Virus record (IMG/VR): IMGVR_UViG_3300037481_000168
Location: 1 to 34,876 of that record
Strand: one strand, 5' to 3'
Length of the DNA stretch: 34,876 nucleotides
Origin: a virus
Shown: piece after piece, positions 1 to 34,876 of the stretch
How the letters are laid out: the number at the start of each line of letters is the position of its first letter
Position numbering within the stretch: the first letter of the stretch is position 1
Translations under genes and position numbers: made by a program
Notes under the pieces: model-generated
Databases searched by the model: none
The model's input: the letters and a program-made list of their open reading frames with translations, nothing else
Told to the model about the DNA's origin: nothing

Positions 1-127
1 GCCCCGCAGCGTTCGATGTGCGTGAGCGACCCGACGCTGTAGAACTGGCTTGTGGTCGCGCCCCTGCAACGCGGACACGGGCAATCAGGTGCGTCCATCA
101 TCTGCTCCCGACTGATCGCGTAGTCGC
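1..127. repeat. Terminal direct repeat, left copy (contig overlap)
   Basis: Identical to 34750-34876 over 127 bases. A gene (the zinc-ribbon protein) reads straight through the join once one copy is removed. An exact length of 127 is a common maximum k-mer in short-read assemblers, so this is best read as proof that the contig is circular or circularly permuted, not as a biological terminal repeat. Confidence 0.95.
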
Positions 128-167
128 ATCGCGGGCAGAAGACGCACTTGTTTCGTGCTTCACTCAC
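1..167 (-). CDS. Zinc-ribbon protein, N-terminal part (continues at 34749 to 34686)
   Basis: Reads from GTG at 167 and leaves the window at base 1. With the 127-bp overlap removed it continues from 34749 to a TGA at 34686, giving 76 residues. Cysteines at 8, 11, 14, 29, 31 and 34, with further ones at 54 and 65, form CxxC-type pairs (CVFCPRC and CPCPRC), so it probably binds zinc and may contact nucleic acid or another protein. The GTG overlaps the stop of the upstream gene in a GTGA. The upstream gene's last codons supply the Shine-Dalgarno sequence. Function unknown; only the zinc-binding character is inferred. Confidence 0.8.
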   Translation of the reverse strand, partial: MSEARNKCVFCPRCDYAISREQMMDAPDCPCPRCRGATTSQFYSVGSLTHIERCG

Positions 168-421
168 GCGCCACCCCCTTCCTTCTGCGAAAAGCAGTTC
201 CAGCCGTTGCGTTCCGCGATCTGCTGCGGCGTCAGGGTGTCATAGAACCTAGTCTCGATCCGTGCAATCTCTGCACACGCATCGCGGAGCCACCGCCGCG
301 CATCCTCGCGCTGCTTGATCGCGGCGGCAAGTTCCCGCTCAAGTTTGCGCGCAAAGTCGGCGTCGTAGGGCATCCCGCCTTCGTCAACAAGCGCATCCGT
401 CCTCGGCGTGTCACTTTCCAT
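164..421 (-). CDS. Small DTPRTDA-type phage protein with coiled coil
   Basis: 85 residues. It begins MESDTPRTDA, an opening I associate with a widespread phage family of unknown function. The middle (DFARKLERELAAAIKQ) is a predicted coiled coil, and the protein ends QKEGGGA, coded by the recurrent linker. Start chosen at ATG 421, which overlaps the upstream gene by 11 bp and has AAGGAGG six bases upstream. The coil segment LAAAIKQRE is nearly repeated in the genes at 1048 and 1263. Function unknown. Confidence 0.75.
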   Translation of the reverse strand: MESDTPRTDALVDEGGMPYDADFARKLERELAAAIKQREDARRWLRDACAEIARIETRFYDTLTPQQIAERNGWNCFSQKEGGGA

Positions 422-755
422 CGCCGTCCTCCTTGTCGAGGATGACCTGTGGAACCTCAAGTTCCATCCGAATGATCTTCACAGAAGAGTACTGGCGATC
501 CTTCGGATCGGCTTCGGCGAACACGCGCTCGACCATCTCGGTAAGAGTCTCTGCGGTCGCCACCCTTGACGGCAGATGGTGCGTGTAACCCATCGAATCG
601 TTCTGAAGGATCACCATGTACAGGCGCGTCGTCGTCGTCGGGAAGCGCCGACCCGTCGCGTCGAAACGCGGCGTCTTGGGCGTCTCGACGACGATGGGCG
701 GCGGGACGATGCGAAGGAGCGGATTACCGAAAAGAAAGTTGTCGAGCCACTTCAT
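411..755 (-). CDS. Hypothetical 114-aa early protein
   Basis: Starts at ATG 755 in a TGATG arrangement with the stop of the upstream gene; a linker copy directly upstream supplies the Shine-Dalgarno region. The N-terminus (MKWLDNFLFGNPLLRIVPPP) is hydrophobic and proline-rich. The C-terminal half (TLTEMVERVFAEADPK, VKIIRMELEVPQVIL) looks like an alpha/beta domain. The end is acidic (DKEDGDGK), and its AAGGAGG serves the next gene. No family recognised. Confidence 0.7.
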   Translation of the reverse strand: MKWLDNFLFGNPLLRIVPPPIVVETPKTPRFDATGRRFPTTTTRLYMVILQNDSMGYTHHLPSRVATAETLTEMVERVFAEADPKDRQYSSVKIIRMELEVPQVILDKEDGDGK

Positions 756-1051
756 CACGCGCCACCCCCTTCCTTCTCGCACTTCTCGCAGCGCGGCTTC
801 AGGTTCTCTTCGGTCTGGTCTTCGAGGAACGCGACCCACCCAGAGTGCAGGTTGTTCGTCAGCGCCGCCCGCTGTCCGTACACCCATCCGATCTGCCTGT
901 GGGTGGGCTCCGCAACCGCAAGCGCGATGAATGGGTCGGGCTTCCGCGCGAAGAGCGGCACAGGCCACCACCACGGGACATGGCCGACCCACCATGCGCC
1001 TCCCTTGAACCACGGAAGGCACGGCAGCGTGCCTGTTCGGAAGCGGCTCAC
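755..1051 (-). CDS. Hypothetical 98-aa early protein, Trp-rich
   Basis: GTG start at 1051 overlaps the previous stop (GTGA). The N-terminal half is unusually rich in Trp, Pro and Gly (WFKGGAWWVGHVPWWWPVP), followed by a segment that could be a membrane-associated or compact hydrophobic domain. The end has a CEKCEK pair (two cysteines) before the linker-coded EGGGA. Unknown function. Confidence 0.7.
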   Translation of the reverse strand: MSRFRTGTLPCLPWFKGGAWWVGHVPWWWPVPLFARKPDPFIALAVAEPTHRQIGWVYGQRAALTNNLHSGWVAFLEDQTEENLKPRCEKCEKEGGGA

Positions 1052-1266
1052 GCGCCACCCCCTTCCTTCTCGCGCGGACTTGCCGCGTCCTTGATCCCGT
1101 CTAGAAGCGCGCGATACAACCGCCGCGCCTCGTCGCGCTGCTTGATCGCGGCGGCGAGGTCGGCGCGGAGGCTCGTGATGTCGTCGGCGGCCTCGTCAAT
1201 CAGAAAGCGAGGGTATCCATCTATGTGCGGACACCACCCTCTCAACCGTTGCACGATGTCACTCAC
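1048..1266 (-). CDS. Small coiled-coil early protein
   Basis: 72 residues from GTG 1266; a longer reading frame upstream overlaps other genes and is rejected. Begins MSDIVQRLRGW, an opening I associate with small phage proteins of unknown function, then has a helix with heptads (ADDITSLRADLAAAIKQRDEARRLY). Ends REKEGGGA. The coil LAAAIKQRDEARR is shared, in DNA and protein, with the genes at 164 and 1263, so the three look like relatives or share a duplicated segment. GTGA coupling on both sides. Confidence 0.75.
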   Translation of the reverse strand: MSDIVQRLRGWCPHIDGYPRFLIDEAADDITSLRADLAAAIKQRDEARRLYRALLDGIKDAASPREKEGGGA

Positions 1267-1514
1267 GCGCCACCCCCTTCCTTGAAGCAGTCCCAGCCGC
1301 GCTCGAAGGCGATTTCCTCTGCTTCTGTGTGGTAGCCGCGATGGGCGGCGGTCTTCTGGCACACCTCACGCCGCGCCTCGTCGCGCTGCTTCTCCATCGC
1401 GGCGAGTTCGGCGCGGAGGCGTGGGATCTCTTTGCGCGCCCACAATGACGCAGTATCGTCATTGAACGAAAGCATGTTCATGTAGACTGCCGCGTCGTTG
1501 GTGTCATCACTCAC
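1263..1514 (-). CDS. Small coiled-coil early protein, paralogue of neighbour
   Basis: 83 residues from GTG 1514 (MSDDTNDAAVYMNML). The middle (IPRLRAELAAMEKQRDEARRE) is a heptad coil related to the genes at 1048 and 164. The C-terminus has FERGWDCFKEGGGA; compare NGWNCFSQKEGGGA at the end of the gene at 164. That gives similarity in both coil and tail. Function unknown. Confidence 0.75.
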   Translation of the reverse strand: MSDDTNDAAVYMNMLSFNDDTASLWARKEIPRLRAELAAMEKQRDEARREVCQKTAAHRGYHTEAEEIAFERGWDCFKEGGGA

Positions 1515-1885
1515 GCGCCACCCCCTTGCTTCCGCATCGCGGCGAGCGTTGCGTTGGCTATACCTACGACATGGTTTGCGATGTCCTCTGGACGCACCCA
1601 ACCTTCGAGACTGCAAACGCCCGTCAGCGCCGCGCACACCAGCCGCTCGCGCAGGTCGCGGTCGCGGTCGGCGGGCGCGTGCTGATCTCTCCAGCGACCG
1701 CTCTGTAGTTCCAGCGTCTCTACTCGCTTTCGCAACGCTGCTCCCTCCGCGACGAGGGACAGATTCCCTTCCCGCAGCCCGTCCCGCTCCACGACGAGCG
1801 CGGTGAGGGCGGCGTGCTTTTCCGGCCAATAGCCGTTGTCGAGGTGGTAAAGCAAGCAGTCGATGTCGTTGTCGTGGTCACTCAC
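1511..1885 (-). CDS. Hypothetical 124-aa early protein with coiled coil
   Basis: GTG start at 1885, inside a linker copy (MSDHDNDIDCLLYHLDNGYW). Residues about 30-70 form a leucine-rich helix (LVVERDGLREGNLSLVAEGAALRK read in parts). The C-terminal third (ERLVCAALTGVCSLEGW, EDIANHVVGIANATLAAM) is helical. Ends KQGGGA. GTGA overlap at both ends. No family recognised. Confidence 0.72.
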   Translation of the reverse strand: MSDHDNDIDCLLYHLDNGYWPEKHAALTALVVERDGLREGNLSLVAEGAALRKRVETLELQSGRWRDQHAPADRDRDLRERLVCAALTGVCSLEGWVRPEDIANHVVGIANATLAAMRKQGGGA

Positions 1886-2340
1886 GCGCCACCCCCTTCG
1901 ATGTTGCGGAGTCGTTGATCGACTGCAACGAACGCCTGTTCGATGCGATCCATCCGCGCCTTCAGTTCCGCAATGTCGCTGCTTGTTTCGCCGCGCCACG
2001 CGCCAGCGAGATTGCGAATCTCTGCCGCGATTTCGGATACGTCGCAAGTCGTGGTCTTCTTCGCGACAGGCGCGGCGGTCGTTGAATTGTTCCATGACCG
2101 CATTCGTTCTGAAGCCTTGGCAATGTTCTTTGCTTTGCGCTCTTTTGCGTATGGCAAATACTTCAACTCGTACCACTCCAACACAGCAGCCCGGGAAGCA
2201 AGCGTGTGAGTCCCTTTCTTAAACGTCGGAAACTCTTGCGAACGGGCGGCTGTGTAGAAAACCACCTCGTTTACAGTGCGATCTGTGTTACGCATCCAAA
2301 CAAGGATGCTCTTGATTGTCATTAGTTCAGCAATGCTCAC
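1882..2340 (-). CDS. Hypothetical 152-aa early protein
   Basis: GTG start at 2340 (MSIAELMTIKSILVWMRN). The N-terminal 90 residues are basic and mixed (KYLPYAKERKAKNIAKASER), with possible DNA-binding character. The C-terminal part has heptads (SSDIAELKARMDRIEQAFVAVDQRLRNI) ending EGGGA. The leader carries a short stem-loop (2356-2370) related to those at 5072 and 5426. A large hairpin lies at the end of the gene upstream. Function not recognised. Confidence 0.7.
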   Translation of the reverse strand: MSIAELMTIKSILVWMRNTDRTVNEVVFYTAARSQEFPTFKKGTHTLASRAAVLEWYELKYLPYAKERKAKNIAKASERMRSWNNSTTAAPVAKKTTTCDVSEIAAEIRNLAGAWRGETSSDIAELKARMDRIEQAFVAVDQRLRNIEGGGA

Positions 2341-2355
2341 GCTGTCTCACTTTCC

Positions 2356-2370
2356 GCCGCGTCATGCGGC
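2356..2370 (-). promoter_or_regulatory. Leader stem-loop A before gene 1882-2340
   Basis: GCCGC-ATGAC-GCGGC, a 5-bp stem about 16 bases before the GTG. It resembles leaders B (5072-5086) and C (5426-5440), which share GCCGCAAGACGCGGC followed by AGAAA and a GGAG Shine-Dalgarno. Likely an mRNA structure affecting initiation or stability. Confidence 0.5.
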
Positions 2371-2395
2371 ATTGGGGTTCTTCGCAATCCTAATC

Positions 2396-2647
2396 CTACG
2401 CACGGCGGGGGTAGGCTTTCCCCCCGCCGTGCGAGGCGACTGGCGCTGGAGTTCGCGCCCCGGCATCATGCCGCCGTCGTTGCCGCGATTCTACCACGGC
2501 AAGCATCCGACGTATCCATGTCAGAGCGAGAATTTCATCCGCCGTCTCAGGCCGCGCCGCATCTGAGAGCGCGGCCAATCCTGTACGCACCGACGCACTG
2601 AGCGACGGTTTGCGGTTTGTTGATGTTGGCTGGTACTTCGCTGCCAT
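2396..2647 (-). CDS. Hypothetical basic 83-aa early protein
   Basis: ATG at 2647 preceded by GAGG (spacing about 6), so the longer upstream reading is rejected. Basic and Ser/Thr-rich at the N-terminus (KYQPTSTNRKPSLSASVRTG), then a helical segment (TADEILALTWIRRMLAVVES). A basic, glycine-rich tail ends in YPRRA. The last codons and the stop overlap a 13-bp perfect hairpin, so the tail may be shaped by the RNA structure. Unknown function. Confidence 0.6.
   Translation of the reverse strand: MAAKYQPTSTNRKPSLSASVRTGLAALSDAARPETADEILALTWIRRMLAVVESRQRRRHDAGARTPAPVASHGGGKAYPRRA
2399..2433 (-). terminator. GC-rich hairpin at gene end (terminator-like)
   Basis: Perfect 13-bp inverted repeat (CGCACGGCGGGGG with its complement) around a 9-base loop, overlapping the last codons of gene 2396-2647. 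No T-run follows on the minus strand, so it is more likely an RNA processing, stability or pause element than a classical intrinsic terminator. Confidence 0.5.
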
Positions 2648-2721
2648 TGATCCTCGTTTACCTCTGCAACCCCGACGCGGCGCATGGACTCGAATCAACG
2701 CCGCGCCGGAGTGCAGATGTT

Positions 2722-2740
2722 TCGCGGCAACGCGCCGCGA
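2722..2740 (-). terminator. Short hairpin after the Gp157 gene
   Basis: TCGCGGC/GCCGCGA 7-bp stem with a 5-base loop, just after the stop of gene 2746-3267 and before the next Shine-Dalgarno. No T-run. Probably an intercistronic RNA hairpin. Confidence 0.4.
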
Positions 2741-2745
2741 TGGTT

Positions 2746-3267
2746 TTACTTGATGGAGATGCGGTTTCCGCGCTGCATGAGCGACGCGAAATCCAGTTGT
2801 TCGCCAGCGTCGAGACGCGAGCGAATCGCGTCCTTGTCAACGGTCACGACGGTTTCCGTTTTGACCGCCCACGCGGGAAGCTCTTCCGCGCCAACGCGCA
2901 CGTCGAGCGGAGCCTTGCCGCCGTTCTTTGCGAGCGACACGGTGTAGCGCGAGGTCTGCAACTTGCCCATTGACCGCAACTCCCACACGAAACGCAGCCG
3001 CTCGCGCAGCGCCTTCGCTGCGTTCTCGTCAATCTTCGCGCGGTCGTACAGCCTGTCTGCCTCTGCTTTGCGCACTGCCGCGCGGCACTCAATCTCCGTG
3101 ATAAGAGCGCAATAGTTGTCAACCTTGCCCGTGAGGTTCGTATCCAACTCTGCGAACCACGCATCCAACGTGCCTTCGGTTTCCGGGGTGATTTCGCCGC
3201 CGGACTCTGCGAGCAGTTCGTCAATGGCGGCCATGTCTTCGGTGATGTCAAGGAGTGTCTGTTTCAT
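2746..3267 (-). CDS. Siphovirus Gp157-family protein
   Basis: 173 residues, near the usual length of the family (PF05565, named from Streptococcus phage Sfi21 Gp157). N-terminal half acidic and helical (LLDITEDMAAIDELLAESGG). A central coil matches the family pattern (AALITE-type helix, RKAEADRLYDRAK, NAAKALRERLRFVWE). Then beta-rich SRYTVSLAKNGGKAPLDV and a C-terminal DKDAIRSRLDAGE. Family members sit with phage recombination genes, as here with a RecT-like gene; a link to phage resistance has been proposed for the founding member. ATG 3267 overlaps the previous stop in ATGA. Confidence 0.8.
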   Translation of the reverse strand: MKQTLLDITEDMAAIDELLAESGGEITPETEGTLDAWFAELDTNLTGKVDNYCALITEIECRAAVRKAEADRLYDRAKIDENAAKALRERLRFVWELRSMGKLQTSRYTVSLAKNGGKAPLDVRVGAEELPAWAVKTETVVTVDKDAIRSRLDAGEQLDFASLMQRGNRISIK

Positions 3268-3470
3268 TTCGCACCTTCTGTTGTCTTGAGGATGAACCGC
3301 AACGCGCGGATTGATTTAAGGACTCGCTGTGTATCGTTGTAGTGGCGCTTTTCTTCGTCTTCGCCCTGCCGCCTTGGCTCCGGATCATCACCCATGTAGT
3401 CGTGAAGGAGGCAAAGATCTTCTATGATTTCCACGACGAATTTCCGGGAAAGTTCGATGTCTTCGTTCAC
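3264..3470 (-). CDS. Hypothetical 68-aa early protein
   Basis: GTG 3470 overlaps the stop of the alanine-rich gene (GTGA), with GGGGAGG upstream. The much longer frame upstream is a low-complexity shadow of that gene. Sequence is acidic then basic (NEDIELSRKFVVEIIEDL, GEDEEKRHYNDTQRVLKSIRALRFILK); mostly helical. Translationally coupled to the Gp157 gene. No function recognised. Confidence 0.7.
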   Translation of the reverse strand: MNEDIELSRKFVVEIIEDLCLLHDYMGDDPEPRRQGEDEEKRHYNDTQRVLKSIRALRFILKTTEGAK

Positions 3471-4030
3471 GACTTCACCTCCCCGAGCATCCGCTGCAAC
3501 TCCTCGCGCTGCCACGCGCGTTCGGCATTCCACGCCGCATCCGCCGCAACCCACGCCGCATCCCGCGCCGCAGCCCGCGCCGCAGCCCGCGCCAAAGCAT
3601 CCGCCGCATCCGCCGCAGCCCGCGCCGCATCCGCCGCAGCCCGCGCCGCATCCGCCGCAGCCCACGCCGCAGCATCAGCCGCAGTCCACGCCGCAGCCGC
3701 AACCCGCGCCTCAGCATCTGCCGCAGCCCACGCCGCAGCATCAGCCGCAGTCCACGCCGCAGCCGCAACCCGCGCCGCAGCCGCCGCAGCCCGCGCCGCA
3801 GCATCTGCCGCATCCCACGCCGCAGCCGCCGCAGCCCACGCCGCATCTAGCGCCTCAGCCATCTCTTCGTCCGTCGCCTCCCCGCGCAGCCACCGCTCGC
3901 GCGTGTCGAGCACAGCAACGGAGCGCGGGTCGCGCATCAAGTGTTGGACGTGCCGCACACTGGCCAAGGCGAACTCATGGCGCTGCCGCTCAGTCAGGCG
4001 GTCGATCAGGGTCTCGATTGATTCACTCAT
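3467..4030 (-). CDS. Alanine-rich repeat protein, copy 1
   Basis: 187 residues from ATG 4030 (ATGA overlap). About 60 ordered residues (MSESIETLIDRLTERQRHEF, HVQHLMRDPRSVAVLDTRER, WLRGEATDEEM) are followed by about 110 residues of Ala with periodic Trp, Asp and Arg (AADAAW/ARAAA units). A short non-repetitive cap ends it (ERAWQREELQRMLGEVKS). The Ala tract should form long helices. Nearly the same head and cap occur in the next gene, so this is a tandem duplicate. I associate this layout with hypothetical phage and bacterial proteins; function unknown. Confidence 0.8.
   Translation of the reverse strand: MSESIETLIDRLTERQRHEFALASVRHVQHLMRDPRSVAVLDTRERWLRGEATDEEMAEALDAAWAAAAAAWDAADAAARAAAAAARVAAAAWTAADAAAWAAADAEARVAAAAWTAADAAAWAAADAARAAADAARAAADAADALARAAARAAARDAAWVAADAAWNAERAWQREELQRMLGEVKS
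3531..3850 (-). repeat. Imperfect GC-rich triplet array coding for Ala repeats (copy 1)
   Basis: Minus-strand GCGGC/GCGGATGC units repeated at irregular 6-, 15- and 33-bp periods inside gene 3467-4030. It also opens long low-complexity frames on both strands that are not genes. A likely site of replication slippage and unit-number change. Confidence 0.8.
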
Positions 4031-4587
4031 GCTGCACCTCCTTCCGTGAGCATCCGCTCCAACTCCTCGCTCTGCCACGCGCGTTCTGCATCCCGCGCCG
4101 CAGCCCACGCCGCATCCGCCGCAGCATCCGCCGCATCCGCCGCATCCGCCGCATCCGCCGCATCCGCCGCATCCCGCTCCGCAGCCCACGCATCCCGCTC
4201 CGCAGCCCACGCCGCAGCATCCGCCGCAGCATTTGCCGCAGCATCCGCCGCAGCCCACGCCGCAGCCTCCGCCGCCCACGCCGCAGCCCACGCCGCATCC
4301 CGCACCGCATCCGCCGCATCCCGCGCCGCATCCCGCGCCGCAGCCCACGCCGCAGCCCACGCCGCAGCATTTGCCGCAGCATCCGCCGCACACCGCGCCG
4401 CAGCCCACGCCGCATCTATCTCCTCTTCCGTCGCCTCCCCGCGCAGCCACCGCTCGCGCGTGTCGAGCGCAGCAACGGAGCGCGGGTCAGTCATTAGGTG
4501 CTGGACGCGCCGCGCACACGCCAAGGCGAACTCGTAGCGCTGGCGGTCGGTCAGGCGGTCGATCATGGTGTCGATTGATTCACTCAC
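4027..4587 (-). CDS. Alanine-rich repeat protein, copy 2
   Basis: 186 residues from GTG 4587. Head MSESIDTMIDRLTDRQRYEF, then VQHLMTDPRSVAALDTRER and WLRGEATEEEIDAAW, close to copy 1. The Ala tract is richer in DAADAA units. The cap reads ERAWQSEELERMLTEGGAA. The C-terminal EGGAA codons (GGAAGGAGGTGCAGCATGA) form a variant of the recurrent linker and the Shine-Dalgarno of copy 1. Start overlaps the previous stop (GTGA in a full linker copy). Function unknown. Confidence 0.8.
   Translation of the reverse strand: MSESIDTMIDRLTDRQRYEFALACARRVQHLMTDPRSVAALDTRERWLRGEATEEEIDAAWAAARCAADAAANAAAWAAAWAAARDAARDAADAVRDAAWAAAWAAEAAAWAAADAAANAAADAAAWAAERDAWAAERDAADAADAADAADAADAAADAAWAAARDAERAWQSEELERMLTEGGAA
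4090..4415 (-). repeat. Imperfect GC-rich triplet array coding for Ala repeats (copy 2)
   Basis: Includes a block of perfect 9-bp tandem units (GCGGATGCG, coding ADA) at about 4127-4170 and longer mixed units beyond. Lies inside gene 4027-4587. Confidence 0.8.
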
Positions 4588-4598
4588 GCGCCACCCCC
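4584..4598 (-). repeat. Recurrent stop/start linker, seventh copy
   Basis: The exact 15-mer GGGGGTGGCGCGTGA at the junction between genes 4584-4823 and 4027-4587, about 2.7 kb from the next copy. The sequence upstream of the 15-mer differs from the other copies. Confidence 0.9.
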
Positions 4599-4823
4599 TC
4601 GCGCGATTGCGCCGAGGTCGATGTCCTCAATGATGCGCTCGACTTGCGCCGCCATGCGCGGCGAGCCGAAACGCCCGACGTAGCAGCGCACGGGAATCCA
4701 ATTTGCTGTGCTGGTGTGTCCGTGATTTGCGTCGTCTACGGCTTGGCACATGTACGACTTGACGATGGCCGGAAGGCTCGACTCTGTGATGGTGGAGATT
4801 GCGACGGTTGCGGCGTGTCTCAT
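4584..4823 (-). CDS. Hypothetical 79-aa early protein
   Basis: ATG 4823 overlaps the previous stop (ATGA) and is preceded by a GGCGGTGCAGC linker variant. Sequence MRHAATVAISTITESSLPAI, then VKSYMCQAVDDANHG and a basic segment (IPVRCYVGRFGSPRMAAQVER), ending EDIDLGAIARGGGA. Two cysteines, no clear motif. No family recognised. Confidence 0.65.
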   Translation of the reverse strand: MRHAATVAISTITESSLPAIVKSYMCQAVDDANHGHTSTANWIPVRCYVGRFGSPRMAAQVERIIEDIDLGAIARGGGA

Positions 4824-5056
4824 GCTGCACCGCCTTCCGTGCGAAGCGCTTGCTTGATCCGGCGTTCCGCTTGGCGAATTTTCGCCAGCGTCCACGCGCG
4901 ACCGCAGTTTTCAGAATTGATGGCAACGCGCGAAAGTCGATCTTGTGCCACAACGATTGCCGTTGTGAGTTCTCGCGTCCAAGGGCGCTGTGTGTTTCGC
5001 GCTGCGCGAATCGTGGTGCTGAGATTCATTTCCGATGGTGTGCTGATGCTGCTCAT
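4820..5056 (-). CDS. Hypothetical basic 78-aa early protein
   Basis: ATG 5056 with GGAGCAGCC directly upstream. Helical and basic (RAARNTQRPWTRELTTAIVV, RLSRVAINSENCGRAWTLAK, IRQAERRIKQALRTEGGAA). Ends in the EGGAA linker variant. Its leader is a near-exact copy of the leader of the gene upstream (5150-5410). Unknown function. Confidence 0.65.
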   Translation of the reverse strand: MSSISTPSEMNLSTTIRAARNTQRPWTRELTTAIVVAQDRLSRVAINSENCGRAWTLAKIRQAERRIKQALRTEGGAA

Positions 5057-5089
5057 GGCTGCTCCATTTCTGCCGCGTCTTGCGGCGTT
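5057..5089 (-). repeat. Duplicated initiation leader, copy B
   Basis: AACGCCGCAAGACGCGGC followed by AGAAA, a variable base and GGAGCAGCC just before ATG 5056. It matches 5411-5443 at all but one position and contains the stem-loop GCCGC-AAGAC-GCGGC (5072-5086). Together with copy C it brackets gene 5150-5410. Confidence 0.85.
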
Positions 5090-5094
5090 GAGTT

Positions 5095-5122
5095 CCCCGC
5101 GCCGAGTTTCCCCGGCGCGGGG
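5095..5122 (-). terminator. GC-rich hairpin after gene 5150-5410
   Basis: Perfect 10-bp stem (CCCCGCGCCG and complement) with an 8-base loop, about 28 bases after the stop and before leader B. No T-run on the minus strand; probably an mRNA stability or pause element. Confidence 0.45.
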
Positions 5123-5149
5123 TAGGTGGCTCCTGTGGTTGGGGGGCGG

Positions 5150-5410
5150 TCAAGCGCGCGCGACGATCTCGATGCGCCACGCTGAGTGATCCTGATCGGC
5201 GGTGGTCTCGTCCCATCCCCAGATGGAGACGACAGCCGCGCCATTCTCGCGGGCGACATCCTCAGCCCAGTCGGTGCGCTCCTTGGCAACGGCTCCGATG
5301 CGCTCAGCCTCCTTGATCGCGCCGTGAATGTCGGTGACAATGACGGCGACGATCTCGTCGCACAGGCGGCTGCGGGTGATGGCGTCGGCGATGGTGTCGG
5401 TGGTCTGCAT
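5150..5410 (-). CDS. Hypothetical 86-aa early protein
   Basis: ATG 5410 with GGAG five bases upstream; the longer upstream frame lacks a good start. MQTTDTIADAITRSRLCDEI, then VAVIVTDIHGAIKEAERIG, a helical middle, and VVSIWGWDETTADQDHSAWR at the end. Acidic alpha/beta protein. The gene is flanked on both sides by the same 33-bp leader, as if inserted or duplicated as a unit. Unknown function. Confidence 0.7.
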   Translation of the reverse strand: MQTTDTIADAITRSRLCDEIVAVIVTDIHGAIKEAERIGAVAKERTDWAEDVARENGAAVVSIWGWDETTADQDHSAWRIEIVARA

Positions 5411-5443
5411 GGCTGCTCCGTTTCTGCCGCGTCTTGCGGCGTT
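5411..5443 (-). repeat. Duplicated initiation leader, copy C
   Basis: Matches copy B (5057-5089) with one difference and includes the stem-loop at 5426-5440. The rest of the 207-bp gap up to 5617 holds no convincing gene; it contains ATTTCGCAGAAAT (5490-5502) and a motif resembling one at 8013. Confidence 0.85.
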
Positions 5444-5617
5444 GGAATGATGATACCACCTGTTTCGACCAACGCAACCGCTTTGCCGCACATTTCGCAG
5501 AAATTCCCGCAAATTCCAGTTATCGGGACACTACGCCCGGTTTCCGTTCGGTGTCCGTTTGGGAACAGCCCCGGGAATCGCGTCTGAGGCGATCCTGAGC
5601 GCACCCATCCAAACCCC

Positions 5618-6265
5618 CTACCCGACAGGCGCAAGCCCCCGGGCGACCAATCCGGCCACTCCGTAGGCCTGCCACCACGCGCGGGCTGTCAGCAGGCGGA
5701 ACGGGCGCGTCGGATCATCCACCCACTGGCCGCGATCATCGCGCACCTGTTCGTAGTACCCAGCGGCAGTCGGCGCGGCTCGCATCCGGTCGCGCATCAA
5801 ATCCGACACTGCCATTGCGTACGGGAAAGGCCACGTCGCGCGATCCCCTGCCGGACGCGGCGCTCCCCACTCCACCAGTTGCGCGATGATTGCATGCACG
5901 TCCTCTACGCTCGCCAGCCGGAGGTCTTCGCGGATTTGTTCGCGCTCCTCCCGGATTGCCGCCAGCGCGGAAACCTTCCGCGCTTCTGCGAGTTGATGCT
6001 CGCGGGCTTGCGCTTCCCGATCCACAAGTACAATCCGCTTCGGTGCTGGTTGCGCTTCGTAAATTCGCAGGAACTTGCCGGGGATGAACCGCCGCTTCGC
6101 GCCGCCGTCCTGTAGCGCGTACTCGTCAAGAGCAGACCACGCGCGGGGAAAATCCAAGTTTATGCACGTGCGATTGAAGATGCGCTGGATTTCCTCGTCA
6201 TCGTCGCCGCCGCGAAACAGCGAAACAATCCGGGCGCGGAGTTGCGTGAATTCGTCTTTGGTCAT
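5618..6265 (-). CDS. Hypothetical 215-aa early protein, possible replication accessory
   Basis: ATG 6265 with AAAGGAGT eight bases upstream; an upstream extension through a CA-repeat hairpin is rejected. The N-terminal 70 residues (MTKDEFTQLRARIVSLFRGG, AWSALDEYALQDGGAKRRFI, PGKFLRIYEA) have the feel of small helicase-loader-like N-terminal domains that end in a P-x-K-F/I motif. A charged coil follows (AREHQLAEARKVSALAAIRE). The C-terminus has aromatic segments (YYEQVRDDRGQWVDDPTRPF). The loader idea is only a weak resemblance. First gene after the early terminator. Confidence 0.65.
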   Translation of the reverse strand: MTKDEFTQLRARIVSLFRGGDDDEEIQRIFNRTCINLDFPRAWSALDEYALQDGGAKRRFIPGKFLRIYEAQPAPKRIVLVDREAQAREHQLAEARKVSALAAIREEREQIREDLRLASVEDVHAIIAQLVEWGAPRPAGDRATWPFPYAMAVSDLMRDRMRAAPTAAGYYEQVRDDRGQWVDDPTRPFRLLTARAWWQAYGVAGLVARGLAPVG

Positions 6266-6305
6266 GGTGTTACTCCTTTCGCAGCGCATCTTGCGCCACG
6301 TACTG

Positions 6306-6323
6306 CGATACGTACACGTATCG
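6306..6323. promoter_or_regulatory. Perfect palindromic operator candidate
   Basis: CGATACGT-AC-ACGTATCG: two 8-bp arms with a 2-base spacer, about 40 bases upstream of ATG 6265. The outer CGAT...ATCG is shared with the operator candidate at 7959-7977. Confidence 0.5.
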
Positions 6324-6329
6324 GTCTTC

Positions 6330-6361
6330 CGAAAACAAACACACACACAAAGTGTGTGTGT
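6330..6361 (-). terminator. CA/TG hairpin followed by T-rich tract
   Basis: ACACACACAC-AAA-GTGTGTGTGT: 10-bp stem with a 3-base loop. On the minus strand it is followed by TTTGTTTTC, so it could terminate or attenuate leftward transcription between the HTH gene and gene 5618-6265. The dinucleotide repeat is prone to length change. Confidence 0.45.
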
Positions 6362-6430
6362 GTCTTTCATCTCACAGCGCGTTGACACCGAATGGACAAG
6401 CGAACAGTGAAATGACCACTTGTTGCGGTA

Positions 6431-6471
6431 GGGGGGTTTTAGGGGGGAAGGGCTGCGCTTGTCAAGGGGGG
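6431..6471 (+). other. Four G-runs, G-quadruplex-capable
   Basis: Plus-strand G-runs of 6, 6, 3 and 6 bases (6431-6436, 6442-6447, 6450-6452, 6466-6471). The loops are TTTTA, AA and a 13-base stretch. Located in the main regulatory gap; could affect replication or transcription. Confidence 0.45.
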
Positions 6472-6520
6472 CAGTTGGTCGGATTTCTCAGAATTCTAGA
6501 AATGGCAGAGATTCCACCCC

Positions 6521-6556
6521 GGGAAAGACAACGCCGCCGGAAACAATCCGGCGGCG
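6521..6556 (-). terminator. Rho-independent terminator after HTH gene
   Basis: Perfect 10-bp stem (CGCCGCCGGA and complement, 6532-6556) with a 5-base loop, followed on the minus strand by TTGTCTTTCCC. It begins 20 bases after the stop of gene 6577-6939 and closes the first early operon. Confidence 0.75.
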
Positions 6557-6576
6557 CTGCATCCTGTTCGTCGCGT

Positions 6577-6939
6577 TCACAGATCGGCGGCTCGCATCGA
6601 AACGATGAGCCGACAAGCGCGGCGCACAAGTTCAAACCGCTCCAACTCGCAAACGGCTTCCCATTCGATCTCGCGCCGTACGACGGTGCGCACGGAACAG
6701 CCGAGCGCTGCCGCCATGCGCTCGCGCCGGGGTCTGAGGTGACCCGGCATCAGGTCGAGGACAATGCCAACCTCAACCAGCCTACGCACCTCCGGCGCAA
6801 GCGATTCATCGTCGCGGATGATCCGCGCGACACGCAGACACTCAATCAGTCGATTCGGTCGGAAAATTCGCGCATCCTCTTGCGCGATACCGAGTTGTGC
6901 GCGGATCGATTGCGATCCGGGTTCGTGGATTTTATCCAT
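6577..6939 (-). CDS. HTH DNA-binding protein
   Basis: 120 residues. ATG 6939 lies 9 bases after GGAGG inside the end of the RecT-like gene (8-bp overlap), which decides this start over a longer one. The C-terminal region has a helix-turn-helix pattern (RRERMAAALGCSVRTVVRRE, about residues 70-90) followed by a helical tail. The N-terminal region is helical (IFRPNRLIECLRVARIIRDD). Likely a phage regulator or replication accessory protein; it sits last before a terminator. The palindromes at 6306 and 7959 are possible targets, which is inference only. Confidence 0.7.
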   Translation of the reverse strand: MDKIHEPGSQSIRAQLGIAQEDARIFRPNRLIECLRVARIIRDDESLAPEVRRLVEVGIVLDLMPGHLRPRRERMAAALGCSVRTVVRREIEWEAVCELERFELVRRACRLIVSMRAADL

Positions 6940-7825
6940 GACCGATGTCCTCCAGTTTGACAATGACCCTCTTGTTGTCGCTGCGCGTCGTGAACGTCGC
7001 GCGAACGGTCGCGTTGAATGCGAGCGATGCCTCTAGGTCGTGCGCAACCTTGGCGTCCTTGATGGCAAACGGCCTGTCCTCCCCAGCCACGTCAACCCGG
7101 AACCAATCCGAGTTGCCGACGCGGGAGAGTTTCGTCGCCTTCGGGGTCAACGTCACAACGTCTGGCGGCTCGACCGGCACGGCATCCGTGCCGCCGTCGA
7201 TTGGGATTTCACCCGGAGGGGTTGCCACAGGGGCTAGCAGCCGTTCCGTGTCTGCACGTCGCTCCTCGCGCGTAAGCGCCTTGGCGGGCTGCGGCGCTGA
7301 CTTTGCAGGCGGATCGTCGGGAATCTCCTTTTCTCCGTGCGCCTCAACGTAGACGGGCGCTGCGCCCAGTGCATCCGGGCAGTGCGTCTTGTACCCGGCG
7401 GAAATGCACCGAGCGAACAGCATTGCGCGCGGGTACTTGCGCCAGTTGTCGCCGCCAAGTCCCGCGCGTTTCGCGTCCTCCATGCTGAACCGAGATTCAC
7501 CGATCCGGTTCGCGCCAGAGTAGAACTCAATGACGCACTCAACGTCAGTGTTGCAGGACACCCGGTAGTCGTACCGTCCGCTTCGCTTGATCGCCGCAGC
7601 CATCAGGTTCGCGGCAAGAACCGCCTTGCCCTTGATGATGTGCAGGCCGGACATTGCGTCGAAGTCCGTCAAACCAAGACCTCGACCGATGATGATTTTC
7701 GTGGCCGCCTGCGCCTCGCTCTGAATGTCGGGGAACATCCCCGACTGTCGAAAGATCGCGGCTACGGCCATGGGGTCGAGTTGAACGGGCGCGACCGCGC
7801 CACCAGTGCGGATGATCTCATTCAT
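6932..7825 (-). CDS. recT: RecT-family single-strand annealing protein
   Basis: 297 residues from ATG 7825 (MNEIIRTGG), which overlaps the stop of the 32-aa gene by 8 bp; a start 11 codons earlier is less likely. The core matches RecT-type annealases common in phages: MAVAAIFRQSGMFPDI, IIIGRGLGLTDFDAMSGLHI, KGKAVLAANLMAAAIKR, FSMEDAKRAGL, DNWRKYPRAMLFARCISAGY. A Pro/Ala linker (about 190-215) leads to a C-terminal beta-rich domain (SDWFRVDVAGEDRPFAIKDA) that may bind DNA or a partner. It anneals complementary single strands in phage recombination or replication. No exonuclease partner is visible nearby. Confidence 0.75.
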   Translation of the reverse strand: MNEIIRTGGAVAPVQLDPMAVAAIFRQSGMFPDIQSEAQAATKIIIGRGLGLTDFDAMSGLHIIKGKAVLAANLMAAAIKRSGRYDYRVSCNTDVECVIEFYSGANRIGESRFSMEDAKRAGLGGDNWRKYPRAMLFARCISAGYKTHCPDALGAAPVYVEAHGEKEIPDDPPAKSAPQPAKALTREERRADTERLLAPVATPPGEIPIDGGTDAVPVEPPDVVTLTPKATKLSRVGNSDWFRVDVAGEDRPFAIKDAKVAHDLEASLAFNATVRATFTTRSDNKRVIVKLEDIGHG

Positions 7826-7916
7826 CGGACGGAGCCTTTCCCAAGAGAATTGCGACAAGAACGGGTAGCCCGATCACGGCGACTACCACCAACGGCGTAA
7901 GGTCATACTCTGGCAT
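7818..7916 (-). CDS. Small single-span membrane peptide
   Basis: 32 residues, below usual ORF cut-offs. ATG 7916 with AGGAGT eight bases upstream. MPEYDLT, then a hydrophobic span LVVVAVIGLPVLVAILLG, then KAPSDE. The stop overlaps the start of the RecT-like gene (GAATGAATGA), so the pair is translationally coupled. First gene of the leftward early block. A holin-like or exclusion role is possible but unsupported. Confidence 0.65.
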   Translation of the reverse strand: MPEYDLTPLVVVAVIGLPVLVAILLGKAPSDE

Positions 7917-8056
7917 TGTGCGTACTCCTGTTTGGCCTCGCGTCATGCGAAACCGTGTCGATGACAACTTGTCATCGCGTGAGAATGTATCGCCATTCCC
8001 GCGCCACGCCTTGAGAATTTCCGCAGATTCCACAAAAACGAAGGTAATCTTCCCAC
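7917..8056. promoter_or_regulatory. Divergent promoter region
   Basis: 140 bp between the leftward early block and the only rightward gene. It holds the perfect inverted repeat at 7959-7977 and GAATTTCCGCAGATTCC (8013-8029), which resembles a motif at 5500-5517. I could not pick -10/-35 boxes confidently on either strand. Confidence 0.6.
7959..7977. promoter_or_regulatory. Perfect 9-bp inverted repeat, operator candidate
   Basis: CGATGACAACTTGTCATCG: two perfect 9-bp arms about one base, centred between the divergent genes starting at 7916 and 8057. Size and symmetry fit a dimeric HTH regulator. Confidence 0.65.
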
Positions 8057-8299
8057 GTGAGCCAGCCCGTACCGGCGAAACTCAAGGCACGGCGAGTCCG
8101 CGACCACGTTGAAACTACGCTGGCGCTCATCGTCTCCATGCGCGTACGGCGCGACGCGGCGCGATGCCGCTCCATCGAAGAGATTTCGTGGGAGTCGCAC
8201 GACTTGTACACGTTGGCGCTCGACACGTGCGAGGACGAAGAAGTGCGCGACCTAGTGGCACAGGCGCGAGCCGCGATCCTTACTGCTCTCACGCAATGA
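8057..8299 (+). CDS. Lone plus-strand 80-aa protein
   Basis: GTG 8057, with GAAGG about 12 bases upstream. Basic N-terminus (PVPAKLKARRVRDHVETTLA, MRVRRDAARC) and acidic helical C-terminus (DTCEDEEVRDLVAQARAAIL). Third-position GC is high in this frame. It is the only gene read rightward; it diverges from the early block and overlaps the end of gene 8289-9677 by 11 bp tail to tail. By position it could be a regulator of the early block, but no DNA-binding motif is clear. A minus-strand frame in the same place is weaker. Confidence 0.55.
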   Translation: MSQPVPAKLKARRVRDHVETTLALIVSMRVRRDAARCRSIEEISWESHDLYTLALDTCEDEEVRDLVAQARAAILTALTQ

Positions 8300-9677
8300 G
8301 CGTATCGGAAATCGTTTCGGTGTTGGAGTAGTTCTGCGGCAGCGACAAGCCTTTGCCGTACATATCGAACAGCCGATCAAACGCTCGCACGAACTCGCCC
8401 TCGCCGTTGTTGGTGAAGTTGAAGCGCCCGTTGTCATCTACCCGCCAATCGGTCGAACCCGCAATCATTCCGATGGCTTGACCGCCGGGAGCAACTGGCA
8501 TCAACTCCGCAAACACGACTTCATCAATGTACACGTCGGCATTTGCGATTGCCGTCGTACTCTCAATGTGGAAGTACGTCGTAAGCGGCACGTTTCGCGG
8601 GGTGCGCAGCGTGAGCGTATAGAGAGCCATTGACGTACTAAACGCTGAGACATCCCACGCACCGTTGAAGTTTCCGCCGTCGATGATGTTACCGCTGGCA
8701 TCCTTCACTGAGAGCCGGATGTTGCCTGTTGCCGTCGCCACCTTTCGCGCGGCGAACGCAATCACGTACGGGCGGTCGGGCGACAAGCGCGAGAACGTAC
8801 CCGCCGCGCTGCCAATCTCTTGTCGGATGTTGAACGTCGCAGCAGTGCCAGACGCAAGTCGTATGCTGCTCGCGCCGCGCCAGATGTTCGATGCGCCCGT
8901 CTCCGTGAGGAACTGCGTACCAGCCGTTCCCGTGACCACCGACCACCGAGACGCGAGGTTTGACGACTGCTCCTCAAAGTCGGAGTTGGTCAAGAGATTC
9001 TGCATCGGTCGGCCAGCATCAACGCTCGCGCAGATGGTGTTGATGCGCGTCGTGGTTCCGCTACCGGCGGGGAATCGGTAATCCAGCGGCGGGTACGCGG
9101 GCTGTCCGCGCACCTCAAACGTTTCCGACCCGGGCAGTACGCTGCCGTTTGCCGCGTCCTGAACGCATCGCGCTTCCATCTGCTCCGTGCGCACGTTCGG
9201 CCAATCTGCCGTGGAGCCGAGCAACACGTTTGGCGCTTCAAAAAGGTACACAAACTGGCCGTTGCCGATGTTGGATGCAGCGTAGGACGCGCTGCTCTTG
9301 CTGACGGTTGTACCGTTCACGGTTTCAACGTCGGCATCCATTTGGCGGATAAGCCATACCAGCGCGTCGGATAGCGTCTTCGCCCGCATGACGTTTGTTG
9401 CGCCGGACGTGTTCGCTTCGGCAAAAGTCATCTCTACCAGCGTCCGCTCTGCGGAAGCGCGTACGTCATTGAGTACACCGCCCGCCTCTTGGATGCGCGT
9501 CTCGATGTTCCCCGCGAGTACGTCAATCATCCAAGCATCGGTGTTGCTGTACTCATCCTGCACTTTGGCAAGCAAGGTGCGCAAGTTGTTCTGATGCGTT
9601 CGTACTTGATCCATGAACTCAACGAGAACGCCAAGCCGCGTGAAGAGTCCGTTCGTGCTGTCGTAGGTCAGTGCCAT
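8289..9677 (-). CDS. Tail-tip or tail-associated protein with carbohydrate-binding-like region
   Basis: 462 residues. Opens MALTYDSTNGLFTRLGVLVE, which I associate with phage and environmental proteins. The first 120 residues are helical. The middle (NLLTNSDFEEQSSNLASRWS, RPYVIAFAARKV, VYIDEVVFAELM) has the layout of a jelly-roll carbohydrate-binding module: NSDFE opening, aromatic strand, and an IDEVVF-type strand. ATG 9677 overlaps the previous stop by one base (TAATG). Last gene of the late block; probably part of the tail tip or a host-surface contact. Confidence 0.6.
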   Translation of the reverse strand: MALTYDSTNGLFTRLGVLVEFMDQVRTHQNNLRTLLAKVQDEYSNTDAWMIDVLAGNIETRIQEAGGVLNDVRASAERTLVEMTFAEANTSGATNVMRAKTLSDALVWLIRQMDADVETVNGTTVSKSSASYAASNIGNGQFVYLFEAPNVLLGSTADWPNVRTEQMEARCVQDAANGSVLPGSETFEVRGQPAYPPLDYRFPAGSGTTTRINTICASVDAGRPMQNLLTNSDFEEQSSNLASRWSVVTGTAGTQFLTETGASNIWRGASSIRLASGTAATFNIRQEIGSAAGTFSRLSPDRPYVIAFAARKVATATGNIRLSVKDASGNIIDGGNFNGAWDVSAFSTSMALYTLTLRTPRNVPLTTYFHIESTTAIANADVYIDEVVFAELMPVAPGGQAIGMIAGSTDWRVDDNGRFNFTNNGEGEFVRAFDRLFDMYGKGLSLPQNYSNTETISDTLIA

Positions 9678-9973
9678 TAGTTGCCGTCCTTGCTTGGCTT
9701 ATCGGTGAACGGAAGCGCCGCGTTCAATGCGGCGCGACGCTTCGCGCATCCGCAGTCTCCGCCTGTGACCGCGTTCACCGCTGCGGCGATTCCGCTTGCC
9801 GTGGTGATCGCGTGTACGACGTCGCCAGCGCCGCGCGGAGGATTCATGTAGTCAGCGCAGCCAATGCAAGCAGATTCGTTTGCTTTGAAATGCTTTGGGT
9901 GCAAACAGATGCGGTGCATCCATGCGCACTTAGGAGAAGATGATTCGGGCTGTGCCTGTAAAGACGTACTCAT
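9677..9973 (-). CDS. Small Cys/His-rich tail-region protein
   Basis: 98 residues from ATG 9973, chosen so that the motif CAWMHRICLHPKHF stays in the protein; it overlaps the upstream gene by 44 bp. The Cys/His set (C-x3-H-x2-C-x-H, then CIGC) suggests a zinc site in residues 18-45. A second cluster (GGDCGCAKRR) follows a small hydrophobic helix (VVHAITTASGIAAAVNAVTG). ATG 9919 is an alternative start that loses the first cysteine. Function unknown; context says tail. Confidence 0.55.
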   Translation of the reverse strand: MSTSLQAQPESSSPKCAWMHRICLHPKHFKANESACIGCADYMNPPRGAGDVVHAITTASGIAAAVNAVTGGDCGCAKRRAALNAALPFTDKPSKDGN

Positions 9974-10739
9974 TTGCGCCGTCGCTTTCGTCGCATAGTG
10001 GAGCAATAAAAGGTAAAGACCTAGTAACCGAACCAAACGGCGTTTCATATGAGTACGAAACCGAAGCACCCATAGAAAAATCCGGTTGACCAAAGTTGCA
10101 CGGCCTACATCGGCACGGTGTCGTAGCGCACTGGTCAAGTAATATGGAAGCAGCCAATCCGCATTGCGCTGGATATTGCTGCATAGGTTCATCAAAAGAC
10201 CGAATTGTATACAATCCAGCAAAAGAGCCAGAAATGCTGGCAGTTATGCTTATTGGATTGACTAAAGGCTGTCCTCCTCCTCCTCCTCCAAAACCACCAG
10301 AAGGGCATTCTCCTTCTACAGTCACAGGCGGGCAAACTCCACAACTAACGACGCCGAAGCATTCGCCTTCACCGTCCACAGTCTCCGTTATGTCAACTGA
10401 AAGTCCGCACCCACCTTCAGGGTCATAAAACCCATCTTTCAAATTTTCAACAGATGATACGTTAGCCATTCCTTGAACGCGATAAAACGGCCACGTTGGG
10501 AATGTTGCATCGTCGGGATCGGCAAGAACTCCAGTTAGGCCAAACGACAAATTCCGCTGAGTTGTTGAAACCCAACCACACTCTTGCGATTCATTGAACC
10601 GAGCGCGAAATTGCGCCGTAACAATCACCGAAACCGTTTGCGGCGGCGGCCACCCAAAGCAAGCAGCAAACAACTGCGCACACGGTGTCGATGGAATCGG
10701 AATGCAGCAACAGCGAATCAGCGCCGCTTCAAGGCTCAT
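9930..10739 (-). CDS. Cysteine-rich tail protein, AT-richer than surroundings
   Basis: 269 residues with 17 cysteines, including CCC at 10-12 and CATTPCRCRPC near 205. A glycine tract (GGFGGGGGGQP) splits two beta-rich halves; the C-terminal half looks like repeated strands (YSYETPFGSVTRSL). Start ATG 10739 overlaps the previous stop in ATGA. Base composition is visibly more AT-rich than the neighbours. Probably an extracellular, disulphide-stabilised virion part acquired by transfer; no family recognised. Confidence 0.6.
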   Translation of the reverse strand: MSLEAALIRCCCIPIPSTPCAQLFAACFGWPPPQTVSVIVTAQFRARFNESQECGWVSTTQRNLSFGLTGVLADPDDATFPTWPFYRVQGMANVSSVENLKDGFYDPEGGCGLSVDITETVDGEGECFGVVSCGVCPPVTVEGECPSGGFGGGGGGQPLVNPISITASISGSFAGLYTIRSFDEPMQQYPAQCGLAASILLDQCATTPCRCRPCNFGQPDFSMGASVSYSYETPFGSVTRSLPFIAPLCDESDGANEYVFTGTARIIFS

Positions 10740-11101
10740 GCCTCATCTCCGTACACCGTAACCGTGATCTTGTCTGCCGCGTCGGAGTGAATCCAAAGGC
10801 GGTCGCCCGATGACATCAGAATCGGCTGGTCGTAGACCTGAGTATGGTGCGCGTTCACGGCTAAATTGTAGAACAGCGCGTTTGCGCCGCCGACCGCTTC
10901 GCCGCTGCGCGTGTGATGCACCCGGATTGTGTGGTTGCCTGAGCCAAACGCGCAAAGCCAAAGCGCATGAACGCGCGTACTCATATTCGGCGGAACTTCG
11001 TACAAGAGCGTATCGACAGTACGCGCCACGTCCGCCGCGAGTTTCGCTGAACGGCGACTCGTCGGAACGCGCATTACAAAGGTTGGTTGGCTCACTGACA
11101 T
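10736..11101 (-). CDS. Hypothetical 121-aa tail-region protein
   Basis: ATG 11101 (MSVSQPTFVMRVPTSRRSAK). Beta-rich sequence with STRVHALWLCAFGSGNHTIR, ANALFYNLAVNAHHTQVYDQ and DRLWIHSDAADKITVTVYGD, consistent with a small jelly-roll or Ig-like virion domain. It lies between two tail genes with short overlaps. Specific role unknown. Confidence 0.6.
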   Translation of the reverse strand: MSVSQPTFVMRVPTSRRSAKLAADVARTVDTLLYEVPPNMSTRVHALWLCAFGSGNHTIRVHHTRSGEAVGGANALFYNLAVNAHHTQVYDQPILMSSGDRLWIHSDAADKITVTVYGDEA

Positions 11102-11787
11102 AGAACCTCGTATCCGTTGGGAACGCTGAACACGTATTCACCAATGCGCGTCTTGGTTGCAACAACCACCGTGTCATTCTTGATCGGTCGCCGGGTAAAA
11201 GGAGTTGCGTCTAAAACCTTTGTACCGACCCCGAGTTCTTCGTTGTTGTCGATAGGGTTTTCGGCTCCGTTGTAGAGCGTCACAATGGGGGAATTCTCTA
11301 CGGCGTAGAATCGCCGCTGCACTCCGTCCCATCGCGCTTCTCTCCCCGAGTACGTCCACACTGGAGGATTACCCGTATGCGAAATGATGATGAACGGCGT
11401 TTCCGGCGGCTCGCTCACAATCGCCTCGTATGCCACTGCCCCGCCCGTCATTCGCCGCGCACAGACTGAGACGATTTGATTCGCTCGCAAATCGGAACTG
11501 TAGATCGGGAATGCAAACTGGTTGTCGGCTTGCGTCGATGTTGCTCCGCCCTGCACTTCGTCAAACTGGCCGACGTTTGCGCTGTTTCGTGCAACTTGCA
11601 CAAATGCCGCGCGGCCTTCGTTGATCGCAGTGATCCTCGCTAGAAACGTCAACCCAATGGTGCTTTTTCCATTGCTTGCGCCGCCTTGGGTTGTGTTCTC
11701 CAATTCTTGTATGCGTCGGAAAATCTCGTTGACGTGCGCAAACGTCAACGCGCCAAGGTTGCCGGATGTGAGTCGTGGGAATTCCAT
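11092..11787 (-). CDS. Tail-region protein, 231 aa
   Basis: ATG 11787 overlaps the upstream stop by one base (TGATG); an upstream extension is rejected. The N-terminus is helical (LTSGNLGALTFAHVNEIFRR, IQELENT), which could be an assembly helix. The rest is beta-rich (TIGLTFLARITAINEGRAAF, TPFIIISHTGNPPVWTYSGR, FSVPNGYEVL). It sits in the tail-tip gene run; probably a minor structural protein. Confidence 0.6.
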   Translation of the reverse strand: MEFPRLTSGNLGALTFAHVNEIFRRIQELENTTQGGASNGKSTIGLTFLARITAINEGRAAFVQVARNSANVGQFDEVQGGATSTQADNQFAFPIYSSDLRANQIVSVCARRMTGGAVAYEAIVSEPPETPFIIISHTGNPPVWTYSGREARWDGVQRRFYAVENSPIVTLYNGAENPIDNNEELGVGTKVLDATPFTRRPIKNDTVVVATKTRIGEYVFSVPNGYEVLCQ

Positions 11788-12152
11788 CAGTCGGAGACGA
11801 TGTAGTATTGGAGGTCGATCGCTGCCACGTTTGCCCGCGCGGTCGGCGCGTTCGTGCCAAGTCGCAAGCAACTGCTTTCCCCTGCCTTCAACTTCGCGAA
11901 GGCGACGAAACTCGTACCCGTACCAGTACCCAACTCAACAAAGTTGGTCGCCCCGGTGTTGCGGAAGAACGAATACCCGGCAGTCGCCACGTCATTTACC
12001 ACAATGACTTCTGGATTTGTGCCGACGTTCTGCACTCCACCAGCGGCCACCGAACCCGTCATGTCTACGAGTTGGTTCGTCACGCTGTCTTCGTGGATCA
12101 AGAAACCCTTGTTCACACGCATACGCAGATTAATGCTGATTTCTTGTGCCAT
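11787..12152 (-). CDS. Minor tail-region protein, 121 aa
   Basis: ATG 12152, one-base overlap. Begins MAQEISINLRMRVNKGFLIH and continues as strands (ATAGYSFFRNTGATNFVELG, TSFVAFAKLKAGESSCLRLG, VAAIDLQYYIVSD). Compact beta-sandwich-like virion protein by composition and context. No named family. Confidence 0.6.
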   Translation of the reverse strand: MAQEISINLRMRVNKGFLIHEDSVTNQLVDMTGSVAAGGVQNVGTNPEVIVVNDVATAGYSFFRNTGATNFVELGTGTGTSFVAFAKLKAGESSCLRLGTNAPTARANVAAIDLQYYIVSD

Positions 12153-12946
12153 CAGAAGTTCTCCGAGAGAAGGTTGAAGTTTGCGGTTTCAGGGAACGGC
12201 TGCACGAAAAACACGTGCGCAGCGACAAACCCGAGCGTCGGAGTAAATCCGATCATCACGTCACCTTGCGACGTTCTGCGCGGCTGCTGCACCATGTGGA
12301 AGTCATTCCGAAACTCAAACTCATGCGAGATTGAAAACAAGCCCGTTCCCACGCGCGAACTGTTCGCGCCCTTGTACAGAAGCGTACCCGTAGCAAACCC
12401 CTCAAATTGCGAGTTGTTGCGCTTGCCGATCATCGTTGCGATGGTCTGTAGCCTTCCGGATACAGTCGGCTCTAGCACCGTCTCGACAAGGCCAATCGTA
12501 ATCACCAGCGAAAGCAGCGATGTTGGGTTGCCACCGGAATCTAAGGACGTGCCGCCAATGTCTGCGCCGTTTGATCCGTTGCCGTTGTACCCGCTTGGAA
12601 CGTTGACGCGGTACACGTCGCGGAACACCGCTTGCGTGTTGACCGTGCGCTCCACGTACCCCGTATCGTTCGCGCTAAGCGTGTTGCGGCCATACTGCCA
12701 CGTGACCTTCCACGTGTTCGCGCCGTCTCCTAGCGGATCGACGGCGTACGTGATTGCGTAGACGTTCGACTCTCCCGGAAACAGGTCGCCCTTGGCGGGC
12801 ATTCCGTTCGCGCCGAGTTCGATGGCCGCAGGGCTGGTGATTGCGGCGGACTCGTCCCACACGTGGAACACGCGCGAACCCGTCACCTTGCCGCCGGAGA
12901 CGGACAGATTTCGAGACTGCAACTGCTCGTACACGGTCTGCGCCAT
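12152..12946 (-). CDS. Minor tail-region protein, 264 aa
   Basis: ATG 12946 overlaps the tape-measure stop by one base. Begins MAQTVYEQLQSRNLSVSGGK. Beta-rich throughout with many Gly, Asn and Thr (SRVFHVWDESAAITSPAAIE, VYAITYAVDPLGDGANTWKV, VAAHVFFVQPFPETANFNLL). Directly follows the tape measure, the place of distal-tail proteins in lambda-like modules; the distal-tail assignment is positional. Confidence 0.6.
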   Translation of the reverse strand: MAQTVYEQLQSRNLSVSGGKVTGSRVFHVWDESAAITSPAAIELGANGMPAKGDLFPGESNVYAITYAVDPLGDGANTWKVTWQYGRNTLSANDTGYVERTVNTQAVFRDVYRVNVPSGYNGNGSNGADIGGTSLDSGGNPTSLLSLVITIGLVETVLEPTVSGRLQTIATMIGKRNNSQFEGFATGTLLYKGANSSRVGTGLFSISHEFEFRNDFHMVQQPRRTSQGDVMIGFTPTLGFVAAHVFFVQPFPETANFNLLSENF

Positions 12947-14220
12947 TACGAAAACACCGCCTCTTTCGTGATCTTGATTTGCTCTTCGATACCAGAGACG
13001 ATACGGCGCAGCGCTTCGACTGCGGATTCGTCGTTCTTCTTGCGTTCTGCGTCAGAGTACGCCGCGAATTTGAATTCACCGATAGCCGTGTCAACGCTGC
13101 CAACACGCGCGGAAGAGCGGCTTTCCTTGTCGGCTTGCTCAATTGCGGAAAGCCGTTCTTGTTCTAGCCGGCCGACTTCCTTTTCTTGATCTGCTTCAAA
13201 CTTCATCACGTCTTTGATGAGTTGCCGTTTTTCGTTGGCATTCTTCTCTCTGAGTGCTTCTGCTTCTGCTTGTGTCCGGTCTTTGATTGCGTCCTCTTCG
13301 GCTTTCCGCTTCTTCTCAATTGCTTCAAGTTCAAAATTCAACTCTTGCCGTCGAATCTCTCGCTTGATGTCTTGAACTCTAACGAATGCGTCGAATTCTT
13401 CGCGCGGAAGTTCTTTTGCTTCCATCAATGCAAACTCTAGACGCTGCTCGTCACGAAACTTTGCAAAGTTGGCTAGGGCTATGGATTCTTCATTGCCTTT
13501 CTTACGTACCTCGTTCACCTTCAATTGAAACTTAAGTTTTTCTTCTTCAACGCGCAACCCCAAAGTACGGTCTTGCGATTCGCGTGTTTCGCCTTCTCGC
13601 TCTCTCGCAGCACGTACCATTTCATCTCTGGCAGCAATTTCCTTCTTCACAAGGTCATCCGCTGCCTTATCCGCAGCGCCAAACGTTGCGTCGTAGATTG
13701 CGTTACCTAGTTCAGCAAATGCGCCGACGAACGGTATTTGCTTGATGCCGTCTAGAATCGCCTCGTTCAACGGCTTTTCACTGCGGATGATTCCGGCAAG
13801 CGTTTTTGCCAACTGCGCGGCCATCATCGGCGCGGCAAAGTTCTTGAGAATCTCGCTGCCCTTCGCGCCAAAGTTCTTGCCGAAATCGATTCCCGCACTT
13901 GAACCAGCACCGCCGCCAACTGTTGAAACCGTGGTTTTGACAATCGGCGCAACTTGGCGCGGTAGTTTCTCCATTTCTCGCGTGATTTCTTGGCGAAAAG
14001 ATTCGCCCGCCGACTTCGCAGCGTTCTTGAACTCTTCCGCGATCTGCTTTGCAGCCGCTCCTACGTCTGTTGGCGCTTGCTGGATTTGTCCCGTCGCTTG
14101 CTGAAACGCGACAGCGGCGCGTTTGCCGGACTCGACGAACATAGCCTCCATCTTGGCGAGGCTTGCCTCCAGCGCCTTCATGTCGGCTTCGACGGATACT
14201 GAGAGATTGCCAGCGTTCAT
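12946..14220 (-). CDS. Tail tape-measure protein (short)
   Basis: 424 residues, mostly alpha-helical with long charged coils (about 190-400: KKEIAARDEMVRAAREREGE, EALREKNANEKRQLIKDVMK) and a Gly/Ala hydrophobic centre (TVGGGAGSSAGIDFG, KNFAAPMMAAQLAKTLAGII). Placed after the chaperone pair, as in lambda (H after G/GT). ATG 14220 overlaps the T-frame stop in ATGA. At about 0.15 nm per residue it predicts a tail of roughly 60-65 nm. The coil part is AT-richer than the flanks. Confidence 0.8.
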   Translation of the reverse strand: MNAGNLSVSVEADMKALEASLAKMEAMFVESGKRAAVAFQQATGQIQQAPTDVGAAAKQIAEEFKNAAKSAGESFRQEITREMEKLPRQVAPIVKTTVSTVGGGAGSSAGIDFGKNFGAKGSEILKNFAAPMMAAQLAKTLAGIIRSEKPLNEAILDGIKQIPFVGAFAELGNAIYDATFGAADKAADDLVKKEIAARDEMVRAAREREGETRESQDRTLGLRVEEEKLKFQLKVNEVRKKGNEESIALANFAKFRDEQRLEFALMEAKELPREEFDAFVRVQDIKREIRRQELNFELEAIEKKRKAEEDAIKDRTQAEAEALREKNANEKRQLIKDVMKFEADQEKEVGRLEQERLSAIEQADKESRSSARVGSVDTAIGEFKFAAYSDAERKKNDESAVEALRRIVSGIEEQIKITKEAVFS

Positions 14221-14417
14221 CGTTGTTCTACGTATCGGCGCATCCAGCCGCGTCCGTCATCCTGCGACGTGTTCCCGTGGCCTTCGATGGCATGGCGCAA
14301 GTGCGCGTCGAACTCCCAACACGCCAAATCGAATGGGTGACCTAGCCCCGGCGCGGCTCGCGCGATGATGTGCGCTTCCGCCACGACGTCGCGTTCCGAC
14401 GTGCGCGGCGCTAGGCG
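14217..14417 (-). CDS. Tail chaperone T-frame, read by -1 frameshift
   Basis: An open frame of 66 codons with no credible start of its own, in the -1 frame relative to gene 14411-14818. Ribosomes slipping at GGGAAAC (14417-14423) would continue with RLAPRTSERDVVAEAHIIAR and on to FDLACWEFDAHLRHAIEGHG and RRYVEQR, giving a product of about 200 aa. This is the lambda gpGT layout: long product from a slip just before the G stop, placed between G and the tape measure. The stop overlaps the tape-measure ATG. Confidence 0.8.
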   Translation of the reverse strand, partial: RLAPRTSERDVVAEAHIIARAAPGLGHPFDLACWEFDAHLRHAIEGHGNTSQDDGRGWMRRYVEQR

Positions 14418-14818
14418 TTTCCCGAGGTCGCCGTGTCTTCCTTGTCGAGTTGCTCCGTGTCGATGCCGAGCGCTTCTAGACAGGCTCGCGTAGCGTCACG
14501 GGGACTGCAAGACTCCACAAACTTGCAAGCGGAGTCCACGTCATCCCCAAGCACCACCGTGAGCACCCGTACCTGTCCCTGCACGGAGTAGCAATCGAGG
14601 TACAGCGAGGAGATAGCCGCCGCCTTGCGCCGCGCTTCTCCGATGTACTCTGCAAGGTCAACTGGCGGCAAGCCCGCCGCGCGGCCATCCTTTGCCGCGA
14701 CTTCCGCGCGTTCGTTGCTCAGGTCTTCCGAGAGCATCAAGCGCTCGCGCACCGTCAGCGGGCGCAGACGGAATCCGTTGCTACCAAGGTTCACAGTCCA
14801 TTCAGCACGTCGAATCAT
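14411..14818 (-). CDS. Tail assembly chaperone (gpG-like)
   Basis: 135 residues from ATG 14818 (ATGA overlap with the 90-aa gene). MIRRAEWTVNLGSNGFRLRP, LTVRERLMLSEDLSNERAEV and a cysteine-bearing helical domain (VQGQVRVLTVVLGDDVDSAC). Position between tail tube and tape measure and the frameshift near its end identify it by synteny with lambda gpG. A slip two codons before the TAG makes the gpGT-like form that would bind the tail tube and tape measure during assembly. No sequence family was needed for the call. Confidence 0.75.
   Translation of the reverse strand: MIRRAEWTVNLGSNGFRLRPLTVRERLMLSEDLSNERAEVAAKDGRAAGLPPVDLAEYIGEARRKAAAISSLYLDCYSVQGQVRVLTVVLGDDVDSACKFVESCSPRDATRACLEALGIDTEQLDKEDTATSGNA
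14417..14423 (-). other. Programmed -1 frameshift site GGGAAAC
   Basis: Minus-strand heptamer G GGA AAC in the frame of gene 14411-14818, matching X XXY YYZ (lambda uses GGGAAAG). Slipping gives GGG AAA and enters an open frame running to 14217. Confidence 0.8.
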
Positions 14819-15087
14819 TTTCGCATCCTCCGCATTCGTTCAAGAAACAGGTCGGCTCCGCTTGGCTCAATCGTCTTGTCGGAAGCTCGCCGCGCGGCGA
14901 GCCATTCGACCGCGTATATTGACTTGCGCTCCGCTGCCAGCGCGTAGTGGATCGCTTGATCTTCGGTAATCGTTCCCGGGCTGATTCGGCGTTGCCGAAT
15001 CACGCCGTCGCGGAAACGAATTGAAACCACCCAATCCGAATCGGACGGGTGGAAGACACTCGCAACGGCACCAAGTTGAGGGTTCAT
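14815..15087 (-). CDS. Small tail-module protein, 90 aa
   Basis: ATG 15087 lies two bases after the tail-tube stop; a TTG five codons earlier is the alternative. MNPQLGAVASVFHPSDSDWV, VSIRFRDGVIRQRRISPGTI, then a helical end (AIHYALAAERKSIYAVEWLA, LFLERMRRMRK). It lies between tail tube and chaperone gene. Probably a tail-assembly accessory; no family recognised. Confidence 0.6.
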   Translation of the reverse strand: MNPQLGAVASVFHPSDSDWVVSIRFRDGVIRQRRISPGTITEDQAIHYALAAERKSIYAVEWLAARRASDKTIEPSGADLFLERMRRMRK

Positions 15088-15089
15088 CG

Positions 15090-15506
15090 TCAGACGAGCC
15101 AAGTAATTACGGGCGCTGCGCCGTCACCGTTCGCAAAGTTGCAAGTCAACGTCGAGTCGCCCGTCTTGTCCACGTTGAATGCAAACCCGTTGAAGATGCA
15201 GTTTGCCGCGATCTGACAATCAGAAGTACCAGTGGTGTCGAACACCTTCAGCGTCAGCGCCGCCGTAGCGGTGCTGTGCAGAATGGTGGTGCTGTTCGTG
15301 GCAGTGCCAACGCCAGCAACGCCAGTGAGCGACCCCGTTACGTCAAGCATTCCAAGCCGCTTGCGTCGGCCAGTGTCGGCAAAGCCAGTCACTTCGCTTT
15401 CAACGCGCTCAAGCGTCGCAGCATAGGAACGGACTTGGAGGAGTTCAGCGCCGGAGGGGAGGGTAACCGCTCCGTCGTTTCCGATTGCATACGTGGTGAT
15501 TGCCAT
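15090..15506 (-). CDS. Major tail (tube) protein
   Basis: 138 residues, ATG 15506 with AGGAACACACC upstream. MAITTYAIGNDGAVTLPSGA, then a strand-helix-strand pattern of tail-tube proteins (VRSYAATLERVESEVTGFAD, KRLGMLDVTGSLTGVAG, ALTLKVFDTTGTSD, CNFANGDGAAPVITWLV). It follows the tail-completion gene and precedes the chaperones, the standard place for the tube subunit. Assignment from fold-like pattern and synteny. Confidence 0.7.
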   Translation of the reverse strand: MAITTYAIGNDGAVTLPSGAELLQVRSYAATLERVESEVTGFADTGRRKRLGMLDVTGSLTGVAGVGTATNSTTILHSTATAALTLKVFDTTGTSDCQIAANCIFNGFAFNVDKTGDSTLTCNFANGDGAAPVITWLV

Positions 15507-15518
15507 GGTGTGTTCCTA

Positions 15519-15908
15519 TCAAGTGTCGAAGGCGGTAGCCCGGTACGTTTCTGTGATCGACCAAGAATCGTCAGCGAATGACGGCGCACCCGCTTCCTCT
15601 CGGATGAACACCGCACGGTCAAACCCGGAAACAGTCAACGGAGTAGAGAGCGCAGTAGCGAGCGCAGCCGCCGCCGTGTGTATGTCCTGCGTTCCGCTGT
15701 TGGAGAAGAAAAACTCAAACTCAAAGGTCATGGTGTGTTTTGTTACGCCCATCAACCGTTCGACCCGCGATTCCGTCGCGCGGTAGACCAGCAACGGAAG
15801 CGGCGCGTTTGCAAAGCCTACGTCGAGATAGATGCGCGTCCCGACTACGTTGGTCAGCGCCGACGTGCTGTGAAGCCTGCTCTTGAGAGCGTCGAGAATT
15901 GCTTTCAT
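15519..15908 (-). CDS. Tail terminator/completion protein (DUF3168-like)
   Basis: 129 residues, ATG 15908 (ATGA). MKAILDALKSRLHSTSALTN, VVGTRIYLDVGFANAPLPLL, VYRATESRVERLMGVTKHTM, FEFEFFFSN and ALSTPLTVSGFDRAVF match the DUF3168 pattern: N-terminal helix, G-x-R-I-Y, P-L-x-V-Y, then strand FEFEFFF and helix. Family members cap the tail tube at the neck. Order (gp10-like, this, tube) agrees. Confidence 0.75.
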   Translation of the reverse strand: MKAILDALKSRLHSTSALTNVVGTRIYLDVGFANAPLPLLVYRATESRVERLMGVTKHTMTFEFEFFFSNSGTQDIHTAAAALATALSTPLTVSGFDRAVFIREEAGAPSFADDSWSITETYRATAFDT

Positions 15909-16435
15909 CGTTTGCCCTTTAGCGCGATTGCCATTCCCGCTTGCATGATGTCTTGCACCTTTGGCGTAACGTACTTCACAACAGGCCGAACGTACGGACG
16001 TGCTGCAAGTTTCCTGAACCCGTATTCAAGCGCCCGCGCGTAGACAAGGTTGGTTCCGAGCATATAGGTAACCAAGGTCTTTCTACCTTTGACAGATGAG
16101 AACCCGTCAATCTGCCCGTCTTTGTTTGCGTCGATTGTCTTGGTTCCGAACCCACGCTGGACAATTGTCCACGATGCGCGGAGATGGCCATTCAATGCCG
16201 CTGGCGGATTGCCGGGTGCAGACGCTACGTGGATGCCGCGAGCGCGGAGGTTCCTGCCTTTCTTCTTCCCTTTGGCAACACGGTATCTGCGACCCGACCC
16301 CGGCTTAGACAAGTGCAACCGCAACTGTGTTTGCATTTCCAGAGCTACACCAGCAAGACCATTGATGATGCCTTGTCTTACAGCGTCTTTCACTTCATCA
16401 GGAGAACCGCCGCGCCACGTAAACGAAGCGCTCAT
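15905..16435 (-). CDS. HK97 gp10-like neck/tail protein with calcium-loop insert
   Basis: 176 residues, ATG 16435 (ATGA). HK97 gp10-like features: amphipathic N-terminal helix (VRQGIINGLAGVALEMQTQL), GIHVASAPGNPPAALNGHLR, YARALEYGF and RPYVRPVVKYV near the end. An unusual insert at residues 102-112 (DANKDGQIDGF) matches the first nine positions of an EF-hand/dockerin calcium loop (D, N, D, G, I, D), though the twelfth is Ser. Acts at the head-tail interface. Confidence 0.75.
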   Translation of the reverse strand: MSASFTWRGGSPDEVKDAVRQGIINGLAGVALEMQTQLRLHLSKPGSGRRYRVAKGKKKGRNLRARGIHVASAPGNPPAALNGHLRASWTIVQRGFGTKTIDANKDGQIDGFSSVKGRKTLVTYMLGTNLVYARALEYGFRKLAARPYVRPVVKYVTPKVQDIMQAGMAIALKGKR

Positions 16436-16812
16436 AGCGTCACCCCGGGGTCAACTTCCGTAGCCGTTACGACAGTCATCGTGAGATGAGGTGCGCCGTT
16501 GCTGGCGAACGTCTCGCCCGGTTGCACCACGCCACCGACGCGCCAGTTGCGCACCGTTCCCGTGTAGCCGTTGCGGATCTCGTCATCAATCCGCACGTCC
16601 ACAACCCCCGCAAGGTAAATCGTTGCGCTCGTCTGACCCGTGGCGCGACCGTACGCGATTGCGCTGTCCTCGCTCCCGGAGTCCACAAACCCGCGCACCT
16701 CTTGGCCGCGCGTGTAGTTGCGCTGCACCTCGCCGTCCGCGCCGACCGACGTAGTCGGCCTGTACACGTACAGCGTGATTCCCATACGGTTTACCATCGC
16801 TTCGATGCTCAA
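16432..16812 (-). CDS. Head-tail joining (head closure) protein
   Basis: 126 residues, ATG 16812 (ATGA). MGITLYVYRPTTSVGADGEV, RGQEVRGFVDSGSEDSAIAY, GRATGQTSATIYLAG, VVDVRIDDEIR and YTGTVRNWRVGGVVQPGET follow the small beta-barrel pattern of phage head closure/head-tail joining proteins (PF05521-like). Located between the gp6-like connector and the gp10-like gene, as expected. Confidence 0.7.
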   Translation of the reverse strand: MSIEAMVNRMGITLYVYRPTTSVGADGEVQRNYTRGQEVRGFVDSGSEDSAIAYGRATGQTSATIYLAGVVDVRIDDEIRNGYTGTVRNWRVGGVVQPGETFASNGAPHLTMTVVTATEVDPGVTL

Positions 16813-17618
16813 CGAATCCTCCGGTACGCACCCAACAGCATCTCAATTTCCCGCGCCGTCTCGTCACCCGCGCGGAGCGAGTACGAGTATCCGCCGAGCG
16901 ATTCCGACTGTACGGACGCATCTCGCGTTCGGTCGCGGAAGAACTTCCCGACAACCAGCAAAGTCGCCTGAACAACGTCCGCAGGAACGGTTTCGTACCC
17001 GGCTTGGTAGTCCACCAGAACCGACCGCCACTGGTCAACGGAGCGCCCGTAGATGATGCCGCGCTCTTCGTCCAGTTGCCATTCCGTCACGGGCTGCGTG
17101 TACCCGAGCATCGCGCCGCTTGAGCGGCAATCCGTCGCTGCCGAGCGCACCAAATACCGACTTGGGGCGTTGATTCCAACGGTGGCCGAGAAACCCGCCG
17201 TAGCGGTCACCTGAGCCGCCAGCGCCGCAGACGTGGCGTAGGTGTCCAACGCCAACGAAACGGCTAAGAGCGTCCCGTCCGAGGCAATGCGGCGCAGGAT
17301 CAACGATCCGTCCATGATGGACGCGGTAGCGAGGATGTCGTTCCCCGCCGTCGCTTGAATCGTCAGCATGGTTTCGGTTGACGTACCGACGAAATGGACG
17401 GCAGTAACGGGTTGATGCCTCAGCACCAGCCGTTCGCCGCCGCCTTCCTTGATTTCGTAGTGGCGCTGCGACTTGAAGACCCGACCGCAGTAACGATCCA
17501 CCCACGCGCTCGCGCGGTCGATGCACCGTTCTAGGATTTGGTCGCTGGCTGAACCCGTGATCCCAAGGAAACTCTTGGTATCGGGTAGGTCAACATGCGC
17601 TGTCGCTGCTACTGCCAT
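16809..17618 (-). CDS. Head-tail connector (gp6-like), extended
   Basis: 269 residues from ATG 17618 with GGAGGAACG upstream; a longer frame is rejected. N-terminal DTKSFLGITGSASDQILERC and IDRASAWVDRYCGRVF are the helical gp6-like connector signature. The C-terminal end (VPADVVQATLLVVGKFFRDR, ETAREIEMLLGAYRRIR) completes it. Between them lies a beta-rich insert of about 130 residues (VTAVHFVGTSTETMLTIQAT, TAGFSATVGINAPSRYLV). Together with the inserted part it is longer than a plain gp6 (about 100 aa). Forms a ring below the portal. Confidence 0.75.
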   Translation of the reverse strand: MAVAATAHVDLPDTKSFLGITGSASDQILERCIDRASAWVDRYCGRVFKSQRHYEIKEGGGERLVLRHQPVTAVHFVGTSTETMLTIQATAGNDILATASIMDGSLILRRIASDGTLLAVSLALDTYATSAALAAQVTATAGFSATVGINAPSRYLVRSAATDCRSSGAMLGYTQPVTEWQLDEERGIIYGRSVDQWRSVLVDYQAGYETVPADVVQATLLVVGKFFRDRTRDASVQSESLGGYSYSLRAGDETAREIEMLLGAYRRIR

Positions 17619-17835
17619 CGTTCCTCCGTCGTGATTTCTTCGGTCTTTCCGGTGGTGTGGTCGCGTCCACAAACAGCGGCGACGGTTCAACCAAGAGACG
17701 CGCGTACCCGCCGTCAACCAACCGCCTTGCCGTAGTCTCGTCCGCGTTGTAGATCGCGCCGGGTCGAAGGTCGCGCCGACCCACGAAATCCTCATGCACC
17801 GACACGTTGCGGATGATCGTCAATAGGTGGTGCAT
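17590..17835 (-). CDS. Hypothetical 81-aa head-region protein
   Basis: ATG 17835 with GGGAGG upstream; overlaps the glycosyltransferase-like stop (16 bp) and the connector start (29 bp). MHHLLTIIRNVSVHEDFVGR, RDLRPGAIYNADETTARRLV, DGGYARLLVEP, then a Pro/Arg/Ser-rich tail. The LRPGAIY...A..LV..GYA pattern resembles small proteins found beside phage connectors, of unknown role. Confidence 0.65.
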   Translation of the reverse strand: MHHLLTIIRNVSVHEDFVGRRDLRPGAIYNADETTARRLVDGGYARLLVEPSPLFVDATTPPERPKKSRRRNDGSSSDSAC

Positions 17836-18839
17836 TCGCTTGGCCTCCCGTTGCCGTTGTAATCCGTGCAGTATTGATGGATCGTGCGGAGGTCTTCACC
17901 CGGCCACGTGATCTTCAATTGCAGATGACCGATGCGAACACGCGGCGTGACGTAGCAGCGGTTCCCGCACTGCGCCCACTGCTTCCAGAAATGGATATCG
18001 TCGTCAATCCGACCATCTCCCCACGTGCCATCTGCGCACGGCGTCGGCAAGAACCAAGGCTTCGCCATCCGGCGCAACGCCGTCGCGCGGAAGAATGACA
18101 AGCCGAAATGCCCTGTCTCGCATTCGATAGCCTCTTGCCGAAAGATCGCGGCATCGACGCGCTCAATGCGCTTCCCGTTCTGATCCACCATCGTCAACAG
18201 GACGCGCTCTTTCTCGCGCTGGATTTGCAGCGGGAACAGCGCGTCAATCTCAGGCCGCGTCTCCATGATCTGCCAAAGTCGAATGACGTCGTTCTCGTCG
18301 AACACCGAGTCGTAATCAATCGACATCACGTACTTGTTCTTCGGCTCATCAATCGCCTTCTCCATGACCCGTTGCATACACTGACCCCAAAACACGCCAG
18401 TAGCCTTTGCAAAGTCAATCCCAAGGCGGGTGCAAACGCGCGTGACTGAGGCAAAGTTTTCCGTCCACGCGATGCGCGGAAGACTCATGATCGCGTACAC
18501 GTCAGCCATCGGCAGTTTCGGTGTCGGCCTACTCACGCGCCGCGCGACTACGGAAATCCAACCGTTGCCGTCGCTCCAGTGTGTCCCGTGAACGCCGCCC
18601 ACGATGTCCCATCCGGCCATTGAAAGAACCTTGGCCAACTTCTCGCGGTTCCAAATGCTGCGGTACGTGCCGTTTCCGAGGATCGACTCCTCTACGCTGC
18701 CCGTGCCGTCCGTGTACATCTTCACGCCAGCGTCAAAGTCCGGCACGTCGAAACGTGCTTCGTTGCCTTCGACCGCTTGCGCTGCCTTCACTTCTTCGCC
18801 GCTGATAGCCCGTGCCAATACGTCGTTTCGCTCTGACAT
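17820..18839 (-). CDS. Glycosyltransferase-like protein in head operon
   Basis: 339 residues, ATG 18839 five bases after GGAGG. Residues about 110-330 look like a GT-A fold: MADVYAIMSLPRIAWTENFA, NKYVMSIDYDSVFDENDVIR (DYD metal-binding motif near 175-177), IDALFPLQIQREKERVLLTM, HFGLSFFRATALRRM and DGRIDDDIHFWKQWAQ as a candidate catalytic/acceptor region. It may decorate capsid or tail proteins or a host surface molecule. Position between capsid and connector genes favours late expression. Substrate unknown. Confidence 0.65.
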   Translation of the reverse strand: MSERNDVLARAISGEEVKAAQAVEGNEARFDVPDFDAGVKMYTDGTGSVEESILGNGTYRSIWNREKLAKVLSMAGWDIVGGVHGTHWSDGNGWISVVARRVSRPTPKLPMADVYAIMSLPRIAWTENFASVTRVCTRLGIDFAKATGVFWGQCMQRVMEKAIDEPKNKYVMSIDYDSVFDENDVIRLWQIMETRPEIDALFPLQIQREKERVLLTMVDQNGKRIERVDAAIFRQEAIECETGHFGLSFFRATALRRMAKPWFLPTPCADGTWGDGRIDDDIHFWKQWAQCGNRCYVTPRVRIGHLQLKITWPGEDLRTIHQYCTDYNGNGRPSECTTY

Positions 18840-18858
18840 TCGCACCTCCGATTTGTGT

Positions 18859-18877
18859 TTCGCGTACTCCGCGAAAT
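18859..18877 (-). other. Small stem-loop before the glycosyltransferase-like gene
   Basis: TTTCGCG/CGCGAAA 7-bp stem with a 5-base loop, about 20 bases upstream of ATG 18839 and just before its GGAGG. It could modulate translation of this gene. Confidence 0.4.
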
Positions 18878-18899
18878 TGTCATCGGCACTTTACGCACA

Positions 18900-18932
18900 G
18901 CGACCCCGCCCCCGCTAGGGGGACGAGGTCGC
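18900..18932 (-). terminator. GC-rich hairpin after gene 18952-19374
   Basis: GCGACC plus CCCCC pairs with GGGGG plus GGTCGC around GCTA, with a small internal bulge. Starts about 19 bases after the stop. No T-run; a probable attenuator or mRNA-end stabiliser separating capsid genes from less abundant ones. Confidence 0.5.
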
Positions 18933-18951
18933 CAGATGCGAAGTCTTGCGC

Positions 18952-19374
18952 TCAAATCTGCGCGAGATGTGCCGCGCCATTGGCCGCAGCAGTCAGCGGA
19001 GCGTCAGCCGCGAGGCCGAGTTCCACCGCGATGATTGGTTGCGTGGTCGCGTGAAGACCCAGCGTCGGCTTGAGGTAGCGCTTGCGGCCAACGAGCGAAA
19101 CCTCGTAGACCAGCCGCGCTTCCGTGGTTGCCACAGTCGCTGAACTTGGCGTGTACGCCGTTCCCGGTGCTGCTTCCGTGATGGCCGACCACGAGGAGTT
19201 ATTGTCGCTCTCCTCAAGGCTGTTATTGGTGAGCGTAGTCGAAAGACCGGGGGTTCCAGAGGCAAAGCAAATGATGCGAGCGAAGTTGAAACCGCGCGTA
19301 TCAATGCTGGCCGTCAACGCAGAAACGTTGGTTGCACCGAATGCGGAAATCTGAAACTTTGTGTTTGGCTTCAT
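18952..19374 (-). CDS. Capsid-associated or decoration-like protein, 140 aa
   Basis: ATG 19374 with GGAGAACACACACC upstream. Beta-rich and Ser/Thr/Ala-rich (KFQISAFGATNVSALTASID, FARIICFASGTPGLSTTLTN, EARLVYEVSLVGRKRYLKPT, HLAQI). It stands alone between two GC-rich hairpins, directly after the major capsid gene. That is typical of an abundant head protein such as a decoration or head-fibre protein. No family recognised, so the role is positional. Confidence 0.6.
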   Translation of the reverse strand: MKPNTKFQISAFGATNVSALTASIDTRGFNFARIICFASGTPGLSTTLTNNSLEESDNNSSWSAITEAAPGTAYTPSSATVATTEARLVYEVSLVGRKRYLKPTLGLHATTQPIIAVELGLAADAPLTAAANGAAHLAQI

Positions 19375-19394
19375 GGTGTGTGTTCTCCTGCTAG

Positions 19395-19421
19395 GGGGCG
19401 GCGGGGGCTACCCGCCGCCCC
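19395..19421 (-). terminator. GC-rich hairpin after major capsid gene
   Basis: Perfect 11-bp stem (GGGGCGGCGGG and complement) with a 5-base loop, 13 bases after the capsid stop. No T-run; likely a partial terminator or 3-prime stabiliser. Confidence 0.55.
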
Positions 19422-19434
19422 ACGTTGCGATCTG

Positions 19435-20823
19435 TTAGAGCGTGAGGCGCACAAGCGCGCCGGACTGCGAAGCCGAACCGACGTTCGCGTTGATGATGTC
19501 GATGCGCTCAGTTGCACGAACCCCGATGAGGTCGTTCTCCCAAGCGTCGCCAGCCGTGTTGCTAAAGTCGATTGCCGTCTGGCGACGGTCACCGAAGTAC
19601 GACGCGAGCCGGAGGTCACCGATGTACGCGAAGGTCGCGCCGCCAGTTTCCGAGACAGGGATTGCCTGAGTCCAAACCACCGGGTAGCCGAGGAATTGCG
19701 GCGTACGGATGCCATCAGAGAGAGTCTGCATGGTGTTGCCACCAGCAGCCGCCGCCAAGCGCTCAAACACGCCGTGCCACGCGCTCTTATTGCAGAAAAT
19801 CTTGATGTTGTTCCGGCTTGCTGCAAACGCTGGCAACTTGCGGAATGCTGCGACAAGTTCAGCAAGGCCGACAGTAGCGTACGTGGTGACTGAGCCCATG
19901 TCTGCAATCTGATAGGTCGAGTCGGTCATTACGCTTTCGAGGCCGACGATGCCCGCGAAGGCCGAGGTACCCGTACCGTTGAATCCGGCGTTGTCCTCAA
20001 AGTACGCGAGCGCCTGTGCGATTTCGTCTGCGGCCTCGTCTCCGAGATTCACAATCGAATCCTCGTTCAGTTCGCTGGAAATCTCAGTCAGAACGCCGAT
20101 CTTCTTTGCGACCAACTTGTTTTGGCCGAAGGTCTGCTGGCTCTTCGTGATCGCTGCAGCCTCGCCAACGGCGTACGCGGTGAGACCGCCAGTGCGCTTG
20201 TTGACGTTGCGGGTATCCGAAGACATCGGAATGACGCGAGACTCGCGGCGGAACACGCCGTACTCTTCACGGAGCGTGACCAGTTCGCTGTCCATCTCTT
20301 CCGGCACAAGGAAACCGCCTGCGGAGTTCACGCCTTCGACGTGCGCCTTCTCGCGGACAAGGTTGATTCCGTTGGTCTTGCACCATTCAAGGGACTTGGT
20401 GTGACCCGCAGCGGCGGCGAACCAGCGACCGAAACGGTACGCGGAATCCACGCCTTCGCGGGTGTTCTTGAAGGACTTCAACTTTCCGTACACGCGCGGC
20501 GACTCGACGCGCGGCATGGTGGGATTGATGCCCTTGGTAGCAACGATATCTGCAAGTGCCGACTTGACGGCGTTGGTGATCTTCTCTTCGGTCATGGTTT
20601 CTTCCTCCTCCTTCGCCATGTCGGTTTCGACTTCGGCGGGAGCGCTGGTGCTTGGTGTTACAACGATGTCGAGCGATTCCGGGTCAACCGCCATGCCTGA
20701 TTCGTCAACGATCATGTAACCGTCGAGGATCAGTTTCTTCTGCGCGATGATCCCTGCTTCGCCCTTGATGCGTCCCGCTCGCTGCAATGCGCTGCGGAAA
20801 TCTGCAAGGTTCATGGTGTTCAT
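19435..20823 (-). CDS. Major capsid protein, HK97 fold
   Basis: 462 residues. N-terminal 100 residues form a charged, coiled delta-domain (ETDMAKEEEETMTEEKITNA), expected to act as scaffold and be removed by the upstream protease. The mature part shows HK97 hallmarks: GGFLVPEEMDSELVTLREEY (near 170), TGGLTAYAVGEAAAITKSQQ, TEISSELNEDSIVNLGDEAA and later GYPVVWTQAIPVSETGGATF. ATG 20823 or 20814 could start it; Shine-Dalgarno is weak for both. Directly after the protease gene. Confidence 0.9.
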   Translation of the reverse strand: MNTMNLADFRSALQRAGRIKGEAGIIAQKKLILDGYMIVDESGMAVDPESLDIVVTPSTSAPAEVETDMAKEEEETMTEEKITNAVKSALADIVATKGINPTMPRVESPRVYGKLKSFKNTREGVDSAYRFGRWFAAAAGHTKSLEWCKTNGINLVREKAHVEGVNSAGGFLVPEEMDSELVTLREEYGVFRRESRVIPMSSDTRNVNKRTGGLTAYAVGEAAAITKSQQTFGQNKLVAKKIGVLTEISSELNEDSIVNLGDEAADEIAQALAYFEDNAGFNGTGTSAFAGIVGLESVMTDSTYQIADMGSVTTYATVGLAELVAAFRKLPAFAASRNNIKIFCNKSAWHGVFERLAAAAGGNTMQTLSDGIRTPQFLGYPVVWTQAIPVSETGGATFAYIGDLRLASYFGDRRQTAIDFSNTAGDAWENDLIGVRATERIDIINANVGSASQSGALVRLTL

Positions 20824-20895
20824 AGGACAACTTTCTGTCTTTCAATCCCGCTTGAGGCTTTCCTGTAGGCGCTACGCCGTAAGACAAGCCGAGCG

Positions 20896-21567
20896 TCAGT
20901 CGAGGTAGATCGCGCCGCGAGCCTTTGCGACTTCACGACGAATCACCGCTTCTACGTTGATCGGCGCAGCCTTTGCTTGAGTTGAGGGCGCGTCGGGAAG
21001 CAGCACACTCACAACCACGCGCTTTGGAATCTCCACGCCGAAGAATCGCTTAGCCGCAACTGGCGAAACCAAGCCCTTCTTGACGGCGGTAATGAGCGCA
21101 TCGGGGTTCGATTGCAACGGCGCAAGCGACACCTCAAGCAGTTTCCAACGTGAGTACACCGTATGTACCCGGTCGCCGTACTTCTTTCGGTCAACTTCGC
21201 TGGCGCGGCGCGTTCCGCCGTCCTCAGGCACGTAGCCGACAGATACGCCCTTGATGATGCCTTGGCCTACCAGCGCGGCGGCAACCTCCGGAAAGAATTC
21301 GCCGTTGTATCCGTCCGGGCGCTGCGCAAACGTGAAGTCGCCAATGATGGTGGACTCTTTGCGTTTGAGTCCGTTTGCTTTGCCAACAGGCTGTGAGTAG
21401 TCGTGATTCCAGAACAGCACGGGGTTTGATTCAAACTCCGTACTGTTCATGCCCTGCGGAATCAATACTTCGCCGTCGCGGTCGAGCGTTTCTGCGGTGA
21501 TTACTGCGGTGAATCCCTTCGGGGTCGATCGCAGTTCAGCGGGTAGAGCCTTGCGTGTGACGTTCAT
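20896..21567 (-). CDS. Prohead protease, HK97 family (S78)
   Basis: 223 residues, ATG 21567 (ATGA overlap with the portal). TPKGFTAVITAETLDRDGEV, NPVLFWNHDYSQPVGKANGL (His 55), EVAAALVGQGIIKGVSVGYV (Ser 109), and WKLLEVSLAPLQSNPDAL. The His and Ser in these contexts are the family's catalytic residues. A C-terminal basic/Ala tail follows. Cleaves the capsid delta-domain and itself during prohead maturation. Confidence 0.9.
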   Translation of the reverse strand: MNVTRKALPAELRSTPKGFTAVITAETLDRDGEVLIPQGMNSTEFESNPVLFWNHDYSQPVGKANGLKRKESTIIGDFTFAQRPDGYNGEFFPEVAAALVGQGIIKGVSVGYVPEDGGTRRASEVDRKKYGDRVHTVYSRWKLLEVSLAPLQSNPDALITAVKKGLVSPVAAKRFFGVEIPKRVVVSVLLPDAPSTQAKAAPINVEAVIRREVAKARGAIYLD

Positions 21568-24047
21568 CGTTTTGCATCCTCTGCGTTGACTTCCGCTTGC
21601 GCTCGCGCAAGAGCGCCGGAATCCTCAATCTCGCGCGTGATCTCGTCCAACTCGCTGACCAGTTTCGGAATCATGGAGCATCGGCAGTTCGGGTGCAGCG
21701 GCGGCGCGGTCACGTCTTCAAAGTCAAGAACCATGCGTCCGCCGCCTGCGCCTGTCAGAACGTCGCCTTTCTTGTAGAACGTGTCGCGCAATCCAACCGA
21801 CTTGTTTTCAAATGACTTGGATACTGCCTCGCAGAATTGGCACGGGTCAGGCGCGAGAAGCCACGTCTTCCCTGTCACCAAACCTGTTGATTCCCACGCT
21901 TCCAACTCAGCGGAGCGAGCCGCTCGCATCGACTCCGTACGCGCGATGGTGGTAGCGCGTGACCAACTTCCGTCTTGGTCTTTCTGTCCGTCTGCCCACT
22001 CCTGTACGCGCGTTGCGAGTTGGTCGATGTTCTCGCCTTTCTCTAGTCCGTCGCCAAGAACGGTGCGCACCTTCTCCGTCTGCGTTTCGATTACGCCTTG
22101 CGCTGTGCGCCGTGACAACCGCACAGATTCCGTCTCCGCGTACTTGGCAAGGTCGGCGCGTTCCGCTTCAAAGTCCACCTGTGGCGCAATCTTCTCGACC
22201 GTCTCTACGCCGATTGTGATTCCGGTTTCGATGGCCTCGCGGATGTACGGGGTGAGCGCTTCCACGACGGCGCGTTGCGCGAGTCGGCTGCGCATGATGC
22301 GTTCGGCTTGCTGGATAAGTTCAACGCTTGGCCGTTCGGCGGCGGCCAGCGACGCTAGCAGTTCTTTCACCTGTCGATCAAACTCTTGCGAGATACGCGC
22401 TGCGGCCTCTTTCTCGCGCTTGGCAATCTTCGCGGCCTCGCGCTCAGCGTTCTTGGTCTTGAGCCACGCGCTGAATCCGCCGTCGTTGGATTCGTCTTTG
22501 TGCTTGCTGATGAAATCCGACTGCTTGACGGTCTTCGACGTTCCGCAGCCGCAGCCGCAAGCGTCCTTCCGCTGCACTGCCTTTGGCTCGACTTCGGGGG
22601 CGACTTCGGGGGCGACTTCCTCTTCCGCCAACTCTTCGGAGATGTTCTCTGTGGTTGCGAGTGGGCGGCTTGCCAGCGGCACAGTCGCGCTTGCGCCAAA
22701 CAGACCACCAAACGGTGATGGTGCGGGCTGACCGCCCAGCGGCTGTCCGTTGATGAGTAGCCGATTTGCGTTCTCGTCTGCAACCGGCTCTAGCCCCTCT
22801 TGCTCGCGGGCTTCGTTCGCCGTCAGGATGCCACCTTGCACGTAGGAAATCCGCTTGCTTGTTTCTGACGACTCATCCGCGCGTACGGGGTTGTCGTACG
22901 CCAAGAACGCATCGCCCTCAATTCCAAACAGCGGGACAAGGTTCTGATTCAGCACCTCTTCATCCATGCGGAGCATGGGGAGAATCGTTGTCTCCTTCCA
23001 CGTCGCAAAGCCAACCGTTGCGCTTGCAAGGTTCGGGTCATTCGCGCGAAGCATCGAAACGGGAACGCCAAACACAGCGGCGATTTCCTCAACGATCTCC
23101 TCGCGCCCCTGCAAATCCTTGGGCGGGAATTGCAGCGGCTTCAAGTCCACGTCACCAGTGATCGCAAGGAAGCGCCCAGTCTTGTTCGTACCGCGCAACT
23201 TCGTTTCGACTTGCGCCGTGAACCGCTCTAACTCTTCGTCGCTTGCGTCGCCCTTCGTCACCAAAAGGTAGTCCGGTCGGCTCTTGTTGGCGAAGAAGTG
23301 GTAATCCATTTCATGAAGCGCTTGGTTGCTAGTCACCGCGCCCCACGCGGCCTCAACCTTGCCGAGTCCGTAGTACAGGTCGCGCGGGTTCGGATACTTG
23401 AAGTGAATCACTTCATCCGGCGCGAAGTCTTGCCGCTGCGCATCATTGCGCCCGTACTCGTACGCCTTGATCCACGGCTCATCACGCAGCGGGTTTCCGG
23501 GAACGATCTTCACCCATTGCGGCGGCATCGTCCACAATTCCACCGGGACATTCAGCGCCGGATCAATCACCGGATGCAGATATGCGTTGCCCGTCAACTC
23601 AGCGTATAGCACACGCAGGACGGTTGCATCGAATCCGTTCTGATATGGGTTGACCTTCGACAGGAGTTCCAAGAGCGGGTGCGCGTCCGTGACGATTTCG
23701 TAATCGTCCCCGAACTCCGCTGCCTTGGTCATCGCGTAGCGCGACGGGTGCTGGCCGAGGTCGCCGGACAGATACGCCTTCGTGCGACGTCCCGTCCTGC
23801 GTGTGTTCCATAAGCGCTTTGCGCCTTCGCGTCGGCGCACGTACAAGCGCAACGGCGCAGATGCCACGGCTACAGCGTTCAGCCGCGCGGCAGCGTAAAT
23901 CCACGAACGGCATTCGATTACCGCTTGGTGGTAGTTGAACGGCGGCGGCACGTAGTTGCGACCGATCAACGTTGCAGTCGATGCGGCCTCGTATCGGCTT
24001 GGCTTGTCTGTGGTGAATGCGGCTTTGATTCGATCAATGATTTTCAT
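21564..24047 (-). CDS. Portal protein fused to MuF-type head morphogenesis domain
   Basis: 827 residues, ATG 24047 (ATGA with terminase). Residues about 1-440 are an HK97-type portal (HQAVIECRSWIYAAARLNAV, NPYQNGFDATVLRVLYAELT, GNAYLHPV, GREEIVEEIAAVFGVPVSML). A Glu/Pro linker carries a Cys cluster CGCGCG (497-502), then a coil (530-600). Residues about 690-795 match MuF/SPP1 gp7-like ends: TTIARTESMRAARSAELEAW, APDPCQFCE, PPLHPNCRC (C736, C739, H785, C788, C790, zinc-like). Usually two genes; here one chain. Confidence 0.85.
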   Translation of the reverse strand: MKIIDRIKAAFTTDKPSRYEAASTATLIGRNYVPPPFNYHQAVIECRSWIYAAARLNAVAVASAPLRLYVRRREGAKRLWNTRRTGRRTKAYLSGDLGQHPSRYAMTKAAEFGDDYEIVTDAHPLLELLSKVNPYQNGFDATVLRVLYAELTGNAYLHPVIDPALNVPVELWTMPPQWVKIVPGNPLRDEPWIKAYEYGRNDAQRQDFAPDEVIHFKYPNPRDLYYGLGKVEAAWGAVTSNQALHEMDYHFFANKSRPDYLLVTKGDASDEELERFTAQVETKLRGTNKTGRFLAITGDVDLKPLQFPPKDLQGREEIVEEIAAVFGVPVSMLRANDPNLASATVGFATWKETTILPMLRMDEEVLNQNLVPLFGIEGDAFLAYDNPVRADESSETSKRISYVQGGILTANEAREQEGLEPVADENANRLLINGQPLGGQPAPSPFGGLFGASATVPLASRPLATTENISEELAEEEVAPEVAPEVEPKAVQRKDACGCGCGTSKTVKQSDFISKHKDESNDGGFSAWLKTKNAEREAAKIAKREKEAAARISQEFDRQVKELLASLAAAERPSVELIQQAERIMRSRLAQRAVVEALTPYIREAIETGITIGVETVEKIAPQVDFEAERADLAKYAETESVRLSRRTAQGVIETQTEKVRTVLGDGLEKGENIDQLATRVQEWADGQKDQDGSWSRATTIARTESMRAARSAELEAWESTGLVTGKTWLLAPDPCQFCEAVSKSFENKSVGLRDTFYKKGDVLTGAGGGRMVLDFEDVTAPPLHPNCRCSMIPKLVSELDEITREIEDSGALARAQAEVNAEDAKR

Positions 24048-25222
24048 ATGACTCTCATCGTCATCGGTCGCCGCGTTCTGCGGGCGTACACGGCGAGCGC
24101 AAGAGCGCACACGCCGTCATCGTGACCCGCCGTAGCCTCGTAGGAGACGTGTCTCCCTGAGTATCGGTATCCGAAGGATTCCAATTCCGCCCGCAACCAC
24201 CCATCCGGGAAGCGAATATCGCGCGTCTGTATCGCAATCTGCAATCCCTCCATGAGTTGTTGTTTGCTTGGCGATGTGAATTTGAAGCCTTCGACGCGAC
24301 GGCACACGCGCTGGAGGTCTTCAACGATTGGATCGCCTACGCCAGTTGAGTCGATCTGTGCAGGTTTCTCTGCTATCAGATGTGCGAGTCGCTCTTTTGT
24401 CACAAGCCACGGCGCTTGCCAGCGCTCCAGTTGGCACACCGCGCCGTCCGCGTCGAGTCCTACGGCAACCGTGAAGTCGTGGCTCTTCGCAAGATCGACC
24501 CCCCAACAGGCGACCTTGCCTTTGGAGAGTTCACCAATGCACTCGCGGATTGCGTCAAGCCCGAACGGGTTGCCGCCGTCCTCTGCGGGAATGCCCTCGT
24601 ACTCCTGTGCGAAGACTTCCGGCGGCAGCGAGCGCCGCGCGTCCTCCACCTCGTCCGCGTCAATGTGCGGATTGTGGCGCGTTCCAATGCGGAAGGCTCG
24701 CATTGTGCCAGTGGTGTCACCTTCCGCTTCTGTGAACAGGCGGTGGAAGTCCCCCGTGCCTTTCGGCGTGCCGAGAAAGAGCGCTGTCCCCTTGCGGTCG
24801 GATAGCGTCGGTCGCGCCGCGTTGCGCCACCATTCCAGCAACTTCGGCACGAAGCCAGCCTCGTCCACGACGATCAGGTCGTAGTCGCGCCCACGCCCTG
24901 CGTCGATGTCTTCCAGCGACCAGAAGTCAATGACGCCGCCGGTGACCAGTTGCAATCGTTTCTCTACGCGGTCGAGTGTCTTGGTGACGGGCGCGAGCGC
25001 TTCCACCATGTCGCGCATCGGGTCGGCAAGGTACTTGTACGTGGGCGCGAACCAGCCGACCTTGCCACGCTTGATCGCGCGGCGCATGGCCTTGATTCGT
25101 CCGTATGTTGTCTTGCCCCAGCGGCGACCAATCTCAAGGACGCTGAACCGCGCCAATTGCGCATCCACTGCGACTTGGCTTGGGTGCAGTACGGAGGAGA
25201 GCGGGCGCAGTTGGATTTTCAC
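24044..25222 (-). CDS. terL: Terminase large subunit
   Basis: 392 residues, ATG 25222 (ATGA). ATPase: Walker A-like GRRWGKT at 32-38, Walker B DLIVVDE at 115-121, coupling motif GTPKGT at 151-156. RNase H-like nuclease: GVDLAKSHD (D243), IDSTGVGD (D291) and GHDDGV (D368, D369). It drives DNA into the prohead and cuts the concatemer. It is shorter than many (about 450-550) but all motifs are present. Confidence 0.93.
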   Translation of the reverse strand: MKIQLRPLSSVLHPSQVAVDAQLARFSVLEIGRRWGKTTYGRIKAMRRAIKRGKVGWFAPTYKYLADPMRDMVEALAPVTKTLDRVEKRLQLVTGGVIDFWSLEDIDAGRGRDYDLIVVDEAGFVPKLLEWWRNAARPTLSDRKGTALFLGTPKGTGDFHRLFTEAEGDTTGTMRAFRIGTRHNPHIDADEVEDARRSLPPEVFAQEYEGIPAEDGGNPFGLDAIRECIGELSKGKVACWGVDLAKSHDFTVAVGLDADGAVCQLERWQAPWLVTKERLAHLIAEKPAQIDSTGVGDPIVEDLQRVCRRVEGFKFTSPSKQQLMEGLQIAIQTRDIRFPDGWLRAELESFGYRYSGRHVSYEATAGHDDGVCALALAVYARRTRRPMTMRVI

Positions 25223-25545
25223 GCATCGACCGGAGGTTTCGCGGGCAGTTCCTCAATGGTCACGACTTCCTCGCGGATCGTTTGTTCCGCCTTGTCGCGC
25301 TGGCCAAGGTACTGCTTGCCAAGCCAAATCAACATGGCGATATTTCCGCCCTTTGCGGCCTCGTACTGCCAACGTCGCAGAGAACGCCGAATCTCCGCGT
25401 ACCCGTGGTCGAGTTCAGTACGCCCGTACTTCTGCAACGTAGTCACGCTGCAACCAACCGCGTTGGCGATTTCTTCTTGCGTACAACCGTACCCGGCAAG
25501 GGTCTTCACCAGCCGGAGATCAACTTTGGCTCTTGGCTTGGGCAT
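25219..25545 (-). CDS. terS: Terminase small subunit
   Basis: 108 residues, ATG 25545, overlapping the upstream methyltransferase gene by 26 bp. HTH at about residues 12-40 (VKTLAGYGCTQEEIANAVGC, SVTTLQKYG), helical middle (EIRRSLRRWQYEAAKGGNIA), and MLIWLGKQYLGQRDK, a phrase common in small terminases. Binds the packaging site on phage DNA. Directly upstream of the large subunit with ATGA overlap. Confidence 0.85.
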   Translation of the reverse strand: MPKPRAKVDLRLVKTLAGYGCTQEEIANAVGCSVTTLQKYGRTELDHGYAEIRRSLRRWQYEAAKGGNIAMLIWLGKQYLGQRDKAEQTIREEVVTIEELPAKPPVDA

Positions 25546-26113
25546 GGCTCAGGTACTCCGCGCGGATACAAGCCGCAAGATTCGCCGCAAAGTCGGGTCG
25601 TACGGAAGTTGGATCAACCCACCAATCCTCAAACGGCATCGGCTTGCCGTTGCACACCAAGCACACGTCCGGCGCGACCAGTTCGTAGCCAAACGCCGAC
25701 AGGATGCCGCGCATTGCAGTGCGCTCCTTCATGCTGCCACGGTATGCGTCGTGTTCAATCGTGATGGCACGGAACCGAACCCGGTCGAGCGGCAATGCGC
25801 AGAGCGCCCGCAGCGTCAGCGCGGGCGGCTCAAGATCAAGGCTCAAGTAATCCACCACGTCCGGCTTGATTGCATCGTTCCAATCGACGGCAAATGCATC
25901 CCCGTATACAACGTTCCCCGCGCGGTGCATGAGTAGTTGTGCTTCGTGCTGAATGTCGCAGAGGATGCCATTCCACCCCATGCGCTCCAACGTGTAAGTA
26001 TTGCTGATGAGTTGCGGTTCACCAGCGCCAATGTCTACGTACGTGCGCCCGTTCGGAAGCAATTGCGCAACCCAAGCATCTTGCCCGACCTGTGAATTAC
26101 ACTCTTGCTTCAT
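25520..26113 (-). CDS. FkbM-family-like SAM methyltransferase
   Basis: 197 residues from ATG 26113 (an ATG three codons earlier is possible). NSQVGQDAWVAQLLPNGRTY leads into the SAM-binding VDIGAGEP (26-33), then NTYTLERMGWNGILCDIQHE, an acidic strand end (DVVDYLSLDLEPPALTLRAL), and FRAITIEHDAYRGSMKER. This is the FkbM-type layout that often accompanies glycosylation genes. Target unknown; sugar, protein or lipid are all possible. Sits between a broken ParB-like gene and the small terminase. Confidence 0.7.
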   Translation of the reverse strand: MKQECNSQVGQDAWVAQLLPNGRTYVDIGAGEPQLISNTYTLERMGWNGILCDIQHEAQLLMHRAGNVVYGDAFAVDWNDAIKPDVVDYLSLDLEPPALTLRALCALPLDRVRFRAITIEHDAYRGSMKERTAMRGILSAFGYELVAPDVCLVCNGKPMPFEDWWVDPTSVRPDFAANLAACIRAEYLSHAQAKSQS

Positions 26114-26131
26114 GCTTCGCATCCTTGTTGT

Positions 26132-26370
26132 TTAGAGCCACGCGCCGCCGACCTTGACGTACGGGATCGTACCGACAGGCGCAAGCGCCTTAGCCGCCAT
26201 CAGAGTGCCGTTTCCGGCGCGGACAACGCCGTTCGCATCCACCACGATTGGTTTCTGCTGGCCGAGCGATTGAGGCTCGCCTTGATCGTGGCGAGGTTCT
26301 GCTCGCCATGCTTGCGGACATTCGACGGATCAAAGGTCAGGGAGTCAATGGGTACGAGTTCAGCCTTCAT
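26132..26370 (-). pseudogene. ParB/sulfiredoxin-like N-terminal domain gene, frameshifted
   Basis: From ATG 26370 (11-bp overlap with the methyltransferase gene, GGAGG nine bases upstream) the frame reads MKAELVPIDSLTFDPSNVRK, HGEQNLATIKASLNR, then goes out of frame. In the next frame it resumes GQQKPIVVDANGVVRAGNGT, LMAAKALAPVGTIPYVKVGG, AWL and stops at 26132. Together they give a ParB-like DPxNVRxH...GQQKPIVVD...AGNGT domain. Inserting one base at about 26264 (TTC in place of TC) restores one frame of 79 aa. Decay, sequencing error or a shift are all possible. Confidence 0.75.
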
Positions 26371-26833
26371 CGTTGAATGCCTCCATGTTCAGGCTGATGA
26401 AATGCCTTGAGCAGTTGCGTCCTTCCGCATGATGCAGGATCGCGACGCGCGAGAATCCAGCGACCTCAAGTTGATCGCTCAACTTCGACGCCGTGAAGAT
26501 CGCATGGTGGAAATCGTGCTCGTCGGTCTGACCGCCCATCAGGTATCCCTCAAGATGCGGGTCAGTGCTTCCCGCGATGATGCAGCAGACGATCTTCGCG
26601 AAGTCAGGCACGGACACAAACAGACGAGCGCCGGGCTTCAGAACCCGACGCCACTCGCGAAGCGTATGGACGGTGTGAGCCTTCGGGATGTGCTCAAGGA
26701 CATGGCTCGCGCGGATCTCGTCGACCGACGCGTCCTTCACCGAGTCAAGCCGACGACAGTCTCGGCCTTCCTTGATGTCCCACGAAATCCAACCGTCCTC
26801 AAGCGTTTCGCCCGCGCCGATGTCGATCTTCAT
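26360..26833 (-). CDS. Class I SAM-dependent methyltransferase
   Basis: 157 residues, ATG 26833. KIDIGAGETLEDGWISWDI is the SAM-binding start, ASHVLEHIPKAHTVHTLREW (44-63) the post-II HxLEH motif of Methyltransf_11-type proteins, then RRVLKPGARLFVSVPDFAKI and ILHHAEGRNCSRHF. A compact version of the fold. Substrate unknown. Neighbours: coil gene upstream, ParB-like remnant downstream. Often seen as phage accessory enzyme. Confidence 0.75.
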   Translation of the reverse strand: MKIDIGAGETLEDGWISWDIKEGRDCRRLDSVKDASVDEIRASHVLEHIPKAHTVHTLREWRRVLKPGARLFVSVPDFAKIVCCIIAGSTDPHLEGYLMGGQTDEHDFHHAIFTASKLSDQLEVAGFSRVAILHHAEGRNCSRHFISLNMEAFNDEG

Positions 26834-26871
26834 GCGTTCCTCTGTATCTATGTTGTCCTCCGTTGCGGAGT

Positions 26872-27036
26872 CTACTGCCCCGCCTCAAACTCCACAATGC
26901 GCGCGTTAGTCGCCTCGATGTCGGCGTCGACGGCGCGCACCTCGTCCTCGTTGCCCGCGTCCCATGCAAGACGCCGCGCCGTCTCTAGGCGCGCAAGTTT
27001 GTTCCTCGCAAGGGCGAGTCGTTCGGCGTTCGTCAT
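26872..27036 (-). CDS. Small coiled-coil protein, 54 aa
   Basis: Short gene, ATG 27036 with GGGGGA close upstream. MTNAERLALARNKLARLETA, RRLAWDAGNEDEVRAVDADI, EATNARIVEFEAGQ; nearly all helical with heptads. Codon use looks like the neighbours. Lies in the gap between an appendage gene and a methyltransferase. Function unknown. Confidence 0.6.
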   Translation of the reverse strand: MTNAERLALARNKLARLETARRLAWDAGNEDEVRAVDADIEATNARIVEFEAGQ

Positions 27037-27048
27037 GGCGTCCCCCTA

Positions 27049-27723
27049 TCAGACAGGCACTTCTTCCCAATCAAGACGACCGACTGCGGAGAACACGGTG
27101 CTGCTCGTCGTGTTGAGCAGGGCAAGGACGCCGCCGGGCGGCAAGATGATCGAGCCATCGAAGACCTCGATGCCGCCGTACGACGGCATAAGCGCCGTCG
27201 ATCCGAGCGTGGTGTAGGTCAGGCCGCCCGGCGACGAGAAGCCAGTTCCAGCGACGATGACGAGGTTGTTCGTGAGTCCCGTCAGCGCGACATTGCCCGC
27301 GAACACCTTGGCGCTCGATCCCGACTGAAGCAGGGTCTTGCCGCTGTACGGGTTGCTGCCCGTCGAGATCGAGCCGTTGTTGAGCGAGAGCGCCCACACG
27401 AACACGCCGGGTGCAGCGCCCGAGGTCAGGTTGTTCGCGATCAGGTTTAGCGACGCCTTGAGCAGCACGAGGTTCTTCGTGTTGCTCGTCGGGTTCCACA
27501 GGCCGAGGATCGGCGTCGTGGTCGCCGTCAGCGTGATCGTGTTCGCCGACAGCGCGACGAGCGCTCCGTGACCGCCGAAGAAGAGGTTGCCTTGGTAGTT
27601 CGTCTCGTACAGGCCGCCGTGCAGCTCCGAGACGATCGCGTCTCCGAGCGCCCCCGAGCGACCGTTCATCAAGGCGTTGTTGCCGCCCGCAGCGGGCTGT
27701 CCGACGATGTTCTGATTGATCAT
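27049..27723 (-). CDS. Virion structural protein, 224 aa (appendage)
   Basis: ATG 27723 (MINQNIVGQPAAGGNNALMN). Beta-rich, Gly/Asn/Thr-rich (GALVALSANTITLTATTTPI, SIILPPGGVLALLNTTSSTV) with DWEEVPV at the end. The opening NGRSGALGDAIVSELHGGLY looks specific, but I do not recognise it. Follows two fibre-like genes in the same direction; likely a fibre, cap or decoration protein. Confidence 0.6.
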   Translation of the reverse strand: MINQNIVGQPAAGGNNALMNGRSGALGDAIVSELHGGLYETNYQGNLFFGGHGALVALSANTITLTATTTPILGLWNPTSNTKNLVLLKASLNLIANNLTSGAAPGVFVWALSLNNGSISTGSNPYSGKTLLQSGSSAKVFAGNVALTGLTNNLVIVAGTGFSSPGGLTYTTLGSTALMPSYGGIEVFDGSIILPPGGVLALLNTTSSTVFSAVGRLDWEEVPV

Positions 27724-27733
27724 GGCGTGTGTC

Positions 27734-28951
27734 TCAGTAGGAGTTGAAGCCCGTCACATTGAGCAGGATGTTTGATGCGGTCGTGCCCGCGGTGTAGTTC
27801 AGCGCGGCGTTTGCCGTGCCGCGCAAGGGAGTCGGGAAGGTGAGTTGCTGCGCGAGCGTCATGCTCGCGGGAACCGAGATCGCGATGAGCGTGGCCGACG
27901 CGTCTTGGATCGTCAGTGTGGTCGCGGTCGCGCTGGTGTTCTGGTAGGTGATCTGCGTCACATTCTGGCGGATGTCTGTTCCCTGCGCGGCGCGGATCGC
28001 GGTCTGCGTGGCCGTCGTGACGGTCGTGTTGACGATGAAGTCGAGGTCGCCCGGCGCGAAGTCCTTGCAGACGAGTTGACCGCTGCGCGAGAATGTCGAT
28101 CGCACGGCGTCGCCCGCGACCACTGTCGCAGCGGGGAGCGCGGTTCGCACCACGCCGCCGATGATGAGCGGGTTTGCCGTCGAGGCCGTGTCCTCGGCGA
28201 CGATCGCGCCCGCGCCGACCTGGTTGATGTTGAACGCGGTGTTCGCCGCGATGTTCGGACTCGACGCGGGGAAGAACGCGGGCTGATTCTTGAGGACGCC
28301 GACCGCGACCGCGTTGCCGCTGGTGTAAGTCGAGAAGCGGACGCGGAAGTACCGACCGACGCACGGGAACACCCAATGTCCGTTCGCGGTGACGGTCGTG
28401 ATCGGCGTAGCCGCTCCAGCGACAGCCCATCCCGCGACCGAAGACCATGTCGTGCTGTCGTTCGAAATCTCGAATGTCTGCGTTCCCGCCCATGTCCCCG
28501 TCATCTGCACGACGATTGAGTTGTAGCCCGTCGTCTCGACCATCCACAGCGTACCGAGAGCCGAGCGCGAGCGTTGGACGATCTCCTGATCGCTCGGCAC
28601 GACATGGCCGCGCGGGTTGACGCAAAGCCCCTTCTTGTTTCCGTGCGGATCGACGCCGCCGACGCGCGTGAAGCCGTTCTCTTCCTCGGCTTCCTCAACG
28701 ATTACCTGTAGAACATCCGACGCGCTGTGCGTCGAGGTGTCGAGGTCGAGCGTGAGCGTGTTCGTGACCTCGTTGTAGCCCGCCGAACCCCTCGTCGTGC
28801 TGTTGAACTGGTACACGACGATGCCGCGCGTGACATTCGTGACGATCTGGATGTTCTCGAAGGTCGGCGGTTCTCCGCGGAAAGCGATCGTTCCCGCGCC
28901 CGCTGCGCCCGGCGTAAACACGAAGTCGGTACGGTCGAGGATTCTCTTCAT
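27734..28951 (-). CDS. Virion appendage protein, 405 aa
   Basis: ATG 28951 (ATGA overlap with the fibre gene). [80 protein letters not shown] and many Thr-rich strands. The [19 protein letters not shown] part is like beta-sandwich modules in phage baseplate and fibre proteins. Probably works with the fibre encoded upstream in host contact. Confidence 0.6.
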
Positions 28952-30504
28952 AGTGCCACCGCCAATGCAACCGCGTCCTCTTCGGACAATCCGCCGCTGG
29001 TCGGCGTCGCCCACGATGCGTTCGTGCCGTCAGTCGTCAGCACCTGTCCGACGCTGCCCGCCGTCGCGGGCAGGTCGAACCCGCCGCTCGGGCTTTCGAT
29101 GCGGACAGCCGACGCGCCCTTGATGCGAAGTTTGCCCGCGCCCGATTCAATCACGCCGTCCGTTTGATCGTGCGAAACCCGCACGTAGTCATTCGCTTGC
29201 GCTCCGTCTGACGAGTACACGTAGAACGTCGGATCAACGTGCTCCGTCGCGGGCGAGCGGTTCGCAACGCCGACGTGGGATTGGTTGCAGACGACAACTG
29301 CCGCGCTGCGTCCTGCGGCAGTCGATGGCGCGAGCTGAAACGTCTTGTTCCCCGTCGTGGTGACGCGCATCACAACTTCCGCGTTGTTGCCGTAGACGGT
29401 GTTTACGTCCGACACAATCGCCAACTGCGTCTCGTACTGAATGTACGAGCCAGCAGGGTTCTTCGCGCCGTCGCTTGATCGGATTACGCCCATGCGAGCG
29501 CCGACGGTGAACGAGGTGAAATCCATGTACACGCCGAACGCATTCGCGGCGACGGGCGCAGGCATGAAGTCCATTTGCCCGTTCGTCGTGTTGCGAATCA
29601 ATTCTCCGTTTGGAGTGAACGCAACCGAACCAACGGTGACGGTATCTGACAGCGGATCAAACGTGAATCCGGAATCTCCAGCAATTATGCCGGAGTCGTT
29701 GTACATCACTTGCCCTGATGAGCCAGCCGCAGGATTCGCACCGAATCCGACAACGCCGCCAGCACGACGAAGCACCTGTCCGTCTGCGGTCGCCGCAATG
29801 TCAGCAGGCGCACCGCTAGTTGCTGCGCTTCGGCCAATCACAGAACTTGCCGTGCGGGTTGAAATGGACAACGTAGCGCCGCCGGGAATCAGCTCTTGCA
29901 GTACGAAATCTGAAGACAGTGCTATCTGCTCTGGATCTCCGGTTCCGACCGCCGCGCGACCGAGCAACGTTGCAGTCGCCATGTCTGGCAACTTCGCGTA
30001 CGTCACCGCGCCGTTTTGGATCTTCGCGGTCTCGACTGCGTCTGTGTCGATTTGCAGCGCTTGCACCGCACCGTTTGCAATTTGCGCGGTATCGACCGCC
30101 TTGCTGCCGATCTTCGTGTTCGTCACAGCGCCCGCGTCAATCGTCCACGTCGCGCCGCTGCCCGAGACGGTTATGTCGCCCTTGTCGCCGTCAGTCAAGC
30201 CCACAGCGGTCGCGCTCAGGGTCGTACCCGTCATGGCAAGACCCGTGCCAAGCGCGATCTCTTCCACGTCACCCGCGACCGTCGCGCCGCGCCCGAGCAG
30301 CACGCTCGCCGCTGTCGTGTCCTGCAATTTCGCGTACCCGATTGCACCCGGCGCTACGGTGGGATTCGGATACGAACCCGTCAGGTCGCCGCCAGCCGCG
30401 CCCGTGGGAATCGTTGACACGTTGGAGATGGTGACAACTTTCTGAACTGGCGCGACCGTGACAGCCTTCACCACTGGCGAAATTGTCACGCTCGCATTGC
30501 TCAT
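28948..30504 (-). CDS. Tail fibre-like protein, 518 aa
   Basis: ATG 30504 (ATGA, GGAGG upstream). [20 protein letters not shown] is a typical fibre repeat. Residues about 120-190 hold 10-11-residue repeats ([38 protein letters not shown]), a triple-stranded beta pattern. [19 protein letters not shown] near the end is another fibre module; no peptidase-like auto-cleavage domain is evident. Likely the main host-recognition fibre. Confidence 0.75.
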
Positions 30505-30848
30505 CTCGTCACCTCCGGCACAACCACGAACGAACCACGCACGGGGGAAATCACTACTGGCGGGGAAGCGGCGTTGAAGAACTCCAAATCCCACACCCCG
30601 CTATTTGGCGCAGCGAACGCAGCGGTAGCCGTGGACGTGATCGTAAGTATCGCGGTGGATGCCGTCGCACCGGGCGTAAGCACAATCCCCGCCGCTGGTG
30701 AACTGGTGAGGCTGAACAGCGTTGCCGTGGCCTCAAACGTCTCCCGGCCTTGCGCTCGCGCTTGGTAGCCCGTCAAGTCGGCTTCGTACGTGACAGTAAG
30801 CGTCTCCGTTTCGCCTTGCTTGATAGTCCAATCATACTCAGCGCTCAT
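30501..30848 (-). CDS. Ig/BppU-N-like virion protein, 115 aa
   Basis: ATG 30848, six bases after [65 protein letters not shown] resemble the small beta domain (LTGYxARxQ motif) that often precedes fibre genes and resembles the N-terminal part of baseplate upper proteins. Probable fibre attachment or baseplate part. Confidence 0.65.
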
Positions 30849-31095
30849 CGGGTTCCTCCACGAACGAAGGCGGTACGCAGTACCAACCCTCCGGAATCAA
30901 CACGCGCTCCTCTGACAACCGCCACGACTTGGTTTCCGGATCGACCACGTACACTCGCGCTCGCGCGTCGCTGCCAATCCGAATCGGCGCAGACTCAGGA
31001 ACCAATATCGTTCTTGTGCAGCCACTCGCGTACGCGAGAACCAGCGCGGCGAAGAGTACTGCTATCAGAAGGCGAATCAGCGGCAGTGTGTCCAC
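30838..31095 (-). CDS. Lipoprotein-like small protein, possible outer spanin
   Basis: 85 residues from GTG 31095 (assumed; the true start may differ). Hydrophobic signal LLIAVLFAALVLAYASGC with a lipobox-like end, then TRTILVPESAPIRIGSDARA, RVYVVDPETKSWRLSEE and LIPEGWYCVPPSF. Small lipoproteins with LPEGWY-type ends occur beside phage lysis genes. Its 5-prime part is nested in another frame of gene 30995-31159, an Rz/Rz1-like layout. Confidence 0.6.
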   Translation of the reverse strand: MDTLPLIRLLIAVLFAALVLAYASGCTRTILVPESAPIRIGSDARARVYVVDPETKSWRLSEERVLIPEGWYCVPPSFVEEPDER

Positions 31096-31159
31096 GTCGC
31101 GCCAACTTGTCGAGCCATGCGAAGATGGTTTGAACGATCCCTGAGATGATGTCTCGCAT
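30995..31159 (-). CDS. Small helical protein overlapping the lipoprotein gene
   Basis: 54 residues from ATG 31159. MRDIISGIVQTIFAWLDKLA, RRGHTAADSPSDSSTLRRAG, SRVREWLHKNDIGS. Amphipathic N-terminus and a basic helical end (RRAGxRxREWL). It overlaps the lipoprotein gene by about 100 bp in a different frame. Shine-Dalgarno weak. Likely part of the lysis cluster; function unproven. Confidence 0.6.
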   Translation of the reverse strand: MRDIISGIVQTIFAWLDKLARRGHTAADSPSDSSTLRRAGSRVREWLHKNDIGS

Positions 31160-31201
31160 CGTTGCATCCGTACCAGTGTTAGCCGGGTCATGGCGTGTAC
31201 C

Positions 31202-31402
31202 TCACTTCGCGCCAGCGTCTTCGCTCGACACGTTGTTGTCACGGGCGAAGATGAGGCCGAAGCCCGCCACGATTGCCGCCACCAACGCAGCGTAGTCAGG
31301 CTCAGTTGTCGGGTTGCCGTCAAACAGCGCCTGAAGCATTGAACCCGCAGCAATGAGAATTGCGCCAACTCCGGCAATTGTGGTCTTGTGTGAACCCTTC
31401 AT
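31202..31402 (-). CDS. Holin-like protein with two hydrophobic spans
   Basis: 66 residues from ATG 31402, seven bases after AGGAG; an earlier ATG at 31438 has a weaker site. MKGSHKTTIAGVGAILIAAG, SMLQALFDGNPTTEPDYAAL, VAAIVAGFGLIFARDNNVSS. Two spans about residues 9-27 and 40-57, short loops, charged end. The FARDNxVSSE ending is frequent in small phage membrane proteins of lysis regions. Holin assignment is by size and context. Confidence 0.6.
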   Translation of the reverse strand: MKGSHKTTIAGVGAILIAAGSMLQALFDGNPTTEPDYAALVAAIVAGFGLIFARDNNVSSEDAGAK

Positions 31403-31434
31403 CGTGTCGCTCCTGTTGTCGTAGTCCGCGCCAA

Positions 31435-31728
31435 TCATCGCCCGTGGAGTTGCTCCATCCGGCGTTCGATAGAATCAAGCCGACGCTTGATGTCTTCGAC
31501 GGCGCTCTTGTCCTTCGCATCTGCGACCGCCGCAGACGCTTGCGCACTGGCTAAATCGGTGACGGTGTTGGACAGCGCGTGCATATCCGCTCGCGCCCGC
31601 TCCAGTTGCTCGCCCTTGACACCGAGCGAATAGATAACGCCGCCGAATCCAACGATCATGGACAAAATCTGTCCGATGCCGATTGCAGCGGTGATGGTCT
31701 TCCGTCGCTTGTCTTCCGTCTCTGCCAT
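31435..31728 (-). CDS. Membrane-anchored coiled-coil protein (holin/i-spanin-like)
   Basis: 97 residues from ATG 31728 with GAGG four bases upstream; a GTG 13 codons earlier is possible. KRRKTITAAIG then a span GQILSMIVGFGGVIYSLGV (about 15-33). A long coil follows (RARADMHALSNTVTDLASAQ, VEDIKRRLDSIERRMEQLH). One span plus coil fits i-spanin or XhlA-like membrane proteins. Next to the holin-like and lipoprotein genes. Confidence 0.6.
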   Translation of the reverse strand: MAETEDKRRKTITAAIGIGQILSMIVGFGGVIYSLGVKGEQLERARADMHALSNTVTDLASAQASAAVADAKDKSAVEDIKRRLDSIERRMEQLHGR

Positions 31729-31792
31729 GCCGCCTCTTTCATCGTCGCGCGTTGTATCCGGGTTCACCCCCCGCTTTTACTACTACCCGCAT

Positions 31793-32086
31793 TCAGTCTT
31801 CGTCTTCGTCCTCTTCGGCCTCTTCCTTTTCCGTATCGTCCATCTCCTCAACCTTTGACGCAACCCATCGCATCAAGCCGGTGACAGTCAACCCGTTACC
31901 CAAGGCCACTTGGGAAATCTCCGTCTTGCGGCGGCGCTGCTTCGTCCAAACCACAAGCACGGCATCTGCGCCTACGACTTCGATAGCCTCACGGCAAAGC
32001 CTTGCCATCTCTGCGGCTTCGATGTCTTCCGCCCTTGGCGGCGACACTTTGCGATCTTTCTTCGGTGGCTTGGCTTCGTCGCTCAT
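31793..32086 (-). CDS. Hypothetical 97-aa protein with acidic tail
   Basis: ATG 32086 (ATGA, GGAGG upstream). MSDEAKPPKKDRKVSPPRAE, AARLC-like helix (AAEMARLCREAIEVVGADAV), VVWTKQRRRKTEISQVALGN, then DDTEKEEAEEDEDED. Basic middle and very acidic end; possibly a DNA- or partner-binding protein. Unknown function. Confidence 0.65.
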   Translation of the reverse strand: MSDEAKPPKKDRKVSPPRAEDIEAAEMARLCREAIEVVGADAVLVVWTKQRRRKTEISQVALGNGLTVTGLMRWVASKVEEMDDTEKEEAEEDEDED

Positions 32087-32967
32087 TTCGCGGCCTCCAA
32101 AGAAAAGGCCAAGCGGTAATTCTTTGACGTGCGATTGGGGCTTCGGGGTGTGACAATCGGCCACACGCGAAGCCACCACGCGCCGAGGCTCTGCGGCATG
32201 AATCCCTTCTCCACAGCCCATCCGCTGCCGGAGGTTGTGTCCTCCTTGTAGCCCGGGCTGCGTATGTGGATCTGCTCGTCACGGCGCACCGTGTCAAGGT
32301 GCGAGAGCCGCATACGCGCGATGCTCAGGTAATACTCCGTATGGGTGTGGCCAGCCCAAACGATATCCGCGTCGGGGTAGGCAATCGCCATGCGATTGGT
32401 TTGGATTACGCCGCGCGTGACGGGCGCTGAGCCGCCGAAGCCGTGGTGGTATGCAATGACCACGGAGCCAACGTCGCGCCCGTGTAGCCGACCGTGGATG
32501 CGGATGTAGCCTTGGTATTTGCCGAGATTGAGGAACGGCGCAGACGGCTTGAGACGCGCGTACAACTGCTGCGCAAGGTCGAAATCGTTGTGCTTGGCTA
32601 CAGCGGTTTCGTGGTTGCCGGGGGACATGTGCAACCAGCGCGGCGCAAAACGCTCGTATCGCGCGGTCGCAACGTCAATCAATCGGTTCATGTATGAACC
32701 GTGCTGGTACTCCGGGCGCAAATGCTCCCGGTCGGCTCGCTTGTCGTATCGCCCATTCATGCAATCGAAGAGGTCGCCAGCGTCGCAGATGAGCGCGTCG
32801 CGCTTCTCTGCTTCCATGAGATGCCGCATCTCCATTTCTTGATCGGCGGCGGTTGAGTCGTGGTGCGCGTCGGATCGGAGAAGAAAGTGTTTCGCCTCGC
32901 TCGCGCTGTCAAAGTCGATTTCGCACACAGTCACGGCGGGCGTGTGGTTGCCGGGTCTTGCATCCAT
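32083..32967 (-). CDS. Calcineurin-like metallophosphoesterase
   Basis: 294 residues, ATG 32967 with GGGGGAAAC upstream. Metal-binding motifs in order: SDAHHD (D33, H35), GDLFD (D65), GNHE (117-120), YHHG (near 174) and GHTHTEY (206-212). Probably acts on nucleic acid or nucleotides, as phage members of this fold do. First gene of the late block after a strong terminator; it is not an endolysin. Substrate unknown. Confidence 0.85.
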   Translation of the reverse strand: MDARPGNHTPAVTVCEIDFDSASEAKHFLLRSDAHHDSTAADQEMEMRHLMEAEKRDALICDAGDLFDCMNGRYDKRADREHLRPEYQHGSYMNRLIDVATARYERFAPRWLHMSPGNHETAVAKHNDFDLAQQLYARLKPSAPFLNLGKYQGYIRIHGRLHGRDVGSVVIAYHHGFGGSAPVTRGVIQTNRMAIAYPDADIVWAGHTHTEYYLSIARMRLSHLDTVRRDEQIHIRSPGYKEDTTSGSGWAVEKGFMPQSLGAWWLRVWPIVTPRSPNRTSKNYRLAFSLEAAK

Positions 32968-33011
32968 GTTTCCCCCATCGGCACTACGCTGGCGCTGCTT
33001 GCGTCCTTTGC

Positions 33012-33050
33012 AAAAAGCGAATCGCCGCGACCCACACGACGCGGCGATTC
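33012..33050 (-). terminator. Strong Rho-independent terminator of early block
   Basis: 11-bp perfect stem GAATCGCCGCG/CGCGGCGATTC (33019-33050) with a 10-base loop, followed by GCTTTTTGC on the minus strand. It starts about 22 bases after the stop of the 53-aa membrane gene. A late promoter may lie in 32968-33011, where TTGCAA is the only -35-like hexamer I see. Confidence 0.88.
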
Positions 33051-33072
33051 ACCAAGGGGAAAAGGCTTGAGG

Positions 33073-33234
33073 TCAGAAAAGTTTAGTTACGCTCAGGAGT
33101 CCGCGCAAGATTGCGAACGTGCCAGCGAGCATGACACCGCCAGCGGCAAGACCGCTGTTGCCTGTCACGATTCCGGCGAGCATAAGCACTACGCCGACCA
33201 CACAGATACCGAGAGTGATGTTCTTCAGATTCAC
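33073..33234 (-). CDS. Small two-span membrane protein, 53 aa
   Basis: Short gene from GTG 33234 (GTGA overlap). MNLKNITLGICVVGVVLMLA, GIVTGNSGLAAGGVMLAGTF, AILRGLLSVTKLF. Two hydrophobic spans (about 6-23 and 28-45) with a Gly-rich turn. Last gene before the terminator. Membrane role; holin-like is possible. Confidence 0.65.
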   Translation of the reverse strand: MNLKNITLGICVVGVVLMLAGIVTGNSGLAAGGVMLAGTFAILRGLLSVTKLF

Positions 33235-33488
33235 AGGATTGGTTCCTTTGGGTTGATCCCTGACAAGCGAGCAATGATCTTGTCGCCAACTTCGATGGTG
33301 GTTCGCATTGCGCGGTTTTGCGCAGCGTGTTCCTGCGCGTCATCCATGACCTTTGTGAACAGGTCGCAGATGTTTACGATTCGGTCTGCGCGAAATCGTA
33401 GCGTTTCGCCCGGTGGTAGTCGGCTTGCCTGTGCGAACAAGTCGTCTACCTCTGCGCGGAGTTCAGCCAATGAGTCGGGGTCTGTCAT
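33231..33488 (-). CDS. Hypothetical 85-aa early protein
   Basis: ATG 33488 (ATGA overlap). MTDPDSLAELRAEVDDLFAQ, ASRLPPGETLRFRADRIVNI, CDLFTKVMDDAQEHAAQNRA, then TTIEVGDKIIARLSGI. Helical and acidic at first. Unknown function; coupled between the DNA-binding-like gene and a membrane gene. Confidence 0.68.
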   Translation of the reverse strand: MTDPDSLAELRAEVDDLFAQASRLPPGETLRFRADRIVNICDLFTKVMDDAQEHAAQNRAMRTTIEVGDKIIARLSGINPKEPIL

Positions 33489-33811
33489 GTGCCGTTTCCA
33501 TGCCATCGGCAAACGATGCCGTCGCGCCCGCTTGAGCCGCGCCGCGTATAGCCCGTGGCAACGATGAACCCAAGCCGCCGGAGGTCGCTGCACCGCTTCC
33601 ACGCGGAAACAATGCCAGTAGCGATAGCCGCTTCTTCGTCGGTCATGCCGCGCGATCCTGCCGCCTCGTACGCGCGTAAGAGCGCCGCCAGTTGCCCGCG
33701 CGGATCAACTGACAGTCCGGCCTTGCGACTTGTGATTGGGTCTGACGTTCTCGCCAGCGCGAACAACGGCAACGGCGGCGGCTGTATCCGGGTTCCGTAC
33801 TCTGCGCTCAT
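33485..33811 (-). CDS. Winged-helix-like DNA-binding protein, 108 aa
   Basis: ATG 33811 (ATGA with the 39-aa gene). SDPITSRKAGLSVDPRGQLA, ALLRAYEAAGSRGMTDEEAA, IATGIVSAWKRCSDLRRLGF, IVATGYTRRGSSGRDGIVCR. The pattern (SDPxTSxxA, MTDEEAA, RCSDLRxxGxI, TGxTR) resembles phage winged-helix proteins that read a DNA target. Likely a regulator or replication factor. Confidence 0.72.
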   Translation of the reverse strand: MSAEYGTRIQPPPLPLFALARTSDPITSRKAGLSVDPRGQLAALLRAYEAAGSRGMTDEEAAIATGIVSAWKRCSDLRRLGFIVATGYTRRGSSGRDGIVCRWHGNGT

Positions 33812-34115
33812 TGCAGCACCCCCGCGATTGCGGCGGCGACTGCGGCGCAGTAGAGGGCGGCAACGAATGCGAGCATTGATGAGACGAAACGTTCGTCGTG
33901 CTTGCTGAATGGGCTTTCTTTTTGCATGGTGTCTCCGCTTGGTTTATCCCAACGTCCTTGTGGAATTGGAAGGCTACACGTGTCCTTCCCTTGGTTGTGT
34001 TTACGATGATTACCGATCCCCACAGAATCTCTCCAACGTGCAGATACACCGCATCGCCTTTGGCGAGATTCCGCACGACGGTTCCGAAGCCGTCTCGCTG
34101 TTTCACGATGCGCAC
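33705..34115 (-). CDS. CsrA-like RNA-binding domain with odd C-terminus
   Basis: GTG 34115, five bases after AAGGAG; GTG 34106 (GTGA) is the alternative. Residues about 25-60 (VYLHVGEILWGSVIIVNTTK, GRTRVAFQFHKDVGINQAET) resemble CsrA strands and its K-D/E-V-x-I/V-x-R-x-E end. After residue 62 the frame runs on for 73 low-quality codons over two other genes. TGCAAAAAG at about residues 65-67 could allow a -1 shift into the membrane-gene frame. Family call tentative. Confidence 0.45.
   Translation of the reverse strand: MRIVKQRDGFGTVVRNLAKGDAVYLHVGEILWGSVIIVNTTKGRTRVAFQFHKDVGINQAETPCKKKAHSASTTNVSSHQCSHSLPPSTAPQSPPQSRGCCNERRVRNPDTAAAVAVVRAGENVRPNHKSQGRTVS
33808..33927 (-). CDS. Small single-span membrane protein, 39 aa
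   Basis: ATG 33927 with GGAG five bases upstream. MQKESPFSKHDERFVSSM, then a span LAFVAALYCAAVAAAIAGVL, ending in Q. It overlaps gene 33705-34115 in the -1 frame and is coupled (ATGA) to gene 33485-33811. Unknown function. Confidence 0.65.
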   Translation of the reverse strand: MQKESPFSKHDERFVSSMLAFVAALYCAAVAAAIAGVLQ

Positions 34116-34474
34116 GGAATCTCCTTGATGTGCAGTTCCACGCGCGGGGATACTTCGTCGAGCATGACGAGCGCTGGTAGGTGCGTCATGTCCGAATCGT
34201 TCTTGATGAGTCCCGAATCTTGCAGGCCGTCAAAGTACGATTTCAGCCACGCGATAAGGTTGTCCCGGTCGCGCTTGCGCCTTGTCTCAAAGAAGAACCG
34301 CGCCTCGCACGACACACACTCCATCGGCGGTAGTTTCTTGATGTGCGCTTCTCCTGCGTACTTTGCCGTAAGTCGGGCAAAGCGCTTGGCCTTTGCCACG
34401 TCGCGCCAGTGAAAGCGAGCGTTTGGCATGAGCGACCGCGACGGGAGCGGTAGCGTGATCACATATTCTCGCAT
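34103..34474 (-). CDS. rusA: RusA-family Holliday junction resolvase
   Basis: 123 residues, ATG 34474, near the RusA length of about 120. LPLPSRSLMPNARFHWRDVA, HIKKLPPMECVSCEARFFFE, then the catalytic region RKRDRDNLIAWLKSYFDGLQ with D69 and D71, and DSGLIKNDSDMTHL with D93/D95, fitting the three catalytic Asp of RusA (70, 72, 91). Cuts Holliday junctions during phage recombination and before packaging. It lies in the same block as the RecT-like gene. Confidence 0.88.
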   Translation of the reverse strand: MREYVITLPLPSRSLMPNARFHWRDVAKAKRFARLTAKYAGEAHIKKLPPMECVSCEARFFFETRRKRDRDNLIAWLKSYFDGLQDSGLIKNDSDMTHLPALVMLDEVSPRVELHIKEIPCAS

Positions 34475-34689
34475 TGGCGCTCCTTTGCTATCAACCGAAG
34501 GTCAAGCATCATTGACACGACTTGCGGCGCATCAACTACCCGTGGGGATTCAAGCGTTTCTGACTTGTCGCCAACGTGAAATTCGACGGTTACTTCGTTC
34601 GGTTCAATCGAATACATGGTGGAGATTCGGTCGAGCGGAAACGCCGTGGGGAATCCGTCGCGTCCTATTCCTGTGAGCCAGTTCGTCAC
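34459..34689 (-). CDS. Hypothetical 76-aa early protein
   Basis: GTG 34689 overlaps the zinc-ribbon stop (GTGA). MTNWLTGIGRDGFPTAFPLD, RISTMYSIEPNEVTVEFHVG, DKSETLESPRVVDAPQVVSM, then a helical end. Beta-rich centre. It overlaps the RusA start by 16 bp. Function unknown. Confidence 0.65.
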   Translation of the reverse strand: MTNWLTGIGRDGFPTAFPLDRISTMYSIEPNEVTVEFHVGDKSETLESPRVVDAPQVVSMMLDLRLIAKERQCENM

Positions 34690-34876
34690 GCGTCACCCTC
34701 TTCCTTTGTAACCAACGGAGGGCATCCCTTGATCTCTCCACGTATCCACGCCCCGCAGCGTTCGATGTGCGTGAGCGACCCGACGCTGTAGAACTGGCTT
34801 GTGGTCGCGCCCCTGCAACGCGGACACGGGCAATCAGGTGCGTCCATCATCTGCTCCCGACTGATCGCGTAGTCGC
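34686..34876 (-). CDS. Zinc-ribbon protein, C-terminal part (starts at 167 across the join)
   Basis: Same gene as 1-167; the first 40 bases lie only at the window's left end, and 34750-34876 repeats 1-127. The C-terminal part includes HIERCGAWIRGEIKGC and ends TKEEGDA. Its last codons (GGAAGAGGGTGACGCGTGA) are a degenerate copy of the recurrent linker and give the Shine-Dalgarno of the next gene. Confidence 0.8.
   Translation of the reverse strand, partial: DYAISREQMMDAPDCPCPRCRGATTSQFYSVGSLTHIERCGAWIRGEIKGCPPLVTKEEGDA
34750..34876. repeat. Terminal direct repeat, right copy
   Basis: Exact copy of 1-127; shows that the contig closes on itself. Confidence 0.95.

Follow-up and report, generated by a model that had tools for sequence, protein, structure and literature searches.

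Organisation of the early-operon array

We analyzed a 34,876-nucleotide stretch of viral DNA (hereafter, the window) whose ends carry an exact 127-bp direct repeat (positions 1–127 and 34750–34876), indicating that the contig closes into a 34,749-bp circle. On the minus strand we observed an array of small genes (Table 1; F numbers denote families) that begins with F28, F66, two F2 genes, F67, F6 (Gam-like/Gp157) and the gene at 1882–2322, and continues with three F1 genes, a cassette termed MSRF, F68, a further F1 gene, a 74-amino-acid ORF and F7. From position 1882 through position 34686, every junction carries a 15-bp linker, L1, or a variant of it, except that between F68 and F1, which carries a different linker, L2. 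The small array genes had almost no matches in PHROG or Pfam, and no sigma-70 promoter-like sites were found inside the array. The 74-amino-acid ORF, which spans the contig ends, starts as VSEARNKCVFCPRC downstream of the 164 linker and has GAGGGTGACGCGTGA at 34686 as its end; a reading of its sequence alone suggests several cysteine pairs.

Table 1. Array junctions, array genes and other genes discussed in the text, with positions in the window.
Feature	Position	Strand	Remarks
Terminal direct repeat	1..127		exact, with 34750–34876
74-aa cassette ORF (VSEARNKC...KEEGDA)	1..167, continuing 34749–34686	-	spans contig ends
L1 copy	164..178	-	end of F1-family gene 164–421, start of end-spanning ORF; exact match
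F1-family gene (MESDTPRTDA...GWNCFSQKEGGGA)	164..421	-	
In-frame hinge of F1 gene (AAIKQREDA)	299..328	-	
L2 copy AAGGAGGACGGCGATGGAAAGTGACA	409..434	-	..DGK-stop / MESD.., 11-bp overlap
Cassette F68	411..755	-	
L1 copy	755..769	-	joins MSRF gene and F68
MSRF cassette	755..1051	-	
L1 copy	1048..1062	-	joins F1 gene and MSRF gene; exact match
F1-family gene	1048..1266	-	
In-frame hinge of F1 gene (AAIKQRDEA)	1126..1155	-	
L1 copy	1263..1277	-	joins two F1 genes; exact match
F1-family gene	1263..1514	-	modelled structure
In-frame hinge of F1 gene (AMEKQRDEA)	1374..1403	-	
L1 copy	1511..1525	-	joins two F1 genes; exact match
F1-family gene	1511..1885	-	
L1 copy	1882..1896	-	end of gene 1882–2322, start of F1 gene; exact match
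Gene at head of linker array, no family	1882..2322	-	
Gam-like / Sipho_Gp157 protein (F6)	2746..3267	-	framework gene
Related junction GGAGGTGCAGCATGA	4027..4041	-	between two F2 genes
F2 gene (Ala-rich)	4027..4587	-	phrog_18326
L1 copy	4584..4598	-	joins F66 and F2; exact match
F66 gene	4584..4823	-	
Related junction GGCGGTGCAGCATGA	4820..4834	-	between F28 and F66
RecT-like single-strand annealing protein	6932..7858	-	phrog_561, 5.6e-16
DNA repair exonuclease-like protein	32083..32967	-	phrog_7339, 1e-14
L1 variant GAGGGTGACGCGTGA	34686..34700	-	across circle, ahead of F7 (34459–34689)

A pattern search of the window with L1 (GGGGGTGGCGCGTGA) returned seven exact copies, all on the minus strand, and the reversed pattern, used as a control, returned 0 matches. 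When up to 3 mismatches were allowed, the window contained 10 matches versus 2.5 ± 1.4 in shuffled sequence, and none of the 100 shuffles had as many as 10. Chance or base composition is thus ruled out as the source of the copies by the shuffles and the reversed-pattern control. Four copies are longer (AAGGAAGGGGGTGGCGCGTGA), with AAGGAA upstream in common, and ~26 bp are common to two copies. These observations bear out the initial annotation, which had described seven identical 15-mers at small-gene junctions, four of them extended by 6 bp upstream and two sharing about 25 bp.

L1 reads GGG GGT GGC GCG TGA, which provides the upstream gene with a GGGA-stop tail, and the GTG start of the next gene overlaps that TGA by 4 bp. 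In the copy at 755, an in-frame ATG directly follows the GTG. The Shine-Dalgarno (SD) region, GGGGG or GGAGG, lies ~6 nt upstream of the start, which is an ordinary spacing, so that stop, SD and start all fall inside 15 bp. The earlier description of each copy as the last codons of one gene, its stop, an SD region and an overlapping or abutting start was therefore accurate, the overlap being the 4-bp GTG/TGA. The initial annotation had also regarded three further sites, at 4027, 4820 and 34686, as possible degenerate, older copies. The junctions at 4027 and 4820 are indeed related to L1: they fit GGxGGTGCAGCATGA and lie in the same operon as the L1 array. By contrast, because the genome is circular, the copy at 34686 is simply where the array continues, at its next junction, and not a remote relic.

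The identity of the L1 copies exceeds what their function in translation would impose. We used 73 further 4-bp stop/start overlaps, drawn from the window genome and six related genomes, to construct a position matrix; under this matrix the L1 15-mer is expected at 1.7e-6 per junction, which rules out SD and overlap constraint as the sole cause of the identity. Codon bias alone, which would have refuted the initial annotation, is likewise ruled out as the sole cause, since codon usage gives a probability of 0.0045 per gene for the exact L1 codons even when a GGGA-stop tail is assumed. Other coupled junctions of the same genome have many different sequences. Hence, SD function and codon bias both fail to explain the seven identical L1 copies.

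L1 in other phages

L1 joins different gene pairs in more than 12 other viral contigs, which represent at least four unrelated phage types. With GAA in front, L1 was found in 15 IMG/VR stretches; the bare 15-mer was found in 118, many by chance, and GGAGGT variants raise the number of matches further. Many of the single 15-mer matches in viral contigs are probably due to chance or to unrelated conserved genes (e.g. the U1, U2, U10 and U11 clusters), and these were left out of the count of array members. In whole-record searches, several L1 copies each were present in G001, G002, G004–G009 and G012. The terminase of the window phage is common to G001 and G007 (80–83% identity) and is lacking from G002, G004, G006, G009 and G012. 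The DNA polymerase A genes of G004 and G009/G002 differ; G004 has a PD-(D/E)XK exonuclease close to the array, and G009 has a DnaB-like helicase. G003, G011 and G012 have in common a primase-like AAA gene and a terminase family that, as typed in G003, differs from that of the window.

Among sister phages of the window phage (terminases 66–87% identical), any match to the 15-mer (up to 2 mismatches) was present in 7 of 40 records, many of which are partial, and some sister phages have looser linkers such as AAGGAGGGGCAGCGATGA. Searching prokaryote genomes with a 17-mer yielded 31 matches, all single, in 257 billion bases, against ~30 expected by chance; given this near-chance number, no host or prophage was identified. 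The early block matched no cultured phage at the nucleotide level, nor did an F1 gene at the protein level, and the cultured relatives of the terminase and of RecT are all distant, so that the host likewise stays unidentified. Phages with common joints may perhaps also have a common host.

Gene exchange at L1 and at two further joints

We observed L1 between changing partners: the 41 linker junctions comprise 36 distinct gene-family pairs. In anchored flank comparisons, the end of one F2 upstream gene is followed by six different downstream clusters, two of which are F2 starts, the end of a GWNCF gene is followed by three different downstream sequences, and several downstream genes have different upstream genes across the linker. 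The F2 gene at 4027–4587 is found at linkers in relatives, where five different genes or families follow it, and the F66-F2 pair is present with its linker (a GGAGGT variant) in G007 too. The gene end at the 164 copy is followed by other downstream genes in L276 and L017, and the MSRF-side gene of the 1048 junction is preceded by a different upstream gene in L017.

The edges of high-scoring segment pairs (HSPs) between contigs fall repeatedly at linker edges. The clearest instance is F74, a 201-bp gene that G001 and G004 have recently shared as a single cassette. Base-level alignment showed 97% identity over 218 bp, starting with the 6-bp AAGGAA directly ahead of the upstream linker and ending on the final base of the downstream one, and no similarity on either side of this linker-bounded stretch; each of the two phages lacks the main genes of the other. 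Similarly, the window and G012 share F68 at 88% identity across 367 bp, from L1 to the L2 position, and the MSRF copies of the window and G008 are 91% identical starting at the upstream linker. In the window, MSRF ends in EGGGA at the linker. Five MSRF homologues (L285–L289) have other C-termini without the 15-mer (e.g. ..KCGKECGG in L285), indicating that the linker is not the native end of MSRF and was acquired.

Homology that reaches a junction crosses L1 in 12 of 107 cases, compared with 103 of 237 at other 4-bp overlaps and 128 of 178 at other close junctions. After removal of F2 repeat interiors, 36 of 106 distinct HSP endpoints in arrays lie at linkers versus 6.4 expected, a 5.6-fold enrichment (binomial 5e-18 if endpoints are independent, which is not fully the case; in addition, identical linkers draw alignment ends toward themselves). 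Other coupled junctions are enriched 1.8-fold within the array and 3.0-fold outside it, indicating that gene borders generally attract breakpoints, and linkers more so. The initial annotation had read the locus as a cassette array in which genes are gained or lost at the linkers. The check that it proposed, for gene content changes in relatives with breakpoints in the 15-mer, gave a positive result in IMG/VR: neighbours differ and homology stops at the 15-mer, the 41 junctions fall into 36 types, and F74 appears to have moved singly between unrelated phages with linkers on both sides. The main part of that reading is therefore supported; whether recombination is targeted to the linkers, as opposed to random joining filtered by selection, remains unproven.

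Sequence comparisons suggest that arrays also exchange at two joints beyond L1. One is L2 (AAGGRGRANNNCRATGGAAAGTGACA; ..GK-stop / MESD, with an 11-bp overlap), the repeated linker of the 409–434 junction, which was also found in G004 (two copies), G007, G008, G011, L293 and L294. The other lies within F1 genes, which are mosaics of an N-module, a hinge (RAELAAxxKQRDEA), a C-module and a linker; long F1 matches break at the hinge. G011 and G004 share ~290 bp at 98% identity from the hinge of one gene via L2 to the next hinge, and G003 and G011 are identical downstream over hundreds of bases while their N-modules differ upstream of the hinge. The F1 protein encoded at 1263–1514 is predicted, with moderate confidence, to form a single long helix (residues 4–58), and its linker-coded tail is predicted to be disordered. 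Since the hinge falls inside the modelled helix, we infer that an in-frame swap there need not break the F1 fold.

Origin of the array and comparison with known systems

We consider it likely that the early operon is an array of small cassettes with interchangeable joints, and that the agent of exchange is most plausibly the phage's own RecT-type annealase. L1 gives the upstream gene a short Gly-rich tail and a stop, and the downstream gene an SD region and an overlapping GTG, such that strand exchange or annealing within L1 would swap neighbours and keep both frames, the stop, the start and stop-start coupling; use of this coupling in vivo is itself inferred. Replacement of neighbours via L1 is inferred from the identity of the linker between unrelated genes and its presence in several unrelated phages. 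L2 and the in-frame coiled-coil hinge of F1 genes could act likewise, with single-stranded ends annealing at common joints to yield frame-true cassette exchange. An exonuclease and a Gam-like protein are also encoded. Selection would have to act too, because recombinants at the joints keep expression.

The evidence has to be weighed against the possibility that function alone keeps L1 identical, whether in SD/coupling or as a site bound by some phage or host factor, with illegitimate recombinants formed elsewhere being lost to selection. L1 does contain an SD and an overlapping start, and the enrichment of breakpoints at other coupled junctions (1.8- to 3.0-fold) fits this explanation. A precedent is the start-associated sequence (SAS) of cluster K mycobacteriophages, a well-conserved 13-bp repeat with an SD core found just before the starts of non-structural genes in 11–19 copies per genome; its consensus, GGGATAGGAGCCC, lies 3–7 bp before the start (mostly ATG), sometimes includes the upstream stop, and has been proposed to function in translation or regulation (Pope et al., 2011, PMC3203893). 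Like SAS, L1 is a repeated SD-containing element in one orientation at the starts of non-structural genes; however, GGGGGTGGCGCGTGA does not meet the SAS consensus, the two sequences are unrelated, and L1, unlike SAS, includes both stop and start and coincides with gene-swap breakpoints. Moreover, many other junction sequences do the same task in the same genome, GGGGGTG is no better an SD than GGAGGTG and yet is copied exactly, and neither the Gly-Gly-Gly-Ala tail nor the GCGC spacer has an SD role. Conservation by function alone would also not account for cassette-swap homology that reaches the very edge of the linker, or for hinge exchanges away from gene borders, and we regard it as unlikely.

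Three other explanations fare worse. If one gene had been duplicated in tandem together with its 3' end and the copies had then diverged, the linkers would be the conserved ends of paralogues. Four array genes of the window belong to F1 and two to F2, F1 members have common tails such as GWDCFKEGGGA, and F1 genes form tandem runs in G019; part of the F1 and F2 copies could still have arisen in this way. For non-F1 genes, however, duplication is largely refuted, because the linker also lies at the ends or starts of MSRF, F68, F74, F73, F66, F16 and F7, MSRF homologues lack the linker tail, and a linker-bounded single cassette is 97% identical in two phages with unmatched flanks; as a general account it is quite improbable. 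Chimeric metagenome assembly at short repeats has to be considered since every contig is metagenomic, but it is very hard to reconcile with 7 copies on a single contig whose ends close by an overlap of 127 bp, with contigs that by name derive from ~11 metagenomes and include the same junction pair in three (G002, G006 and G009), or with repeats of 15–26 bp, which are much shorter than a read and should be bridged by assemblers. Integron arrays consist of small exchangeable genes in series that have a 3' element in common, and the L1 array is alike in both respects, as would be expected if a site-specific recombinase acted at the linker. Unlike integron cassettes, L1 is coding, supplies the next start and, from reading of the 15-mer and its flanks, has no attC-like structure with paired inverted arms. 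Exchange at two other joint sequences argues further against a recombinase, which we find the least credible of these explanations. No integrase turned up among the window ORFs selected for scanning.

Annealing at common joints thus remains our preferred interpretation, with reservations. All of the evidence comes from metagenomic contigs, with no reads or laboratory strain, and no direct recombination event was seen. The main weakness is that the 15-bp core of L1, or 26 bp at most when flanking bases are counted, offers little length for homologous recombination, and guidance of recombination by linker identity is an inference. Phage mosaics break at gene borders anyway (3.0-fold outside the array), which counts against this interpretation, as does the fact that sister phages mostly lack the 15-mer and some unrelated array contigs show no relative of the window RecT. 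More tentatively still, and as something we find possible without favouring it, several unrelated phages may use standard joints (two stop/SD/start linkers and one hinge) as a common assembly code, by which genes or half-genes would be exchanged by annealing with expression intact, a counterpart of integrons without a site-specific recombinase.

It has long been asked whether phage mosaics arise by random joining with selection as the filter or through homology at boundaries that are built in. The nearest known parallels to L1 are SAS and the boundary sequences of lambdoid phages, the latter being short sequences at module borders that were proposed as points of homologous exchange (Susskind and Botstein, 1978; Clark et al., 2001; cited in PMC3029335); most phage mosaic borders lack one (PMC3029335). 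L1 resembles lambdoid boundary sequences as a short sequence conserved at borders with non-homologous modules on one side, but differs in being a single coding sequence, with stop, SD and start inside it, that recurs 7–8 times per operon and extends across unrelated phage types. In the open-licence literature, we found no paper describing phage stop/start linkers that are repeated, or phage joints based on microhomology, and no coding stop/SD/start element that occurs in series and in unrelated phages and whose edges coincide with breakpoints. Because the L1 boundary is explicit, present up to 8 times per operon and across phage types, its role is directly testable, with translation kept. If the proposal is correct, such joints would show how phages can exchange small early genes while operon expression stays intact.

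Phage annealases of the Rad52-like group generate mosaics on diverged sequences, and do so independently of RecA (De Paepe et al., 2014, PMC3945230). In such relaxed recombination, homologies flank modules irregularly, whereas L1 is a built-in, repeated joint. The window phage does have the RecT/Redbeta-type annealase that RecT-mediated relaxed recombination would call for, as the initial annotation had stated (Table 1), although its role here is inferred only. In a search restricted to relatives of the window RecT, which did not cover other annealase families, none was found in G002, G004, G006, G009 or the short contigs; relatives were found in G007, G010, G059, G019, G021, G025 and G035.

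Genome ends

The two ends of the window carry an exact direct repeat of 127 bp, and the window is therefore a complete closed circle of 34,749 bp, not a fragment.

Coordinates of features in the window phage and in other IMG/VR viral contigs
Feature	Sequence	Position
Terminal direct repeat	Window	1-127 and 34750-34876
Tandem F2 genes (two)	Window	3467-4587
Further F1 recombinant	L294	2233-2740
Run of about ten F1 genes	L253 (G019, sister phage)	6328-9998
RecT gene	G007	30906-31883

Array genes and their joints

In the F1 (coiled-coil family) recombinant, the N-module comes from one G004 F1 gene and the C-module from the F1 gene that follows it there; after these come a linker variant and a downstream start similar to that of G003/G011. 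Joints in the sister-phage run are of a linker style other than the window's (AAGGAGGGGCAGCGATGA and variants); separate phage lineages may have joint sequences of their own.

One of the tandem F2 genes matches phrog_18326. Both have repeat regions very rich in Ala (AADAAWAAA), and F2 genes are a common partner at linkers in other phages.

RecT gene of G007

This gene aligns to the window RecT in two segments (query 11-212 and 213-308), separated in G007 by ~93 bp of open frame, an in-frame insertion.

Follow-up and report, generated by a model that had tools for sequence, protein, structure and literature searches.

The sequence analysed here (the window) is positions 1 to 34,876 of the IMG/VR virus record IMGVR_UViG_3300037481_000168, which comes from an uncultivated phage. 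The genes discussed below are on the minus strand, a point that was left unmentioned in the first-pass annotation, whose coordinates and counts were right. The region contains, in this order, a putative major tail protein of 138 aa (15090..15506), a small gene of 95 aa (14815..15102), a tail assembly chaperone-like gene of 135 aa running from ATG to TAG (14411..14818, named G), an open stretch in the −1 frame (14217..14417, named T) and a putative short tape measure protein of 424 aa (12946..14220).

The 3′ end of the G gene reads ACC TCG GGA AAC GCC TAG. The heptamer GGGAAAC (14423-14417) is in X_XXY_YYZ phase (G_GGA_AAC) and is followed by GCC and then by the zero-frame stop TAG (14411..14413), which starts 3 nt past the heptamer. 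The first-pass annotation had claimed a slippery site two codons before the stop, in the correct frame, and this was confirmed. After a −1 slip, reading would continue with CGC CTA and stay open for 66 codons up to the TGA at 14219-14217, again as claimed. The predicted fusion is 134 + 66 = 200 aa long, in line with the product of about 200 aa given earlier, and would read ...TSGN/RLAPR... across the junction. There is a 4-nt overlap between the T stop and the ATG (14220) with which the next ORF begins. The overlap reported earlier therefore stands, as an overlap with a putative tape measure gene. The statement that the −1 frame lacks a start held in part: no ORF of at least 60 aa in this frame is present in the ORF list of the window, but a GTG occurs 13 codons into it. 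A hairpin is predicted at 14379..14410. Its stem begins 6 nt after the heptamer, directly after the stop.

The putative gene order fits that of G/GT chaperones, except that one extra gene, of 95 aa, separates the putative major tail protein from G. This small gene had no PHROG or Pfam match. It is conserved in the relatives whose contigs reach that far, with 36-59% identity in the fuller matches. The 138-aa protein of the window had no family match of its own; in three of seven relatives, its counterpart matched phrog_10528 ‘major tail protein’ weakly (best E 0.0011). The 424-aa protein had no family match either and is called a tape measure because of its place. In relatives, the putative tape measure proteins (taken as the longest ORF near the T stop) were short, 332-450 aa in the 24 clusters (of 27) that have a complete ORF, which would suggest short tails.

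Single-sequence searches with G found no relative in the phages, genome_contigs or viral_contigs sets. Relatives were reached through the capsid protein, a search with which gave 18 loci. In the eight of these that include the G region, the in-frame heptamer is always GGGAAAC or GGGAAAT and is separated from the stop by 0 or 3 nt. A search with a G alignment then gave 76 loci, six of which were dropped since their G is truncated at the edge of the contig. T was in the −1 frame in 71/71 loci (the 70 with a complete G plus the window), which form 27 clusters at 90% identity. For the scan with a T alignment, the best 80 of 124 relatives were kept. The pooled set, window included, comprised 148 loci with a T match, 147 of them with G upstream, in 38 clusters at 90% identity. 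A contig found in both scans enters this set two times, so that the 38 clusters are a fairer number than the 147 loci. Locus L098, with a weak T score (12.9) and no G, was considered a weak chance match and not a relative. Three matches came from genome_contigs. One is L098; the other two, L096 (Proteobacteria MAG) and L097 (Rhodobacteraceae MAG), have a G-T junction and could be phage contigs that were binned with the MAGs, so that no host is assigned. Cultured relatives were also sought in phage records: neither the T of locus L034 nor the major tail protein of locus L016 had a relative there, and the terminase and portal had distant relatives only.

T was in the −1 frame relative to G in all 147 loci that have both regions (38 clusters). 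An in-frame XXXYYYZ heptamer was present in 37 of the 38 clusters: GGGAAAN in 35, AAACCCT in two and none in one. The last base of GGGAAAN was C in 26 clusters, A in six, G in two and T in one. The distance from heptamer to stop was 0 nt in 14 clusters and 3 nt in 19 (33/38 together); in L050, L063, L095 and L166, the heptamer lies 12-54 nt before the stop. The motif is rare in the rest of G: in 27 clusters, with the last 60 nt excluded, GGGAAAN was found in frame at 1/3003 codon positions, and 25/27 of the same clusters have it near the gene end. T is itself a conserved family, with a motif around ARxxPGLGNPLDL...EF in both T alignments. The first-pass annotation had named conservation of the heptamer and open frame in relatives as the check, and stops in the −1 frame or a missing slippery site as what would speak against frameshifting. 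The frame was kept throughout, and the single exception for the slippery site is one contig (L049/L118).

For RNA structure, the 50 nt starting at +4 after the heptamer were folded. The window hairpin has an MFE of −23.5 kcal/mol in this 50-nt region, with the first pairs 6 nt downstream of the heptamer (the first 4 nt being kept free), and the region was more stable than a synonymous-codon control (z −2.14, p 0.027). Against dinucleotide shuffles, the mean z over clusters was −1.89, with 20 of 27 clusters below −1. Against synonymous-codon shuffles of the −1 frame, it was −2.02, with p ≤ 0.05 in 14 of 27. The combined Fisher p for the synonymous control (9e-15) is too small, since the clusters are related but enter it as independent. 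When 36-nt windows were slid along the junction, the mean MFE reached its minimum 0 to +6 nt past the heptamer (−14.7 and −15.1) and was about −7 to −11.4 elsewhere between −90 and +150. In 24/38 clusters, the site ranked in the bottom 5% of control positions; in this analysis, where the first bases may pair, the first paired base was at 0 to 6 nt. In five clusters (L050, L051, L059, L074 and L075), the 50 nt were hardly or not at all more stable than dinucleotide shuffles (z −0.92 to +1.44), and L097 and L143 were unremarkable among control positions. Across clusters, the elements of a −1 frameshift signal were all found: an X_XXY_YYZ heptamer, a short spacer and downstream structure beyond controls.

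The 135-aa gene is very probably a predicted tail assembly chaperone G in which a minority of ribosomes slip by −1 at G_GGA_AAC to make a 200-aa G-T protein. Most ribosomes would stop at the TAG. A minority would slip back one base at the heptamer, just before this stop, and would go on to make the fusion; presumably, the Gly tRNA in the P site and the Asn tRNA in the A site slip in tandem, with the hairpin assisting. By analogy with lambda, many copies of G would coat the tape measure protein and a few copies of G-T would recruit the major tail protein.

Other origins for the T frame were weighed against this reading. T might be a small gene in its own right, with an internal start or with termination-reinitiation at the G stop, and the heptamer might be incidental. 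Possible starts early in the −1 frame are indeed present (the GTG at codon 13 in the window and an ATG in L020, L021, L045 and L075), but they vary in position and type, in contrast to the conserved heptamer and its conserved phase. Moreover, in 12 of 27 clusters the stretch from the heptamer to the conserved T motif contains no ATG, GTG or TTG, and in seven of these 12 the 60 nt upstream contain none in the same frame either. A conserved internal start thus does not explain T, and we consider a separate gene very unlikely. Slippage of RNA polymerase instead of the ribosome is more improbable still. An mRNA that had gained one base or lost two would account for the frame relation taken by itself, but the site consists of three G and three A only, and longer homopolymer runs are needed for transcriptional slippage. 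Polymerase slippage would also leave the strict X_XXY_YYZ phase and the hairpin unexplained. Finally, two adjoining pieces in different frames are what a sequencing error or a decayed gene would produce by splitting one ORF. Against this, the same split occurs at the same place and with the same frame relation in 147/147 loci from many metagenomes. Differences between similar T sequences also fell at codon positions 1, 2 and 3 of the −1 frame in the numbers 205, 104 and 667 (93 non-independent pairs; the pair L072/L077 was not used because it was misaligned in the ungapped comparison). This pattern fits translation of the −1 frame and, as far as sequence comparison tells, T is under protein-level constraint. 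An artefactual or decayed ORF is accordingly given hardly any weight.

The frameshifting could also be real and the proteins do another job in the virion or its assembly. In favour of this alternative, these proteins are weakly linked by sequence to known tail chaperones. G and T of the window alone had no PHROG or Pfam family. Among the G members, six of 27 matched phrog_344 ‘tail assembly chaperone’ weakly (best E 0.0011); the T members had nothing in PHROG beyond one chance-level HNH match, and all G and T members together had nothing convincing in Pfam. The AlphaFold model of G (mean pLDDT 93.0) has an N-terminal beta hairpin and helices; that of T has a mean pLDDT of 72.5. A PDB fold search with the G model gave no match at E ≤ 0.001, and YqbN (3klu), which we take to be a prophage tail chaperone, aligned with only Z 4.0 and rmsd 3.1 over 77 residues. 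In BFVD, the best matches to the G model were uncharacterized phage proteins (E 6e-4). A function was named in 12 of the first 50 matches, and 10 of these 12 were tail, tail assembly or pre-tape-measure frameshift proteins, mostly with E above 0.01. They include the ‘Pre-tape measure frameshift protein G’ of Xylella phage Sano; the chaperone of Arthrobacter phage Faja also matched (E 0.04, prob 0.90). The gene order, the phrog_344 matches and these BFVD fold matches to predicted phage tail chaperones argue against another job, which we regard as improbable, and from them we infer a gpGT-like role in tail assembly. The lambda G/GT arrangement proposed by the first-pass annotation is likewise supported by the heptamer, the conserved −1 frame and the gene order, with the chaperone role being deduced.

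The slippery site of lambda is GGGAAAG. Lambda and the window are alike in that the gene before the (putative) tape measure gene has a GGGAAAN-type heptamer near its end, at which a −1 frameshift (predicted here) extends G by a small T domain. They differ in that the heptamer of the window is GGGAAAC, with the zero-frame stop 3 nt later. The likeness is one of arrangement and site, not of sequence relation to lambda G or T. According to the sections of PMC5009743 available, in which lambda gpG/gpGT are described, low-level frameshifting from G into T is widely conserved in phages with long tails, G/GT chaperones of different phages normally share little similarity and G_GGA_AAG is highly shift-prone in E. 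coli. The g-t genes of the haloarchaeal virus HCTV-1 are reported to use the same heptamer as the window, G_GGA_AAC (same sections of PMC5009743); HCTV-1 is an archaeal virus and its likeness to the window is one of heptamer. The SEA-PHAGES data used for PRFect comprise 2397 annotated chaperones, and most annotated phages there have frameshifted chaperone genes (PMC10885494, in extract). In that set, the slippery site and the zero-frame stop lie on average 26 nt apart (same extract of PMC10885494), in contrast to the 0 or 3 nt seen in most clusters here. Values of 6-7% were measured for two tail-chaperone genes (PMC3711429, in extract).

As mechanism, place and heptamer are already known, the present family adds a member to the lambda G/GT kind. 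This member is an uncultivated phage group whose chaperones have no match in the phage records searched. Its diverged junctions allow a comparison of heptamer, distance to the stop and hairpin. T would probably be missed by annotation pipelines in which frameshifts are not modelled.

The departures from GGGAAAN are grouped in the tree. In L035 (at 1872-1878) and in L096 (directly ahead of the G stop at about 3525), an in-frame AAACCCT stands instead of GGGAAAN, with 3 nt from AAACCCT to the stop in both; in L035, the hairpin starts 6 nt after AAACCCT. The letters GGCAAAC or AGAAAC lie next to AAACCCT in these junctions. L049/L118, which are one contig, have no XXXYYYZ heptamer; GGGAGAT is found in the homologous place (L049 3096-3123), and no strong hairpin was found in L049 (z +0.87, dinucleotide shuffles). 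L049 could reflect decay, another mechanism or an assembly error. In the tree of the 38 clusters, L049, L035 and L096 form one clade (98/95 support) nested among GGGAAAN users. We hypothesize a single change of slippery site in this clade as the simplest reading. Tentatively, and with slightly less than even confidence, we propose that an ancestral GGGAAAN was replaced in the L035 cluster/L096 clade, to which L049 is sister, by A_AAC_CCT, with a CCC-type A-site codon. Such a replacement would have moved the slippery site by three bases while keeping the fusion, so that the clade would be a natural experiment in which a frameshift site changes without loss of the fusion. It is the one possible novelty of this family. 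In a literature search for A_AAC_CCT as a slippery site, the occurrences checked, in the excerpts returned, were an incidental stretch or an entry in a promoter table.

Some other genes of the window were also noted, all on the minus strand. The terminase large subunit (24044-25222) had Halorubrum phage Hardycor1 as the first among the phage matches listed (36% identity). The 548-aa ORF at 28948-30594 has a DUF5907 repeat, and a short part of it resembles cyanophage tail proteins. The 848-aa ORF at 21564-24110 matches a phage portal family, its C-terminal part matches Phage_Mu_F, and it is apparently a portal-MuF fusion.
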